From contig NZ_JAGDFX010000009.1 of the NCBI RefSeq assembly GCF_017498065.1, forward strand, positions 62,001 through 126,000: a stretch of DNA of 64,000 bases, in the 5' to 3' direction. This document shows, in pieces, positions 1 through 64,000 of this stretch. Both the position numbers and the translations under genes were made by a program. The DNA is from Oceanisphaera pacifica (GTDB taxonomy: Bacteria; Pseudomonadota; Gammaproteobacteria; Enterobacterales; Aeromonadaceae). The notes beneath the pieces are model-generated. The model made no database searches, was not told where the DNA came from, and saw only the letters and a program-made list of their open reading frames with translations. Within the stretch, counting starts at the first letter, position 1. Each line of letters begins with the position of its first letter.

Positions 1-506
1 GTTTGGAATATATAGAGGCGCGCTGGTTATTTAATGCCGCGCCTGAGCAAATTCAGGTATTGGTGCACCCGCAGTCTGTGGTGCATTCTATGGTGCAATA
101 TTCCGATGGCTCGGTATTGGCGCAACTGGGCCAACCCGATATGATGACCCCCATTGCTCATGCCTTGGCTTATCCTAATCGGATTGCCTCGGGCGTGGCG
201 CCTCTTGATTTTTGTACCCTCAGTGATTTAAGTTTTATGGCGCCCGACATGGGGCGTTACCCGTGTTTAAAGCTGGCTATAGATGCCTGTGCCAGTGGCC
301 AAGGGGCCACCACAGCATTAAATGCGGCTAACGAAGTGGCCGTGGCAGCTTTTTTAGCGGGCCAGTTAGGCTTTATGGCGATAGCAGAAGTGAATGAGGC
401 GGTGATGCAGCAGTTGGGCAGTACGCAAGTGCGTCATTTAGATGACATAATAGCGCAAGATACTCGGGCACGAGACTGTGCAACAGCAGAAATAAGGAAG
501 CGGTAA
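1..506 (+). CDS. dxr: 1-deoxy-D-xylulose 5-phosphate reductoisomerase, C-terminal part (cut by window edge)
   Basis: This is the C-terminal ~168 residues of DXP reductoisomerase (IspC), the NADPH-dependent enzyme that makes 2-C-methyl-D-erythritol 4-phosphate in the MEP isoprenoid pathway in the cytoplasm. The frame is open to the left edge. The TTG at 3 is simply Leu of the conserved [10 protein letters not shown] segment and not a start. Family motifs visible are [10 protein letters not shown] with DGSVLAQLG, the [14 protein letters not shown] segment, and [15 protein letters not shown] near the C-terminus. The stop overlaps the rseP start (TAATG), so the two are translationally coupled. 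Direct dxr-rseP adjacency matches Vibrio/Aeromonas order; in E. coli uppS and cdsA lie between them. Only the missing N-terminal NADPH domain is unseen. Confidence 0.95.
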
Positions 507-1855
507 TGGGCGGCTTTTTGTGGAACTTGGGCGCATTTATTGTGGCGCTTGGCGTATTAGTGGCCGTGCATGAATTTGGTCACTTTTGGGTGGCCAGACG
601 CAATGGCATTAAAGTAGAGCGGTTTTCTATTGGCTTTGGTAAAGCCATTTGGCGCAGAGTGGGCAAAGACGGTACCGAATATGTACTGGCGATGATCCCG
701 TTAGGCGGTTATGTCAAAATGCTCGACAGCCGAGTAGAAGACGTGCCCGAGGCACTAAAAGATCAGGCGTTTAATCATAAGTCTGTATGGGCAAGAATGG
801 CGGTGGTAGTGGCCGGGCCAATGGCAAACTTTGTGTTTGCCATTTTTGCGTTTTGGCTGATGTTTTTAATTGGGGTGCCGGCAGTTAAGCCGGTGCTTAA
901 TGAAGTTACGGCTTCATCACCCGCCGCAGAAGCTGGCCTATTACCGGGGATGGAAATTCAAGCTATTGATGGTAAAGCTGTGCGCACGTGGGAAGACGTT
1001 AACTTTGCACTGATCGGTCGTTTAGGGGACGACAGTACTGAGTTTGCAGTGAAAAATAGTGCCGGCCAAGCTCAGCAAGCCCGTATTAACTTAATTGGAT
1101 GGGAATTTGATCCCGACGAACAGTCACCCATAAGCGCACTTGGGTTAGTGCCTGTGGGGCCCAAGTTAACGCTTACCGTGGCGCAAGTGCTTGAAGATGG
1201 GCCCGCTAGTCAAGCTGGCATAAAAAACGGTGACCTGTTACAAGCGGTAGATGGCGAAACGCTAACCGACTGGCAACAGCTGGTGAGCAAGGTGCAAGCC
1301 TCTCCTGAAAAAGAATTGGAACTGGATGTGCTGCGCGAGGGTCAGAGACTCAGCTTAGTACTTACCCCTGCTCGTCACGAGACCAGTGAACGTGTCATTG
1401 GTTATGCCGGTTTGGCGCCTAAAGTGTTGCCCGTGGCGGACGAATATCGCTTTGATTTACGCTATGGCCTGTTTTCGGCTGTGGGTGCCGGGATAGATCG
1501 CACTTGGGACTTAACGGTACTCACCTTTCAAATGCTGGGTAAGTTAGTAACGGGCGTGGTGTCGGTTGATAATTTAAGTGGCCCTATTTCGATTGCCAAA
1601 GGGGCAGGAGCGACCGCCGATTACGGCTTGGTGTACTTTTTAGGCTTTATGGCATTGGTGAGTGTTAACTTAGGCATTATTAACCTGTTACCTCTGCCGG
1701 TGTTAGACGGTGGCCACCTGTTGTTTTACATCATTGAAGCCATTACCGGCCGTCCGGTACCAGAAAAAATACAAGAAGTGGGTTTTAAAATTGGCGCCGC
1801 ATTATTAATGATGCTAATGGGCCTAGCGCTATTTAACGATTTTACAAGGCTGTAA
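506..1855 (+). CDS. rseP: RseP site-2 zinc metalloprotease
   Basis: This is the inner-membrane intramembrane protease that makes the second cut in RseA to release sigma-E and also clears remnant signal peptides. The 449-residue length equals the usual family length. The zinc motif HEFGH is at residues 22-26 in the first membrane segment, and the third ligand is in the LDG motif near residue 401 (PVLDGG). Two PDZ domains lie between, roughly residues 115-300, and the C-terminus carries further membrane segments. The ATG at 506 overlaps the dxr stop by one base. The gene is followed by 540 bp of repeat-rich DNA before bamA, so bamA probably has its own promoter. The substrate RseA is not in the window. 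Confidence 0.96.
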   Translation: MGGFLWNLGAFIVALGVLVAVHEFGHFWVARRNGIKVERFSIGFGKAIWRRVGKDGTEYVLAMIPLGGYVKMLDSRVEDVPEALKDQAFNHKSVWARMAVVVAGPMANFVFAIFAFWLMFLIGVPAVKPVLNEVTASSPAAEAGLLPGMEIQAIDGKAVRTWEDVNFALIGRLGDDSTEFAVKNSAGQAQQARINLIGWEFDPDEQSPISALGLVPVGPKLTLTVAQVLEDGPASQAGIKNGDLLQAVDGETLTDWQQLVSKVQASPEKELELDVLREGQRLSLVLTPARHETSERVIGYAGLAPKVLPVADEYRFDLRYGLFSAVGAGIDRTWDLTVLTFQMLGKLVTGVVSVDNLSGPISIAKGAGATADYGLVYFLGFMALVSVNLGIINLLPLPVLDGGHLLFYIIEAITGRPVPEKIQEVGFKIGAALLMMLMGLALFNDFTRL

Positions 1856-2397
1856 CCCTGACTGATGTTGTCATTGCGAGGAGCGCAGCGACGCGGCAAT
1901 CCATCGCACAGGCAGCTATACGCTTTACGCTGAGCGCTGTACGAAAAAACAAAACCGGTGTTTTCTGCTCTTGTCGTTTGTAGGGGCGAATTTATTCGCA
2001 CAAAAACCATGGCACGGCTTAAAATCGGTCGAATGAATTCGACCCTACACAGGGTTGGATTTTTTAACGTAAGGCGGTCAGCGTTAGACGTATAGCTTTG
2101 GTTTGGAATGGATTGCTTCGTACCTCGCAATGACCCAAATGTCGTCATTGCGAGGAGCGCAGCGACGCGGCAATCTATTGAACAGACAGTAATAAGCTAG
2201 AAGCTTGAAGCCGGAAGTAAAACCAAAAATAAAAATGTCTCAGTGTTTTTGTTTAGCTTACCGCTTCCAGCTCTGAGCTTCCGGCTTTCTCTCGCAATGA
2301 CAGCGTCGGGCATAGAGCAGCCAAATAAACAAAAGTTTAAATAAGCGCCCAGCGCTTACTGAATTTACAAAACTATTTACAAGGATAAAGTCAGATC
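1856..2397. repeat. Intergenic repeat block between rseP and bamA (families A, C, D, B)
   Basis: No gene is supported here. In order it holds an A palindrome (about 1870-1904, GTCATTGCGAGG to GCAATCC), the left part of a C segment (1919-1978, TTTACGCTGAGCGC), a D element inserted in it (1979-2049), the rest of C (2050-2105, TCAGCGTTAGACG), a shortened A palindrome in the other orientation (2109-2134), a further A copy (about 2145-2173) and a B element (2191-2292). The last ~90 bp (2304-2397) look unique and should hold the bamA promoter and the ribosome site AAGGA at 2380-2384. An open frame on the minus strand through this block is a by-product of the repeats. Confidence 0.85.
1979..2049 (-). 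repeat. D element (TGTAGGG...CCCTACA, 71 bp), inserted inside a C segment
   Basis: A 71-bp element bounded by TGTAGGG and CCCTACA. It contains two perfect small palindromes, GCGAATTTATTCGC near the left end and GGTCGAATGAATTCGACC near the right end (one-base mismatch in the latter), joined by a conserved middle that includes 'aaaaaccatgg'. The same element, inverted relative to this one, is at 21107-21177 and 26522-26590. It splits a C segment whose two halves are continuous in other copies, which suggests it moved as a unit. No transposase is encoded. Confidence 0.75.
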
Positions 2398-4887
2398 ATG
2401 CTAGATACAGAAAAGGCACATAAAACTAAGGTGCCCAAAGCGCCGGTTTTTACAAAGACGCTGGTTGCCTCATGCCTACTGGGTGCTAGTATGCTGGCGC
2501 AGGCTCAAGGTGCGGTCACTCCTTTTGTAGTACAAGACATTCAAGTTAATGGCTTGCAACGCGTTACTTTGGGCGCCACTTTATTGAGCTTACCGGTGCG
2601 TATTGGCGAAGAGGTCGACAGCGACAGTTTGGCTCAGGCCATTAAAAGCCTCTATGCCTCAGGTAACTTTGAAGACGTTCAATTGCTGCGTGATAATGGC
2701 ATTTTAGTGGTGCAGGTTACTGAACGGCCAACTATTTCTAGTATTAACTTTAGTGGCAACAAAGAAATTAAAGAAGAGCAGCTACAGCAAAGCCTAGAAG
2801 GCGCTGGGGTGCGTGTGGGCGAGCCACTCGATCGCACTACACTTAGCTCACTAGAAAAAGGCCTAGAAGACTTCTACTACGGTGTGGGTAAATACTCTGC
2901 CAAGGTAAAAGCCGTGCTTACGCCGCTGCCACGTAACCGGGTAGACTTAAAATTTGAGTTTGTAGAAGGTGCTGCAGCAGAAATAAAGCAAATTAACATT
3001 GTGGGTAATCAAGACTTTAGTGAGAAACAGCTATTGTCTCAGCTTGAGCTAACCGACAGTGTGCCTTGGTGGAATATTATGGGCGATCAGCGTTACCAAA
3101 AGCAAAAGCTGGCCGGTGACATAGAAACGCTACGCTCTTATTATCGCGATCGCGGCTATTTAAAAGCCGAGATAAGCTCTACCCAAGTGGCCATGTCACC
3201 GAATAAAGAAGGGGTATACATTACCCTTAATATTAATGAGGGTGATCGTTATACGGTATCTGGCGTGAGCTTGCGCGGTAACTTGGTTGATCGCCAGTCT
3301 GAGTTAGAGCAGCTGATCCCCTTAGAAGTCGGTGATTTATATTCCGCCGCCGATGTGGCCCACATGGAGTCGGTGCTATCTAAGTTTTTAGGTCGCTTTG
3401 GTTATGCTTACCCTAAAATTTCGACTTTTCCGCAAGTAGATGAAGCCAATAAAACCATAGAGTTAGTGGTAAATGTAGACCCGGGTAACCGTGTTTATGT
3501 GCGTCGTATTAACTTTAGCGGCAACATTATTACTAAAGACGAAGTGCTACGCCGCGAAATGCGCCAAATGGAAGGGGCGAGCTTGTCGAGCGAAGATATT
3601 ACGCAGTCGCGCACCCGCTTAAACCGTTTAGGCTATTTTGAAAGTGCTGAAATAGAAACCCGCCGCGTGCCTGGTGAAGCCGACTTGGTTGATCTAGATG
3701 TGAGTGTGAAAGAGCAACCAGCAGGCTCGATTAACTTTGGGGTGGGCTTTGGTACCGACTCGGGCTTTAGTATTCAGGCCGGCCTGCAACAAGAAAACTT
3801 TTTAGGCACGGGTAATCGAGTGGGTATTAACTCACAAATGAATGATTACTCTAAAGATGTGTCATTAGACTTTACTGACCCTTACTTTACTGTAGATGGC
3901 GTTAGCCTTGGCGGACGAGTGTATTATCGTAAATTTGATGCTCGCGACGCTAACTTAGCCGATTACGACAGCACTCTGTATGGCGTGCGTGCCTTAAGCG
4001 GCCTGCCGGTAAACGAAGATAACCGACTTAACTTTAGTGCGGGTTATGAACACAATACGCTGGGTAAGCCCAGCGCCGGTAATAGCTACGATCAGCTCGA
4101 TCTTTTTTGGCAGCTGCACGATGAGAATGTGTCTGGCGAGAATGAATTAAGTTTCGACACCTTTGATCTTACCGCAGGTTGGACTCGTAATACGCTAAAC
4201 CGAGGCTACTTTGCCACTGCCGGTAGTCGTCAGAACTTGTCGCTTAAGGTGACAGTGCCCGGATCCGACTTGCAGTACTATAAAACCAGTTTTGATGATG
4301 CCCATTACTTCCCGATTGACCGTGATCATAACTGGGTGCTAGCGGGGAAATTTAGAGCTTCGTTTGGTGATGGCTATGGCGATGCCAGCAAGGGTGATCA
4401 GCGCTTACCTTTCTTTGAAAACTACTACGGTGGCGGCTTTAGCACCCTGCGTGGCTTTAAGAGTAACTCGGTAGGGCCAAGAGCGGTATATTCAATTAAA
4501 GATGCAAATGGTAATCCTACGGGTGAATATCGTGGCGATGACAGCACCATTGGCGGTAATGCGTTAATTGCAGGCTCGGTTGAGTTAATTGTGCCTACGC
4601 CGTTTGCTAATGAAGATTTACAACGCTCTTTACGCACTAGCGTGTTTGTAGATGCAGGTACGGTTTGGAATACTAAGTACCAAGGCCGATACGAGAGTGA
4701 CTGTGTTGAAAACTGTGATTTAATTTATGACTTTGGTGATCCATCTAACATTCGTGTTTCAACGGGTGTGAGCATGCAGTGGTTGTCGCCACTGGGCCCA
4801 CTGGTGTTCTCATTGGCCACACCGCTCAAAGAAGTAGAAGGCGATCGTACCGAAGTGTTTAACTTCAACATAGGTAGAACGTTTTAA
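2398..4887 (+). CDS. bamA: Outer membrane protein assembly factor BamA
   Basis: This is the essential Omp85 protein of the BAM complex, which folds beta-barrels into the outer membrane. The 829-residue protein has a signal peptide with a long hydrophilic start (about 1-20) and a likely cleavage after AQA at residue 36. Five POTRA repeats follow to about residue 430, and a 16-strand barrel ends in the C-terminal aromatic beta-signal FNIGRTF. The barrel contains the conserved lid-loop type segment [18 protein letters not shown]. The ATG at 2398 has AAGGA 13 nt upstream; a GTG at 2431 would shorten the odd N-region but has no better ribosome site. It lies between rseP and skp as in most gammaproteobacteria, here separated by repeats on both sides. 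Confidence 0.97.
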
Positions 4888-5470
4888 GATCAGCTTGAAG
4901 CTGGAAGCTGGAAGCTGGAAGAGAAGACCTGGATTGCTTCGCTGCGCTCGCAATGACCCCAATGGCGTCATTGCGAGGAGTGCAACGACGCGGCAATCCA
5001 GTTAACAGATAGTAATAAGCTTGAAGCTAGAAGCCGGAAGTAAAAACAAAAATGCCTCTGTGTTTTTGCTTAGCTTACCGCTTCCAGCTCTCAGCTCTCA
5101 GCTCTCAGCTCTCAGCTTCCGGCTTTCTCTACGCTTTACGCTGAGCGCTGTACGAACAGCCAAAGCTGGTTTTATTGTTAACGTAAGGCGGTCAGCGTTA
5201 GACGTATAGCTTTATTTGGGATGGATTGCTTCGTGCCTTGCAATGACCCAATGTCGTCATTGCGAGGAGTGCAACGACGCGGCAATCTATGTAACAGGCA
5301 GTAATAAGCTTGAAGCTAGAAGCCGGAAGTAAAACCAAAAATAAAAACTGAAGGATGGATTGCTTCGCTTCGTTGCGCTCGCAATGACAAGTAAACTAGG
5401 GTTTGTGTTTAGTTTTTTTAACTTCTAGCTTCTAGCTTATAACTTTTCGCTTTGTTTTAAGGAGAATATT
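4888..5470. repeat. Intergenic repeat block between bamA and skp
   Basis: No gene is supported. A GGAAGCT heptamer array starts ~10 bp after the bamA stop (4896-4920). It is followed by an A palindrome pair (4931-4957 and 4968-5000, opposite orientations), a full B element (about 5010-5131) with four tandem CAGCTCT heptamers at 5086-5117, a C segment (5132-5212), another A pair (5221-5247 and 5255-5289), a left B arm (5300-5348), one more A copy (5354-5391) and a right B arm ending in a 'tttcgctttgttttaa' tail. That tail runs directly into the Shine-Dalgarno of skp (AAGGAG at 5459-5464), leaving no unique spacer. Confidence 0.85.
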
Positions 5471-5974
5471 TTGCAACAGATGATGAAGATTTTTGGTGTA
5501 TTGGTGTTGGTATTGAGTGCAGGTGCGGTGCAGGCACAAAATACTAAAGTAGCAGTGGTGGATACGGCCTTGGTGTTTCAAAAAATGCCGCAGCGTGACC
5601 GTGTGGCCAATAAGCTTAAAGGCGAGTTTGCCAGCCGAGTAAAAGAAGTTAAAAAACTGGAAGCCGATGGTCGCCGCTTTATTGAAAAGCAGCAAAAAGA
5701 CATGGCTTTTATGAACGACGATCAAAAAGCGAGCGCGCAAAAGAAACTTAACGAAATGCAGGGTTCTTATGTGCAAAAACGTCGTAAACTCGAGCAAGAT
5801 CAGGCGCGTCGTGAAAGCGAAGAACGTCAAAAAATGCTAAAAAGTATTCAAAGTGCCGTGACTCAAATTACCCAGTCGCAAGGAATCGACTTGGTGGTTG
5901 AGCGTGGGGCTGTTATTCATGTTTCACCTAGCCTCGATATCACCCAACAAGTGATCAGTCGAGTGAGCAAGTAG
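5471..5974 (+). CDS. skp: Periplasmic chaperone Skp (OmpH)
   Basis: This is the periplasmic trimeric holdase that keeps unfolded outer-membrane proteins soluble on their way to BAM. The 167-residue product has a signal peptide ending VQAQ (cleavage near residue 22). A Lys/Glu/Gln-rich helical stretch from about 50 to 125 forms the coiled-coil tentacles, and short beta segments on either side ([27 protein letters not shown]) form the trimer body. I chose the TTG at 5471 because AAGGAG lies 6 nt before it; ATG codons at 5480 and 5483 are in frame but sit 15 or more nt away. It is followed after 10 bp by lpxD, the classic skp-lpxD-fabZ-lpxA-lpxB run. Confidence 0.94.
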
Positions 5975-5984
5975 AGCAAGTGTT

Positions 5985-7007
5985 ATGACAATTAGCTTAC
6001 AAGCATTGGCAGAGCGGCTAAACGCCGACTTTAAAGGCGACGCCAATGTGATGATTCACAGAGTTAATACCCTAGACAAAGCGGGCCCAGAAGATGTGGC
6101 GTTTTTGTCGGATAATAAATATCAGCACTTGCTTGAGTCTACTCAAGCAGCGGCCGTTATTGTAAAGGCCACCGATGTGGCTGCCTGTGCCGTGCCTTGT
6201 TTAGTGATGGACGACCCGTATTTAGGGTTTGCTCTGGCGGCTCAAGCACTAGACACCACACCGCGCCAAGCGGTGAGCATTCACCCCAGTGCGGTGATTG
6301 CTGAAGATGTGCAGCTAGGCGAGGGCGTCTCTATTGGTGCCAATGCCGTAATTGAGTCGGGAGTGGTTTTAGCCGATGGGGTTGCGGTTGGTGCTGGCTG
6401 TGTAATTGGTGAGGGCGTGCAGTTAGGGGCTAATACGCGACTGTGGGCGAATGTGACGCTTTATCATAGAGTCACCCTAGGGCATAACTGTCTGGTACAA
6501 TCGGGGGCTGTGATTGGCAGTGACGGTTTTGGCTATGCCAATAATAAAGGCGAATGGGTTAAAATTCCGCAGCTTGGCACTGTGGTAATAGGGAATCGCG
6601 TAGAAATTGGCGCCGGTACCACTATTGACCGCGGTGCGCTAGGCGATACTTGCATTGCCGATAATGTGATTATTGACAACCTATGCCAGATTGCCCACAA
6701 CGTTCAAATTGGTTATGGCAGTGCCGTTGCCGGTGGAACTGTAATGGCGGGTAGTCTAAAAGTAGGTAAATACTGTATTATTGGTGGGGCGGTTGTTATT
6801 AACGGCCATATAGAAATTTGTGATGGAGTCACTGTGACCGGCATGGGCATGGTGATGCGCTCTATTACTGAACCAGGCATCTATTCGTCCGGTATTCCGT
6901 TGCAGCCCAATAAAGAGTGGCGTAAGACGGCGGCACGAGTGATGCGCATCGACGATATGCACAAGCGATTACATCAGCTTGAAAAGCAGTCAGACAAAAA
7001 AAATTAA
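5985..7007 (+). CDS. lpxD: UDP-3-O-(3-hydroxymyristoyl)glucosamine N-acyltransferase LpxD
   Basis: This enzyme adds the second 3-hydroxyacyl chain to UDP-3-O-acyl-glucosamine, the third step of lipid A synthesis. The 340-residue length is typical. An N-terminal uridine-binding domain (1-~95) precedes a left-handed beta-helix built of hexapeptide repeats (I/V-G-x-x-x-x, about 100-310) and a C-terminal helix ([14 protein letters not shown]). The catalytic His is H238 in [10 protein letters not shown], one off the E. coli H239. It starts 10 bp after skp and is followed 23 bp later by fabZ, so it is probably read as one transcript with them. Confidence 0.97.
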
Positions 7008-7030
7008 GCACAATTTGGTAGGGTTACATT

Positions 7031-7504
7031 TTGAATGACGAACTGAATACCGAGAATAATCAGTTAGATATCCAGGAAATTCTGGAACTACTGCCCCATC
7101 GCTACCCGTTTTTGATGGTAGATAAAGTGGCGCATTATGAAATTAGCCCAGAGCGCAAGACCCTGAGAGGCATTAAGAATGTGTCTTTCAACGAGCCTAT
7201 GTTTACGGGGCATTTTCCGGGTAAGCCGGTATTTCCGGGTGTGCTTATTTTAGAAGCCATGGCACAAGCCACCGGTATTTTGGCCTTTAAAATGGTGGGT
7301 AAGCCGGCTCCTGGCGAGCTGTACTATTTTGCCTCTATTGATAATGCTCGCTTTAAGCGCCCTGTGGTACCCGGAGATCAACTGGTATTGGATGTGGTGT
7401 ATTTAAAAGAGCGCCGTGGCATTGCTAAGTTTACTGGTGTGGCCACCGTAGATGGTGAAGTGGTGTGTAGCGCAGAATTAATGTGTGCCAAACGCGGAGG
7501 TTAA
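7031..7504 (+). CDS. fabZ: 3-hydroxyacyl-ACP dehydratase FabZ
   Basis: This is the hot-dog-fold dehydratase of type II fatty acid synthesis, competing with LpxA/LpxD for 3-hydroxyacyl-ACP. The catalytic His61 ([11 protein letters not shown]) and Glu75 (LILEAMAQ) are present, and the [11 protein letters not shown] start motif is intact. The 157-residue length is normal. The start is TTG; the only nearby ATG (7035) is out of frame, and fabZ of E. coli also uses TTG. Its stop overlaps an out-of-frame ATG and lies one base before the lpxA GTG start, indicating tight coupling. Confidence 0.96.
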
Positions 7505-7505
7505 T

Positions 7506-8297
7506 GTGACCGAACAAAGTGCAAAGATCCATGAAACCGCCATTGTTCACCCCAGCGCTAAAATAGGAAAGGGGGTCGAAATTGGCCCTTGGACCTTAAT
7601 TGGTGCCGACGTTGAAATTGGCGATAACTGCTGGATTGGCCCTCATGTTGTGATTAAAGGGCCAACTCGTATTGGTGAACGTAATCATATTTTTCAGTTT
7701 TGCTCGATAGGGGAAGACTGCCAAGATAAAAAGTATACCGGCGAGTTAACTCGGCTGGAAATTGGCGACGATAACGTGATCCGTGAGTCTTGCACTTTTC
7801 ACCGTGGCACCAGTCAAGATGAAAGCCTAACCCAAGTGGGTAGCCGTAATCTATTTATGGTGAATGTGCATGTGGCACACGACTGTCGTATTGGTAGCGA
7901 TTGCATTTTTGCTAATAACGCCACCTTGGCAGGCCATGTGCATATTGGTTCGCACGTGATTTTTGGTGGTCATGCGGCCATTCATCAGTTTGGCCGTGTG
8001 GGCAGCCATGCCTTTATTGCCGGTTGTGCGGCATTAAATAAAGACGTGCCACCCTATGTAATGGCGGCAGGGCTTTATGCCAAACCCTTTGGTGTAAACT
8101 CCGAGGGCCTGCGCCGTCGTGGTTTTTCACCTGAAGCTATTTCGGCCATTAAAAAAGCCTACAAAATTATTTTTAGAAGCGGTAAAACCGTGGCCGATGT
8201 ACTCCCTGAGCTAGAAGCGCTCAATGTGCAACAGTCAGAGGTAGGCCCCATGATTGAATTTTTAAAGACCAATGAGCGCGGTATTATTCGTGCCTGA
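7506..8297 (+). CDS. lpxA: UDP-N-acetylglucosamine acyltransferase LpxA
   Basis: This enzyme catalyses the first step of lipid A synthesis, transfer of a 3-hydroxyacyl chain from ACP to UDP-GlcNAc. I place the start at GTG 7506, because GGAGG at 7496-7500 lies 5 nt upstream and the product is then 263 residues, against 262 in E. coli. An in-frame ATG at 7485 inside fabZ would add seven residues absent from the family. The hexapeptide-repeat helix fills residues ~8-190. The catalytic His125 is in [10 protein letters not shown] at the same number as in E. coli, and the C-terminal helical domain follows. The 3' end overlaps lpxB by 26 nt. Confidence 0.96.
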
Positions 8298-9498
8298 GTC
8301 TTATTTATCCACTGAGGTTGCGAGCACGCCAACTTCATTTGAACAGCGTCCGTTACGCATTGGCTTAGTGGCGGGCGAAGTGTCGGGCGATACCCTAGGG
8401 GCGGGGCTAATACGTGAATTGCGTAAACGCCACCCCAATGCCGTGTTTGAAGGTATTGCCGGGCCACAAATGGTGGCCGAGGGCTGTACAGCCTTATTTG
8501 AGATGGATGAATTATCGGTAATGGGCTTAGTCGAAGTGCTAGGCCGATTGCCGCGAATATTGCGTATTCGTAAGCAAATTATTCGCCACTTTCTTGATAA
8601 TCCACCGGATGTGTTTGTGGGCATAGATGCCCCCGATTTTAATATCGACACCGAGCTTAAGTTACGCCAAGCCGGCATTGCTACCTTACATTACGTGAGC
8701 CCCTCGGTGTGGGCATGGCGACAAAACCGCATTCATAAAATAAAGCGCGCCACCGATATGGTGCTGGCTTTCTTACCTTTTGAAAAAGCCTTTTACGATC
8801 GCTTTGACGCACCTTGTCGCTTTATTGGTCATACCTTGGCCGATAAAATGCCGCTGGTGCCCGACACCCAAGGGGCGCGGGAGCGACTGGGGTTAAAACC
8901 TGATGGGCATTACCTTGCCTTATTACCCGGTAGCCGCCATGCGGAAGTGACCTTATTAAGCCCAGTGTATTTAGCCGCCTGCCAACAGCTAAAAGTACGC
9001 CACCCCGAATTAGAATTTGTGGTGCCTTTAGTCAATCCTAAACGTCGTGCTGAGTTTTTAGCGATTAAAGAGCAAGTAGCGCCGCAATTAGAAGTGATTA
9101 TGATTGAGGGGCAAGGGCGAGAGGTCATGACGGCTGCCAATATTGTCTTGTTGGCCTCTGGCACGGCCACCTTAGAGGCGATGCTGGCGAAAAAACCCAT
9201 GGTGGTGGGCTATAAATTTAAGCCCTTTAGCTATTGGTTAGCCAATAAGATTGTTCATACTGCTTATGCTTCTTTGCCCAATCTGTTAGCCGATCATATG
9301 TTGGTGCCTGAGCTTATTCAGCATGAATGCACGCCCGATAATATTGCCGATGAAGTGAGTAAGCTGATTAATTTTGATACCAGCGAGCTATTAAGCGAAT
9401 TTTCTCGCTTACATAAGCAAATTCGTTGCAATGCCGATGAACAAGCCGCATTAGCAGTGTTATCACTGATACCCAGCGCACAGGCGAGTGCACAATGA
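8272..9498 (+). CDS. lpxB: Lipid-A-disaccharide synthase LpxB
   Basis: This is the GT19 glycosyltransferase that joins UDP-2,3-diacylglucosamine and lipid X into the lipid A disaccharide at the inner membrane. Visible motifs are [17 protein letters not shown] (~31-47), the VGIDAPDFN segment, [21 protein letters not shown] and [11 protein letters not shown]. At 408 residues it is about 25 longer than E. coli LpxB because of a non-conserved N-terminus. The ATG at 8272 overlaps lpxA, while a GTG at 8290 is an alternative start; neither has a strong ribosome site, so the first ~20 residues are uncertain. The stop overlaps the rnhB start. Confidence 0.95.
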
Positions 9499-10127
9499 GC
9501 AAGCCCCTAGCAGACATTGTCTACCCTCAAGGGGTGTTAGTCGCCGGTGTTGACGAAGTGGGGCGCGGCCCCTTGGTGGGCGATGTGGTGACGGCGGCGG
9601 TGATATTAGACCCCAAGCGCCCCATTGCTGGCTTAGGTGACTCTAAGACAATAAGCGATAAAAAGCGCCAATTATTAGCGCCGCTTATTCGCGAGCAGGC
9701 ATTGGCGTGGGCCATTGGCCGCTGTACGCCGGCAGAAATTGATGAGCTAAATATTTTGCACGCCACCATGTTGGCCATGAGCCGTGCCGTAGCGGCATTA
9801 AATATACAACCCGGATTTGTGTTTATTGACGGTAACCGCTGCCCGCAGTTACCTATGCCCGCGCAGGCGGTGGTAAAAGGTGATAGCCGAGTGGCAGAAA
9901 TAAGTGCCGCTTCTATATTGGCCAAAGTCGCGCGAGATCAAGACATGCTTGAGCTTGATAAATGCCACCCCCAATATGGCTTTGCTCAGCACAAAGGCTA
10001 CCCCACCAAAGCTCATTTTGCCGCGCTAAGCGAGCACGGCGTGTTGCCTGAATATAGACGCAGCTTTAAGCCTGTGGCGGCGCAATTGCAGCAAGACGCC
10101 TTGTTAACCCCAGTACGAGAAAGATAA
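9495..10127 (+). CDS. rnhB: Ribonuclease HII
   Basis: This type 2 RNase H nicks RNA-DNA hybrids and removes misincorporated ribonucleotides. The 210-residue protein begins its core with [15 protein letters not shown] (D20, E21), followed by FIDGN and the [21 protein letters not shown] block containing further acidic residues, as in the family. The ATG overlaps the lpxB TGA by four bases (ATGA), and dnaE starts immediately after its TAA stop. The order lpxB-rnhB-dnaE is that of E. coli. Confidence 0.96.
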
Positions 10128-13100
10128 ATGACCACGCCCTTTATTCATTTGCGCGTACACTCTGACTTTTCTTTGGTTGATGGTGTCGCAAAAATTGGCC
10201 CCATTAATCAGCGCTGCCAAGAATTAGGCTATCCGGCCATTGCGCTGACCGATCAAATGAATATGTGTGGCTTGGTACGCTTTTATGGTGACAGCCACCG
10301 TAAAGGCTTAAAGCCGTTAGTGGGCTGTGATATTTGGGTGCAGGGCGATGAGTTAGGTGAGCAGGTATTTCGCTTAACCTTGCTGGCCATGAATAACGAC
10401 GGCTATCAAAACATAACCCGCATTATTTCTGCTGCGTATGAGCGTGGCCATGTGCAGCATTTACCCTTGGTGGATAAAGCTTGGCTCACTGAATTTAACG
10501 ACGGCATCATTGTGTTGTCGGGGGGGCTTGAAGGGGATGTGGGCATAGGCCTGCTTAAAGGTAACGATGCCTTAGTGAGTGAATGCGTGGCGTTTTATCA
10601 GCGCCATTTTGCCGATCGTTATTATTTAGAGCTGCAGCGTACCGAACGCCCCGATGAAGAAACTTACCTACATATGGCGGTGAGCCTTGCCGAGCGCGAA
10701 CAGTTGCCGGTAGTGGCCACCAACGAAGTGGTGTTTCTTGATAAAGATGACTTTGACTCCCATGAAGTACGGGTGGCCATTCATGATGGTTTTACCCTTG
10801 AAGATAAACGCCGGCCCAAACGTTATAGCCCAGAGCAATACCTAAAAAGCCCCAGCGAGATGGCTGAGCTATTTAGTGATATTCCTGAAGCTTTGGCCAA
10901 TACCGTAGAAATTGCTAAGCGTTGTAACGTTACCGTGCGCTTGGGCGAGTATTTTTTGCCTGATTTTCCGACCGGTGAGATGAGCATTGCCGATTTTTTA
11001 GTAAAATGCTCCCAAGAAGGCTTAGAAGAGCGGCTGGCGTTTTTATTTCCTGATGAAGCGGTGCGGGCCGAAAAACGCCCTGAATATGATGAACGCTTAG
11101 ATATTGAGCTGGGCGTGATTAACCAAATGGGCTTTCCGGGTTACTTTTTGATCGTTATGGAGTTTATTCAGTGGTCAAAAGATAACGGTATTCCGGTGGG
11201 GCCTGGGCGTGGCTCGGGGGCGGGCTCTTTGGTGGCTTATGCCCTTAAAATTACCGACTTAGACCCTCTTGAATTCGACTTACTGTTTGAGCGTTTCCTA
11301 AACCCAGAGCGGGTATCTATGCCCGACTTTGATGTCGACTTTTGCATGGACCGCCGCGACGAAGTGATCGATCACGTAGCCGATTTATATGGCCGTGATG
11401 CGGTAAGCCAAATTATTACCTTTGGTACCATGGCCGCCAAAGCGGTAATCCGCGATGTGGGCCGGGTGCTGGGCCATCCTTATGGCTTTGTGGAGCGCAT
11501 TTCTAAGCTTATTCCTCCCGAGCCTGGTATGACCTTGGCTAAAGCCTTTGACGCTGAGCCTAAACTGCCCGAGCTCTACGACCAAGACGAAGAAGTGCAA
11601 GCCTTGGTTGATATGGCGCGCAAGCTTGAAGGTGTGACCCGTAATGCCGGTAAACACGCCGGCGGCGTGGTAATTGCCCCTACCCGTATTACCGATTTTG
11701 CGCCGTTATATTGTGATGAGCACGGCCATAATCCCGTTACTCAGTTTGATAAAGACGACGTAGAAGAAGCGGGGTTGGTTAAGTTTGACTTTTTAGGGCT
11801 ACGTACCCTTACCATTATCGACTGGGCCTTGGGCATGATTAACCCCAAGCTTGAAGCCCAGGGGCAAGCACCGGTTGATATTGCCGCCATTCCCATGGAT
11901 GACCCAGCGTCATTTAGGGTGCTAAAGCGTTATGAAACCACGGCCGTGTTTCAGCTTGAATCACGGGGCATGAAAGACTTAATTAAGCGCCTGCAACCCG
12001 ACTGTTTTGAAGACATGATAGCCCTAGTGGCCCTGTTTAGACCTGGGCCTTTGCAGTCGGGCATGGTGGATAACTTTATTGACCGTAAACACGGTCGAGA
12101 AGCGGTGTCTTTTCCCGATGAAACCTGGCAACACGAGTCATTAAGAACCACCCTTGAGCCCACTTATGGCATTATCCTCTATCAAGAGCAGGTGATGCAG
12201 ATTGCTCAGGTATTGGCAGGCTATTCATTGGGGCAGGCCGACTTATTACGTCGAGCCATGGGTAAGAAAAAACCCGAAGAAATGGCCAAGCAGCGCGCAG
12301 GTTTTGAAGCGGGCGCGGTGGCCAATGGCATAGACGGCGAGTTGGCGATGAAAATCTTCGACTTGGTAGAAAAATTTGCCGGTTATGGTTTTAATAAATC
12401 GCACTCTGCCGCTTACGCCTTGGTGTCTTATCAAACCTTGTGGCTAAAAACCCATTATCCGGCGGAGTTTATGGCGGCGGTAATGACGGCCGATATGGAT
12501 AACACCGATAAAGTGGTAACCTTGGTGGATGAGTGCCAGCGCATGGGGTTAACCTTGCTGCCGCCGGATGTGAACTCGGGGCGTTATCGCTTTACGGTGA
12601 ATGAGCAAGGCGAAATTGTTTATGGCATTGGGGCCATTAAAGGCGTGGGCGAGGGGCCCATTGACTCTATATTAGCGGCACGAGAAGCCGGACCTTTTAG
12701 AGACTTATTTGATTTTTGTAACAGGGTAGACCTTAAAAAGCTCAATAAACGGGTGATGGAAAAGCTGGTGTATTCTGGCGCTATGGACCGTTTAGGCCCC
12801 CACCGTGCTGCTACTATGGCGACCTTGGCTGAAGCGATGAAAGCTGCGGAACAACATGCTAAAGCCGAAGCGTTGGGCCAAAGTGATATGTTTGGCGTTT
12901 TAGTAGAAGAGGAAAAAACCGAGCATGCCTTTGTAGACGTACCTAAATGGCCTGATAAAATATGGTTAGACGGTGAGCGCGACACCTTAGGTTTGTATTT
13001 AACCGGGCACCCCATTAATCAATATGCCAAAGAATTGCGCAATTACACCACCGGGCGCTTAAATGAATTGCAGGCCACCAGCCGCGATAAAATAACCACG

Positions 13101-13595
13101 GCGGCGGGTTTGGTGATTGCTGCTAGGGTGATGACCACCAAGCGTGGTAATCGCATGGGTATTTTAACCTTAGACGATCGTTCGGGACGATTAGACATCA
13201 CCTTGTTCTCGGATGCATTAGAACGCTATGAGTCTTTGCTAGAAAAGGATAAAATCCTGGTTATTAGCGGACAGGTCAGCTTTGATGATTTTAATGGCGG
13301 GCTTAAGATGTCGGCACGGGAAGTGCTAGACATGAGTGATGCCCGCGAGCGTTTTGCTCGTGGTTTGGCGCTAAATATTAATAGCAGTCAAATTGATCAG
13401 CACTTTTTTAATCAATTATTGGACATACTGACCCCAGTTCGGGCGGGAGTGTGTCCTGTTAGTGTTACCTATTATCGACCGGGAGCGCGGGCGCAATTGA
13501 TGTTAGGCACCGAGTGGCGGGTGACCCCCACCGACGAGGTGTTAACATCGTTAACGCAATTGCTTGGACCGAATAAAGTTGAGCTACTCTTTTGA
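10128..13595 (+). CDS. dnaE: DNA polymerase III alpha subunit
   Basis: This is the replicative polymerase subunit of the Pol III holoenzyme. Its 1155 residues fit the DnaE1 class. A PHP domain (1-~270, starting [15 protein letters not shown]) is followed by the catalytic palm with [16 protein letters not shown] and [12 protein letters not shown] (catalytic Asp near 400 and 402), then the fingers, a helix-hairpin-helix region (~840-900), an OB-fold (~990-1070, with [21 protein letters not shown]) and a C-terminal tau-binding tail. The ATG directly abuts the rnhB stop, so it depends on upstream transcription and coupling. accA follows after 28 bp. Confidence 0.97.
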
Positions 13596-13623
13596 GTCGA
13601 ACCATTTTTGAACTGAGGGACTT

Positions 13624-14574
13624 ATGAGCCACCAATTTCTGGATTTTGAACAACCGATTGCCGAGCTACAGGCCCAAATCGAAGAGCTTCGTCATGTAAA
13701 TGAAGGGGATGCTGTTGATTTAGACGAAGAAGTGAGTCGTCTGGAAGGTAAGCGCGATGAACTGACTAAAAAAGTCTTTTCCAACTTAGGCCCTTGGCAA
13801 ATTTCGCAGTTGGCTCGCCATCCGCGTCGCCCTTATACCCTAGATTATTTAGAGCATATCTTTGGTGATTTTGATGAGTTGGCAGGGGATCGTGCCTATG
13901 CCGATGACAAAGCCATGGTTGGCGGTGTAGCCCGCATAGATGGTCGTCCAGTTATGGTGATTGGCCAGCAAAAAGGTCGCGAAACCAAAGAGAAAATTCG
14001 TCGTAACTTTGGTATGCCTCGCCCAGAAGGTTATCGCAAAGCGTTGCGCCTAATGGAAATGGCAGAACGCTTTAATATGCCCATTCTGACCTTTATTGAT
14101 ACGCCGGGTGCTTACCCAGGCGTAGGCGCTGAAGAGCGCGGCCAAAGTGAAGCCATTGCTCGCAACCTTAAAGTAATGTCGGGCTTAAAAGTGCCGGTTA
14201 TTTGTACCGTGATTGGTGAAGGTGGCTCGGGTGGCGCATTGGCCATTGGCGTGGGTGATCGCGTGAACATGCTGCAATACTCTACTTACTCTGTGATCTC
14301 TCCTGAAGGTTGTGCTTCCATTTTATGGAAGAGTGCCGAAAAAGCCTCTTTAGCCGCAGAAGCCATGGGCATTACCGCCCAGCGTATTCACGAGTTAAAG
14401 CTAATTGATAATATAGTAGAAGAGCCTATGGGCGGTGCCCACAGCAACCCAGCATTAGCGGCTGAGCTTTTAAAAGCCCGTTTAATTAGCGATTTAGCTG
14501 AATTAGACAAGCTAGATACCGATACCTTATTAGAACAACGCTACCAGCGCTTAATGAGCTACGGTTATTGCTAA
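13624..14574 (+). CDS. accA: Acetyl-CoA carboxylase carboxyltransferase alpha subunit
   Basis: This is the alpha half of the carboxyltransferase that makes malonyl-CoA with AccD, the committed step of fatty acid synthesis. The 316-residue length is that of the family. Visible signatures are the N-terminal coiled segment ([18 protein letters not shown]), [35 protein letters not shown] and the oxyanion-type [20 protein letters not shown] precedes the ATG by 7 nt. It is the last gene of the cluster; a strong terminator follows 27 bp downstream. No accD is in the window. Confidence 0.97.
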
Positions 14575-14601
14575 GTTAGCATCAAACATCTAGCCAAAAG
14601 C

Positions 14602-14633
14602 AAAAAACACCAAGCCTAGCTTGGTGTTTTTTT
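14602..14633 (+). terminator. Intrinsic terminator after accA
   Basis: A near-perfect hairpin with arms AACACCAAG and CTTGGTGTT and a short CCTAG loop, followed by a run of T. It closes the dxr-to-accA gene cluster on the plus strand. Confidence 0.92.
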
Positions 14634-14639
14634 ATGCAC

Positions 14640-15178
14640 GACACCTGAGAGCAGACAGCTCCGCTTCCTTGGGTCATTGCGAGGAGTGCAACGACGCGGC
14701 AATCCAGTTAACAGATAGTAATAAGCTTGAAGCTAGAAGCCGGAAGTAAAAACAAAAATGCCTCTGTGTTTTTGCTTAGCTTACCGCTTCTAGCTCTCAG
14801 CTTCCGGCTTTCTCTACGCTTTACGCTGAGCGCGGTACGAACAGCCAAAGCCGTTTTATTTTTAACGTATGGCGTACAGCTTTAGACGCATAGCCTTGGT
14901 TTGGAATGGATTGCCACGCTGCGCTCGCAATGACCTAGATGTCGTCATTGCGAGGAGTGCAACGACGCGGCAATCCAGTTAACAGATAGTAATAAGTTTG
15001 AAGTAAAACCGAAAATAAAGTACCTCAGTGTTTTAATCAGTTATTCCTAATCACGGTTTCTAATCTATAACCAAGATCGTATTTTTGGACTTACAGCTTA
15101 TATTTCCACTGATATAAATAAAAAAATAAAGTACCATCACCGCTGCTAATATTGTTATAGACAAGGATTGAGATACAA
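14640..15178. repeat. Intergenic block with a complete A-B-C-A' module (14672-14935)
   Basis: This is the cleanest example of the composite module: A palindrome at 14672-14705, the linker 'agttaacagatagtaa', B element at about 14722-14814, C segment at 14815-14900, then a shortened A palindrome in the opposite orientation at 14907-14935 so the outer ends are inverted. A further A copy and linker follow (14941-14995). From about 15010 to 15178 the DNA is AT-rich and apparently unique, and it should carry the promoter of the downstream protease gene. I see no gene in it. Confidence 0.85.
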
Positions 15179-15928
15179 ATGAAAAAAACATTAATGGTTG
15201 CCACTGCTTTAACACTAGGACTCAGCGGTTGTGTATCCGATGATCATGCTCAGTATTTAACTGCCGGTATGACTGCGTTTAAGGGACTCACTATTTCTAA
15301 AAATGAACTGCAAGCTCAAGCCAGTTTATCTGCCGAAAAAATGGATTCAGAAAACACCATTGCCCCTGCTAATAGTAAATATAGCAAGCGTTTAGCTAAG
15401 CTAACTAAAGGCCTTAACTTTGTTGATGCTACGCCGCTTAACTTTCAGGTTTACTTAGCCGATGAAATTAATGCCTTTGCCATGCCAGATGGCACTGTAC
15501 GTGTGTATTCTGGTTTGATGGATGTAATGAATGATGATGAATTAGTGGCTGTTATTGGTCATGAAGTGGGTCATATTAAATTTGAGCATTCACTCAGCCA
15601 ATTTAAAACTGCTTATTTAGCTCAAGCGGCACGCCAAGCAGCTTCTGCAGCGGGTGGTACTGTGGGTGAATTAGCATCGTCTGAGTATGCTGATATGGGC
15701 GAAAAGTTTATGAGCGCGCAATTCTCGCAAAGCGATGAGTTAGAATCAGACGCCTACGGTATTGAAGTATTGTGCCAACAAGGTATGGATCCTTTTGCCG
15801 CTATGCGTGCCCAAGAAGTGCTATTAAAGCATTCAGGTAATGGCGGCGGCTTGTTTTCTAGTCACCCATCCAGTGCAGAGCGTATTGCCGCTGCTAGAAC
15901 GGCAGCAGCCAATTCAAACTGCGGCTAA
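15179..15928 (+). CDS. loiP: M48 family lipoprotein metalloprotease, LoiP-like
   Basis: This is a predicted outer-membrane lipoprotein zinc protease matching E. coli LoiP (YggG) in length (249 against about 252) and along its whole sequence. The signal peptide ends in a lipobox with Cys18 (GLSGC). The zinc motif HEVGH is at 128-132, and the third ligand should be the Glu in SDELESDAYG. Other shared blocks are NTIAPANSKYSKRL, NAFAMPDGTVRVYSGLMD and FSSHPSSAERI. LoiP in E. coli is an osmotic/heat-related envelope quality-control protease working with BepA; that role here is inferred from similarity. The start ATG has AAGGA 15 nt upstream. It stands alone between two repeat blocks, so it is probably monocistronic. 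Confidence 0.88.
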   Translation: MKKTLMVATALTLGLSGCVSDDHAQYLTAGMTAFKGLTISKNELQAQASLSAEKMDSENTIAPANSKYSKRLAKLTKGLNFVDATPLNFQVYLADEINAFAMPDGTVRVYSGLMDVMNDDELVAVIGHEVGHIKFEHSLSQFKTAYLAQAARQAASAAGGTVGELASSEYADMGEKFMSAQFSQSDELESDAYGIEVLCQQGMDPFAAMRAQEVLLKHSGNGGGLFSSHPSSAERIAAARTAAANSNCG

Positions 15929-16721
15929 CAGACGGTAATAAGCTTGAAGCCGGAAGCTAGAAGCCGGAAGTAAAACCGAAAATAAAAATGCCGCAGGGTG
16001 TTTGTTTGAGCTTTTCTTTAACTGACAGCTTCCAGCTTCCAGCTTCTCAGGGGCGCTTCCGGCTTTCTTTATGCGGTACGTGTTTTAAAGACAATGCTGA
16101 ATTGTGAATGTTGAATGAAGGTCAAAAGATAAACCTATTTTGCAACGAAATCCGCTAAATCCACGAAAAAATAGAGACTAAATCTACAAGATATTTTTAT
16201 TGTTAAGGCAAAGCCTACAGGTATGTGGTCTTGCTCTTAACCCTTAGAGTTTATCGCTGTTGTGTTGATCTTTTCGTGGGTTCCGTGGCAGATTTAGGTG
16301 TGGTGTTTAGTGTCTGTTAATTCAACATTCAACATTCAACATTCAACATTCAACATTGCACTTGGGTCATTGCGAGGAGCGCAACGACGCGGCAATCCAG
16401 GCCCTTCGGGCAGCGATCAGCTTTAAGCTGTCAGCTATCAGACAAACAAAAAACAAACCGACCGCAGAGCGGCCATACGCTTTACGCTGAGTGCGGTACG
16501 AACAACCCAAACCGTCTTATCTTTAACTTACGGCGTAAGTCGTAGCGCTTTCTTTAACTGACAGCTGACAGCTGATAGCTTACGGCTGACAGCTCCCCAA
16601 AAAGGGGCGCTTCCCTCTTTAAATTGTTGTGTTTTTCACTCGCTGTGTCAGGATCTTTTGCTGACAATATCGGGCGATAGCCGATGGTTTTTTTCCTCCT
16701 CAGTTAAGGCAACCTTCACGG
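15929..16721. repeat. Intergenic repeat block between loiP and the diguanylate cyclase gene
   Basis: No gene is supported in 793 bp. It holds a B variant (about 15937-16075), an H segment (about 16130-16200, with 'aaatccacgaaaaaat') and a related inverted piece near 16265-16295, then five tandem ATTCAAC heptamers (about 16320-16357), an A palindrome (about 16366-16400), an AGCT-heptad array (16424-16445), a C-type segment (16466-16550) and a second AGCT-heptad array (16557-16590) ending in 'ccccaaaaaggggcgctt'. About 100 bp before 16722 look unique and probably contain the promoter of the next gene; I could not pick convincing -35/-10 boxes. Confidence 0.82.
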
Positions 16722-19637
16722 ATGAATACATACTTTTGCTTGCAACGAGGTAAGGTAATTAGCGCCATTTTATGTGTGCTGAGTTTATTTTTATCTTCTT
16801 CTCTATTAGCTGCATCAGTCCCGCTTACTGATTATTACCAAGATCATTGGAACACGCGCGATGGCCTACCGCACAATAGCATTAATGATATTGCCCAAAC
16901 GGCACAAGGCTACTTATGGTTTGCAACTTGGGAGGGCGTGGTTCGTTATAATGGCCGTCAGTTTCGTGTTTTTACACGAGGTGATGAAAGCGGTTTACCA
17001 GACTCCGGTATTCGGGGGTTAACCCGAGACGACCAAGGACTATGGGTGGTAGGAGCGCGCGGTGGCATCAGTCACTATCAGCATCAAGCTTGGTCGCCAC
17101 AGCCAGATGCAGATGCCATGGTCAATCATGCCTTGCCTACCCGCGACGGGCGATTGTGGTTAGCAACGCAAAACGATGGCATTTATGTGCGTGATGGCAA
17201 AAAGACCGTTGCACACTTTAGTATTGAGCAAGGCTTACCTAGCCCAGATGTTTATCACTTAATTGAAGATAAAGCAGGGCGTGTTTGGGCCGGCACGGCT
17301 AAAGGTTTGGTGTCGATTACTAATAACAAAGTACACCTGATTAATGATATTCCTCTGGTGGCGACCGAGGCATTATTTATTGATGATAGAAACCGCTTGC
17401 TGATTGGCTCTGAACAAGGGCTGTTTGCGATGGAAGAAGGTAAAGTGCGCTCACTTTATGGCGAGCAGATACAGCAAGCTGTGATCAGTATTTTACAAGA
17501 TAAAAGTGGTGACCTTTGGCTAGGCACGGCCGATAGAGGGTTAGTGCGTATTAGCCAATTTGGTATTGAACGTTTAGAAGTAAAGCATGGATTACCCGAA
17601 CAGCGGGTAATGTCATTGTTTGAAGACACAGAAGGCAGTATGTGGGTGGGCACGAATGGCGGCTTAATGCGCTTACGTGAAGTGCCGTTTACCAGTGTGA
17701 CCGAGCAAGATGGCCTGGCAGGCAACTATGTGCGAACAGTCTTGGCCCACAGTGACGGCTCTGTGTGGGTGGGATCCAGTACCGGATTAACCCAGATTAA
17801 AAACGGCCATGTTCAACCTCTTGAATTAACCATGCCCGATGGCACTGTGCCTTCTATTTTAAGCTTGGCGCAAGGGGGCCCAAATGAATTATGGGTAGGC
17901 ACCTTTACTCATGGTTTATTACAAATTAAGCATGGAAAATTAGTGGCGCGTTATCAAAGAGCACAAGGGCTACCCAGTAATGAAGTGCGAGCGATATTAC
18001 CCACCCAAGCGGGCAGTATTTGGATAGGAACCGCCAACGGCTTAAGCCAATTAAATAACAATACCCTTGTTAATTACAGCACCCAAGATGGCCTGCCGGG
18101 TAACTTTATTATGAACCTGCACCTAGGGGTAAAAGGGGATATTTGGGTGGGGACTGGGGTGGGCGCCGCCATTATTCACCAGCAAAAAATAACGCCTGTG
18201 TATCTTAACTCTCAAGAAAATGCCGAGTATGCCTTTGGTTTTTATGCCGAGCCCAATGGGAAGTATATGTGGTTGGCAACCGATAGAGGCTTGGTGCGTT
18301 ATCGCTATGCTGATAAGAGTTTAGCCGTTGTTGGCCTTAAACATGGCTTGTCGATAGAGAAAGTATTTCAGCCCGTGGCGGATCAATTAGGCAATTTATG
18401 GTTAACCACCAATAGAGGCATTATGCGTATTCGTTTAGCCGATGCACATAATGTGGCCGATGGTAAGCAAGCGCTGATTGAGTTTGAGCACTTTGACGAA
18501 AGCGATGGCATGGCGAGTAGCCAGGCTAACGGTGGCTCTGGGCCATCGGCCGTGGCAACCGCGGATGGAAAAATTTGGATCGCGACGGCATTAGGGGTGG
18601 CTCAGGTGCAACCTAAGCGGTTAGCTGCATTTGCTAATCAAAACCTACCCGTGGTGCTTGAAACCGTAAGCGTGGCCGGTAAGCCGCTCTCTTTAGCGTC
18701 TAATATGGTGCTAGAGCCAGGCAGTGGACGTTTACAGTTGCATTATGCTGGGTTGGGGTTTGTTATTCCTGAGCGCATTAAGTATCGCACCTTGTTAGAG
18801 GGGTTTGATCAAGAGTGGGTGATGCGCGATCACCAAGGGGTGGCCGAATACACTAACTTACCGCCAGGGCAGTATCGTTTTAGGGTAGCGGCGGCTTACC
18901 CTTATGATGATTGGAGCCAGCAAGAGGCGAGTGTTTCGGTAAAGGTATTGCCTTTTATTTGGCAGTTGCCGCTATTTTGGGGCGTAATAGTAACATTAGT
19001 GCTGGTGGTGTTTTGGCTGGTGCTGCGCTGGCGAATACAATTTTTTGAATACCATAATCAAGAGCTGAGTCGCCAAGTGGCGGATAAAACGAGTAAATTG
19101 CAACAGCAAGCCCAAGATTTTGAGTTGCAGGCACGTGAAGATCAACTGACAGGGCTACCTAACAGGCGGGCTTTTGATGAGGCTCTGGCGATGATAATGG
19201 CCAGACTCGCCAGACAGAGTGCGCCCTTAAGCATGATGGTGATTGATATTGATCACTTTAAGCAGGTGAATGATACCTTGTCTCATGCGGTGGGTGATAA
19301 GGTGATTCAAGTGGTGGCCGGGGTGATCCAAGAGCAGATCCGTAATGTGGATCATCCTGCCCGCTGGGGAGGCGAAGAGTTTACCGTGTTGTTACCCGAT
19401 ACCGACACTGACACCGCCTATCAGGTTGCGGAGCGAGTACGCTTGGCGGTGGCGGCCCATGATTATAGTGAGATTGCCCCTCAATTACGGCTAACAATTA
19501 GTATTGGCATTGCACAAATTGCCAATAATGTGGATGAACATCAGTTATTGATACAGGCCGATAAGGCCTTATATCAGGCCAAGCGCCAAGGCCGTAATCA
19601 AGTTGTTGTATATAGCGCGGCGAACGATAAGGCGTAA
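16722..19637 (+). CDS. Periplasmic beta-propeller sensor diguanylate cyclase (Reg_prop - Y_Y_Y - TM - GGDEF)
   Basis: This is a predicted inner-membrane receptor that makes cyclic di-GMP. Residues 1-31 are a signal peptide or anchor (ending LLAAS). Residues ~40-640 hold about a dozen two-component-regulator propeller repeats (the W-x-G-T/S-x-x-G-L pattern recurs, e.g. LWLGTADRGLVRI, IWIGTANGLSQL), forming a 14-blade-type periplasmic sensor. A Y_Y_Y domain follows (~680-740: YRTLLEGFDQEWVMRD, YTNLPPGQYRFRV). One membrane helix lies at about 743-768, then a short coiled coil and the GGDEF domain. The active motif is GGEEF at 883-887 and is preceded by RNVD, a complete inhibitory I-site, so it should be active and product-inhibited. 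There is no EAL domain. The ligand is unknown. tilS follows after 11 bp, possibly co-transcribed. Confidence 0.9.
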   Translation: MNTYFCLQRGKVISAILCVLSLFLSSSLLAASVPLTDYYQDHWNTRDGLPHNSINDIAQTAQGYLWFATWEGVVRYNGRQFRVFTRGDESGLPDSGIRGLTRDDQGLWVVGARGGISHYQHQAWSPQPDADAMVNHALPTRDGRLWLATQNDGIYVRDGKKTVAHFSIEQGLPSPDVYHLIEDKAGRVWAGTAKGLVSITNNKVHLINDIPLVATEALFIDDRNRLLIGSEQGLFAMEEGKVRSLYGEQIQQAVISILQDKSGDLWLGTADRGLVRISQFGIERLEVKHGLPEQRVMSLFEDTEGSMWVGTNGGLMRLREVPFTSVTEQDGLAGNYVRTVLAHSDGSVWVGSSTGLTQIKNGHVQPLELTMPDGTVPSILSLAQGGPNELWVGTFTHGLLQIKHGKLVARYQRAQGLPSNEVRAILPTQAGSIWIGTANGLSQLNNNTLVNYSTQDGLPGNFIMNLHLGVKGDIWVGTGVGAAIIHQQKITPVYLNSQENAEYAFGFYAEPNGKYMWLATDRGLVRYRYADKSLAVVGLKHGLSIEKVFQPVADQLGNLWLTTNRGIMRIRLADAHNVADGKQALIEFEHFDESDGMASSQANGGSGPSAVATADGKIWIATALGVAQVQPKRLAAFANQNLPVVLETVSVAGKPLSLASNMVLEPGSGRLQLHYAGLGFVIPERIKYRTLLEGFDQEWVMRDHQGVAEYTNLPPGQYRFRVAAAYPYDDWSQQEASVSVKVLPFIWQLPLFWGVIVTLVLVVFWLVLRWRIQFFEYHNQELSRQVADKTSKLQQQAQDFELQAREDQLTGLPNRRAFDEALAMIMARLARQSAPLSMMVIDIDHFKQVNDTLSHAVGDKVIQVVAGVIQEQIRNVDHPARWGGEEFTVLLPDTDTDTAYQVAERVRLAVAAHDYSEIAPQLRLTISIGIAQIANNVDEHQLLIQADKALYQAKRQGRNQVVVYSAANDKA

Positions 19638-19648
19638 ATAAGGTGATT

Positions 19649-20980
19649 ATGGATTTATACTCAGTTTTTAGTCGGCAGATGAGTGGGTTAACACCTAAAC
19701 ATGCCTTGGTGGTGGGCTTTAGCGGTGGGCTAGATTCGACTGTGTTGCTGGCGCTGGCGGCGCGTTTGGCAAAAGAGCAAGGGGTGTCGTTACGGGCCAT
19801 TTATATTGCGCATGGCTTGCAGGCAGCGGCGGATGACTGGCCGGCACATTGTGCGCAAGTGGCGAATGCGTTGGGGGTCAGTTGCCAGACAATCACAGTT
19901 CAAGTGCAACTGGGGCCCAGAGTGAGCCTAGAGGCGGCGGCGCGCAGTGCGCGTTATCAGGCATTTAGTGAGCGCCTAGCAGCCAATGAAATATTGCTAA
20001 CCGGTCATCATTTAGATGATCAGGCAGAAACCTTATTGCTGGCGCTAAAGCGCGGGGCAGGGGTGGCAGGCTTGGCGGCGATGCCGGTTAAAAAAAATAT
20101 CGGGCATGCCCAGCAATGGCGGCCATTATTGTCTTGTTCGCGCTCTCAGCTAGAAGCCTATGCCCATGAGCAGGGGTTAGATTGGGTAGAAGATCCGAGT
20201 AATAGCGACAACGCCTTTGATCGTAATTTTTTACGCAATCGTATTATGCCAATACTTACACAAAAATGGCCATCCGTTACCACCACCTTAGCGCGCAGTG
20301 CCGAGTTGTGTGCCGAGCAGGCAGACTTAGCTGAAGAGATAGCCGAGCAAGACTTAGCGCAATTATTGAATAACCAAGGTGGGCTGTTAGTGGCTGGCTT
20401 GCAGCTATTAAGCACAGCTCGCCGACAGAATGCATTGCGCTATTGGTTACACCGCCAAGGCCTTTATCCTAGTCGACGCCAGCTACAGGCCATTTGGCAA
20501 GAGCTGGCTCTTGCACGAGCTGATGCCAGCCCTCAGGTGCGTATTGGTCAGCAGACGGTGCAGCGCTATCAAGGTGCTTTATATGTCCCCATAACAGCGG
20601 CTGAACCCATTGAATTACCTCGCTTGGTGGCAGAGCAATGGCTGGATGCCGGGGTTGGGCAATTAAAGATAAGCTGGGTGCCTGAACACGCTGATTTAGC
20701 CGCTGATGTGGAGATAGATTCACTGCAATTAGTGTTTAATCGCAGCGGATTACGCGCTCAGCCTACTGGCCGCGCAGGATCACGCCCCCTTAAAAAGCTA
20801 TGGCAGGAATATGCCATTGCGCCTTGGCAAAGAGCTTCTATGGGGTTAGTGATGCAAGGTGACAGCCTAGTGGCGGTGGCCGGATTATTTACCTGCCAAG
20901 CCTATCAAGCTAAGCCCAACCAAGCCGGCTGGAAAATAGAGTGGCAGCGCCCAGCGCCCCTTCGGGGAGCTGTCAGCTGA
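19649..20980 (+). CDS. tilS: tRNA(Ile)-lysidine synthase TilS
   Basis: This enzyme changes C34 of tRNA-Ile(CAU) to lysidine so that it reads AUA. The PP-loop ATP motif SGGLDS is at residues 25-30, followed by HGLQAAADDW and the LLTGHHLDDQAETLLLAL and FDRNFLRNRIMP blocks. The C-terminal substrate-binding domains extend to residue 443. ATG 19649 is preferred over GTG 19643 because AAGG lies 5 nt before it. Oddity: the last ~10 codons (from about 20950) lie inside an intergenic repeat of the 'cccttcggggagctgtcagc' type that follows other genes here, and the repeat provides the stop. The usual E. coli neighbour accA is 5 kb upstream. Confidence 0.94.
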   Translation: MDLYSVFSRQMSGLTPKHALVVGFSGGLDSTVLLALAARLAKEQGVSLRAIYIAHGLQAAADDWPAHCAQVANALGVSCQTITVQVQLGPRVSLEAAARSARYQAFSERLAANEILLTGHHLDDQAETLLLALKRGAGVAGLAAMPVKKNIGHAQQWRPLLSCSRSQLEAYAHEQGLDWVEDPSNSDNAFDRNFLRNRIMPILTQKWPSVTTTLARSAELCAEQADLAEEIAEQDLAQLLNNQGGLLVAGLQLLSTARRQNALRYWLHRQGLYPSRRQLQAIWQELALARADASPQVRIGQQTVQRYQGALYVPITAAEPIELPRLVAEQWLDAGVGQLKISWVPEHADLAADVEIDSLQLVFNRSGLRAQPTGRAGSRPLKKLWQEYAIAPWQRASMGLVMQGDSLVAVAGLFTCQAYQAKPNQAGWKIEWQRPAPLRGAVS

Positions 20981-21344
20981 AAGCTATCAGCTATCAGCTG
21001 TCAGTTAAAGAAAATAGCGCTTGGCGTAAAACGTATGGCCGTCTGTAAAGTGGATTGCCGCGTCGTTGCACTCCTCGCAATGGCCAAAGAGTGGCTCTGG
21101 CTTTTCGTAGGGTCGAATTCATTCGACCGATTTTAAGCCGTACCATGGTTTTTGTGCGAATAAATTCGCCCCCTACAAAAGATCAAACCAAAAAACACCG
21201 GTTTGGCTTTTTCGTACCGCGGTCAGCGTAAAGCGTATGGCTGTCTATACGATGGATTGCCGCGTCGTTGCACTCCTCGCAATGACTAAAAACAGCGCCT
21301 ATTCCCTATTCCCTAATCCCTATTCCCCAATCCCGCTTTGTTGC
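20950..21344. repeat. Repeat block after tilS (AGCT heptads, A, D, C, TCCCTAT heptamers)
   Basis: The block starts inside the tilS 3' end. 'cccttcggggagctgtcag' is followed by six AGCT-NNN heptads (20970-21008), a C remnant, an A palindrome (21052-21083), a D element (21107-21177), another C remnant (21205-21240), an A palindrome (about 21252-21285) and a 7-nt-period TTCCCTA/ATCCCTA array (about 21299-21335). It ends ~10 bp from the convergent xthA stop. No gene or clear terminator. Confidence 0.83.
21107..21177 (+). repeat. D element (GTAGGG...CCCTACA)
   Basis: Same element as 1979-2049 in the opposite orientation, with palindromes GGTCGAATTCATTCGACC and GCGAATAAATTCGC and the shared middle 'accatggtttttgtgcg'. 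It is joined to an A palindrome by the linker 'ggctctggcttttc'; nearly the same linker joins A to D at about 25435-25457 and 26503-26522. Confidence 0.75.
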
Positions 21345-22151
21345 TTACTTAAAGCTTGCCCAGATGGGGGCGTGGTCGGAGGGTTTTTCTATGCCGCGTA
21401 ACTCGTAATCGATGCCGGTTTCAACTAGCTGCTCAATAAGTGGTTGAGTGGCGAGTACGAGATCGATACGTAAACCGCGGTTATCGTCGAAGCCGCGGCT
21501 GCGATAATCAAACCATGAGTACTGATCTGTGGTGGTGGGGTGCTGTAAGCGCCAAGTGTCGGTTAAGCCCCAGCTTAAGAGACGCTCCATCCACTCGCGC
21601 TCTTCTGGCAAAAACGAACACTTTTGATCCCGCAGCCAGCGTTTGCGATTTGGCTCACCAATGCCGATATCGAGATCGGTGTGGGAAATATTCACATCAC
21701 CCATTACAATCACGGCCTCAGTAGGCTGATGATATTCAGTGAGATAGGCTTGTAAGTCTTCATAAAAGCGTTTTTTAGCCGGAAACTTAGTCTCGTGCTT
21801 GCGGTTTTCGCCTTGCGGAAAGTAGCCATTTAAAATGGTCACTTCACTGCCATCGGGGCGGGCAAAACGGCCCATAATCATGCGGCGCTGGGCATCTTCT
21901 TCGTCACCCGGAAACCCCTTACGGACTTCAAGAGCGGGCTGCTTGCTTAATATGGCTACGCCATAGTGGGCTTTTTGACCATGAAAATACACGTGATACC
22001 CCATGGCTGCTACCGCCTCTAGGGGGAAGGCTTCATCGTGTACTTTGATTTCTTGTAAGCCAATTACATCGGGTTGATGCTTATCAATAATGGCTTGTAG
22101 TTGATGTAAACGCGCCCGAAGGCCATTGATATTAAAAGAAATAACTTTCAT
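21345..22151 (-). CDS. xthA: Exodeoxyribonuclease III
   Basis: This is the major AP endonuclease and 3'-5' exonuclease of base excision repair. Starting at ATG 22151 gives [14 protein letters not shown] with 268 residues, the same length as E. coli XthA. A TTG at 22166 would add five residues and is less likely. The catalytic residues fall in the family positions: E34 (GLQEIK), MGDVNIS (D/N pair near 151-153), [14 protein letters not shown] (Asp near 229) and KPSDHAPIW (His near 259). The gene stands alone on the minus strand and converges on tilS. No promoter is obvious in the repeat-rich DNA upstream. Confidence 0.95.
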
Positions 22152-22166
22152 TTTTTGCCCAGTCAA

Positions 22167-22476
22167 AGTCTATAAATTAAGGTGATCAATAACCCGCTAT
22201 GTTAACAAATAAAGCAGCGCGAAGCGCTAAGCTTGGTGAAGCGGACTGGCAGAGATAAACCGGTAAGGGGTAAGGAGGACGACACTTAAATGACAATCTT
22301 GCGGGGCAAGAAAGTTTTATCTTGTTCTCCTCACCCCTCACTCTTTACCAATAGCACCCTATTTTTCCGTGGTTTCCGTGTTCTTCCGTTGCCAAAGGGG
22401 TGAGTGTCTGTTTTTGAACTTAATTCAACATTCAACATTCACCGAACATCGCCTTTGTCTTCTCTAAATTGCAGGC
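22167..22476. repeat. Repeat-rich spacer upstream of xthA
   Basis: No gene. It contains a purine-rich segment and its near-inverse ('gtaaggggtaaggaggac' near 22263 and 'gttctcctcacccctcactc' near 22323), which are related to segments at 30450-30690 and 32459-32580. An H-related piece follows at about 22360-22410 ('ttccgtggtttccgtg'), then a short ATTCAAC array at 22422-22441. The xthA promoter should be within the first ~100 bp but I cannot place it. Confidence 0.7.
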
Positions 22477-22512
22477 AAAAAAATACCGAGTCAGCTGACT
22501 CGGTATTTTTTT
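22477..22512 (-). terminator. Terminator of the tRNA transcript (palindromic, possibly bidirectional)
   Basis: The palindrome AATACCGAGTCAGCTGACTCGGTATT is read as two arms AAATACCGAGT and ACTCGGTATTT, flanked by A-runs on one side and T-runs on the other, so it can work in both directions. It lies 38 bp beyond the 3' end of tRNA-His. A terminator with almost the same stem occurs at 25543-25577. Confidence 0.88.
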
Positions 22513-22549
22513 AGCACCCAGCTTTACGCTGTTGGCTGCTACTTCAATA

Positions 22550-22626
22550 TGGGGTGACCGACGGGGCTCGAACCCGCGACAACCGGAATCACAATCCGGG
22601 ACTCTACCAACTGAGCTACGATCACC
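22550..22626 (-). tRNA. tRNA-His (anticodon GTG)
   Basis: A 77-nt cloverleaf on the minus strand. The acceptor GTGATCG pairs with CGGTCAC, with an encoded G at -1 opposite C73 as required for tRNA-His. The D-arm is AGCTCAGTTGGTAGAGT, the anticodon loop is ATTGTGAT with GTG, the T-arm contains GGTTCGAGCC, and CCA is encoded. It follows tRNA-Arg by 5 nt and both probably come from one precursor. Confidence 0.97.
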
Positions 22627-22631
22627 AAAGA

Positions 22632-22708
22632 TGGCGCGCCCTGCAGGACTTGAACCTGCGGCCACCCGCTTAGAAGGCGGGTGCTCTATCCAGCTGAGCT
22701 AAGGGCGC
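22632..22708 (-). tRNA. tRNA-Arg (anticodon TCT)
   Basis: A 77-nt cloverleaf on the minus strand. The acceptor GCGCCCT pairs with AGGGCGC, the anticodon loop CTTCTAA carries TCT (reads AGA), the T-loop has GGTTCAAGTCC, and CCA is encoded. It is close to E. coli argU in sequence. It is the first gene of the two-tRNA unit; the promoter should lie above 22708 but no good boxes stand out. Confidence 0.97.
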
Positions 22709-22948
22709 CGTACTACATTTGCTTGCACAAGATAAAACCCAATTGGGCTGTATTCATTTGCGCTAACGGGGCAGGATAATACCCATTTGCCCTGCGTGGG
22801 TCAACGGCTTTGTCTGGTACAACTTAGTTGTGATCATCATTTATGGGTGATCGTTGAAAAAGGCAGCAGCATAAATCATGAAGGATTACTAAAGTGGCTA
22901 AAAAATGAGACAATTACCGCACTTTAATAAAGGTGAGAATCAACGCAG

Positions 22949-23809
22949 ATGTCAGCTCAAATAATCGATGGAAAAGCGATAGCACAAGCGGTACGTAATC
23001 AAGTGGCCGAAAAAGTAGCCGAACGCACGCAAGCGGGAAAACGCGCCCCAGGTTTGGCGGTAATATTGGTGGGGGCCAACCCTGCCTCGCAAGTATATGT
23101 AGGCAGTAAACGCCGAGCTTGTGAAGAAGTAGGATTTATTTCTAAGTCTTATGACTTGGCTAAAGAGGCCACAGAACAAGAGTTATTAACATTAATTGAT
23201 GAATTAAATGCCGATAACACCATAGACGGTATTTTAGTGCAGTTACCCCTGCCAAATCATATTGATAGTACTGTGGTTATTGAACGTATTCACCCGCATA
23301 AAGATGTGGACGGCTTTCACCCTTACAATATAGGCCGTTTAGCACAGCGTATTCCGGCATTGCGCCCCTGTACGCCTAAAGGCATTATTACCTTGCTTGA
23401 GCGCAGCCACATTAAAACCCACGGGCTGAATGCCGTTGTAGTGGGAGCTTCTAATATTGTGGGCCGCCCTATGACCCTGGAGTTATTACTGGCGGGCTGT
23501 ACCACCACCACCTGTCATCGCTTTACCGAAGATCTACAAGCTAAAGTAGAAGAAGCTGACTTATTGGTAGTGGCGGTAGGTAAACCGCACTTTATTCCAG
23601 GCCACTGGATTAAGCCTGGTGCCGTAGTTATTGATGTGGGCATTAACCGCCAAGAAGACGGTAGCTTAGTGGGCGATGTGGAGTATGCCGTGGCTGCTGA
23701 GCGTGCCGCTTATATTACGCCTGTACCCGGTGGTGTGGGGCCAATGACGGTGGCCTCATTAATAGAAAATACCCTGCTTGCCTGTGAGCGCTATCACCAA
23801 GAGCAATAA
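22949..23809 (+). CDS. folD: Bifunctional methylenetetrahydrofolate dehydrogenase/cyclohydrolase FolD
   Basis: This enzyme interconverts 5,10-methylene-, methenyl- and 10-formyl-tetrahydrofolate in one-carbon metabolism. The 286-residue protein has the substrate motif [17 protein letters not shown] (YxxxK with catalytic Lys), [10 protein letters not shown], the family signature PCTPKGI, the NADP-binding [10 protein letters not shown] and the C-terminal [14 protein letters not shown]. It is divergent from the tRNAs and apparently monocistronic. Confidence 0.97.
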
Positions 23810-23935
23810 TCACTTTTTAAGCTAAGCTGTAAACTGAGGGCTGAAAGAAAACACTGAGTGAGTCGGTCATTCAGCTCTCTTGTTGCAAAATTGTATGGCG
23901 AGAAACTCTTTACCTTCACTTGATAAGGACAGTCT

Positions 23936-24757
23936 ATGCCGTGGCCCAGTAAAGAGGTGTTGTATTCTGTTATATTTGGTACCGAGACCCCAGCGGGCCG
24001 CCGTTTTGACTTAGCACTAATTGTTGTTATTTTGCTCTCTATTATTGTGCTACTGCTAGACTCTATGAGTTCGGTACGGGCGCATATTGGGGGCAGCTTA
24101 TATGTGCTGGAATGGCTGTTTACGTTACTTTTTACTTTAGAATATGGCGTAAGAATCTATTGCGCACAAAATAGACTTGCATATATACGCAGTTTTTACG
24201 GTATTATTGACGCCTTAGCTGTTATGCCAACATACTTATCTATATTTATTCCTGGCCTTAGCTTTTTATTGATGGTGCGATTGCTTCGAGTACTGCGAAT
24301 TTTTCGTATTTTAAAGTTAATTCGTTATGCGAATGAAGCCAATGTATTGTTGCGTTCATTAAATCAAAGTCGCCGTAAAATTATGGTGTTTTTTAGTAGC
24401 CTGTTTATTTTGGTCACGCTATTTGGCTCTTTGCTATATGCAGTAGAGGGGCCTGAACATGGCTTTACCAGTATTCCGGTGAGCATCTATTGGGCGATAG
24501 TCACTATTACCACGGTTGGCTTTGGCGATATTACTCCGCAAACTCCTTTAGGGCAGGGTATTGCTGCGGTAACCATGTTAATGGGGTATGCCATTATTGC
24601 GGTGCCTACGGGTATTTTAAGTGCTGAGCTGGGGCGAGAGATGCGTCGTGAATATAATATGCGCCATTGCCCGTTATGCGATAAGTCGGGTCACGATCAA
24701 GATGCGGATTATTGCAAATATTGCGGCGGCGCTATGGAGCCCAAAGCAGAAGAGTAG
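23936..24757 (+). CDS. Voltage-gated potassium channel with C-terminal zinc-ribbon
   Basis: This is a predicted inner-membrane Kv-type ion channel subunit of 273 residues. Six membrane segments are visible. The S4-like helix VRLLRVLRIFRILKLIRY (about 117-135) has Arg/Lys every third residue, and the pore loop carries the K+ selectivity filter TTVGFGD (about 192-198). After S6 the cytoplasmic tail has CPLC...CKYCG, a two-CxxC zinc-ribbon at about 244-264. Family members gate K+ flux, but the physiological role in bacteria is poorly known. AAGGA lies 8 nt before the ATG. There is no RCK/TrkA domain. Confidence 0.88.
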   Translation: MPWPSKEVLYSVIFGTETPAGRRFDLALIVVILLSIIVLLLDSMSSVRAHIGGSLYVLEWLFTLLFTLEYGVRIYCAQNRLAYIRSFYGIIDALAVMPTYLSIFIPGLSFLLMVRLLRVLRIFRILKLIRYANEANVLLRSLNQSRRKIMVFFSSLFILVTLFGSLLYAVEGPEHGFTSIPVSIYWAIVTITTVGFGDITPQTPLGQGIAAVTMLMGYAIIAVPTGILSAELGREMRREYNMRHCPLCDKSGHDQDADYCKYCGGAMEPKAEE

Positions 24758-25542
24758 TGCAGCGCCCCATTCGGGGAGCTGTCAGCCGTAAGCTATCAGC
24801 TGTCAGACCCCCAAATGTCGGTCATTGCGAGGTACGAAGCAATCCATGGTAAAAGAGAGCGGAACGTCTGTCGCTGTACGCCTACGTTAAAAGTAAAACG
24901 GGTTGGACTTTTCGTACCGCGTTCAGCGTAAAGCGTAGAGAAAGCCGGAAGCTGAGAGCTGGAAGCGGTAAGCTAAGCAAAAACACAGAGGCATTTTTGT
25001 TTTTACTTCTAGCTTCAAGCTTATTACTATCTGTTAACTGGATTGCCGCGTCGCTGCGCTCCTCGCAATGACGACATTTAGGTCATTGCGAGGTACGAAG
25101 CAATCCATTCCAAACCAAAGCGCTAAATCTAACGCTGCGCGCCTTACGTTAAAGAAAACACGGTTTGTTCGTATCGCGTTCGGCGTCAAGCGTAGAGAAA
25201 GCCGGAAGCTGAGAGCTGGAAGCGGTAAGCTAAGCAAAAACACAGAGGCATTTTTGTTTTTACTTCCGGCTTCTAGCTTCAAGCTTATTACTATCTGTTA
25301 ACTGGATTGCCGCGTCGCTGTGCTCCTCGCAATGACGACATTTAGGTCATTGCGAGGTACGAAGCAATCCATTCTTCAGGCCCGTACTGCTCCAAACATA
25401 GATTGCCGCGTCGCTGCGCTCCTCGCAATGACCAAAGGGTGGCTCCGGCTTTTCGTAGGGTCGAATTCATTCGACCTTAGGCTGGCACCAAGCTTAAAGA
25501 AGACACACAGCGCCTAGTCTCGCGTAAAGCGTACATTTACAT
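24758..25542. repeat. Long repeat block: two inverted composite modules plus partial copies
   Basis: No gene in 785 bp. It begins with the 'ccattcggggagctgtcag' type array (24764-24806). Two complete modules in inverted orientation follow: A' 24819-24845, C 24860-24945, B 24950-25030, A about 25039-25074; then A' 25081-25107, C 25115-25195, B 25197-25290, A about 25303-25337. Further copies are A' 25345-25371, A about 25400-25432 and a partial D piece (25457-25476). Both strands carry long open frames through here; they are produced by the repeats and have no ribosome sites or family signatures. Confidence 0.85.
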
Positions 25543-25577
25543 AAAAAATACCGAGCGATTAAGCTCGGTATTTTTAT
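25543..25577 (-). terminator. Terminator of the downstream small lipoprotein gene
   Basis: Hairpin with arms AATACCGAGC and GCTCGGTATT and loop GATTAA, with a T-rich tail on the minus strand. It lies 11 bp beyond the lipoprotein stop. Confidence 0.88.
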
Positions 25578-25587
25578 CATTGTTATA

Positions 25588-25938
25588 TTAATTATTTTGT
25601 TCGTTGTCTTGCGTTAGCTCATCAATTTTTTGGCTAGTGGCATTAGCGGCATCATCAATAGCGTCGCCGGCTTTATCTAGCTGTTCGCTGGTGCCTTCTT
25701 TAATATTAGTGGCGGTTTCATCGAGCGACTCACCTACTTTTTCTAATGTACCTTTTTCTTCAACACCTAACTCTTCTTTAGCTTCGTCAGCCAACTCTTG
25801 GCTTTTTTCTTGAACCTGCTCAACTGACTCGTCTAATTGTTCACCGGCTTGTTCGGCAGGCCCTTTATTATCACAGGCAGCAAGGCCAAAGGCGGTAACA
25901 GAGCTCAATAGTAATACATTAATCCATGACTTTTTCAT
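25588..25938 (-). CDS. Small acidic lipoprotein, function unknown (paralogue of 26716-27021)
   Basis: This is a 116-residue predicted lipoprotein. The signal peptide ends with FGLAAC, giving a mature start CDNKGPAEQAGEQLDESV. The rest is almost entirely Glu/Asp/Lys/Ala/Gln in a heptad-like helical pattern without Trp or Tyr, so it is likely a long amphipathic helix in the periplasm. An Asp at position +2 after the lipid Cys would favour the inner membrane by the E. coli Lol rule. GAGGAG lies upstream of the ATG. No enzyme motif is present. It shares the C-D/E-x-x-GPA-x3-G-x3-DE motif with the lipoprotein 780 bp away. Confidence 0.8.
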   Translation of the reverse strand: MKKSWINVLLLSSVTAFGLAACDNKGPAEQAGEQLDESVEQVQEKSQELADEAKEELGVEEKGTLEKVGESLDETATNIKEGTSEQLDKAGDAIDDAANATSQKIDELTQDNEQNN

Positions 25939-26715
25939 TTCATACTCCTCGTTGAATATCCATTACGACGTTAGGCCGTGTGTGTACCTTACTATTAATA
26001 ACGCATTTGTGAGGGAGATAACAAGGATTTTAGTCAGATAAAAATAAACCTTTTTTTATAAAAGTGATATTTATCAGACACTAATATAAAGTTGAGAAGC
26101 CCGTTGTCGTATATAAATGGTAAATAAAAGCATAAACATGACGGAATTTGTCATTATTGAACAGAACAGGTAGCCATATGCTTTACGCTGCGCTCGCAAT
26201 GACAGCCAACAACAGCGGCGCTTGTTTTTAAGCCAATATTGAATGAAGGTCAAAAGATCAGACCTTTTTGCAACGAAACCCGCTAAATCCACGAAAAAAT
26301 AGGGATCAGATCTAAAAAAGACTGTTCATGGTAAGAGCAAATACAAAGCTTATAAGACAGTGTACTTGGCATTTACTATGATAATTCGTTGCAAGGGGTT
26401 GAGTGTTTGTCTGTTTAATTCAACATTCAAAATCTAACATTCAACACTGTTCTTGGGGTCATTGCGAGGATTGCCACGTCGCTACGCTCCTCGCAATGAC
26501 CAAGGGGGGCACCGGCTTTTCGTAGGGTCGAATTTATTCGACCGTTTTTAAGGGCGTCATGGTTTTTGTGCGAATAAATTCGCCCCTACAAAAAACAGCC
26601 CAAACTGATTGACTGGGGTCTTCTCTTTTAGCTTGGTATCGGACGTCAGTCAGTTAATCCAACATTCAACATTCAACATCCAACATCCAACATTAAAAAT
26701 CCAACATTGCCTTTA
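25939..26715. repeat. Repeat block between the two small lipoprotein genes
   Basis: No gene in 777 bp. About 25939-26110 is AT-rich and unique and should hold the promoter of the minus-strand gene at 25588. It is followed by a C/A remnant (26165-26205), an H segment (about 26260-26365, matched by 61119-61205 in inverted orientation), an ATTCAAC array (26409-26446), two overlapping A copies (26457-26501), a D element (26522-26590) and a longer ATTCAAC/ATCCAAC array (about 26654-26707) ending ~10 bp from the next lipoprotein stop. Confidence 0.82.
26522..26590 (+). repeat. D element (GTAGGG...CCCTACA)
   Basis: Third full copy of the 70-bp element, same orientation as 21107-21177, again directly after an A palindrome through the linker 'gcaccggcttttc'. 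Both internal palindromes are conserved, with the first changed to GGTCGAATTTATTCGACC. Confidence 0.75.
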
Positions 26716-27021
26716 TCAAGGCTGTTCTAGGGTTTCTTCTAGAATTTCATTAAGGCGTTGTTCGGCTTCTTGTGACGCTTCTTTGGTGACCACCTCAAGT
26801 TGCTCTTTTTGCTGCTCTATTACTTTAGGCTCTGGGGCGCTGGCGTGATCGCCATTAACATTATTAAGCTGAGTGTTCTGGGATGTTTGAGTGCTTTGGG
26901 TCGTTTGATTGTCCATCACTTCATCAATGTTATCGCCAATGTCTGAGGCAGGACCTTGAGGCTCGCAGGCGGTGAGGCCCAGTAGGGCGGTGAGTACTAA
27001 GCTGGCCGTGATGGTGCGCAT
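26716..27021 (-). CDS. Small lipoprotein, function unknown (paralogue of 25588-25938)
   Basis: This is a 101-residue predicted lipoprotein. I start it at the ATG at 27021, where AAGGAG lies 7 nt upstream, rather than the upstream in-frame codon that gives an unlikely 22-residue leader. The signal peptide ends LLGLTAC and the mature protein begins CEPQGPASDIGDNIDEVMDN, sharing the GPA-x3-G-x3-DE motif with the neighbour lipoprotein. A Thr/Gln/Asn-rich linker is followed by a Glu/Gln-rich helix. Function unknown. Its 3' end adjoins an ATTCAAC-type array. Confidence 0.75.
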   Translation of the reverse strand: MRTITASLVLTALLGLTACEPQGPASDIGDNIDEVMDNQTTQSTQTSQNTQLNNVNGDHASAPEPKVIEQQKEQLEVVTKEASQEAEQRLNEILEETLEQP

Positions 27022-27063
27022 CGGGTGTCTCCTTGTTTGGAATATTGAATGCCAATTGATAAG

Positions 27064-27117
27064 CAGATTAAAAAAAGAGGGCACCAATTATGGTGCCCTC
27101 AATATTTTTTTCAATAT
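27064..27117 (-). terminator. Terminator of cysS (usable in both directions)
   Basis: Hairpin with arms GAGGGCACCA and TGGTGCCCTC and loop ATTA (27075-27100), with A-runs to its left and T-runs to its right, so it has a U-tract on either strand. It lies between the cysS stop and the start of the small lipoprotein gene. Confidence 0.9.
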
Positions 27118-27147
27118 AGATTTATTAACCTTGGCCTTAAGGGCGGG

Positions 27148-28527
27148 TTATTTACGGCGCCAGCGGGTGCCTTCGGCACTGTCTTCTAGCATTATGCCCA
27201 TGGCGGTGAGTTGATCGCGGGCGGCATCTGCTGCGGCCCAGTCTTTACTTTGGCGAGCATCTAAACGCGCCTGTATTAGTCGCTCTATTTCGGCTTCTTC
27301 TTGCTCGTCCCCTTGGTTGCCACGCAAAAACACCTCTGGGTCTTGCTGCAATAAGCCCAATACATTCGCCAGTTCACGCAAGCGTGCGGCAAGGCCGGCG
27401 GCGGCGGTATCATCTTTGCCTTTGAGGCGATTAATTTCGCGGGTTAGATCAAACAGCGCAGAATAGGCTTCTGGGGTATTAAAGTCATCGTTCATGGCGG
27501 CTTTAAAGCGCTCAACAAACTCTTCACCACCGGCGGCCGGCACAGTGGGGAGGTCACGCAGCGCGGTATAAAAACGCTCTAATGCACTGTGAGCTTTATT
27601 TAAGTTGTCGTCTGAGTAGTTAAGTTGGCTGCGATAATGGCCAGATAACAAGAAATAACGCACGGTTTCGCCATCAAAGTGCTCAAGTACATCACGAATG
27701 GTGAAGAAGTTGCCCAGTGATTTAGACATTTTTTCTTGATCGACCATCACCATGCCCGAATGCATCCAGGTATTAACATAGGGCGTGTGGTTGGCGCAGC
27801 AGCTTTGCGCTATTTCGTTTTCGTGATGCGGAAACTGTAAATCTGAGCCGCCACCGTGAATATCGAAATGCTTACCTAGGTGTTTGCCGTTCATGGCCGA
27901 GCACTCAATGTGCCAACCTGGGCGGCCTAGCCCCCAAGGCGACTCCCAGCTGGGCTCACCGGGCTTTGATTGCTTCCACAATACAAAGTCGAGCGGGCTG
28001 CGTTTGCTGTGCTCGACTTCTACACGCGCACCGGCTTGTAGTTGCTCTAAATCTTGGCCCGATAATTTGCCGTAGTCTTTAAAGCTGCTGACTTCAAACA
28101 AAACATCGCCATTGTCTGCTACATAGGCGTGACCGTCATCGATCAGGGTTTGTACCATGGCAATGATTTCTGGAATATGTTGCGTGGCTTTAGGCTCAAT
28201 ATCGGGGCGAGCAATCTGCAAATTATCAAAGTCTTGGTGCATATCGGCGGTAAGACGCTCGGTGAGCGCATCGCAGCTTTCGCCGTTTTCTGCGGCACGT
28301 TTAATAATTTTATCGTCAATATCGGTGATATTACGCACAAAGGTAAGATCGTAGCCAAGATAGCGTAAATAACGGGTTACTACATCAAAGGCGACAAAAG
28401 TACGGCCATGGCCAATATGGCATAAGTCGTAAATGGTGACGCCACACACGTACATGCCGACCTTGCCGGCCTCTAAAGGGGTGAATACTTCTTTTTGTCG
28501 GGTCAGGGTATTATAGATTTTCAGCAT
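27148..28527 (-). CDS. cysS: Cysteinyl-tRNA synthetase
   Basis: This is a class I aminoacyl-tRNA synthetase charging tRNA-Cys. The 459-residue length matches the family. The HIGH motif is residues 37-40 (CHIGHGRTF), the zinc-binding Cys28 is in [10 protein letters not shown], the insert WHIECSAM and [18 protein letters not shown] carry the other zinc ligands, and the KMSKS motif is about 267-271 ([17 protein letters not shown]). The DALR/anticodon domain is C-terminal. It is divergent from ppiB with a 160-bp spacer when ppiB is started correctly, as in E. coli. Confidence 0.97.
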
Positions 28528-28687
28528 GTTGTCGCATCTTGGTCAGAGTGTAAGGGGTAAATACACTACTATTGAACCTTTAATGGCTATTTGGTGCAAG
28601 CCTTGCTGCTCTAGGGGTTCGCTAATGGGCCTGCTTGCGTTAAAATCACCACCTAAATCGGTTTATTTTGGATACTGGATATTAATT

Positions 28688-29185
28688 ATGGTTACTTTGC
28701 ATACAACTCATGGTGACATCACCTTAGATTTATTTGCTGATAAAGCTCCTGAAACAGTGGCTAACTTTTTACAATATTGCCGCGATGGTCATTACGACGG
28801 TGTCTTGTTTCACCGTGTTATTGACGGCTTTATGATCCAAGGTGGTGGTTTTAACGCCGATTTTGTAGAAAAGCCAACGCGTGAGCCAATTAAAAATGAA
28901 GCAGACAATGGCTTATCTAACAAGATTGGTGCCATTGCCATGGCGCGTACTTCTGAGCCGCATTCAGCCTCTGCTCAGTTTTTTATTAACGTAGGCGACA
29001 ACGACTTCTTAAACTTTAAGTCTGCCACTACCCAGGGCTACGGTTACTGTGTATTTGGTGAAGTGGTAGAAGGTATGGATGTGGTTAACAAAATTAAAGG
29101 TGTGGCTACTGGCACCCGTGGTTATGTACACCAAGACGTACCCGTAGACGACATTCTGATCACCAGCACCACAGTAACTGAGTAA
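28688..29185 (+). CDS. ppiB: Peptidyl-prolyl cis-trans isomerase B (cyclophilin)
   Basis: This is a cytoplasmic cyclophilin-type prolyl isomerase. The start is ATG 28688, giving [16 protein letters not shown] and 165 residues against 164 in E. coli. The longer open frame back to 28526 overlaps cysS and has no family support. Active-site blocks are [15 protein letters not shown] (with the catalytic Arg), [18 protein letters not shown] and [16 protein letters not shown] hairpin terminator lies 45 bp downstream. Confidence 0.96.
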
Positions 29186-29228
29186 TTAGAACCCGTGATG
29201 CCTTGTTATTAAGGTGCACGCTAGTAAA

Positions 29229-29257
29229 AGTGCCCGCCAGTGAGCGGGCATTATCTT
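29229..29257 (+). terminator. Hairpin after ppiB, just upstream of lpxH
   Basis: Arms TGCCCGC and GCGGGCA (29231-29250) with a six-base loop, followed by the weak T-tract TTATCTT. It ends nine bases before the first possible lpxH start, so it acts either as a leaky terminator or as part of the lpxH leader. Confidence 0.65.
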
Positions 29258-29258
29258 A

Positions 29259-30047
29259 ATGTTAGCGCCTTTATTTACGCCTCTTAAATGTGAGCCTGCC
29301 TTGAACCCTACCACGCTATTTATTGCCGATTTGCACTTAAGTGCCGCTCGACCAGACATTACTGCCGCTTTTATGCGCTTTATGCAACAAGAAGCGGTGC
29401 ACGCTGAGGCACTTTATGTACTCGGAGACTTATTTGAGTTTTCTATTGGTGATGATGAACCCAGTACCTTAAATGATGAGGTGGCGGCGGCGTTTAAAGC
29501 CTGTGTGGCACAAGGCACACCTGTGTATTTTATTCACGGTAATCGTGATTTTATGGTGGGGCGGCGTTTTGCCAAACAAGCCAATGTGCGCTTATTACCC
29601 GAACATAAAGTGATTGATTTATATGGTGAGCCAACGCTTATTATGCACGGTGATACCTTGTGCATTGATGATGCGGGTTATCAGCGTTATCGGCGTATTA
29701 CCCGTTGGGGCTGGTTGCAGTGGTTGTTTTTACGGTTACCTTTACGTTTTCGCATGAACATTGCTGACGGTATTCGCAGTAAAAGTGCTCAGTCGAAAGA
29801 AGATAAAGTGATGCAGGTAATGGATGTGAACCAAGCTGAAGTGGTGCGTCAAATGCAGCGCTACAAGGTAAAAACGCTGATTCATGGCCATACTCACAGA
29901 CCCAATATTCATACCCTTGCTTTAAAAGAGCAAGCAGCAAAACGCATTGTGTTGGGAGATTGGTACACCCAAGGCAGTGTGTTGGTAGTAACGCCACAGG
30001 GCTGTGATTTACAAAGCAGACAGCTGTTACGTGAGGGTGAAGCATGA
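29259..30047 (+). CDS. lpxH: UDP-2,3-diacylglucosamine diphosphatase LpxH
   Basis: This is a calcineurin-like metallophosphoesterase that cleaves UDP-2,3-diacylglucosamine to lipid X and UMP, the step between LpxD and LpxB in lipid A synthesis. Metal-binding motifs are FIADLHLS, LGDLFEF, HGNRDFMVGRRFA, IMHGDTLC and HGHTHRP; the MDVNQ motif is also present. The start is undecided. ATG 29259 gives 262 residues with no ribosome site, while TTG 29301 gives a start (MNPTTLFIADLH) that aligns with the 240-residue E. coli protein. The stop overlaps the dgkA ATG (GCATGA). Confidence 0.94.
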   Translation: MLAPLFTPLKCEPALNPTTLFIADLHLSAARPDITAAFMRFMQQEAVHAEALYVLGDLFEFSIGDDEPSTLNDEVAAAFKACVAQGTPVYFIHGNRDFMVGRRFAKQANVRLLPEHKVIDLYGEPTLIMHGDTLCIDDAGYQRYRRITRWGWLQWLFLRLPLRFRMNIADGIRSKSAQSKEDKVMQVMDVNQAEVVRQMQRYKVKTLIHGHTHRPNIHTLALKEQAAKRIVLGDWYTQGSVLVVTPQGCDLQSRQLLREGEA

Positions 30048-30412
30048 AGCCAGGTAAAACCGGTTTAGCGCGCATTGTGGCCGCCTGTGGTTATTCATTT
30101 AAAGGCTTGAAAGCCGCCTATCAACATGAAGCGGCATTTCGCCAAGAATGCTGGTTGCTGGTGCTATTAGTGCCCATTGTCTTGATCTGGAATATTAGTC
30201 TGCTAGCCAAGGCGCTGTTGCTGATGACTATGTTATTGGTGCTTATTGTAGAGCTATTTAACTCTGCCATAGAGGCGGTGGTTGACCGCATCGGCCCTGA
30301 GTTTCATGAGTTATCGGGCCGCGCCAAAGACATTGGCTCTGCTGGGGTATTGGTCGCCTTAGTGTTGTGTGGCCTAACCTGGCTGCTGGTGTTTTTAGAT
30401 TGGTTGAATTAA
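30044..30412 (+). CDS. dgkA: Diacylglycerol kinase DgkA
   Basis: This is a small trimeric integral-membrane kinase that recycles diacylglycerol to phosphatidic acid. The 122-residue length, three membrane segments and the signature ELFNSAIEAVVDRIGPEFHE followed by LSGRAKDIGSAGV are typical. Translational coupling to lpxH (four-base overlap) is seen in the sequence; a functional link through envelope lipid turnover is inference. Confidence 0.97.
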   Translation: MKPGKTGLARIVAACGYSFKGLKAAYQHEAAFRQECWLLVLLVPIVLIWNISLLAKALLLMTMLLVLIVELFNSAIEAVVDRIGPEFHELSGRAKDIGSAGVLVALVLCGLTWLLVFLDWLN

Positions 30413-31007
30413 TAGACAAACACTCTACCACGGAATACACGGATAAAAGCTGTAAGGGGTGAGGAGTGAAGAGGACGAGATAAAACCTAAAAGATAGCTT
30501 GAAGCGGGAAGTTAGAAGCCGGAAGAGAAGATCTAGATTGGGTAGGGTACGAGCCTGAAGGATGGATTGCTTCGTGCCTCGCAATGACCCAAATGCAGTC
30601 ATTGCGAGGAGCGTAGCGACGCGGCAATCCATTCAACAGGCGAGGGTATAGTGTAAGGTTTTTATTACGTCCTCCTCACCCCTTGCAGGTTTATCTCAGC
30701 CCGTCCTCTTTACAATCTTACAGCCAGATTTTAATTTTGCTATGCAAAATCGGCCAGCTGAAGCGGCCTCTACGAGAGCACTGGGTTAGCTTTAAGTATC
30801 GTCCGCCTTACCCCTCACTGGTTTGTTTTGGCCGTCCGCTTTACCGTTTTACTGGTAGAAGCCGCTTCAGCCGGCTGGTGTCGCGCAGCGGCACGTCTTA
30901 AAAACGGTCGAATAAATTCAACCCTACAAAGGCATTCACCGCGTGTTGCGCGGCAACCTAGCTCTTCTCTTCCAGCTTCAGGCTCTCAGCTATCTTTTCG
31001 CTTTGTT
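30413..31007. repeat. Repeat-rich spacer between dgkA and the helicase gene
   Basis: No gene in 595 bp. It carries an H-like start ('ctctaccacggaatacacgg'), purine-rich 7-nt-period sequence (about 30450-30482) with its inverse near 30668-30690, a left B arm (30488-30530), an A pair (30561-30590 and about 30598-30631), a 'gaagccgcttcagccggc' segment with a related inverted piece (30750-30900), a partial D end (30902-30925) and a right B arm (about 30960-31007). The B tail 'tttcgctttgttttag' touches the helicase stop codon. Short plus-strand frames here are rejected. Confidence 0.78.
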
Positions 31008-32387
31008 TTAGTTAGGCTTCTTACGTTTAGGTGGGGCCATGCCGTCGTTGGATCCTAGGCCGGTGCCGGGGGCTAAGCGATCACTGCGATCTTTTAAGGC
31101 TTTTACTGTTTTTGCTTGCTTTTTAGCTGGTTTATAAGCATTGGAGCCGCCTTTGCCTTGGTAACCTTTACCTTTACCTTTAGCTGCGGGCTTGGCGGTG
31201 GCTTTTTTCTTGTTAGGTCTAATGCCTTTAAATTTACCGACTAAGCCTTCAAAGGTCATAAAGCTAATGTCTTGCTGCAAAAAGCGCTCTACACGCTTAA
31301 AGGCATCCCAATCTTTGGGGCCCACTAAGGAGAGGGCTAAGCCTTTAGCGCCTGCTCGGCCAGTACGGCCAATGCGATGTACATACTCTTCGGCCTGCTT
31401 GGGCATATCAAAGTTAACAACTAACGAGACCTGTAATAGATCTAAGCCGCGGGAGGCCACATCTGTGGTAATTAATACCTTTTGTTGGCCACGGCTAAAG
31501 CTGTCCATAATGCGATTACGTTCAGCTTGGCTCATATCGCCACTGAGGGCGGCTGTGCTTAAGTTGTGGGTTTCTAGCAAGCGGGCTAAGCGCTCGGTGT
31601 CGGCGCGAGTGGCGGTAAAAATAATCGCTTGTTGGTAAGACTGAGTCGTTAAAATATGTTGTAGCAAGGCTTGTTTGTGATCGAGGTGGTCACATAAATA
31701 GAAGCGTTTCTCTATATCTAAGTGCTCAGCATTAGCGGCCCCTACGGCAATACGCTTGGGCGCTTTCAGTAGCTTGTCGGCCATGTCATTCACTTGAGCA
31801 TGATCGAGGGTGGCCGAGAACATTAAGGTTTGGCGACGTCTATGATCGGCAGCGTCATTAATTTGATTTAGCTCTTTGGCAAACCCTAAGTCGAGCATGC
31901 GATCGGCTTCATCCATAATAAGTAGCTCTAGGCCATTAAGCATCAGTGAGCGTGACGTTAAGTGGTTAGCCAGTCGACCTGGGGTGGCAACGATAACGTG
32001 GGGCTGTTTGCGCAGCAGCTTTATTTGGTCGTTAAAGTTTTCGCCACCCAGTAATAGAGCAATATTGATGCTGTTATTGCTGGTGAGTGAGCGCAGTTGT
32101 TCGTATACCTGTTTAGCTAGCTCACGAGTAGGGGCTAAAATAAGGGCCCTAGGATCGCGCTTACTCAGTGCTTTGGTTTTGATCAGTCGTTGTAATGCGG
32201 GCAGCAAAAAGGCCAGGGTTTTACCTGAGCCTGTTTTAGAGGAGGCAATAAGATCGTGGCCGGTTAATATTACCGGGATCGCTTGGTCTTGGATCTCTGT
32301 GAGGGTATGTAACCCTTGGTGTTCGAGTGCGGCCATAAGACGGTTGTCTAAACCAAGATCTTTAAACTGTTCGGGTTGTTGCGCCAA
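31008..32387 (-). CDS. DEAD-box ATP-dependent RNA helicase
   Basis: This is a cytoplasmic RNA helicase of 459 residues. The Q motif region starts FKDLGLDNRLMAALEHQG. Motif I is SSKTGSGKT (~48-56), Ia is APTRELAKQ, II is MDEADRML, III is SAT in MFSATLDHA, IV/V includes TDVASRGLD and VI is HRIGRTGRAG. After residue ~395 a basic, Lys/Gly-rich low-complexity tail (GKGKGYQGKGGS) is probably an RNA-binding arm. It resembles RhlE/SrmB-type helicases used in ribosome assembly or cold adaptation, but I cannot name the subgroup, so no symbol is given. It is monocistronic. Confidence 0.92.
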   Translation of the reverse strand: MAQQPEQFKDLGLDNRLMAALEHQGLHTLTEIQDQAIPVILTGHDLIASSKTGSGKTLAFLLPALQRLIKTKALSKRDPRALILAPTRELAKQVYEQLRSLTSNNSINIALLLGGENFNDQIKLLRKQPHVIVATPGRLANHLTSRSLMLNGLELLIMDEADRMLDLGFAKELNQINDAADHRRRQTLMFSATLDHAQVNDMADKLLKAPKRIAVGAANAEHLDIEKRFYLCDHLDHKQALLQHILTTQSYQQAIIFTATRADTERLARLLETHNLSTAALSGDMSQAERNRIMDSFSRGQQKVLITTDVASRGLDLLQVSLVVNFDMPKQAEEYVHRIGRTGRAGAKGLALSLVGPKDWDAFKRVERFLQQDISFMTFEGLVGKFKGIRPNKKKATAKPAAKGKGKGYQGKGGSNAYKPAKKQAKTVKALKDRSDRLAPGTGLGSNDGMAPPKRKKPN

Positions 32388-32876
32388 GTTACTGCTCCGC
32401 TTGCGATAAAGTTAACAAATTAAATGGCCGCTATTGTATAAGAAATTTACTGATAAGGCTTGTAAAGAGTGAGGGGTGAAGAGTGAAGAGGGCGAGATAA
32501 AACAAACTGATTAAAGCGGGGCGCAGCTGTTGTTTTAAATATCGTCCTCCTCACTCTTTACAGGTTTATCTTAGCCTGTCCACTTTACCGTTACTGGTGG
32601 CGCGAAGCGGCACGTCTTAAAAGCTTTTGCAACGGAATCCACGACTCTTTATTTACGAGATGCACGGAAAAATAGGGATAAGAGCTGAAAAGAGCGTTTA
32701 TTGGTAAGGCTACTCTTGAGACATCTCAATGCAGACACGCTTTTAGCTAAGCAAAAGCCATTCAATAAATGATACATGTCGCAAAGGGTAAAAATACCCA
32801 AGTTTAGTGCTGATCTCTGGTTTACTGTCAGTGCATACTCAGCCAAAATCAATCTTTGACTTGGACTAAAGTCGGG
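32388..32876. repeat. Spacer between divergent helicase and thioesterase genes
   Basis: No gene. Purine-rich heptad DNA ('gagtgaggggtgaagagtga', 32465-32484) and its approximate inverse (32545-32575) are followed by a 'ggcgcgaagcggcacg' piece and an H segment (about 32622-32720, 'ttttgcaacggaatccacg' to 'attggtaagg'), which is shared with 26260-26340. The final ~150 bp look unique and should hold the thioesterase promoter. A 67-codon minus-strand frame inside is not supported. Confidence 0.72.
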
Positions 32877-32906
32877 TTGACAGCAATAATAAAATATTAC
32901 ATTTAA
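32877..32906 (+). promoter_or_regulatory. Possible sigma-70 promoter of the thioesterase gene
   Basis: A perfect -35 hexamer TTGACA (32877-32882) is followed at 18 bp by the weak -10 candidate ATTTAA (32901-32906), in a very A/T-rich tract 22 bp before the ATG. The -10 match is poor, so only the -35 is convincing. Confidence 0.3.
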
Positions 32907-32927
32907 CGTTGATTATTAGGTGAAGTA

Positions 32928-33512
32928 ATGAATGAAGCACAGTTTAGTACCGTTAAGTCGTCTCAGGTTATTCTTAAAGAGTTGATGGTGCCTTCTTACG
33001 CCAACTTTGGCGGCAAGGTGCACGGTGGGGTTATTTTGGGCTTGATGGATAAAATTGCATATACCTGTGCTGCCTCTCATTGCAAAGGCTACAGTGTGAC
33101 CGCGTCTGTAGATTCGGTGGACTTTATGAACCCGGTAGAAGTGGGTGACCTACTAACATTATATGCGTCCGTTAACTATGTCGGCACCAGCTCGATGGAA
33201 GTGGGCATTAAGGTAGAGTCAGAAAACTTTCGTGAAGGCACAGTCAAGCACACTAATACCTCTTACTTTACCATGGTGGCATTAAGTGAAGAAACCCGTA
33301 AACCGGTTAAAGTAGCGGGCTTGTTATTGGAAGATGAGGATGAAATTCGTCGTTTTGTGATGGGTAAACTGCGTAAAAAGCTACGCCGTGCGCACCAACA
33401 AGAAATTGATGATATTGGTAAGGCACTGAATATGGGTAAAGCCATCCCTGAGCTTACCGGTGAAAATTGTCAGGTACAGGAGTCGGCATATAAAAATACG
33501 ACGGCCCGCTAA
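32928..33512 (+). CDS. Acyl-CoA thioesterase (hot-dog fold, YciA/ACOT type)
   Basis: This 194-residue protein has one hot-dog domain (about 12-125) with the family pattern NFGGKVHGGVILGLMDKIAY, where the Asp in LMD is the usual catalytic acid, and DSVDFMNPVEVGDLLTL. The C-terminal ~65 residues are a charged helical tail (RKKLRRAHQQEIDDI) not found in E. coli YciA. It should hydrolyse acyl-CoA; chain-length preference cannot be read. AGGTGA lies 6 nt before the ATG. It may be co-transcribed with the RlpA-like gene ~90 bp downstream. Confidence 0.85.
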   Translation: MNEAQFSTVKSSQVILKELMVPSYANFGGKVHGGVILGLMDKIAYTCAASHCKGYSVTASVDSVDFMNPVEVGDLLTLYASVNYVGTSSMEVGIKVESENFREGTVKHTNTSYFTMVALSEETRKPVKVAGLLLEDEDEIRRFVMGKLRKKLRRAHQQEIDDIGKALNMGKAIPELTGENCQVQESAYKNTTAR

Positions 33513-33605
33513 GTGCAATATTAGTAAAGTGGGTGACGCTGGACATAGTCAGTTATTTCTCGGTCATGTGTGCTTCACCCTTTGAATGATTAAGAGGTGA
33601 GTAAT

Positions 33606-34001
33606 GTGATTTTCGTTAAAAAAATAACTGGTGTATTGCTATTGGTATTGTTGCAGTCTTGTACCAGCGTACCAAGCTCTGCAAGTACGGTAGGAACGTT
33701 AGCCGTGGTGAGCTCACAGCAGGGTAAGGCCTCTTATTATGGTGGTCGCTTTCATGGTCGAAAAACCGCCAGTGGTGAGATTTTTAATAAAAATATACTT
33801 ACAGCCGCTCACCGTACTTTGCCATTTGGCACTCAGGTTAGAGTGACTAATTTGAACAATAATAAGTCGGTGGTGGTGCGTATTAATGATAGGGGCCCTT
33901 ATGCTAAGGGCCGTATTATTGATTTATCTGAACAGGCGGCTCGTCAACTTAAGATGATCCGTGCTGGTGTGGTAAAAGTAAAAGTAGAGCGTTTAAGGTA
34001 G
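33606..34001 (+). CDS. RlpA-like double-psi beta-barrel lipoprotein
   Basis: This is a 131-residue septal-ring/lytic-transglycosylase-type protein. I start at GTG 33606, where GAGG (33594-33597) lies 8 nt upstream, so the signal peptide is [19 protein letters not shown] with a lipobox Cys. The DPBB domain covers almost all the rest: [56 protein letters not shown]. It lacks the C-terminal SPOR domain of full RlpA, so it probably is not targeted to denuded glycan at the septum in the usual way. It abuts the next gene with no spacer. Confidence 0.86.
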
Positions 34002-34589
34002 ATGAAGCACGTGCTCATAAAAAACATAAAACCTGTGCTATTGAGTGCGTTACTCGTTTTTCCTTTGTCAGTATCAGCGGCACAAGCGGTATTTGCAGGG
34101 GGAAGCTTTTGGGTGATGGAAGCACTGTTTGCTTCTCGTTTAGGCGTTACTGAAGTGACTGCTGGCTGGGTGAAAACCGATAATCGTGCCTCTCGTCGCC
34201 AAGCTGTACGTGTCGAGTATGACGCGCAACAGATTAATTATGGTGAACTCCTCACTTTATATTGGGCTGCTATCGATCCCTTTGACGGTAAAGGGCAGTA
34301 TTGTGATAGGGGGCGAGAATACAGCCCTGCTATTTATGTGCAAACTGCCTTTCAACGTCGGCTTGCTCAGCAAAGCCGAGCTCAAATTGCACTTGCGCAA
34401 AACAACAGGGTTAAAACGCGTATCTTACCTGCCAATATCTTTATGCAGGCCGACGAGCGCCACCAGCAATATTACCAAAAGCACCCGGTATTGTATGGCG
34501 GTTACCGACCAATGTGTGGCTATCCTAGTGAGCGTTATATTAACGCGCGGCTACGCGCAAGAGCCCCGCTTGCCACCACTGCACAATAG
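34002..34589 (+). CDS. Periplasmic MsrA-like protein with catalytic Cys replaced by Ser
   Basis: This 195-residue protein has a signal peptide (about 1-26, ending SVSAAQA) and an MsrA-fold domain. The MsrA active-site motif GGCFW reads AGGSFWVME here: codon AGC (Ser) stands in place of Cys at the nucleophile. The conserved Glu of that motif, the DPFDGKGQYCDRGREYSPAIYV block and a late Cys (YRPMCGYPSERYI) remain. MsrA reduces methionine-S-sulfoxide through that Cys, so activity is doubtful. It could be a pseudo-enzyme, a methionine-sulfoxide-binding protein or a sequencing error. The ATG directly follows the RlpA-like stop, and the 3' end overlaps convergent mobB by 50 bp. Confidence 0.85.
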   Translation: MKHVLIKNIKPVLLSALLVFPLSVSAAQAVFAGGSFWVMEALFASRLGVTEVTAGWVKTDNRASRRQAVRVEYDAQQINYGELLTLYWAAIDPFDGKGQYCDRGREYSPAIYVQTAFQRRLAQQSRAQIALAQNNRVKTRILPANIFMQADERHQQYYQKHPVLYGGYRPMCGYPSERYINARLRARAPLATTAQ

Positions 34590-35085
34590 TATCGGCAATG
34601 GCGTTAGCATTATTTAAGTCTAGTAACGATACCGGAGCGGTTAAGTGGAGATCATCGGTAGCTACCGCTAAAATATGCGGGTCTTGTAGACAAAGTAAGG
34701 GTTTGTGATAACTGGGTCTGTGTATTTCTATTTTTTGGATAGCTGCATCACGAAAGCCCTCAACAAGTACTAAATCAAGCTGGTTTGTGCTTAGGCGCGC
34801 CAACGACTCAGCTAAGTTAGGCTCTTGTTGTTGAGGATTTTCATAGGTCAGTATGCTGCGTTGTGGCCCTGCCAATAAACACTGGCTGGCGCCGGCATGG
34901 CGTAGCTCATAACTGTCTTTGCCGGGTATGTCTTGCTCTACATCGTGGTGGGTATGCTTGATAATACCGACGCGTAATTGGCGTTGAGCGAGCAAGCTGA
35001 CTAATTGACGTAATAGCGTGGTTTTTCCGCTGCCGCTAAAACCTGCAAAGCCCAATAATGAGTAGGCAGAAGAAGATACGCACAT
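34540..35085 (-). CDS. mobB: Molybdopterin-guanine dinucleotide biosynthesis adaptor MobB
   Basis: This is a P-loop GTPase-like protein that assists MobA in attaching GMP to molybdopterin. The start is ATG 35085 with GGAG 7 nt upstream, giving 181 residues. The Walker A is GFAGFSGSGKTTLLRQL (about 9-25), followed by the family blocks VGIIKHTHHDVEQDIPGKDS, RHAGASQCLLAGP, DLVLVEGFRD and KIEIHRP. No mobA is adjacent. Its last 50 bp are antiparallel to the MsrA-like gene, so the two messages share complementary 3' ends. Confidence 0.93.
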   Translation of the reverse strand: MCVSSSAYSLLGFAGFSGSGKTTLLRQLVSLLAQRQLRVGIIKHTHHDVEQDIPGKDSYELRHAGASQCLLAGPQRSILTYENPQQQEPNLAESLARLSTNQLDLVLVEGFRDAAIQKIEIHRPSYHKPLLCLQDPHILAVATDDLHLTAPVSLLDLNNANAIADTIVQWWQAGLLRVAAR

Positions 35086-35371
35086 AATTGCTCCAAGTAA
35101 AAAGACTAACATAAGGGCAATATAGACGGTATGCGGTGCTTTATTGCCAATAATAAAGGTATATTATTTGAAAAATATGCCTTTAGCGCCTTTTTTTGTT
35201 AATAAATGCCGTAACAGACACAAAAAACATAAAGACGAACACGACTATTTTTCGATAACATCTTACTATAAGCTGTTTTTATACAGGTGAGTTGTTTTCG
35301 CCAGTCTTATCAATTATCTGGGTAGCCAAAACGTTTTGAAGATACATAATCTACAACAATTAAGGTGCATT

Positions 35372-37087
35372 ATGAATCAAGGAGCATGGGGACTGTTGCT
35401 CTTGCTATTGCTTAGCCTGAATGTGAAGGCTGATGAGGTTAGCTTTCAATTAAAAGGGTTAAAAGGCGATTTAAAAGACAACACCAAGGTGTACCTAGAT
35501 CAATTACCACCGATTGAAGCAGAGCAGCTTCCGCGTTTTCGTAAAGATATTCAAACGGCTGTGATCACCAGCCTGCAAGCTCTTGGCTATTACAACCCCG
35601 ATATCGAGATTATTCCTGATAAAGATAACCCTAAGCGCGTGACCGTTAAGGTAAAGGCGGGTAAGCCGGTACGTATTCGTAAGCTAAATGTTGAGCTGAA
35701 GGGTGACTCGCAAACCGACCCACAGTTTGCGTCGCTGATAAGTCAGCTGTCTTTGCGTCAAGACGATGTATTTCAACATAATACCTATGAAAAAACCAAA
35801 GCCAGCTTACTGAGCCTTGCGCTAACGCGAGGCTATTTTGATGCACAATATCAACATAGCCAAGTGTTGGTACACCCAGCAGATAATGCGGCCGACGTTA
35901 ACTTAGTTTTTGACTCTGGGCCGCGCTATAAATTTGGTGAGTTAAAAATTGATAGTGATAGACCCGTCGCTCGTCTGTTAGACCCTTTGGTGGATATTAC
36001 CGTGGGCGAACCTTTTTTAGCCAATAAAGTGTCTGACTTAAGCCGCGCTGTATCGAGCACAGAATATTTTCGTCGTGTAGAAATACAGCCGTTAGTGGGC
36101 AAGGCCAATGAAAATCATGAGATTCCCATGTCGGTAGTGTTGCGTGCTAAAGCGGATAATGAGGTAGAGGTGGGTATTGGTTTTTCAACCGATGAAGGGC
36201 CTAGGGTGTCAACCAGCTGGGATAAGCCTTGGATAAACAGCTTAGGTCATAGCTTGCAAACTAATCTTAAAATATCTGAACCGAAGCAAGATATTAGTGT
36301 GATTTATAAAATCCCTCGTGAGAATCCGTTAGAAAACTACTATACGGTGCAGGGCGGTTATCAGATGCTAGACCAAGATGACACCAAAAGTGACCGTGTT
36401 GTTGCTTCTATACACCGTAGAGATAAAAATCTAGGTGGTTGGAATCGAGATGTATTTATTCGTTCTGAATTTGAATCTTATACCCAAGGCCAGCAAGAAG
36501 ACGAAAGCTTTCTGGTGATCCCAGGGGTGTCATTTGAGCGAATTCGTGTTCGAGGCGGTTTAGAGCCGGTATGGGGAGACTCGCAATTAGCGACTTTAGA
36601 GCTCTCTGAGCCTTGGTGGGGATCAGACACTCGCTTTATTCGCTTATTTGGTCGTACTAAGTGGTTACGTACTGTGGGTGAGGGGCAGCGGGTGATAGCC
36701 CGTGCCGAACAAGGGGCGGTTTGGGTCGATGAAGTTGATCAATTACCGCCGTCGCTGCGCTTTTTTACCGGTGGTGATATGACGGTGCGCGGCTTTAGTT
36801 ACCAATCAATTACCCCCGTAGATGCCAACGGCGATCGCCTAGGGGCTAAGTACGCCACCGCACTTAGTCTTGAGTACGACTATAAAGTGGCTGAAAAATG
36901 GCGACTCGCCACTTTTGTGGATACGGGGACGGCGACCAATGATTATACAGAATCTTGGAAAGTGGGCACCGGCTTAGGTGTGCGCTGGCAAACGCCCGTG
37001 GGGCCGGTACGTATTGATTTAGCATTTGGCGTGTCAGAAGAGCATGTTCCGATGCGCATTCACTTTACTTTAGGGCCTGAACTATGA
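35372..37087 (+). CDS. tamA: Autotransporter/translocation assembly module outer-membrane protein TamA
   Basis: This Omp85-family protein partners TamB in assembly of some outer-membrane proteins and in lipid transport between membranes. The start is ATG 35372 with AAGG about 8 nt upstream; an upstream TTG at 35336 adds 12 residues before the signal peptide. The 571-residue protein has a signal peptide ending NVKADE, three POTRA domains (to ~residue 250) and a 16-strand barrel with the lid-loop motif FTGGDMTVRGFSY. The stop overlaps the tamB start by four bases. The upstream ~285 bp shared with divergent mobB is AT-rich, without repeats. Confidence 0.95.
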   Translation: MNQGAWGLLLLLLLSLNVKADEVSFQLKGLKGDLKDNTKVYLDQLPPIEAEQLPRFRKDIQTAVITSLQALGYYNPDIEIIPDKDNPKRVTVKVKAGKPVRIRKLNVELKGDSQTDPQFASLISQLSLRQDDVFQHNTYEKTKASLLSLALTRGYFDAQYQHSQVLVHPADNAADVNLVFDSGPRYKFGELKIDSDRPVARLLDPLVDITVGEPFLANKVSDLSRAVSSTEYFRRVEIQPLVGKANENHEIPMSVVLRAKADNEVEVGIGFSTDEGPRVSTSWDKPWINSLGHSLQTNLKISEPKQDISVIYKIPRENPLENYYTVQGGYQMLDQDDTKSDRVVASIHRRDKNLGGWNRDVFIRSEFESYTQGQQEDESFLVIPGVSFERIRVRGGLEPVWGDSQLATLELSEPWWGSDTRFIRLFGRTKWLRTVGEGQRVIARAEQGAVWVDEVDQLPPSLRFFTGGDMTVRGFSYQSITPVDANGDRLGAKYATALSLEYDYKVAEKWRLATFVDTGTATNDYTESWKVGTGLGVRWQTPVGPVRIDLAFGVSEEHVPMRIHFTLGPEL

Positions 37088-40000
37088 TGCTGACCCGAAT
37101 AATAAGTACCTTTGTGGTGAGTGTTTGCTTGCTACTGATGTTGGTATTTAGCCTGCTGTTTACTCAGACAGGCAATCAATGGTTATGGGGCATAGCCAAA
37201 GAGCAGGTTTCTGGGCTTGAGGGAACACTAGAGTCTGGCCAGCTAGGCCAAGGTTGGCACTTTAGTGAGTTGCGTTTTGAGCAAGACTCGCTGGCATTTT
37301 CGGCGCGCGATATAACCCTAGGGTGGCAGTTAGGCAAGCTGCTTGAGCGACGTTTTTGGTTACAAGAGCTGGTCGCCGAAGATATAGAAGTGACTATTAA
37401 AGATTTTGCCGAGGCGAAAGAAGAAGAGCCCACTGAGCCGCTGGGTCAATTTAGTCCACCAGTGCGTGTTGACCTTGATAATATTCAGGCCAATAACGTT
37501 AAAATATCTCTACCCGGACAAACCATTGCATGGCAACGTCTGCAAGTTGCTATGCATTGGGATAATGAGGCCATGGTGATTACTGGGCCCAATATGGAGG
37601 GCTTAACGCTTACCTTAAACAGTCAAGATGATGCACCACCTCCCCCAGAGCCGACCACCGATGATGTGGCTTCGGCCCTAGTATTACCGGAAGTGGTATT
37701 GCCGTTTCCCATTAAGCTGCGTGATTTTAAGTTAACTAATAGTCAGTTAATTCAAAACGGCCAAGTGCAAGCCTTGCATGCTTTAGTGCTAGAGGTAGAG
37801 GGCAAAGACAGCACTATTAATATTGTTAATGCCGAGCTTGATCATGAAATGGCCGTGCTAAAGCTGGGTGGCAATATCACCTTAACCCAAGACTATCCGC
37901 TTAATTTAGCGCTCAATGGAATGGTTCGTGAGCCATTAATGGACGGCCAGCTTGATGGCCAAAGCGTGGCGTTAACCCTGTCAGACAGTTTAGCCAAGTT
38001 AAAAGGTAACTTGGTGCTGGGTGGGGTGCTTAAAGCCCATGCAGCATTGGCCGCCGAGCCGCTTGACCCTAAACTGCCGTTTGATTTCTCGCTTAACTGG
38101 CAACAATTAGGTTGGCCGTTTAACGATCCACAATGGCGATTAGAGCAAGGACAACTCTCATTAAAGGGGCGCCTTGAAGATTATCGTTTAAGTTTAACCA
38201 GTGAAGCAATGGGCCCAGACTTACCGGCCATTGGCCTTAAACTGGCGGCTAATGGTGACTTAAGTCAAGCCAATATAGCGCCGTTAACACTGACCTTGCC
38301 GAGAGGGGAGGCCAAAGTCGAAGGCAAAGTAAACTGGAGCAACGGCGTTAATTGGCAAGGCATATTGGCGCTCGCCGATGTGGATCCCGGTGCTTTTGTC
38401 GCGGGTATGGACGGGCAGTTAAATGGTCAGTTAGCTACGCAATTTGCACTGCAAGGTGAGCAATGGCAGCTTGATGCAACGCCAGATATTCGGGGATCGT
38501 TACGGGATTACCCTTTGTCGCTCACCGGACAAGTCTCACTTGATCAGGCCTTACAGGGCAATATTAACCAGCTGCAACTTAAAAATGGTGATAATCGCTT
38601 AACGGTGAACGGTCAGATCAGTGAGCGTTGGCAGTTAAATGGCGTATTATCTGCGCCTAATTTAGCCGTGTATGCACCTGGCTTGTACGGTGATTTAGCT
38701 GGCGATATTCAAGTGCGTGGTGCGTTAAAGGCGCCTGAGTTACAGGCAAATATTAAGGGTAAAAAAGCCGGCTTTAATGATAACGAAGCGCGCGATATTA
38801 GCCTGCAAGCCAAGGCGACCTTAGGCGAAAATTTAGCTGGTAATGTGAAGTTTACCATAGACCGAATTCGCGCGGGCAGCATGACGATGCAGTCATTAAA
38901 GCTAACGGGGTCGGGCACGCAAGCTAATCACCAATTAGATTTTAGCGTTAAAGGTGATCCGCTAGCAGCCGAGTTTGGGTTAACGGGCAGTGTCAATGAC
39001 GGTGGCTGGCGCGGGCGCCTTAACAAGGGAGTACTCGATAGCCGCCTAGATCGCTGGTCGTTGCAACAACCTTGGGTGATGTCGGTGCAAGATGCCACCT
39101 TTACTGCCCAGCCTCATTGCTGGGGATCACTGGCGGCTTCTTTATGTTTTGATGCCATGAGCGCCAGCGCAGAGCAAGGTAAGCTTGGCTTTAATATGCG
39201 CAACTTAGATCTCGCGCGCCTTAAGCCCTTTTTTCCTGAAGGTTTTTCATGGGAAGCCATATTAGCCGGTCAAGTACAGCTAGAATGGCAAAACGGCATT
39301 CCTAAGCTGAATGCCAATATTAGTACGCCACCAGGTACTTTTGTGAGTAGCGATACTCGACTTGATTACCAAACATTATCGCTCACCAGTGATATGACAG
39401 ATAATCGTTTAACGTCGGCGTTAGCGTTTCGCTCAACGACCTTGGGGCAATTAAACTTGAATGCCAATGTCGCCGACTTAAATAGCGAGCGAGCGCTAAG
39501 TGGTCAGCTTGATATTGAGCAACTTAAACTCGATTGGTTGGCACCTTTATTACCTGAGGTGGCCCGCTTGCAAGGTACCTTGGCTGGGCAAGGGCGCTTA
39601 GAGGGAACGCTGGCTAAGCCATTACTGTTTGGCAATATTAAGTTAAGTGGCGGTGAGGTAGATACTTACTCTGATATGGTGACAGTGCGTGACTTTACTA
39701 CTGAGTTAGATATTAGAGGATCGCAAGCAAGCATTACCGGCCAATTAAAAGTGGGTGATGGACCATTAAATATTAACGGTGATCTTGATTGGCGCACATT
39801 ACCGGTGAATGGTGAAATTCGCCTTAAAGGTCGAAACTTAGAGGCCGGCTATCCGGGTATGGGGCGAGTTAGGGTAAGCCCAGATATGCAAGTGATCTTG
39901 GGTGAAAAAGCAGAAGTGAGGGGTGAAATTGTCATTCCTTGGGCGCGTATTGAGGTGAAAAAACTACCAGAAAGTGCGGTGGGAGTATCGTCGGATGTGG

Positions 40001-40767
40001 TTGTGGTACAACCTTCGGGAGTGATTCCTGAAACGGCGCCGAGCTTACCACTGGATATGCGTATTCAAGTACGTTTAACCGATGATGTGCGCCTAGAAGC
40101 CTTTGGCTTAGATACACTCTTAGAAGGTAAGCTCAATATTGTGCAAAACCCCAATCGGCCTATGCGCAGTAATGGTGAAATTCGTTTAATAGAGGGTAAG
40201 TTTAAGGCCTATGGTCAAAACTTATTAATTCGCGATGGCAGTATTTTATTTAGCGGCCCCCTCGATGTGCCTAACTTACGAGTAGAGGCCATTCGTAATC
40301 CTTCAAGTATGTCTGATAGCACCATTACTGTTGGGGTAAAAGTAACGGGTAATGCGAGTCAGCCTAAGTTGGAGGTATTTTCTGAACCCAGCATGCCGCA
40401 AGCTGAGCAATTATCGTATCTATTACGGGGTAGAGGCTTAGATGGCGACGGTGATTCTGACGGTAATGCCTTGGTGCAGTCTATGTTACTGGGCGTTGGG
40501 GTGAGTACCGTTGGTGGCGTAGTGAGTAACGTTGGCGAAGCTTTGGGTTTGCAAGATGTGTCGCTAGATACTGGCGGCAGTGGCGATGATACTGAGGTGA
40601 ACATTAGCGCCTATGTATTACCTGGGTTGCAAATTGGTTATGGTGTGGGGGTGTTTTCATCCATTGGTGAATTACGGTTACGCTACGAGCTATTACCCCG
40701 TTTATATTTACAAGCCGCCAGTGGCTTAAACCAAGCCATCGATTTATTTTACCGGTTTGAGTTTTAA
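37084..40767 (+). CDS. tamB: Translocation and assembly module protein TamB
   Basis: This is a very long inner-membrane-anchored AsmA-like/bridge-type protein that spans the periplasm to TamA. It has 1227 residues against about 1260 in E. coli. One N-terminal membrane helix (about 5-25, ISTFVVSVCLLLMLVFSLL) precedes a long beta-rich region of repeated short strands, and the conserved C-terminal TamB domain (about 880-1227) includes EIRLIEGKFKAYGQNLLIRDG and ends YFRYRFEF-like (LFYRFEF). Known roles are outer-membrane protein assembly and phospholipid transport. A GC-rich Pro/Glu patch lies near residues 180-190. Confidence 0.95.
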   Translation: MMLTRIISTFVVSVCLLLMLVFSLLFTQTGNQWLWGIAKEQVSGLEGTLESGQLGQGWHFSELRFEQDSLAFSARDITLGWQLGKLLERRFWLQELVAEDIEVTIKDFAEAKEEEPTEPLGQFSPPVRVDLDNIQANNVKISLPGQTIAWQRLQVAMHWDNEAMVITGPNMEGLTLTLNSQDDAPPPPEPTTDDVASALVLPEVVLPFPIKLRDFKLTNSQLIQNGQVQALHALVLEVEGKDSTINIVNAELDHEMAVLKLGGNITLTQDYPLNLALNGMVREPLMDGQLDGQSVALTLSDSLAKLKGNLVLGGVLKAHAALAAEPLDPKLPFDFSLNWQQLGWPFNDPQWRLEQGQLSLKGRLEDYRLSLTSEAMGPDLPAIGLKLAANGDLSQANIAPLTLTLPRGEAKVEGKVNWSNGVNWQGILALADVDPGAFVAGMDGQLNGQLATQFALQGEQWQLDATPDIRGSLRDYPLSLTGQVSLDQALQGNINQLQLKNGDNRLTVNGQISERWQLNGVLSAPNLAVYAPGLYGDLAGDIQVRGALKAPELQANIKGKKAGFNDNEARDISLQAKATLGENLAGNVKFTIDRIRAGSMTMQSLKLTGSGTQANHQLDFSVKGDPLAAEFGLTGSVNDGGWRGRLNKGVLDSRLDRWSLQQPWVMSVQDATFTAQPHCWGSLAASLCFDAMSASAEQGKLGFNMRNLDLARLKPFFPEGFSWEAILAGQVQLEWQNGIPKLNANISTPPGTFVSSDTRLDYQTLSLTSDMTDNRLTSALAFRSTTLGQLNLNANVADLNSERALSGQLDIEQLKLDWLAPLLPEVARLQGTLAGQGRLEGTLAKPLLFGNIKLSGGEVDTYSDMVTVRDFTTELDIRGSQASITGQLKVGDGPLNINGDLDWRTLPVNGEIRLKGRNLEAGYPGMGRVRVSPDMQVILGEKAEVRGEIVIPWARIEVKKLPESAVGVSSDVVVVQPSGVIPETAPSLPLDMRIQVRLTDDVRLEAFGLDTLLEGKLNIVQNPNRPMRSNGEIRLIEGKFKAYGQNLLIRDGSILFSGPLDVPNLRVEAIRNPSSMSDSTITVGVKVTGNASQPKLEVFSEPSMPQAEQLSYLLRGRGLDGDGDSDGNALVQSMLLGVGVSTVGGVVSNVGEALGLQDVSLDTGGSGDDTEVNISAYVLPGLQIGYGVGVFSSIGELRLRYELLPRLYLQAASGLNQAIDLFYRFEF

Positions 40768-41129
40768 GATCGCGTTCAGCGCCAAGCGCCGTTCTTGGTC
40801 ATTGCGAGGAGCGTAGCGACGCGGCAATCTATTTAACAGGGAACTAGGGAGTGGTGAATAGGGAATAGTCACTGAAAAACAAGCTCGTTATTCTAATCAC
40901 GAGTCCCTAATCATCAATCCCAGTAACCCATGTTTAGAGCGGTGCGATTCTGAAGAATGGATTGCCACGCTGCGCTCGCAATGACGACAAAATACAGTGC
41001 GAGCGCCAAGCGTTATGTCTTACATGTGGCAGCTTCTGCCTCTTGTCGGTGTGATGGCTCCTGCTTTTTGTGCCAAGCTTGGGTAAAGTAGCGGTTTGTA
41101 AATGATTTCAACACGCGAGTACAAGCTGG
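40768..41129. repeat. Repeat-rich spacer after tamB
   Basis: No gene. It holds a C remnant directly after the stop, an A palindrome (about 40799-40831), a 7-nt-period 'gggaatagtcactga / gtccctaatca' array with internal inverse (40843-40915), an A' copy (40959-40985) and then ~140 bp without recognised repeats before the next start. Confidence 0.75.
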
Positions 41130-42944
41130 ATGATACCTTCGCCCTTATTAAAACAAGAACGGCTAGCTAAAATAGTGCTGATTTGCATGGCCGTTTATAC
41201 TTTGTTGGCGATGCATCTTTACTTGCCTCATCTATTTGGCATTGGCTTACAGCTCCCTTTTAACGTGATGGGCTGGTTTTTTATTGGCTTAATCACCTTG
41301 TTAGGACTATACCACTGCCATGAACGCCGCCTACTCACCAGCCGATTTTGGCTTGGCACTGTGCTGGCCAGCATCCTATTGTGGATTCCTTTTCTCTATC
41401 CGAATAATTCGGTAGCCGAGCAGGCTTTGCCGCGAATGTTAGGGCTAGTTGCGGGCTTATTGTTTTATCTTGCCTTACAACAATGTCGGTTTAACGCCCG
41501 TGGCCGACGCTATTTACTCTATTGTTTATTAGCTGCGGTAAGCGTCGAAATTTTACTGGGCATGATACAGTTTTTTATCTTAGAGCCGGGCAACTGGTTT
41601 GGTTATAACACCAAGGTGCGCTCTCCTTACGGTATTTTTCAACACCGCAATGTAATGGCAAGCTTTGTGGCAACCGGCATGGTGTTGGCTATTTATTTAT
41701 GGCTGCACGAAGCAAAAACGCCCAAGCATCGGTTTTTATTAAAATCGCTTTGGTTTTCTAGTGTGCTAGGGGCAGGCGCCATTTTAGTGGTGTTGTTGCA
41801 ATCGAGAGCAGGGCAGTTGGGTTTGTTGCTGGGGCTTGCGTTACTGCAACCTTTGTTGTGGCAAACATTGCTAAAAAACCGCTCTAAACGCTTGTTGGCA
41901 AGCTTATTACTGATCCCCCTTGGCATTGTAGTGGGAGTATTTGGGCTTGATGCCTTTGATATGAGCAAGCGCAGCTTAAGTATTTACACCGATGCCGATG
42001 GTCGGTTTGATATTTATGCTCATGCATTACGGATGTGGCTAGATAAGCCGTGGCTTGGTTTTGGTTATGGCAGTTTTGAGTCGGCCTTTTACCAAACTTA
42101 TGCTACTTGGCGCGAGCTGACTCCCGGTGCTAAACCCCTGTTTACCGAAATGGGGCACCCCCATAATGAATTTTTATTATGGGCGATTGAAGGGGGAGCG
42201 GTGCCCTTACTTGGGCTGCTTATTATGAGCGTTTTAGTCTTACGCCTATTATGCCGACTCCCTATTGCACAGGGCATGGCGTGGATTGGCGTTTTGTCAC
42301 CTATTTTCATTCATAGCCAAACAGAGTTTCCTTTTTACCACTCTTTGCCACACTGGTTGATGGTGTTAGTGCTAGTGTATGTCATGGATGCGCAATATGG
42401 GCAGCGGCGCTTGTTGTCACCTCCAGGTGCTTGGATGCGGTGGCCGATAAGGGCATGGGGTGTTGGGGTGATGCTGTTTATGGCGTCGGGGTTATATGCA
42501 GGACAACAGTTAACGCAATATGCTCGTAACGAACAACACAGCCAAGCTCAGTTATCCGCGGTGATTAATCCCTGGGTCTGGTATAACAGGGTCGAGTTTT
42601 ATCGCCACCATTGGCAACTCATTCACGCATTATTAACTCAAGATCGAGCACAGCTGCTAGCCTATGCTGATTGGGCTCAACGTTTTGTTCGCCATACCCC
42701 TAGGGCGGGGGTGTATTATAATGCGTATCTGGCGTTAGGGTATGCGGGTAATGAGGATCAAGCTCAGCAATTATTAGCTCAAGCAAGGCGCTTATACCCC
42801 AATGTACAACTGCTAAACCGTGCCAGTATTCAGCGTGGTCGCAATAACTTAGGGGCCATCACGGCCCATTTGTCCGCCTCTGAGCTTAATAACGCCATTC
42901 CGCTTTATGATAATTTGCGCCCTGCTATTGGTGGGGCTTATTAG
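41130..42944 (+). CDS. O-antigen ligase / PglL-type O-oligosaccharyltransferase
   Basis: This is a polytopic inner-membrane protein of 604 residues with 12 or so hydrophobic segments in the first ~440 residues and a soluble C-terminal tail. The large periplasmic loop contains SPYGIFQHRNVMASF and GHPHNEFLLWAIEGG, signatures of the Wzy_C/PglL group. The C-terminal part (about 470-600) matches the Wzy_C_2 style region with TPR-like helices (YYNAYLALGYAGNEDQAQQLL). Members either ligate O-antigen to lipid A-core or transfer glycans to Ser of pilins. No pilin or glycan cluster is adjacent, so the acceptor is unknown. Start at ATG 41130; the ribosome site is weak. Confidence 0.83.
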   Translation: MIPSPLLKQERLAKIVLICMAVYTLLAMHLYLPHLFGIGLQLPFNVMGWFFIGLITLLGLYHCHERRLLTSRFWLGTVLASILLWIPFLYPNNSVAEQALPRMLGLVAGLLFYLALQQCRFNARGRRYLLYCLLAAVSVEILLGMIQFFILEPGNWFGYNTKVRSPYGIFQHRNVMASFVATGMVLAIYLWLHEAKTPKHRFLLKSLWFSSVLGAGAILVVLLQSRAGQLGLLLGLALLQPLLWQTLLKNRSKRLLASLLLIPLGIVVGVFGLDAFDMSKRSLSIYTDADGRFDIYAHALRMWLDKPWLGFGYGSFESAFYQTYATWRELTPGAKPLFTEMGHPHNEFLLWAIEGGAVPLLGLLIMSVLVLRLLCRLPIAQGMAWIGVLSPIFIHSQTEFPFYHSLPHWLMVLVLVYVMDAQYGQRRLLSPPGAWMRWPIRAWGVGVMLFMASGLYAGQQLTQYARNEQHSQAQLSAVINPWVWYNRVEFYRHHWQLIHALLTQDRAQLLAYADWAQRFVRHTPRAGVYYNAYLALGYAGNEDQAQQLLAQARRLYPNVQLLNRASIQRGRNNLGAITAHLSASELNNAIPLYDNLRPAIGGAY

Positions 42945-43064
42945 TTACTGGCAATGCTTAGTTGTTATTTTTAAAGCATTTATTTAGTGGTTAACATGGC
43001 TATAATGGTAAACCTATCTGGCATTTTTAATGTGCGATTTGCTGCCCAATCAAGGAGTTTAGAC

Positions 43065-43412
43065 ATGGCTGAAGAAACTATTTTTAGTAAGATTATTCGT
43101 AAAGAAATTCCTTCCGATATTCTGTATCAAGACGAATTGGTGACGGCATTTCGTGATATCTCCCCTCAAGCGCCCACCCATATTCTGATTATTCCTAATG
43201 TGCTGATCCCCACTGTGAATGAGGTTGAGCCTGAGCATGAACTTGCTTTAGGTCGCCTGTTTAGTGTGGCGCGTAAGTTAGCCGCCGAGGCCGGCATAGA
43301 TGAAAGTGGCTATCGCTTGATTATGAATTGTAATGGCGACAGTGGCCAAGAGGTGTACCATATTCACATGCACTTACTGGGCGGACGCAACTTAGGGCCA
43401 TTACTGGCATAG
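43065..43412 (+). CDS. hinT: HIT-family nucleotide hydrolase HinT
   Basis: This is a purine nucleoside phosphoramidase of the histidine triad family. The start is ATG 43065 (AAGGAG 10 nt upstream), giving [16 protein letters not shown] and 115 residues; the longer open frame to 42987 is not family-like. The triad is HIHMHLLGG near residues 100-108. It begins the hinT-lpoB-thiK-nagZ-ndh order known from E. coli, but ycfL, which in E. coli lies between hinT and lpoB, is missing and its place is taken by repeats. Confidence 0.94.
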
Positions 43413-43704
43413 CTAAATGAATGTTGAATTTTGAATGTTGAATGAAAACAAGCGCGGTGTGCTAATCCCTAGTCCCTAATCACCGCTTTACAAGTGACTA
43501 GGGATCGGTGAATAGGGAATAGTCACTGACAGACAAGCGTGGTGTGCTAGTCCTTAATCACCAATCCCAGCAATCCATGTTTAGGGTGGTACGAGCCTGA
43601 AGGATGGATTGCCACGCTGCGCTCGCAATGACCCAAGTTCTAGGTTGTTTTAAAGCTTGGCGCTGTTTTTTTTAGTATTTATTTGCAATAAATAAGGAAA
43701 CTCA
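43413..43704. repeat. Repeat spacer between hinT and lpoB
   Basis: No gene. An inverted ATTCAAC-type array (43419-43443) is followed by two copies of the 7-nt-period 'agtccctaatca' array and its inverse (43456-43570), an A' copy (43604-43632) and ~70 bp of unique DNA with the lpoB ribosome site AAGGA. Confidence 0.75.
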
Positions 43705-44301
43705 ATGACGATGTTTCGTTTAACTTTAGTACTGGCCACGTCTGTGGCGGTGGCGGCTTGTAGTATGCCCAATCCTTACTCGTCACAACCGGCCCCAGTA
43801 AAGCCGGCCGACCCTGTGACCCCCAGTCAACCGCAGCCACCTACTCCTCCCCCTGTGATTGAGATGCCAACTGCGCCTCCAACCCCTGTGCCTGATGTGC
43901 GCAATGCCAGTGTTGAACGTTTGGTTGATGGACTGGCTAACCGTCTTAAACAAAGTGCTGCACTGAATGAAGTGGCAGGTCCGGTATTACTCAACCCCAT
44001 TCGTAATAATGCTGGCAGCCCTGTTGATACCCAGGGCTTAACCTCACGATTAAGTGCGAATTTGAGCGGGCAACTTAATTTTGCTGATGGCGCGACAGTG
44101 AGCCGTTTGCGCCAGCAGCTAGCTTATCAAGGTGGGCGAGCAGATATGGCCGCTTTGGTGCGCTTAGGCAAGCAAAGTGGGGCTGATTATTTATTGTCTA
44201 CTGAGCTGTCGCGCAGTGGTAGCACCATTAAATTACAAGGGCAGCTGATGGAGTTGGCCAGTGGTGAATTGTTATGGTCAGATCAGGTGAGTGGCCGATA
44301 A
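43705..44301 (+). CDS. lpoB: Penicillin-binding protein activator LpoB
   Basis: This outer-membrane lipoprotein crosses the peptidoglycan to stimulate PBP1b. The lipobox gives Cys19 (VAVAAC). It is followed by a long Pro-rich disordered linker (about 25-65, with PPTPPPV) and a globular domain (about 70-198: SVERLVDGLANRLKQSA, VLLNPIRNN, DYLLSTELSRSGSTIKLQGQL, GELLWSDQ), as in E. coli LpoB. The 198-residue length fits. thiK follows after 3 bp. mrcB is not in the window. Confidence 0.92.
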   Translation: MTMFRLTLVLATSVAVAACSMPNPYSSQPAPVKPADPVTPSQPQPPTPPPVIEMPTAPPTPVPDVRNASVERLVDGLANRLKQSAALNEVAGPVLLNPIRNNAGSPVDTQGLTSRLSANLSGQLNFADGATVSRLRQQLAYQGGRADMAALVRLGKQSGADYLLSTELSRSGSTIKLQGQLMELASGELLWSDQVSGR

Positions 44302-44304
44302 CCG

Positions 44305-45120
44305 GTGCCCAATGCGCTATTAGCAAGGTTACCGTCGCGTTTTAGGGGGCAATTAATTCCGTTAACCGGCGGTTTAACCAATCGCTGCTGGAAGTTAATT
44401 ACCGCTGAGTGCGCGTATTGGTTGCGAGAGGGCAGCGCTGATACTCATGCCTTAGGGATCAATAGAGCGCAGGAGTTACAAGCGCATCAGGCGGCGGCAA
44501 AGGTGGGGCTTGCTCCCAATATTCACTTTGCTCTGCCTGAACAGGGCATTTTATTGCTTGATTGGTTAGCCGAGCCCGACTGGCAGCAGGTGCCGAGGGA
44601 TATGTCGCGCCTCGCACAGCAAGTGGCACACTTGCACCAGCTAAATGCCGATGTGCCATTGCTCGATATTGCCGACCAAGCAGCGCATTATTTACGCCAG
44701 CTACAACCCTTGCCAAAGGCACTGGCGGATTTTGTCCCTTACTTTTCACAAGCAGGCGTAAACCTGCCATTTCAGCCGGTGTTATGTCACCACGACATCA
44801 ACGCCGCCAATGTGATGGGCTCACGACCTTGGTTAATCGATTGGGAATATGCCGCCTACGGTGATGCCGCCTTTGAGCTTGCAGTGATCAGTGACAGCTT
44901 TGGTCTTGATTTGTGCCAACAGCAGATGTTGTTAACGGCCTATAATAGGGCCACTGACAGTGGGGGTGGCCATCAGGTGAGTGCTGCGCGTTTTCAGGCA
45001 CGCCTGCCTTGGGTACACTGGCTCACCGCCTTATGGGCGGCACTACAATATCAACAAACAACCAATGCCGAATACGAAAAAATGCAGCAGTTAGCGCTAA
45101 CCAAGCTTAAAGCTAGCTAG
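44305..45120 (+). CDS. thiK: Thiamine kinase-like phosphotransferase
   Basis: This APH/choline-kinase-fold protein of 271 residues, placed between lpoB and nagZ as thiK is in E. coli, is therefore probably the thiamine-salvage kinase. Brenner's motif HHDINAANVM and the metal site IDWEYAAYGD are intact, and the N-lobe has LTGGLTNRCWKL. The start is GTG 44305, three bases after lpoB; the ribosome site is poor, suggesting coupling. The last codons (KLKAS) already lie in an AGCT-heptad repeat that continues after the stop, so the repeat has set the C-terminus. Confidence 0.84.
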   Translation: MPNALLARLPSRFRGQLIPLTGGLTNRCWKLITAECAYWLREGSADTHALGINRAQELQAHQAAAKVGLAPNIHFALPEQGILLLDWLAEPDWQQVPRDMSRLAQQVAHLHQLNADVPLLDIADQAAHYLRQLQPLPKALADFVPYFSQAGVNLPFQPVLCHHDINAANVMGSRPWLIDWEYAAYGDAAFELAVISDSFGLDLCQQQMLLTAYNRATDSGGGHQVSAARFQARLPWVHWLTALWAALQYQQTTNAEYEKMQQLALTKLKAS

Positions 45121-45290
45121 AAGCTGAGAGCTTGAAGCCGGAAGTAAAACCGAAAATAAAAATGCCGCAGTGTTTTTGTTTAGCTTAGCGCTTCCAGCTC
45201 TGAGCTTCCGGCTTTCTCTACGCTTTACGCCAAGCGCTGTTTTCTTTAACTGACAGCTGATAGCTTACGGCTGACAGCTAAAAATATATA
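45110..45290. repeat. B element and AGCT-heptad array between thiK and nagZ
   Basis: A B element (about 45110-45222) begins within the thiK stop region. It is followed by a truncated C segment and an AGCT-heptad array (45247-45280). About 30 bp later comes the nagZ ribosome site. The module interrupts what is otherwise a conserved operon. Confidence 0.8.
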
Positions 45291-45318
45291 CCGCCATACG
45301 GCGACAACGGGAGTGGCA

Positions 45319-46314
45319 ATGGGCCCCTTTATTCTTGATTTAAATGGCTATGAGCTTGACGCACAAGAGCGAGAGCTATTGGCACATCCGACTGTGGGTG
45401 GGGTGATTTTTTTTAGCCGTAACTACCATGACCGTAAACAACTTAGCGCCCTAGTGAGTGCCATTCGCGCCGTTAACCCAGGCTTGTTACTCACAGTGGA
45501 TCACGAAGGGGGGCGAGTACAGCGCTTTCGCGATGGCTTTTTTTCGCTGCCAGCACCAGGGGCATTGGCGCAGTATCAGGGGCCTGATCAATTAAGCCTG
45601 CTTAAAGATGCCGCTTGGTTGATGGCTGCTGAACTACTGGCTTTAGATATTGATATCAGCTTTGCCCCTGTGCTCGATTTAGAGCGTGGCAGTGAGGTAA
45701 TCGGTGATCGTAGTTTTGGTGCTGAACCTGAAAAGGTGATCAAGCATACGCGCGCCTATATTCAAGGCATGCACAATGCCGGTATGGCGGCGGTGGCCAA
45801 GCATTTTCCGGGGCATGGTAGTGTGCGCGCTGATTCGCATAAAGAAAGCCCCCGCGATGAGCGAGATTTTAATACCATTAGTCAGCTCGATATGGTGCCC
45901 TTTAAAACCCTGATTGGTGAGGGGCTAATACAAGGCATGATGCCGGCTCATGTGATTTATTCGGCCGTGGATAACCAGCCCGCTGGTTTTTCTGATATCT
46001 GGCTAAAACAAATATTACGCCAACAATTACAATTTAATGGCTTGATCTTTAGTGACGATCTGACGATGGAAGGGGCTGCCGTAGTGGGGGGCTATGCTGA
46101 GCGTGCCCGTCATGCTCTGAATGCCGGTTGCGATCTTTTATTAGCCTGTAATAACAGAGCCGGCGCCATTGAGATTATTGACAGTTTATCGCACCAGCAT
46201 CAGTGCGATATCAGCGCCTTACGAGGGTGCTCTCAAGCCATGGGCGAGGCGTTATATACCAGCCGAGAGTGGCAAGCAACCAGCCTACGTGTGCAGCGGT
46301 TTATTGATAGATAA
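45319..46314 (+). CDS. nagZ: Beta-N-acetylhexosaminidase NagZ
   Basis: This is the GH3 cytoplasmic glucosaminidase of peptidoglycan recycling, which removes GlcNAc from anhydro-muropeptides. The start is ATG 45319 (GGGAG 5 nt upstream), giving MGPFILDLNGYELD and 331 residues; GTG 45313 is the alternative. Family motifs are DHEGGRVQRFRDGF, the flexible-loop KHFPGHGSVRADSHKE with catalytic His, and the nucleophile Asp in FSDDLTMEGA. Its product pathway links to AmpC-type beta-lactamase signalling in other bacteria; no such gene is nearby. Confidence 0.96.
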   Translation: MGPFILDLNGYELDAQERELLAHPTVGGVIFFSRNYHDRKQLSALVSAIRAVNPGLLLTVDHEGGRVQRFRDGFFSLPAPGALAQYQGPDQLSLLKDAAWLMAAELLALDIDISFAPVLDLERGSEVIGDRSFGAEPEKVIKHTRAYIQGMHNAGMAAVAKHFPGHGSVRADSHKESPRDERDFNTISQLDMVPFKTLIGEGLIQGMMPAHVIYSAVDNQPAGFSDIWLKQILRQQLQFNGLIFSDDLTMEGAAVVGGYAERARHALNAGCDLLLACNNRAGAIEIIDSLSHQHQCDISALRGCSQAMGEALYTSREWQATSLRVQRFIDR

Positions 46315-46341
46315 AAAAGTGGTGTAAGCCATAAAAAACTA

Positions 46342-46392
46342 GGTGAACGATGCATTGTTTTATGTAAAGATAAATTGCTGGCATCGTTCGCC
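46342..46392. promoter_or_regulatory. Inverted repeat upstream of ndh
   Basis: GGTGAACGATGC (46342-46353) and GCATCGTTCGCC (46381-46392) form a 12-bp stem with one G-U pair around a 27-nt AT-rich loop. There is no T-tract, so it is not a standard terminator of nagZ. A separate 12-bp perfect palindrome TTAATCGATTAA lies at 46434-46445. Both are within the 224-bp nagZ-ndh gap and may be regulatory sites for ndh; identity unknown. Confidence 0.4.
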
Positions 46393-46538
46393 CTATGATC
46401 GCAGCAAGGTTTGCAAATTCATCAGTTAATAGGTTAATCGATTAATAGAATCTAGCGCTATCACTGGCTCGCATTGGTATAAAACGTGAGTGGGAGTGAG
46501 GTGATAGCCGTAGGTTTTATCTTTTTAGGGACGGGTTA

Positions 46539-47831
46539 ATGACGAAAATTATTGTAGTCGGTGGTGGTGCGGGTGGTCTTGAATTGGTCACCAAATTAGG
46601 GCGAAAGCTGGGTCGTAAAGGTAAAGCTGAGGTGATGCTGGTTGATAGAAACCGTACCCATTTATGGAAGCCTCTTTTGCATGAAGTGGCAGCTGGCGCC
46701 ATGGATGCGGGTATTGATGCCCTAAGCTATCGCTCTCATGCGCATAACCACGGCTTTAGTTTTCATTTAGGATCATTAAGCAATATCGATCGCGATAATA
46801 AAACCATTACCCTAGGCGCCATGTTAGATGAAGGCGGCCAGCCGATGTTGTCGGAGCGCACATTAGAGTACGATATTTTAGTGTTGGCCATTGGCTCTGT
46901 GTCTAATGATTTTGGCACTAAAGGGGTAAGTGAGCACTGTATTTTCTTAGACAGACCCCAACAAGCTGAGCATTTTCACGATCAACTGATGAACCGCTTT
47001 ATGCAATATGGCGAGGGGGAGTTATCAGACGATAAAGTGGATATTGCCATTGTGGGCGGCGGTGCCACGGGTGTGGAATTATCTGCCGAGCTTTATAATG
47101 CCGTTGAGCACTTAGGAGCCTATGGCTTTAAAAATTTAAGCCCAGATTGTTTGCGTCTCACCTTAGTGGAAGCCGGACCGCGTATTCTGCCCGCGTTACC
47201 CGATCGCATTGCCGGTATGGCACAAAAAGAGCTGCGTGATTTAGGGGTGGATGTACGCACCAATACCATGGTGGTAGAAGCCACTAAAAAAGGACTGATC
47301 ACCAAAAATGGCGATCTCGTGCCTGCTACATTAATGGTATGGGCGGCCGGTATAAAGGCACCCGATTTTTTAAAAGACATTGCTGGGCTTGAGACGAATC
47401 GTAATAATCAGCTTAGCGTTAAGCCTACCTTACAAACCAGCCGCGATGAGCATATTTATGTGATAGGGGATTGTGCGCACTGTCTGCAAGACAATGGCAA
47501 ACCGGTGCCGCCTCGGGCGCAGTCGGCTCATCAAATGGCTAATACCACCTATATAAATATTCGCGCGCAGCTAAACAATAAACCGCTAAAGCCTTATGTT
47601 TATAAAGATCATGGCTCCTTGGTTAATCTGAGTCGCTACACCACAGTGGGCTCATTAATGGGTAACTTAATGCGCGGCAGTATGATGGTTGAGGGGCTAT
47701 TTGCACGCACCGTTTATGTGTCTTTATATCGCATGCACCAGGTGGCATTACACGGCTACATTCGTACCGGCCTCATGATGCTAGTCGGGCGCATTAACCG
47801 CTTATTACACCCCAAGCTGAAGTTACATTAA
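46539..47831 (+). CDS. ndh: Type II NADH dehydrogenase
   Basis: This is a peripheral-membrane flavoprotein that passes electrons from NADH to quinone without pumping. The FAD-binding Rossmann motif is at the N-terminus ([16 protein letters not shown]), the NADH-binding one is [15 protein letters not shown], and the FAD C-motif is [10 protein letters not shown]. The C-terminal amphipathic region (YGHTRTGLMML-like: [22 protein letters not shown]) should bind the membrane. The 430-residue length is typical. It ends the hinT-to-ndh segment conserved with E. coli (ycfP is absent). Confidence 0.96.
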
Positions 47832-47835
47832 AAGC

Positions 47836-47932
47836 GCAGTGACTGGTGATTAGTGATTGGTGACTTGTGATTAGTGATTAGTGATTAGTGATTAGAAGTT
47901 CTAGTCCCTGCTCCCCAATCCCTAGTCCCATT
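47836..47932. repeat. GTGATTA heptamer array and inverse
   Basis: Seven consecutive 7-nt units close to GTGATTA (47847-47895), followed by 'agtccctgctccccaatccc', which is the CCCTAAT-type partner array seen at 40890, 43460 and 60540. A simple-sequence array with strict 7-nt period. Confidence 0.8.
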
Positions 47933-47947
47933 ACTTTAAGCTCGGCG

Positions 47948-48199
47948 CTATTTTTTATCATTCTCGCGGGTCATAAATACAAAGGTAAGGTACATTTTTG
48001 TGGGCAGTGACATGGCCATGCCTACTGCAATGCAGCCGGCGCTGAGTAAAATGCCTGTTACTCCCATCTCTTGAATATCTTCATTAAAGCTCAAGTAGGC
48101 GCCGAGTAAAATAAGCGAAAACCCGATTGTCATCAGAATTTTAAGTAACCGAAGCAGCTTTTTATTGGTCACTTTTTTCTCCCAAGCTTGAATGCTCAT
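47948..48199 (-). CDS. Small membrane protein, function unknown
   Basis: An 83-residue protein with a basic N-terminus (WEKKVTNKKLLRLLK) and two predicted membrane helices (about 19-37 and 45-66), ending in a charged tail. No family is recognised. There is no clear ribosome site, and it is third in a minus-strand run behind the frameshifted GNAT gene and another small membrane protein. Could be a small integral-membrane accessory or a non-functional remnant. Confidence 0.55.
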   Translation of the reverse strand: MSIQAWEKKVTNKKLLRLLKILMTIGFSLILLGAYLSFNEDIQEMGVTGILLSAGCIAVGMAMSLPTKMYLTFVFMTRENDKK

Positions 48200-48283
48200 T
48201 TAAGAGTAGAGTATTTAGCTTAAGGGGGCTTGATCTATGTCAGCTGCGCTTGCTTTATTTAGGCTGGTCTAGGCTGCGGTGAT

Positions 48284-48493
48284 TTACCTTAAAGGAAGCT
48301 GGTTCCACAATATAAAGACTCCCACGGCTATGTAAAACAGCACAAACAAGCCAAATAATAGCGGCTGCTGCTGTTTACGATAATAATTATTTTTAAAGCC
48401 TCGGCTACCAGCCAGTACTTTGCCGGTAAAGAGCCCGTGAAGGCCAACGCTGATAAACAGTAAACTGAGTAACACCAGTAACGAATTTGGCAT
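48284..48493 (-). CDS. Small membrane protein, function unknown
   Basis: A 69-residue protein with two hydrophobic stretches (about 3-24 and 45-63) separated by a basic loop (RGFKNNYYRKQQQP). The ATG is one base from the stop of the GNAT remnant, which suggests translational coupling to it in the ancestral state. No family is recognised. Confidence 0.6.
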   Translation of the reverse strand: MPNSLLVLLSLLFISVGLHGLFTGKVLAGSRGFKNNYYRKQQQPLLFGLFVLFYIAVGVFILWNQLPLR

Positions 48494-48494
48494 C

Positions 48495-48909
48495 TTAGCT
48501 TTCTTTTAATAAACGGGACATTTTGACATAAGCTTGCTCGCTTTTATAAAAGCGCTCTCCTTCAACCTGCATACCAAAGCGTTGATAAAAGCCGATGGTT
48601 TCTTCGCGCGCATCACACCAAAAATAATGCACTTGCGGCTGGCGCTGTAAATATTTAAAGATGGCGTTGAGTACGGCACTGCCTATCCCTTGCCCTTGAA
48701 ACTCTTCTAAGGTGGCATATTTGCGTAGTCGAGCGCTGGGCCCGTCAATAAACACCGATGCAACACACTAATTTATCATCGACAAAAGCGCCAAAATGCA
48801 CGCCAAGCTCGTCGTGCTCAACTTGGCTAAAAGCCGGCGGTTTACTGGGCCACAACACCTGATGACGCACCGCTATCGTTTGTTGCCAGTTAATGCTGCG
48901 AATATCCAT
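48495..48909 (-). pseudogene. GNAT-family N-acetyltransferase, frameshifted
   Basis: Two reading frames together make one GNAT protein. The N-terminal part starts at ATG 48909 (GAGGA 7 nt upstream), reads MDIRSINWQQTIAVRHQVLW and so on to DDKLVC, and hits TGA at 48745-48747. The C-terminal part in another frame (to 48495) carries ASVFIDGPSARLRKYAT, the acetyl-CoA loop EFQGQGIGSAVL and FYQRFGMQVEGERF. The switch falls at a GTGTGT tract (48763-48768). One GT unit more there would restore a continuous protein of about 137 residues, so a two-base slip is the simplest cause. Phase variation or a sequencing error are alternatives. Confidence 0.8.
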
Positions 48910-48939
48910 ATTTTCCTCATTCCGTTAAAGCCCTAGTTT

Positions 48940-49400
48940 AACAGACAGTAATAAGCTTGAAGCTAGAAGCCGGAAGTAAAAACAAAAATGCCGCAGTGTT
49001 TTTGCTTAGCTTAGCGCTTCCAGCTCTCAGCTTCCGGCTTTCTCTACGCTTTACGCTGAGCGCGGTACGACCAAACCGTTTTATCTTTAACGTACGGCAG
49101 TCAGCGTTAGACGTAGCTTGTTTTGCTCTGATGTGTTGTAGGGTCGATTTCAATCGACCAAAACGATAGTGCAGCCGAAAGAGGTCGAATAAATTCGACC
49201 CTACAGTTTAGACATCCGATGGAGCAGACAGCTAGGCGCTGCACACACCTGTAGGCACTGCTTTAGCTGTGCGGTGTTTGGGGTTAATTACGTGCAAGGG
49301 ATGGCGCAGCGCACCATTTCGCGGCTAAAGCACGCGACTACATTCGAGCTTTCTTTAACTGACAGCTGATAGCTTACGGCTGACAGCTCCCCGAAGGGGA
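48940..49400. repeat. Repeat block upstream of ccmA
   Basis: No gene. B element about 48943-49048, C segment 49049-49115, then a D-like variant (49137-49206) bounded by GTAGGG and CCCTACA but with a different middle ('ccaaaacgatagtgcagcc'). The whole 48943-49206 stretch reappears inverted at about 60838-61075. A segment with inverted ends follows (49250-49345, 'gtaggcactgctttagctg' against 'cgcggctaaagcacgcgac'), then an AGCT-heptad array (49351-49400). The last ~80 bp before ccmA are unique. Confidence 0.82.
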
Positions 49401-49478
49401 GGGCTGTTTTAAGTTCTGCACTATCTTGTGTGCTGTGCTAAACTGGCGGCCATTTTTTAATGGTCTACGTTGTCGATT

Positions 49479-50111
49479 ATGTTAGAAGCCAGACTCTTAA
49501 CTTGTGTCCGAGAAGAGCACACCTTATTTAGCGAGTTATCGCTAAAAGTGATGCCCGGTGACTTGGTGCAGGTGGCCGGCCCTAATGGGGTGGGCAAAAC
49601 CAGTTTATTGCGCTTGCTGGCCGGCTTATCTCGCCCTTATGGTGGCGATATTTGCTGGCAGGGCGAAAACATAGAAAACCATCGTGACGAATACCATCAA
49701 GATTTACTTTATTTGGGCCATCAGGCTGGCATTAAGCACGAGTTAACCGCACTGGAAAACCTGGCCTTTTTTCGCCGTATGCATCATGCCCAAAGCCAAG
49801 CTAATTTATGGGATGTATTAGCGCAAGTCGGCTTAGCTGGGCTAGAAGACCAAGTGGCCGGCCAATTATCTGCCGGGCAAAAGCGCCGTGTCGCCTTAGC
49901 GCGCTTGTGGCTGGGGGGCCCTAAACTGTGGATTTTAGATGAGCCCTTTACTGCCATAGATAAAAATGGCGTTAAAGTATTAGAGCAATTATTGCTTGAT
50001 CATACCGCCGCCGGCGGCATGGTGCTGATCACCACTCACCAAGATTTATCGTTAAGTGCCAGCCGTGCACGCACCTTAATGCTAACCCCGTATCAAGAGG
50101 AGCTGACATGA
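49479..50111 (+). CDS. ccmA: Heme exporter ATPase CcmA
   Basis: This is the ATP-binding subunit of the CcmAB(CD) complex of cytochrome c maturation System I, which drives release of heme-loaded CcmE. Walker A is GPNGVGKTSLLRLL, the signature is QLSAGQKRRVALARL and Walker B is LWILDEPFTAID. Starting at ATG 49479 gives MLEARLLTC and 210 residues, matching the family start; a TTG at 49470 is possible. It overlaps ccmB by four bases and opens a ccmABCDEFGHI operon. Confidence 0.95.
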   Translation: MLEARLLTCVREEHTLFSELSLKVMPGDLVQVAGPNGVGKTSLLRLLAGLSRPYGGDICWQGENIENHRDEYHQDLLYLGHQAGIKHELTALENLAFFRRMHHAQSQANLWDVLAQVGLAGLEDQVAGQLSAGQKRRVALARLWLGGPKLWILDEPFTAIDKNGVKVLEQLLLDHTAAGGMVLITTHQDLSLSASRARTLMLTPYQEELT

Positions 50112-50776
50112 AGTCGATGTTTAGCGGCGTGTTACGCCGCGAGCTAGTGTCAGCTTTGCGCCGGCGTGGGGATATTTTAAACCCCTTGTGGTTTTTTATT
50201 ATTGTGATCACCTTGTTTCCGTTAGGCATAGGGCCCGATCCGGGTCAGCTGGCACGTATTGCGCCGGGCATAGTATGGGTGGCGGCCTTGTTGTCGTCTT
50301 TATTAGCCCTAGAGCGGTTGTTTCGCGATGACTTTATTGACGGTACCTTAGAGCAATTAATGCTAATGCCGTGCCCACTTGGGGTATTAGTGCTAGCCAA
50401 AGTGTTGGCGCATTGGTTGCTAACCGGCTTGCCTTTGTTATTGCTGTCGCCTTTGGTGGCAGTGTTACTTAGCCTCGACATGGTGGGCTTTAAAGCGGTA
50501 TTTTGGACCTTATTATTGGGTACCCCTATTTTAAGCCTGTTAGGGGCCATTGGGGTCGCGCTTACGGTGGGCATAGGTAAGGGGGGCGTGTTATTGAGCT
50601 TATTAACCTTGCCGCTGTATATTCCGGTACTGATATTTGCGACCTCAGCAATAGATGCAGCTACTTTAGGTGTGGCTTATAATGGGCAGCTGGCGATATT
50701 AGCGGCCATGTTAGTCGGCAGTATTACCTTGGCGCCGTTTGCGATCGCATCTGCATTGCGAGTAAGTGTTAACTAA
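50108..50776 (+). CDS. ccmB: Heme exporter membrane protein CcmB
   Basis: This is the membrane partner of CcmA, with 222 residues and six predicted helices. The family signature around ALERLFRDDFIDGTLEQLML (about 66-85) is present. The stop is followed by a 100-bp gap before ccmC, the only sizeable gap in the operon, so a secondary promoter there is possible. Confidence 0.95.
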   Translation: MKSMFSGVLRRELVSALRRRGDILNPLWFFIIVITLFPLGIGPDPGQLARIAPGIVWVAALLSSLLALERLFRDDFIDGTLEQLMLMPCPLGVLVLAKVLAHWLLTGLPLLLLSPLVAVLLSLDMVGFKAVFWTLLLGTPILSLLGAIGVALTVGIGKGGVLLSLLTLPLYIPVLIFATSAIDAATLGVAYNGQLAILAAMLVGSITLAPFAIASALRVSVN

Positions 50777-50876
50777 CTCATAACTGATTGTTATAAGCGC
50801 TTTTTTTAAGTTATCTTAAGCAGGTTACATTCGGTTGTATCAATAATATTACATATAAAAAAGGTCTGTGAGCAAC

Positions 50877-51623
50877 ATGTGGAAATGGTTACATCCTTAC
50901 GCTAAGCCCGAGCAAGCCTATCGATTGGCGGGCCTTTGGCTACCTTGGTTTGCCGTATTTAGTGTGGTGTCATTTGCAATTGGGTTGGTGTGGGGCTTGG
51001 CATTTACTCCCGCCGACTACCAGCAGGGTGATGCCTTTCGGATTATTTATATTCATGTGCCGGCGGCTATTTTGTCGATGGGGGCCTATTCCTCGATGGC
51101 GGTGGCGGCTTTTATTGGTTTAGTGTGGCAAATTAAAACCTCCGATATGGCGGTGGCAGCCATTGCCCCTGTGGGAGCGGTATTTACTGCAATTGCACTT
51201 TTTACCGGTGCCGCTTGGGGTAAACCTATGTGGGGCGCTTGGTGGGTGTGGGATGCGCGTTTAACCTCTGAGCTGATTTTATTGTTTTTATATTTAGGCG
51301 TGATTGCCTTATACAATGCGATTTCCGATAAAGTGTTAGCTGGGCGCGCGGCCGGTATTTTGGCCTTAGTAGGGGTGATAAACCTGCCGATTATTCACTA
51401 CTCGGTGGAGTGGTGGAATACCTTGCACCAAGGTGCCAGTATTACTAAATTTGACCGACCTTCCATTTCTAATGAAATGCTCTGGCCCTTGTTGCTAATG
51501 ATAGTGGCCTTTAGCTGCTTCTTGGGTGCGGTGACCTTAATGCGATTGCGTAATGAGTTAATTCGACGTGAATCTCATCGTCCTTGGGTGCTTACACTGG
51601 CGGAGAAACAAGATGAAGTTTGA
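50877..51623 (+). CDS. ccmC: Heme exporter protein CcmC
   Basis: This is a six-helix heme-handling protein that loads heme onto CcmE. The tryptophan-rich WWD motif is WGKPMWGAWWVWDARLTSEL, with flanking His ligands in YIHVPAA and INLPIIHYSVEWWNTLHQG. The start is taken as ATG 50877 (MWKWLHPY), as in E. coli; GTG 50868 is in frame and would add three residues. It overlaps ccmD by 11 bases. Confidence 0.95.
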   Translation: MWKWLHPYAKPEQAYRLAGLWLPWFAVFSVVSFAIGLVWGLAFTPADYQQGDAFRIIYIHVPAAILSMGAYSSMAVAAFIGLVWQIKTSDMAVAAIAPVGAVFTAIALFTGAAWGKPMWGAWWVWDARLTSELILLFLYLGVIALYNAISDKVLAGRAAGILALVGVINLPIIHYSVEWWNTLHQGASITKFDRPSISNEMLWPLLLMIVAFSCFLGAVTLMRLRNELIRRESHRPWVLTLAEKQDEV

Positions 51624-51819
51624 TACTTGGTCGGCATTTTGGGCCATGGGAGGTTATGGCTTTTATGTTTGGTTGTCTTTTGGTTTTACCTTAGTGGCCA
51701 TGTTGGGCATTGTGGTGACCACCATAAGAACTAAAAAAAGCTTATTACGAGCCGTCACACAAAAACAGGCTCGCGCACAACGCCGTAAGGCGGCTCAGAA
51801 GTTGGAGAACACGCTATGA
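51613..51819 (+). CDS. ccmD: Heme exporter protein CcmD
   Basis: This is a small one-helix protein (68 residues) that stabilises the CcmABC-CcmE complex. ATG 51613 gives [20 protein letters not shown], the typical family start; the longer frame inside ccmC is not used. One helix (about 17-38) is followed by a basic cytoplasmic tail. It overlaps both neighbours. Confidence 0.93.
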
Positions 51820-52310
51820 ACCCGAGACGTAAAAAACGCATGGCCGTATTGTTGGTGGTCGTACTGGGCTTATCAGTAATGACCGGCTTAGTCTTATATG
51901 GCTTGCAGCAAAACATTGACCTATTTTATACCCCGACCGAATTAGTAGAGGGCAAGGGCGATGATAAAATTAAGCCCCAAGTGGGTGAGCGCTTACGTAT
52001 TGGCGGCATGGTGGTGCCAGGCTCGGTGAGTCGCGATCAAGAGAGTTTATTAGTCAGCTTTGGCTTAGTGGATGCTGGCGGTGAAGAAGTCACAGTGGTC
52101 TTTGAAGGTATTTTGCCCGACCTGTTTCGTGAGGGGCAGGGTATAGTAGCACAAGGTCATTTAGAGGATGCCCGCACCATTACTGCCTTTGAAGTATTAG
52201 CCAAGCACGATGAAGAATACATGCCACCGGAAGTGGCAGAAGCGCTCAAGGGAATCGAGCATGTAAAACCCGAATACACCCCTGAGCAGCTTGAAGGAAG
52301 CCGGTCATGA
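51816..52310 (+). CDS. ccmE: Periplasmic heme chaperone CcmE
   Basis: This membrane-anchored OB-fold chaperone binds heme covalently and hands it to CcmF. The anchor helix is about residues 9-29. The heme-binding His is H131 in [13 protein letters not shown], with Tyr135 nearby, matching H130/Y134 of E. coli. The 164-residue length is normal. Start and stop overlap ccmD and ccmF by four bases each. Confidence 0.96.
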
Positions 52311-54301
52311 ATCCAGTTGTCGATTCGGTTAGCCAAACCCTTGGTATTATCCCGGAAATTGGTCAATTTAGTCTTATTCTGGCCCTCGCGGCCAGTTTAA
52401 TTCTAAGTATTTATCCCCTATTAGGAGCGTCTCGTGGTAACACCGGCATGATGTTGCTGGCGCGCCCCTTAGCCTATGCCATGTTTGGCTTTTTAGTAGT
52501 GTCATTTGCCTGTTTAACTTGGGCTTTTATTGATCACGACTTTACCGTCTTGTATGTGGCGTCTAACTCCAACAGCCTATTGCCGCTAGAATATCGCATC
52601 TCTGCGGTGTGGGGGGCGCATGAAGGCTCTTTGTTGCTGTGGGTATTAATTTTAGCCGGTTGGGCCGCTGCGGTGGCACGTTTTAGCCGTGCTTTACCGC
52701 TCGATGCCGTGGCGCGCGTGCTCAGTGTAATGGGCATGATTGGCGTGGGCTTTTTGCTGTTTGTGATTGTCACCTCTAATCCGTTTGAACGTACTTTGCC
52801 TTTTTTTCCGGTCGATGGCCGTGACCTTAACCCTATGCTGCAAGATCCTGGGCTGATTTTTCACCCACCTATGTTGTATATGGGTTATGTGGGTTTGTCG
52901 GTGGCGTTTGCCTTTGCTATTGCCTCGTTAATGACCGGCAAGTTAGACGCGGCTTGGGCACGTTGGTCGCGCCCTTGGACCATGGCGGCGTGGATATTTT
53001 TGACGGTGGGCATTGCCTTAGGCTCTTGGTGGGCTTATTACGAGCTTGGCTGGGGCGGCTGGTGGTTTTGGGATCCAGTAGAAAACGCTTCCTTTATGCC
53101 TTGGCTGGCGGCCACCGCTTTAATTCACTCGTTGGCGGTAACCGAAAAACGCTCCACCTTTAAAGCTTGGACCGTACTGCTGGCTATTTTGGCCTTCTCA
53201 CTTAGCCTATTGGGGACCTTTTTGGTGCGCTCTGGGGTCTTGGTGTCGGTGCATGCCTTTGCCTCTGATCCGACCCGGGGCTTGTTTATCTTAATCTTCT
53301 TTATGTTGGTGGTGGGCTCGTCTTTACTCTTGTATGCCATTAAAGGCGCTGAAGTAAAAAGCCACGGTAAACATGAGCTGGCCAGTCGAGAAAGCTTATT
53401 GTTGGGGAACAACATTATGCTAATGGCCGGGTTAGTGGTGGTGCTAGTGGGCACTATTTTACCCCTAGTACATAAAGAGCTGGGCCTTGGCAGTATTTCG
53501 ATAGGGGCGCCTTTCTTTAATAGCTTATATGCGTGGATGATTATTCCGCTGGCCTTGTTGATGGGGGCGGGGCCCTTGTTTCGCTGGCGCCGTCAGAAAA
53601 TGAAAGAGGTTAACGGTAAACTGTTGTTTGCACTGATTGCCAGTGCCGCCATTGGCGCCTTTTTACCTTGGTATTTTGCCGATAATTTTGAAGTGTGGGC
53701 AGCCGTTGGCTTGGGGCTAGGCGCCTTTATAACCCTTACCAGCTTGCAAGAAACTTGGGTGCGTGCCACCCACAGGCATAGCTTTGGTAAAGGGGTGTTA
53801 AAACTGGGCAACAGCCACTGGGCCATGTTTTTAGGCCACATTGGTATGGCGGTGACCATTATTGGTATTAGCTGCACCCAGCTTTATAGCATAGAAAGAG
53901 ACGTGCGCATGGCCGCCGGCGATAGTGTGACCTTCTCAGGTTATACCTTTACCTTTGAAGGCACCAAGCGTGCCGACGGGCCTAACTATGAAGGCTTTAA
54001 AGGGGTGATTGCGGTTAGTAAAGACGGCAAAGCCCTGCCGAAGTTAAAGGCCGAGAAACGTCTTTATATTGTGCAGCGTATGCCGATGACAGAAGCCGCC
54101 ATTAGTGCCGGTTTTACCCGAGACTTATATGCCGCCTTAGGTGAGCAGCTGAACGACGGCGCTTGGGCTATTCGTTTGTATTATAAGCCTTTTATTCGCT
54201 GGATTTGGTTTGGCGCCTTATTTATGGCCATTGGCGGTGTGATTGCCATTGTGGATAAGCGCTACCGTTTTGGTAGTAAAAAAGTGCAGGAGGCGGCATG
54301 A
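52307..54301 (+). CDS. ccmF: Heme lyase subunit CcmF
   Basis: This is the large membrane subunit of the cytochrome c heme lyase (664 residues, about 15 helices). The WWD domain is [19 protein letters not shown], and [12 protein letters not shown] and the [17 protein letters not shown] block with conserved His are present. The C-terminal periplasmic segment ends with a helix. It is coupled to ccmE and ccmG by overlapping ends. Confidence 0.96.
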
Positions 54302-54831
54302 ATCGTCGAATGTTAATTTTGTTTATACCTCTGACCATATTTTTGCTGGGATGTATTTTTTTGTATCGGGGCTTGTTCTCCGATCCCAGCAAATTAGAGT
54401 CGGTGCTTATTGAGCAACCTGTGCCTGAATTTGCGCTAACGTCCTTGCAAAACCCTGATCAAACCTTTAGCCGCAGCATTTTTACCGGTCAGCCCATGTT
54501 GCTTAATGTGTGGGCCACCTGGTGCCCGACCTGTTATGCCGAGCATGAGTATCTGAATGAGCTTAAAGCGCGTGAAGGTATTTATATTGTGGGCATGAAC
54601 TATAAAGACGAGCGCACTAAAGCATTGCGTTGGTTAAAAAATTTAGGCAACCCTTACGCTATCGATCTTTACGATCCCGACGGAATGTTGGGCTTAGACT
54701 TAGGGGTTTATGGGGCACCTGAAACCTTTTTAATCGACAGCCAAGGTATTATTCGTTATCGCCATGTGGGTGATGTGAACGATCAGGTATGGCAGCAAAC
54801 CTTAAAGCCTATCTTTGAGCAAATGGAGTAA
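54298..54831 (+). CDS. ccmG: Thiol:disulfide interchange protein CcmG (DsbE)
   Basis: This membrane-anchored periplasmic thioredoxin-like protein keeps apocytochrome c CXXCH cysteines reduced. The N-terminal anchor is at 5-25. The redox motif WCPTC has Cys76 and Cys79, and the cis-Pro loop is VYGAPETFLIDSQG. The 177-residue length is normal. It sits between ccmF and ccmH as in E. coli. Confidence 0.95.
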   Translation: MNRRMLILFIPLTIFLLGCIFLYRGLFSDPSKLESVLIEQPVPEFALTSLQNPDQTFSRSIFTGQPMLLNVWATWCPTCYAEHEYLNELKAREGIYIVGMNYKDERTKALRWLKNLGNPYAIDLYDPDGMLGLDLGVYGAPETFLIDSQGIIRYRHVGDVNDQVWQQTLKPIFEQME

Positions 54832-54834
54832 CGG

Positions 54835-55305
54835 ATGCGTATATGCTCGATATTAGTATTGCTAGCCGGCTTGTGGTTAACCCCGTCGGCCATGGCGGCC
54901 ATTGATGTTTATGAGTTTGACTCGCCTAAGCAAGAAGAGGTGTTTCACGAGTTAACCCGTGAGCTGCGCTGCCCTAAGTGTCAAAACCAAGACATTGGTG
55001 ACTCCGATGCCGAATTGGCGAAAGACTTGCGCGATAAAACCTATGTGATGTTGCAAGAGGGCAAGAGTAAAGACGACGTAGTGGAGTACATGGTGGCTCG
55101 CTATGGCAACTTTATTTTGTATAAGCCACCTGTAATGGCCTCTACCCTGATTTTATGGGTAAGCCCTGTGATTGTCATCGTGCTGGGATTGCTGATGGTG
55201 TTTGCTCGGGCGCGCAAAAAAACGCGCGACAATGCTGATAGTGACTTGAGCGCTGAAGAGAAAGAGCGCCTAGCCAATCTGCTGAACAAAGACAAAGAGA
55301 ATTAA
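54835..55305 (+). CDS. ccmH: Cytochrome c maturation protein CcmH
   Basis: This thiol-reductase subunit acts with CcmG and CcmF/CcmI. It has a signal peptide (1-21, ending SAMAA), the redox motif LRCPKCQNQDIGDSDA with Cys46 and Cys49, and one C-terminal helix (about 100-120). At 156 residues it is the short form; the TPR part found fused in E. coli CcmH is here the separate ccmI gene, starting one base after the stop. Confidence 0.95.
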   Translation: MRICSILVLLAGLWLTPSAMAAIDVYEFDSPKQEEVFHELTRELRCPKCQNQDIGDSDAELAKDLRDKTYVMLQEGKSKDDVVEYMVARYGNFILYKPPVMASTLILWVSPVIVIVLGLLMVFARARKKTRDNADSDLSAEEKERLANLLNKDKEN

Positions 55306-55306
55306 T

Positions 55307-56533
55307 ATGCTGTTATTTTGGATTGTGAGCGCGCTGCTGACGCTGGTGTTGGCCTTAGTGATTATCTTACCTCTTACCCGAGGCCGTGCAGAGTCAATTA
55401 ATAGCCGTAACCAGCTAAACACAGAGTTATATAAGCAACGTTTACAAGAATTAGAGCAAGACCGTGAACAGGGCTTGTTAGAAGAGAGCGAAGAAGCCAC
55501 TCAAGAGCTACAAAAAAGTCTGTTAGATGATGTGGTTAGTGAACGTCCTCAGCAATATCGCTCTGGCGTATGGCTGTGGTTACCTGCGGTGCTTATTGTG
55601 ATTGCAGTGTCCGTGGTCGGTTATTGGCAGATGGGGGCCTACAGCAAGGTAGAGCAGTGGCAAGACAACACAGGGCGCTTAAGTGAGCTGACTCGTCAGG
55701 TGTTGTTAGAGCCAGACGGTGATATTACCGAGCAAGATATGCTGGATTTAATTCAGGGGCTGCGCACCAAGCTTTATACCGATGGCGATGATTTTCGTGG
55801 TTGGTTATTACTGGGGCGCTTAACTCTGGAAATGCGCGATGGTGAAACCGCACGCGATGCGCTTGATAAAGCGATGCAGCTTGCTACACAGCCAGAGCAG
55901 TCTTATATGGTGATGGTGCCGTATGCCGAAGCCTTAGCCATTACTGGGGAAGCGCTGCGTGCTGAAAATATCATTAAGCAGGTATTGGCCGAAGATCCGA
56001 ATAATTTAGAGGCCTGGTCGGTGTTTGCCTTTATGGCGATGCAGCAAGATAACTTAACGGCGGCCATTGCTCGCTGGCAAGAAATTTTACAGCGTATGTC
56101 GCCCAGTAACCCACGCTACACTATGGTTGAGCGCTCAGTGGCCTTTGCCGAGCAGCGCTTAGCAGAAGAAGATCATGTGCCTGTTACAGGCCCGCGCTAT
56201 GAAGTGGAAGTGAACACCAGCAGTAATACCCCTTATCATCCCGGGGCTGTGTTGTTTGTTTATGCCATGGACGGTGAAACCGGTGGCTCAGCAGCGCCTT
56301 TAGTGGCACAGCGTATAGAAAACCCAGGTTTTCCGCTGACCGTGACCTTAACCAATGCCGATGCGATGCGCCCCGATAATAATATGAATGGCCATTCATC
56401 TGTAGTAATTAAAGCACGCTTGGCCCCCAGCGGTAATGTGGCAGACACCACAGGCGCCTGGGAGGGTAGCAGTAGGGTGTTAAGCACAGAGCAAGATAAA
56501 CAACTGTCTATTGTGATTGATACCGAACTGTAA
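55307..56533 (+). CDS. ccmI: Cytochrome c maturation protein CcmI (TPR)
   Basis: This is an apocytochrome-c-binding subunit of the heme lyase. It has two membrane helices (1-22 and about 88-108), a cytoplasmic helical loop between them (Glu/Gln-rich, with KQRLQELEQDREQGLL), TPR repeats (about 130-290) and a C-terminal periplasmic beta-domain (about 300-408). It is the last ccm gene; a terminator hairpin follows. Confidence 0.93.
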   Translation: MLLFWIVSALLTLVLALVIILPLTRGRAESINSRNQLNTELYKQRLQELEQDREQGLLEESEEATQELQKSLLDDVVSERPQQYRSGVWLWLPAVLIVIAVSVVGYWQMGAYSKVEQWQDNTGRLSELTRQVLLEPDGDITEQDMLDLIQGLRTKLYTDGDDFRGWLLLGRLTLEMRDGETARDALDKAMQLATQPEQSYMVMVPYAEALAITGEALRAENIIKQVLAEDPNNLEAWSVFAFMAMQQDNLTAAIARWQEILQRMSPSNPRYTMVERSVAFAEQRLAEEDHVPVTGPRYEVEVNTSSNTPYHPGAVLFVYAMDGETGGSAAPLVAQRIENPGFPLTVTLTNADAMRPDNNMNGHSSVVIKARLAPSGNVADTTGAWEGSSRVLSTEQDKQLSIVIDTEL

Positions 56534-56566
56534 ATGGGTATTCACTTTAGGTCAGCACTTATAATT

Positions 56567-56593
56567 AAGCCGGCTGAAAGGCCGGTTTTAGTT
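56567..56593 (+). terminator. Terminator after the ccm operon
   Basis: Arms AAGCCGGC and GCCGGTTT with loop TGAAAG followed by a TTTA-rich tail, 34 bp after ccmI and 40 bp before mlaA. Confidence 0.8.
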
Positions 56594-56632
56594 TATATAT
56601 AGAGTAATAACAAAAGTGATAAGGCTAATATT

Positions 56633-57421
56633 ATGTGGCGAACGTTAGTGCTAGTAACAATCCTTGGTTTAGCAGGCTGCTCTGCGCATCAAGGTGTTGA
56701 TGTACCCCGTAGCAACGATCCTTTTGTGACGCAGGTTCCTGCCGATTTTGCTAAGTCTAGTGCAAGCGATGCGCGAGATCCTTTTGAACCAGTTAACCGC
56801 GGCGCCTGGGTGATTAACTATGATGTGCTAGATACCTATTTAGTTCGTCCTGCCTCTCATGTTTATGGTGATTATGTTAGTCAGCCGGTAAGAGATGGTT
56901 TTCAGAATGTGGTGCTTAATCTTGAAGAGCCGGCAAGCTTTGTGAATCATGTTGTTACCGGTGACTTTGTGGGAGCTGGCACTAGCTTAGTGCGCTTTGG
57001 CGTAAACAGCACGGTCGGGGTATTGGGTTTTTTTGATGTGGCAGAAAAAATGACCTTGTCGCGACGCTCTAAAGACTTTGGCCAAGTACTGGGGCAAATC
57101 GGCGTGGGTGATGGACCTTACTTAATGGTACCTATTTATGGGCCAACCACTTTACGTGAGTTGTCGGGGGACTTGGTTGATGGTTTATATTTCCCCTACG
57201 ACGCCATGAGTTTTGCCATGCGTGCGGGTAAATTCGCCATGAATGGCTTATATGAGCGCACTGAGTTAATTGATCGTGAGCCGATTTTGGATAACTCTCT
57301 TGATCCATATGGATTGGTCAAAGATCTGTATTTACAAAATCAAGATGCCAAAATAGGTAAAGAGTCCATGACAGAAACCGATGATAGTTTGTCTGACTTT
57401 ATGGATGAAATTGACGGGTAA
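56633..57421 (+). CDS. mlaA: Phospholipid-retrieval lipoprotein MlaA (VacJ)
   Basis: This outer-membrane lipoprotein of the Mla pathway removes mislocalised phospholipids from the outer leaflet. The lipobox gives Cys16 (LGLAGC). Family blocks are DPFEPVNRGAWVINYDVLDTYL, LEEPASFVNHVVTGD, RFGVNSTVGVLGFFDVA, DFGQVLGQIGVGDGPYLMVP and GPTTLRE. The 262-residue length is usual. It is monocistronic between the ccm terminator and a repeat block; mlaBCDEF are not in the window. Confidence 0.95.
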   Translation: MWRTLVLVTILGLAGCSAHQGVDVPRSNDPFVTQVPADFAKSSASDARDPFEPVNRGAWVINYDVLDTYLVRPASHVYGDYVSQPVRDGFQNVVLNLEEPASFVNHVVTGDFVGAGTSLVRFGVNSTVGVLGFFDVAEKMTLSRRSKDFGQVLGQIGVGDGPYLMVPIYGPTTLRELSGDLVDGLYFPYDAMSFAMRAGKFAMNGLYERTELIDREPILDNSLDPYGLVKDLYLQNQDAKIGKESMTETDDSLSDFMDEIDG

Positions 57422-58114
57422 TGCGCAGCGCCGAGCGCCCCTTCGGGAGAGCTGTCAGCCGTAAGCTATCAGCTGTCAGTTAAAGAAAGCGCTATGTCTA
57501 ACGCTGACCGCCGTACGTTAAAAATAAAACGGGTTTGACTTTTCGTATCGCATAAAGAAAGCCGGAAGCTGAGAGCTGGAAGCGGTAAGCTAAACAAAAA
57601 CACAGAGGCATTTTTGTTTTTACTTCTAGCTTCTAGCTTATTACTGTCTGTTCGATAGATTGCCGCGTCGCTGCGCTCCTCGCAATGACAACATTTAGGT
57701 CATTGCGAGGTACGAAGCAATCCATTCTAAAATAAAGCGCTATGTCTAACGCTGACCGCCGTACGTTAAAGATAAAACGGTTTGGGTTTTTCGTACCGCA
57801 TAAAGAAAGCCGGAAGCTGAGAGCTGGAAGCGGTAAGCTAAACAAAAACACAGAGGCATTTTTGTTTTTACTTCCGGCTTCTAGCTTCAAGCTTATTACT
57901 GTCTGTTCGATAGATTGCCGCGTCCTTGTCCTCCTCGCAATGACCCGAGAACAATAACGCCCAACGCTGTTATTTTGGATAGCAGGCTTTGCAAGCTTGG
58001 CAAGCCTTGATAAAGTAAATGTGGCTGCGTAAAAAAAAATCCCTAAATGTCAAACAAGACAAGGTGTTTCTTTTTATCGATTATATTGTTTTGTTAACAT
58101 GTGAGGATGTTGTC
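57422..58114. repeat. Repeat block between mlaA and aroF (two inverted modules)
   Basis: No gene. It starts with the 'ccccttcgggagagctgtcag' array right after the mlaA stop (57423-57480). Two inverted modules follow: C 57488-57550, B 57557-57645, A about 57657-57690; A' 57697-57725, C 57735-57800, B 57803-57898, A about 57910-57945. The last ~160 bp (57950-58114) look unique and AT-rich, ending with the aroF ribosome site; I looked for TyrR boxes (TGTAAA-N6-TTTACA) and found none convincing. Confidence 0.83.
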
Positions 58115-59185
58115 ATGCAAAAAGATACCCTAAATAATGTTCATATACGTTCCGAGAAAGTCATGATCACGCCTGCCGAGCTAAAAGCCAAGTTGCCCAT
58201 TTCTCAACCTGCACTCGATTTTATTGGTCAAGCTCGTGAAACCATATCAAATATTATTCAACGTAACGATCATCGCCTGCTGGTGATCTGTGGCCCTTGT
58301 TCTATTCATGATATAGACGCGGCCAAAGAATACGCCACTCGCCTTAAAAAATTGCATGATCAATATAGCGACAGCCTTTATATCGTAATGCGAGTTTATT
58401 TTGAAAAGCCTCGTACCACAGTGGGGTGGAAGGGCTTTATTAACGATCCGAATATAGATGGCACCTTCGACATTGAGCAAGGTCTACACAAAGCTCGCGA
58501 GCTATTGTGCTGGTTAGCAGAGCTTGAGCTGCCATTGGCTACCGAAGCGCTAGACCCCATTAGCCCGCAATATTTAGCAGAGCTGTTTTCTTGGTCGGCC
58601 ATTGGTGCTCGTACTACTGAGTCACAAACGCACCGTGAAATGGCCTCGGGCCTTTCTATGCCAGTGGGCTTTAAAAATGGCACAGACGGTAACTTAGGCA
58701 CGGCGATTAATGCGCTAAAAGCTGCCTCTGAGTCACACTCATTTATGGGCATTAACCAGCAAGGGCAGGTGGCGCTCTTGGTTACCCAAGGTAACCCCGA
58801 CGGCCATGTTATTTTACGCGGCGGTAAGCAGCCTAACTACGACTCTGTTAATGTATCTCTGGCGGAAAAAGCCATGACAGATGCCGGTCTGTCGGCAAGC
58901 CTAGTGGTAGATTGCAGCCATGGTAACTCTAATAAAGATTACAGCTTGCAACCTCTGGTGACTAAAAACGTAGTGCATCAAATTCAAGAAGGTAACCAGT
59001 CAATTTTAGGCATTATGCTGGAGTCACATTTGTTTGAAGGCAATCAGTCTAGCGAGCAGAATAACAGCGAAATGCGCTATGGGGTGTCTATTACCGATGC
59101 CTGCATTGATTGGGATACCACGGCTGAGTTACTGCAATCTTGCTATCAACAGTTAGCGGAGCCGTTAAAAGCTCGTATTCGTTAA
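58115..59185 (+). CDS. aroF: 3-deoxy-7-phosphoheptulonate (DAHP) synthase, AroF type
   Basis: This enzyme condenses phosphoenolpyruvate with erythrose 4-phosphate, the first step of the shikimate pathway. The start is ATG 58115 (GAGGA 7 nt upstream), giving MQKDTLNNVHIRSEKVMITP and 356 residues, the same length and start as the tyrosine-sensitive E. coli AroF. Catalytic blocks are CGPCSIHD, FEKPRTTVGWKG, GARTTESQTHREMASGL, GFKNGTDG and VDCSHGNSNKD. It is followed by tyrA, so the feedback type (Tyr) is supported by both context and sequence; allosteric residues were not checked one by one. Confidence 0.95.
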   Translation: MQKDTLNNVHIRSEKVMITPAELKAKLPISQPALDFIGQARETISNIIQRNDHRLLVICGPCSIHDIDAAKEYATRLKKLHDQYSDSLYIVMRVYFEKPRTTVGWKGFINDPNIDGTFDIEQGLHKARELLCWLAELELPLATEALDPISPQYLAELFSWSAIGARTTESQTHREMASGLSMPVGFKNGTDGNLGTAINALKAASESHSFMGINQQGQVALLVTQGNPDGHVILRGGKQPNYDSVNVSLAEKAMTDAGLSASLVVDCSHGNSNKDYSLQPLVTKNVVHQIQEGNQSILGIMLESHLFEGNQSSEQNNSEMRYGVSITDACIDWDTTAELLQSCYQQLAEPLKARIR

Positions 59186-59270
59186 GCGAGTTATTTAAGA
59201 TAGTGGCTATATAACACATTTTGAGCCTAACGAGCAGGGCAGTGTGGCTGCTATGTATTGTTGGCACCAT

Positions 59271-59305
59271 AAAGCACCGCGTCTTAAAAGGGCCGGTGCT
59301 TTTGT
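59271..59305 (+). terminator. Hairpin with T-tract between aroF and tyrA
   Basis: Arms AAAGCACCG (59271-59279) and CGGTGCTTT (59294-59302) are a perfect 9-bp stem followed by TTTGTATTTG. It ends ~15 bp before the tyrA ATG, leaving no room for a promoter, so it must be partly read through, antiterminated, or act as an mRNA-stabilising stem. Confidence 0.72.
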
Positions 59306-59319
59306 ATTTGGGATAAATC

Positions 59320-60453
59320 ATGGTAGATGAATTAGCCGTCCTTAGGGATCAAATAGACGAAGTAGATCAAGAGTTGGTGGGCTTATTTGCCCGTCGCCTT
59401 AAGTTAGTGGCAGGTGTGGGAGAGGTAAAAAGCCGCCAAGGCGTGCCTATTTATGCCCCCGATCGAGAAGCCGCCATGTTGGCCAAACGCCGCGCCGAAG
59501 CCGTGGCTCAGGGCGTGCCTCCCGATTTAATTGAAGATGTATTGCGCCGTTTTATGCGTGAGTCTTACGCCAGTGAAAAAGACACCGGCTTTAAGTGCGT
59601 GAACCCTGAGCTTGGTAAAGTCGTGGTGGTGGGCGGTGCCGGGCAATTAGGCAGCCTATTTGCTCATTTGTTACGTTTGTCTGGCTATAGCGTTGATATT
59701 TTAGAAAAAGACGACTGGGCCGATGCCTCTAATAAAGTCGCAGATGCGGGCTTGGTGGTCGTAGCAGTACCCATAGACCAAACCGTGGCTGTCATTAAGC
59801 AATTACCCACCTTGCCTACAGACTGCTTATTAGTGGATTTAACCAGTATTAAAACTGAACCCTTAACCGCTATGTTGGCGGCGCACTCTGGGCCGGTATT
59901 GGGCTTACATCCTATGTTTGGTCCTGATGTGCCAAGCCTTGCCAAGCAAGTTATTATTTATAGTGAAGGCCGTGGCAGTGAGCAGTATGAATGGCTGCTG
60001 GCGCAAATGCGTATTTGGGGCGCTCGCTTACAAGCGGTGGATGCCCAAGAGCATGATCAAGCCATGAGCTTAGTGCAAGCGCTGCGCCACTTTACCAGCT
60101 TTGCCTATGGCGCACATTTATGTGCCGAACAAGCCGATATTTCGCAGCTCTTACGGTTAAGCTCTCCTATTTATCGGTTAGAGCTGGCCATGGTGGGGCG
60201 CTTATTTGCCCAAGATCCTGTGTTATATGCCGACATTATTTTGTCGTCACCGCGCAATCTTGAGATGATCCGCCGCTATCATACTCGTTTTGGTGAGTTA
60301 TTAACGCAGCTAGAGCAGGGCAAACGTGACGCTTTTGTTGAGCAGTTTGCCGAGGTGAGTGCGTTTTTTGGGGAGAATGCCGAGACGTTCTTAAAAGAAA
60401 GTCGCAGCCTATTGGCCCAAGCCAACGATAGCCGCCATTATGCGGATGAGTAA
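59320..60453 (+). CDS. tyrA: Bifunctional chorismate mutase/prephenate dehydrogenase TyrA (T-protein)
   Basis: This enzyme converts chorismate to prephenate and then to 4-hydroxyphenylpyruvate for tyrosine. The AroQ-type mutase is residues 1-~90 ([40 protein letters not shown]). The NAD-binding dehydrogenase follows from ~100 ([22 protein letters not shown]) with the active-site segment [16 protein letters not shown]. The 377-residue length fits the 373-residue E. coli protein. It lies 134 bp after aroF, as in the E. coli aroF-tyrA operon. Confidence 0.96.
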
Positions 60454-61222
60454 GAAGCGCCGAGCGCCCGGCGCCCAGCACCAAGCTTAAAGACAGTCCC
60501 TTTGGGGAGCTGTCAGCGGTAAGAAACAGGGATTGGTGATTAGGGACTCGTGATTAGCACACCGCGCTTGTCTGTCAGTGACTATTCCCTATTCACCGAT
60601 CCCTAATCCCCTGTATGCTGGATTGCCGCGTCGTTGCACTCCTCGCAATGACCCGAGAACAATGTTGAATGTTGAATTAACCAGACACTTAACACTGCTT
60701 TTGCCCTTACGCTGTCATTGCGAGCGCAGCGTGGCAATCCATTCTTCAGGCTCGTAGCGCCCTAAACATGGATTACTAGTATTGGTGATTAGGAAATAGT
60801 GATTAGAATTCCCTATTCACCCCCTAGTCTCCTGTAAAATTTATTCGACCTCTTTAGGCTGCACTATCGTTTTGGTCGATTGAAATCGACCCTACAACAC
60901 ATCAGAGCAAAACAAGCTGCCTGCAAAACCTAACCGCCGTACGTTAAAGATAAAACGGTTTTGGCTGTTCGTACCGCATAAAGAAAGCCGGAAGCTGAGA
61001 GCTGAAAGCGGTAAGCTAAACAAAAACACAGAGGCATTTTTGTTTTTACTTCCGGCTTCTAGCTTATTACTATCTGTTAAATGGATTGCCGCGTCGTTGC
61101 ACTCCTCGCAATGACCCAAGCACACTGTCTTATAAGCTTTGTGTCTGCTCTTACCATGAACAGTCTTTTTCAGATCTAATCCCTATTTTTCAGCGGGTTC
61201 CGCGGATTGTGTTGCTAAGTAT
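60454..61222. repeat. Repeat block between convergent tyrA and pheA
   Basis: No gene in 769 bp. It holds a short AGCT array (60497-60515), a CCCTAAT/GTGATTA pair (60525-60610), an A palindrome (about 60622-60653), an ATTCAAC piece, an A copy in the other orientation (60713-60741), a second CCCTAAT pair (60779-60832), a D variant (60838-60898), C and B segments in inverted order (about 60920-61075), an A palindrome (about 61081-61115) and an inverted H segment (61119-61205). 60838-61075 mirrors 48943-49206. No clear terminator for either convergent gene is visible. Confidence 0.83.
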
Positions 61223-63112
61223 TTAATCCCGATATAAGCGCTGTGCGAGTTGCGCGAGTGTTGACAGATTATCTTCTTCTAATACCGTCAAACAAAAGCC
61301 TTGTATACCGGCGCTTTTAAGGGCTAAGCCAAGCTCGACTAGCATATCGTTATTGGTATCTAGTTGGCTTAATAACGGAAGCGCAGAGGCTTGTTGTACT
61401 GCTAATAAGTCGGCTAACGGGCGGCCTTGAGCATCTAATAAGGCTAATTGGCGATTGCCCTCGCTCAGTACCGTCTCTATATCGGTGAGGGTGTCGCTTA
61501 CCTTATCGTTTAACGGCAATAACACCGGCCTTGTGCTGCGCCCAGCGGCCCAAAGTAGCTCGTCTCGTTTGCCTTCAATGGGTTGCAGTAAGATTAAGTC
61601 TAGTGACTCTGCCGCACGCTGTAATTGCTCGGGGGTGTGCACCGGCGCCAGAGTAGCCAAGTCAAATTGCTGGGCCACTTCGCGCAGTTGCAACAAGCGT
61701 GCTTGTTCAAATTGGCTGTCTCCTTGGCCAAAGCAAGGTGCGCCTAATACTTGGCCCCCTTGCTCTTTTACTTGACGGGCCATTTCTTGTAGCCCTTGGC
61801 GTTCTGGCCATTGCTCTAATAATGTAGCCAGTAATGGCTCTTGCTGGCTTAAGCTAAAGCGCCCGACTTGCAGCATTGGCGTTGCGGCTTTAGCGGCGGG
61901 TAGCTCTGCCGAGGGCTGTGCTTTGGGTGATGAAGCTTGGGGCTGGGTAAGTGCCTTAGATGACAGTCGGGTTGGGGCCACTTCAGCGCTGGGGTAGCAG
62001 CCTAATACTTTAATAAAGCTAACACTGTCTTTGAGCTCATTGAGTGCAGCCTGCATATGTGAGCTATTCACATTGGCGGCCACATCTACATAGAACATTT
62101 CTTCCCATGGGTTACCAATAATAGGGCGCGACTCTAGCTTGGTCATGGGAATATCATGGTTGCGCAGTATCAGCAGGGTTTCGACTAAGGCACCGCTTTG
62201 CTGACCGGTTGACATAATAAAGCTAGTTTTTGCCGGAATTTGCTCCGCCACTTCAACGGGTTTGCGCGCCACCACAATAAAGCGAGTCATGTTTTTCTTT
62301 TGATTGGCAAGCCCAGTTACCAAGGGTTTAAGGCCGTGCAAAGCGCCACCATCGGCACTGCCCATGGCACCAATATCATCGCGTTGTTGCTTGGCAACCA
62401 GCTCCATGGCATTAGAAGAAGCGGCGCAAAACTCCACCTTTACTTGCGGTAAAGTTTTTAAATACTGTGAGCATTGCTGATAAACCTGAGGGTGGGTATA
62501 TAAGGTTTTTAACTTGCTTACATCTGTGTCTGTGGCCACTAACAAGCAGTGCTCTATGGGTTGGGTGAGCTCACCCACAATAGACAGGTTAGTGTGCTGC
62601 ATTAAGTCAAACACATCGTTAATGGCGCCTGAGCTGGTGTTTTCTATGGGTAATACCCCATATTGCGCTTGGCCCGATTCCACAGTATCAAAAATTTGCT
62701 GAAAGGTGTCGCAGTTATGCTCAACAAGCTGGGCGTTAAAGCGGTGTAAGTATTTGCGAGCCGCCATATTTGAATAAGAGCCACGCAAGCCTAAAAAGGC
62801 CACGCTAATGGCGGGCACTTTATCTTGTGGATTCAACAAATCTTGTAGCAAGGCTTGTTGCGACAAGACTGAGTCTTCAATAATGGTGTGATAAATTTGC
62901 GTCACATAATGAGCGTCTAAGCCTAGGGTGCGGCCTTGATTAATTAATGCCACTAGCAAAGCCTCTTCACGCTCTTGATCGCGAATAGGACGCGGGTTTT
63001 GTAGCTTGCTACGCGCAACATCCAAACTTAAGTCTTTGCGCTTGGCCAACAAAGACAACAGCTCTTTATCTAGGCTGCTAATATGGCTTCTAATTTCATC
63101 CAAATTAATCAA
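61223..63112 (-). CDS. pheA: Chorismate mutase/prephenate dehydratase PheA with a C-terminal DAHP-synthase-like extension
   Basis: This P-protein takes chorismate to phenylpyruvate for phenylalanine. I start it at TTG 63112 (AAGGA 8 nt upstream, MINLDEIRSHISSLDKEL), giving 629 residues; a TTG at 63151 lies within the attenuator stem and is rejected. An AroQ mutase (1-~90), a prephenate dehydratase (~100-285, GLRGSYSNMAARKYL, PIENTSSGAINDVFDLM, KKNMTRFIV) and an ACT domain (~295-375, with the Phe-binding ESRPIIGNPWEEMFYVD) are intact. The E. coli protein ends there (386). Here a Pro/Ala-rich linker (~379-412) leads to ~217 extra residues resembling a DAHP synthase barrel with its catalytic motifs lost. 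Convergent with aroF-tyrA, as in E. coli. Confidence 0.94.
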   Translation of the reverse strand: MINLDEIRSHISSLDKELLSLLAKRKDLSLDVARSKLQNPRPIRDQEREEALLVALINQGRTLGLDAHYVTQIYHTIIEDSVLSQQALLQDLLNPQDKVPAISVAFLGLRGSYSNMAARKYLHRFNAQLVEHNCDTFQQIFDTVESGQAQYGVLPIENTSSGAINDVFDLMQHTNLSIVGELTQPIEHCLLVATDTDVSKLKTLYTHPQVYQQCSQYLKTLPQVKVEFCAASSNAMELVAKQQRDDIGAMGSADGGALHGLKPLVTGLANQKKNMTRFIVVARKPVEVAEQIPAKTSFIMSTGQQSGALVETLLILRNHDIPMTKLESRPIIGNPWEEMFYVDVAANVNSSHMQAALNELKDSVSFIKVLGCYPSAEVAPTRLSSKALTQPQASSPKAQPSAELPAAKAATPMLQVGRFSLSQQEPLLATLLEQWPERQGLQEMARQVKEQGGQVLGAPCFGQGDSQFEQARLLQLREVAQQFDLATLAPVHTPEQLQRAAESLDLILLQPIEGKRDELLWAAGRSTRPVLLPLNDKVSDTLTDIETVLSEGNRQLALLDAQGRPLADLLAVQQASALPLLSQLDTNNDMLVELGLALKSAGIQGFCLTVLEEDNLSTLAQLAQRLYRD

Positions 63113-63135
63113 TTGGGCTTTCCTTAATGACCTAA

Positions 63136-63162
63136 TAAAAAAGCCTCCCAATGGAAGGCTTA
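63136..63162 (-). terminator. Attenuator terminator in the pheA leader
   Basis: On the minus strand AGCCTTCC and GGGAGGCT pair (one G-U) around an ATTG loop and are followed by TTTTTT. It sits 24 nt before the chosen pheA start and ~70 nt after the pheL stop. An upstream segment TCTCCCAA (63215-63208, minus strand) is complementary to the 3' arm TTGGGAGG (63151-63144) and could form the competing antiterminator. Confidence 0.85.
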
Positions 63163-63229
63163 TCTGTTTGTCTTTCGCTTACTTACTGCCTGAGTCGCGC
63201 CTGTTTATTGGGAGACAAAAAGCGGAGCG

Positions 63230-63253
63230 CTAAAATGAGTGAAAGAAAAACAT
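63230..63253 (-). CDS. pheL: Phenylalanine leader peptide PheL
   Basis: An ATG followed by UUU UUC UUU then His, Ser, Phe and TAG: a seven-residue peptide MFFFHSF with four Phe. It lies between raiA and pheA, where pheL is found in E. coli, and is followed by a terminator and a competing pairing segment. A ribosome stalled on the Phe codons would leave the TCTCCCAA segment free (antitermination). One that reaches the stop codon, ~15 nt before that segment, would mask it and allow termination. The ribosome site is weak (TTAAG). Too short for normal gene finders. Confidence 0.78.
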   Translation of the reverse strand: MFFFHSF

Positions 63254-63400
63254 CTTAACAGAGGCAGTGACACCTGCGCTTATTGCATACCATGACCCAA
63301 GAAGCAGCTACACTGACAAGCCTTTAATACGTTACATCAAAACTAGCATAAATTGATATGAAACGCAGCGCTAAACTCATGCTCCAATGCTGGGTTGCCA

Positions 63401-63442
63401 ATAAAAAGCCCCCTTGGCCGGAATTTGTCGGCTAAGGGGGCT
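63401..63442 (-). terminator. Terminator of raiA
   Basis: A long hairpin with arms AGCCCCCTTAGCCG and CGGCCAAGGGGGCT (one mismatch) around an AATTCC-type loop, followed by TTTTTAT on the minus strand. It separates raiA from the pheL-pheA transcript. Confidence 0.9.
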
Positions 63443-63497
63443 GATAAGGTCATTAGGTGTTGGTGATGACTGATGCTTAAACACGAGTGTTTAAATA

Positions 63498-63875
63498 CTA
63501 GAGCGTTGACGCTTCTTCGTCATCAATTTCGGCGTCTAAATGCGAGTCATCAACATCGCTTGGCCCAATAGGTTGGCCTGCTTGGGCGCGCTTTGCTACC
63601 GGTTTGTCTGCGTAACGGTTTAGTTGGCGTTCTAGCTTTTGTCCCAAGTCTTTAATGGCGGCGTATAAGTTATCATCTTCTGCTTTAGCAAACAGGGTGT
63701 CATGGCGTACGCCGACTGTCGCTTCTACTTGGTGTTTTAACCCTTCTTTATTAATGATGACCTGCGGCGTAATAAGATCAACTTGGCGCCGAGATAATTT
63801 TGCGAAACGACTTTCAATCCGTTCACGAATGGCGGGAGAAATGTCGATAGTGGTGCTAGTAATGGTGATGGACAT
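63498..63875 (-). CDS. raiA: Ribosome-associated translation inhibitor RaiA
   Basis: This HPF/YfiA-family protein of 125 residues binds the 30S decoding region of idle ribosomes during stationary phase or cold. The beta-alpha-beta-beta-beta-alpha core covers about 1-95 (ITITSTTIDISPAIRERIESRF, VEATVGVRHDTLFAKAEDDNLYAAIKDLGQKLERQL), followed by an acidic tail (PSDVDDSHLDAEIDDEE). The tail marks it as RaiA/short-HPF rather than long HPF. AGGGGGT lies 7 nt before the ATG. Its position next to pheL-pheA is that of E. coli. Confidence 0.93.
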   Translation of the reverse strand: MSITITSTTIDISPAIRERIESRFAKLSRRQVDLITPQVIINKEGLKHQVEATVGVRHDTLFAKAEDDNLYAAIKDLGQKLERQLNRYADKPVAKRAQAGQPIGPSDVDDSHLDAEIDDEEASTL

Positions 63876-63943
63876 ATAATACCCCCTGGGTGTGCTTTTA
63901 TGTTTGTGTACGGTTTCAGACTACCCTGACCGTGATTTAATAA

Positions 63944-63959
63944 TGTGATCTATATCAAC
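63944..63959. promoter_or_regulatory. Possible CRP-type site upstream of raiA
   Basis: TGTGATCTATATCAAC matches the CRP pattern TGTGA-N6-TCACA in 8 of 10 fixed bases (right half TCAAC), about 70 bp upstream of the raiA start. The left half is perfect, the right half weak. A role in raiA control is inference. Confidence 0.3.
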
Positions 63960-64000
63960 GTATTAGGGTCCTTGCGTTTATGCAAGTTAAATATGTGATC

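Follow-up and report, generated by a model that had tools for sequence, protein, structure and literature searches.

To our knowledge, the enzyme at the phenylalanine branch point is normally a protein separate from the one that guards the entry to the whole aromatic pathway. DAHP synthases (DAHPS) of class I-beta carry the catalytic and metal motifs GPCS, KPR, LKRG, ERG and DPSH, and those of the Thermotoga maritima type (PDB 1rzm/1vr6) have an N-terminal ferredoxin-like regulatory domain. Fusions of DAHPS with chorismate mutase are found in Bacillus, Listeria and Geobacillus (PDB 3nvt, 5j6f); in these the mutase adjoins the catalytic barrel and, as described in passages of PMC5526877, regulates it. 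A protein closer to the one analysed here was recorded in Shewanella oneidensis by Song et al. 2005 (PMC1173090), who listed an aroA-I-beta 'pseudogene' fused to aroQ-pheA. In the parts of that paper that concern it, the fusion occupies one sentence and a table entry, and is termed bizarre and a pseudogene. Among the matches listed for the open-access literature (subscription journals are mostly outside its scope), we found neither a functional study of such a tail nor any description of a trifunctional CM-PDT-DAHPS protein.

The window, i.e., the whole stretch of 64,000 nucleotides of Oceanisphaera pacifica that was analysed, encodes pheA on the minus strand (61223..63151), with an AroQ chorismate mutase, a prephenate dehydratase, an ACT part, a linker and a pseudo-DAHPS barrel in one frame of 642 residues. 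The mutase domain (residues 20-99; 62855..63094, minus) is matched by Pfam CM_2 (66.2 bits, cut-off 27) and by TIGR01797 (88.6 bits, cut-off 73.7), and the catalytic domain of the dehydratase (residues 117-297; 62261..62803, minus) by Pfam PDT (179.9 bits, cut-off 25.2). Both Pfam scores are in keeping with a bifunctional P-protein (chorismate mutase/prephenate dehydratase). The complete model of the bifunctional P-protein, NF007910, is matched by residues 16-394, at 552.2 bits against a cut-off of 577 and thus below the equivalog threshold. The ACT regulatory part (residues 298-394; 61970..62260, minus) lies within this match. ACT domain models gave no match to PheA; we presume the border of the domain, and take the GALV and ESRP motifs within it to be those that bind phenylalanine. 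A fast-evolving Pro/Ala-rich linker follows (residues 395-426; 61874..61969, minus), and then the degenerate barrel (residues 427-642; 61226..61873, minus). The frame does extend beyond the ACT part as initially annotated, with 217 codons and a stop at 61223-61876.

The mechanically assigned TTG start at 63151 overlaps a phenylalanine leader/attenuator upstream of pheA (63134..63266, minus), which is matched by RF01859 with 44.9 bits (E 3e-5), under the gathering score of 55. The leader peptide, read from the letters, is MFFFHSF. With such a leader just upstream, pheA is probably under ordinary phenylalanine attenuation, and its true start probably lies at about 63109-63112, which gives the 629 residues assumed in the initial annotation.

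The tail that PheA carries behind its ACT part is a fused class I-beta DAHP synthase barrel. Searched alone, it was matched by PRK12595 (E 1.3e-8) and by TIGR01361 (E 1.7e-6, although the 27.6 bits are far under the curated cut-off of 267.75), and Pfam DAHP_synth_1 scored 14.8 bits (E 0.014), under its cut-off of 25.5. The profile of the tails of the genus matched the DAHP synthase of PDB entry 5j6f at E 9.5e-18, the match spanning positions 30-215 of the 219 in the profile. The likeness to class I-beta enzymes that had been read from a few segments is thus far above chance in both single-sequence and profile comparisons. Structure prediction also gave a (beta/alpha)8 barrel of the DAHPS type. 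The usable model came from a 34-row alignment of the window's tail, the tail of one other locus (L002) and 32 class I-beta synthases from viral-contig records (55 loci found, 37 checked, 35 without a stop, 32 used); a model from a two-row alignment (pLDDT 43.3, pTM 0.36) was discarded. Free class I-beta enzymes have an N-terminal domain that is missing from the fused form, where the barrel follows the ACT part of PheA and the linker. Separately, relatives of class I-beta DAHP synthases are encoded in 55 viral-labelled records of IMG/VR (L141-L195).

The catalytic motifs were read from an alignment of 51 fusions (11 from the window's genus, L002 included) with 14 free synthases. All are lost in the window, as had been noted: GPCS is replaced by LLEQ, KPRT by GQGD, LLKRG by LLPLN and CERG by LDAQ, and DPSH is absent. 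The earlier placing of GPCS was slightly too early, since the segment chosen, QVGRFSLSQQEP (tail residues 8-19), forms the N-terminal hairpin before strand 1, and the site corresponds to LLEQ at tail residues 24-27 when more sequences are aligned. A working DAHP synthase is plausible for four relatives of this protein (see below). In the window, with none of the five motifs left and a TIGR01361 score about a tenth of the cut-off, such activity is very unlikely to judge by the residues, and we give this reading hardly any chance. What the initial annotation had proposed, a degenerate and non-catalytic DAHPS-type barrel retained as a third module of PheA in this protein and in relatives, is supported at the level of sequence.

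To describe the distribution of the tail, its profile was searched against 247 genomes of the order, and matches were found in 71. Of these matches, 46 lie in frames of at least 642 aa that in every case also encode the dehydratase, 14 in free-standing frames (344-416 aa) that do not, and 11 in frames of 283-314 aa, the size of KDO8P synthases; we checked all the fused frames, all the free-standing ones and three of the last 11. A further fusion, in G096, escaped the profile search and came to light through the length of its frame. The count for the order is therefore a lower bound of at least 47. Every genome of the window's genus carries the tail, without a stop within the match (23 of 23), and the single genome of another genus of the family (G002) has it in intact form. 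It was found in none of the 37 genomes of three other genera of the family; PheA frames of these genera (g3, g4, g5) have 388-449 aa in 37 of 38 cases, the remaining one being a fragment. Since a PheA without tail is normal in such close relatives, the tail is dispensable on the evolutionary scale. Families f16 and f21 include both tail-less and fused PheA. The mention of longer PheA proteins in some Shewanella/Aeromonas relatives fits the entry of 2005 for S. oneidensis (PMC1173090), and does not fit the three genera of the window's own family. Among 370 genomes of the class searched with profile A3, two long frames (994 and 592 aa) were fetched from the matches listed and rejected as fusions: they are due to a masked run of N and to a read-through frame ahead of free-standing synthases. 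Several more frames of over 450 aa occur outside the order among the matches listed, the longest with 704 aa (G364, 209 bits). Plasmid sequences gave no match to the tail, and neither did viral contigs, in which four matches to PheA were confined to residues 3-393.

The fused barrels form a graded series. Four of the 51 fusions (L089, L097, L105, L057) have GPCS, KPRT, LKRG, CERG and DPSH all present, and score 385-391 bits with TIGR01361, above its cut-off. Matches to chorismate mutase and dehydratase share one frame with the barrel in all four; two pass TIGR01797, three pass the dehydratase model NF008865 and none passes NF007910. DAHP synthase activity of these four proteins is plausible from their sequences. 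The cut-off itself is no proof of activity, because another fusion (L092) just passes it (270.3 bits) without GPCS and KPR. The catalytic Lys is kept in six of the 51 fusions and replaced by Glu in 32. The scores of PF00793 in the sampled genomes grade in the same manner, from 270, 265, 264 and 258 bits in the genomes of the intact four (G131, G114, G002, G074) through 203, 190, 153, 60, 51, 50 and 35 down to 20 (G017), and the window's tail is not among the reported matches. All four genomes with intact fusions carry additional PF00793 genes.

In a tree of the barrels, the 18 free synthases form a clade (100/100) and all 47 fusions fall outside it, which is in line with a single fusion event. 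The four intact relatives still resemble in sequence what was probably the ancestral form, a trifunctional CM-PDT-ACT-DAHPS protein. There PheA's ACT domain would have occupied the place that the free class I-beta synthases give to an N-terminal regulatory domain of their own. The number of catalytic losses is answered differently by the two trees. In that of the barrels, a branch (98/93) sets the degenerate ones apart, and a grouping of the barrels of the window's genus with that of G002, an intact one of the same family, is rejected (p-AU 0.012), as is the corresponding grouping in f15 (0.016). This tree favours one catalytic loss or an exchange of barrels, with long, fast branches involved. 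In the tree of the PheA core, the window's family as a clade is not rejected (p-AU 0.60, the very long row L118 left out), and neither are the four intact fusions as one clade (p-AU 0.15). The gene raiA adjoins pheA in the window and in seven of 12 other fused loci (G002, G080, G144, G070, G065, G072, G088), which argues for vertical descent at those loci. It is absent beside pheA in G131, G074, G114, G096 and G286, hence in three of the four intact loci.

The tail lacks catalytic and metal motifs, and yet it is under purifying selection. When six close pairs of the genus were pooled and the crude NG86 method applied, dN/dS was 0.209 in the tail (bootstrap 0.169-0.249), 0.414 in the linker, taken as the 35 aa that follow the ACT part (0.274-0.655), and 0.058 in the dehydratase/ACT core (0.040-0.082). 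Single pairs of the genus range from 0.06 to 0.57 in the tail among the 14 closest, so some tails evolve fast. In f10 the tail had 0.020 and the linker 0.092, at saturated sites; in f6, where sites are also saturated, tail (0.086) and linker (0.084) did not differ; one pair of f13 gave 0.080 for the tail. Pseudogene status of the genus tail, with relaxed selection or a disrupted frame, is rejected by these values and by the 23 stop-free tails. This corrects the label for the window's genus; the test covered this genus and the pairs of f6, f10 and f13. One genome of the genus (G052, locus L012) has a pheA split upstream of the tail into overlapping frames at 257-1240 and 1045-2154 on the plus strand, which is either an assembly error or a real frameshift.

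We then compared the conservation of the two faces of the barrel, with loops set by predicted strands and helices and only the columns filled in the window scored. Near-duplicates (L069, L071, L094, L096, L101, L077, L079), odd rows of f6 (L070, L104), families f8, f11, f13 and f21 and one row of f15 (L131) were left out. Mean entropies of active-site and bottom loops were 0.28 and 0.94 in the 18 free synthases, and 0.18 and 0.40 in the four intact fusions. They were 1.00 and 0.36 in f10 (8 rows), 1.79 and 0.85 in f6 (15 rows), and 1.66 and 0.38 in the window's genus (11 rows; 1.77 and 0.42 with 21 rows). In all three degenerate groups the bottom loops are below the top ones (p <=0.0004, in permutations that ignore relatedness). 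Given the predicted loop borders, conservation is thus reversed from the active-site face to the opposite one in the degenerate groups tested. Turns at the bottom of TIM barrels generally aid folding, and conservation there may reflect stability only, but bottom turns are not special in the free synthases, which speaks to some degree against it. The ratio of bottom-loop to helix entropy is 0.35-0.58 in the four fused groups tested and 0.96 in the free synthases; the bottom loops are more conserved than the helices with p 0.026 in the intact four and <=0.0003 in the other fused groups, compared with 0.44 in the free enzymes. Sets of four random free synthases from different families gave ratios of 0.75-1.06 (5-95%), against 0.58 in the intact four. 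Besides TRP and FDL, the bottom face includes a GNxQ turn before strand 6 (GNRQ in the window, 61448..61459, minus), present in all 47 fusions after removal of near-duplicates (GNQQ in 42). A Gln at this site occurs in three of the 18 free synthases of the order and in one of 32 synthases of viral contigs. The turn may have been inherited from the founder of the fusion.

The opposite trend at the mouth of the barrel bears on the suggestion that the tail binds pathway ligands in its old active site. In such a sensor, the mouth would bind a pathway metabolite or phosphate and signal to PheA, and a few mouth residues do persist in f6 and f10 (the Arg of LERN, parts of the CERG stretch). In the window's genus, however, no part of the tail varies more than the mouth loops. 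In each of the 11 rows two of these loops have lost residues (6 down to 4, and 15 down to 5), as has a third in 10 of the rows (9 down to 5 or 6), and all five motifs are gone in the window. The suggestion finds little support in these data, and we regard it as highly improbable.

The reading that we prefer, and to which we give about an even chance, is that of a structural pseudoenzyme module acting in cis on PheA. The pseudo-barrel would fold and pack via its bottom (N-terminal) face, which we infer to contact either the other domains of its own chain or another chain of PheA. This packing would steady or tune the assembly, and hence the phenylalanine feedback of chorismate mutase and prephenate dehydratase, and the old active site would bind no substrates. 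The main rival is a passive relic, a ballast barrel selected only to fold and to keep PheA from aggregating while it slowly shrinks towards loss. It would account for the absence of the tail in sister genera, for the co-occurrence of both forms of PheA in f16 and f21, for a genus tail dN/dS 3-4 times that of the core, for the equal constraint of tail and linker in f6, and for the shortened active-site loops. It fits poorly with a genus tail twice as constrained as the linker, with the very low value of f10, with the persistence of the tail in every genus genome searched and with the selective conservation of one face. We consider the relic less likely, but far from remote.

The neighbourhood of pheA had suggested a third possibility, a partnership in trans: by docking onto a catalytic DAHP synthase, either AroF or a different one, the pseudo-barrel would couple the regulation of the first step to that of the phenylalanine branch. 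Cross-regulation between DAHPS and chorismate mutase is documented, as in the Mycobacterium complex (Sasso 2009 and others, as cited in PMC10520331 and PMC5526877). The window also encodes, beside pheA and on the plus strand, an intact aroF-type class I-alpha DAHP synthase (58019..59185; TIGR00034, 507 bits) and tyrA, a chorismate mutase/prephenate dehydrogenase (59320..60453; NF008400, 611 bits), and aroF-tyrA lies within 16 kb of pheA in four of 12 fused loci (G070, G065, G072, G088). In the other eight loci examined, no match to aroF or tyrA was found near pheA. Three genes of the genome exceed the PF00793 cut-off: aroF, a second DAHP synthase that is also of class I-alpha (TIGR00034, 564 bits), and a KDO8P synthase. 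The tail derives from the other class, and no class I-beta partner was thus found in the genome. Pyrococcus I181, which the title of PDB 4c1l marks as an interface residue, belongs by our count in the alignment to a stretch lying in the loop that the genus has cut from 15 to 5 residues. A partnership with the adjacent AroF, as first proposed, therefore has little in its favour, and we judge any partnership of this kind improbable. The spacer between tyrA and pheA contains two copies of a 30-bp interspersed repeat (TTGCGAGGAGTGCAACGACGCGGCAATCCA, <=3 mismatches), which has 16 copies in the window for 0 expected by chance (e.g., 4971-5000, 14677-14706, 60619-60648, 61082-61111).

In the fusion, the phenylalanine branch-point enzyme shares one chain with the enzyme that controls entry to the aromatic pathway as a whole. 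Its relatives show a range of stages: at one end all three enzymes seem to work, and at the other the barrel is hollowed out and still under selection. We tentatively suggest, as a possible though not the probable course, that the trifunctional enzyme arose once and persists in few lineages, and that in most others, perhaps repeatedly, the DAHPS part became a structural or allosteric domain of PheA as selection switched faces. If true, the series would be a living record of a regulatory pseudoenzyme in the making. It makes testable, with ordinary laboratory strains, what role a metabolic pseudoenzyme has after its chemistry is lost, and which face bears the new function. ACT control was reportedly transferred to a DAHPS barrel by engineering, in a chimeric DAH7PS (PDB 4grs), and the fusions suggest a natural case of such control.

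Compared with the known systems, the window's PheA differs from the Thermotoga maritima type in that the active site of its barrel is gone, the preceding domain is the ACT domain of a dehydratase, and chorismate mutase and dehydratase lie further upstream. The DAHPS-chorismate mutase fusions likewise combine a class I-beta barrel and AroQ in one chain, but here the dehydratase and ACT part stand between the two and the motifs are lost, so that the protein does not belong with these enzymes. With respect to the bifunctional P-protein (PRK10622/NF007910), whose whole model it matches, it is about 250 residues longer. The fusion of S. oneidensis, as far as the entry in PMC1173090 describes it, has the same domain order and the same class I-beta origin. 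Beyond that record, the present analysis adds the selection on the tail, its distribution, a graded series with intact-looking members, and a constraint specific to one face of the barrel.
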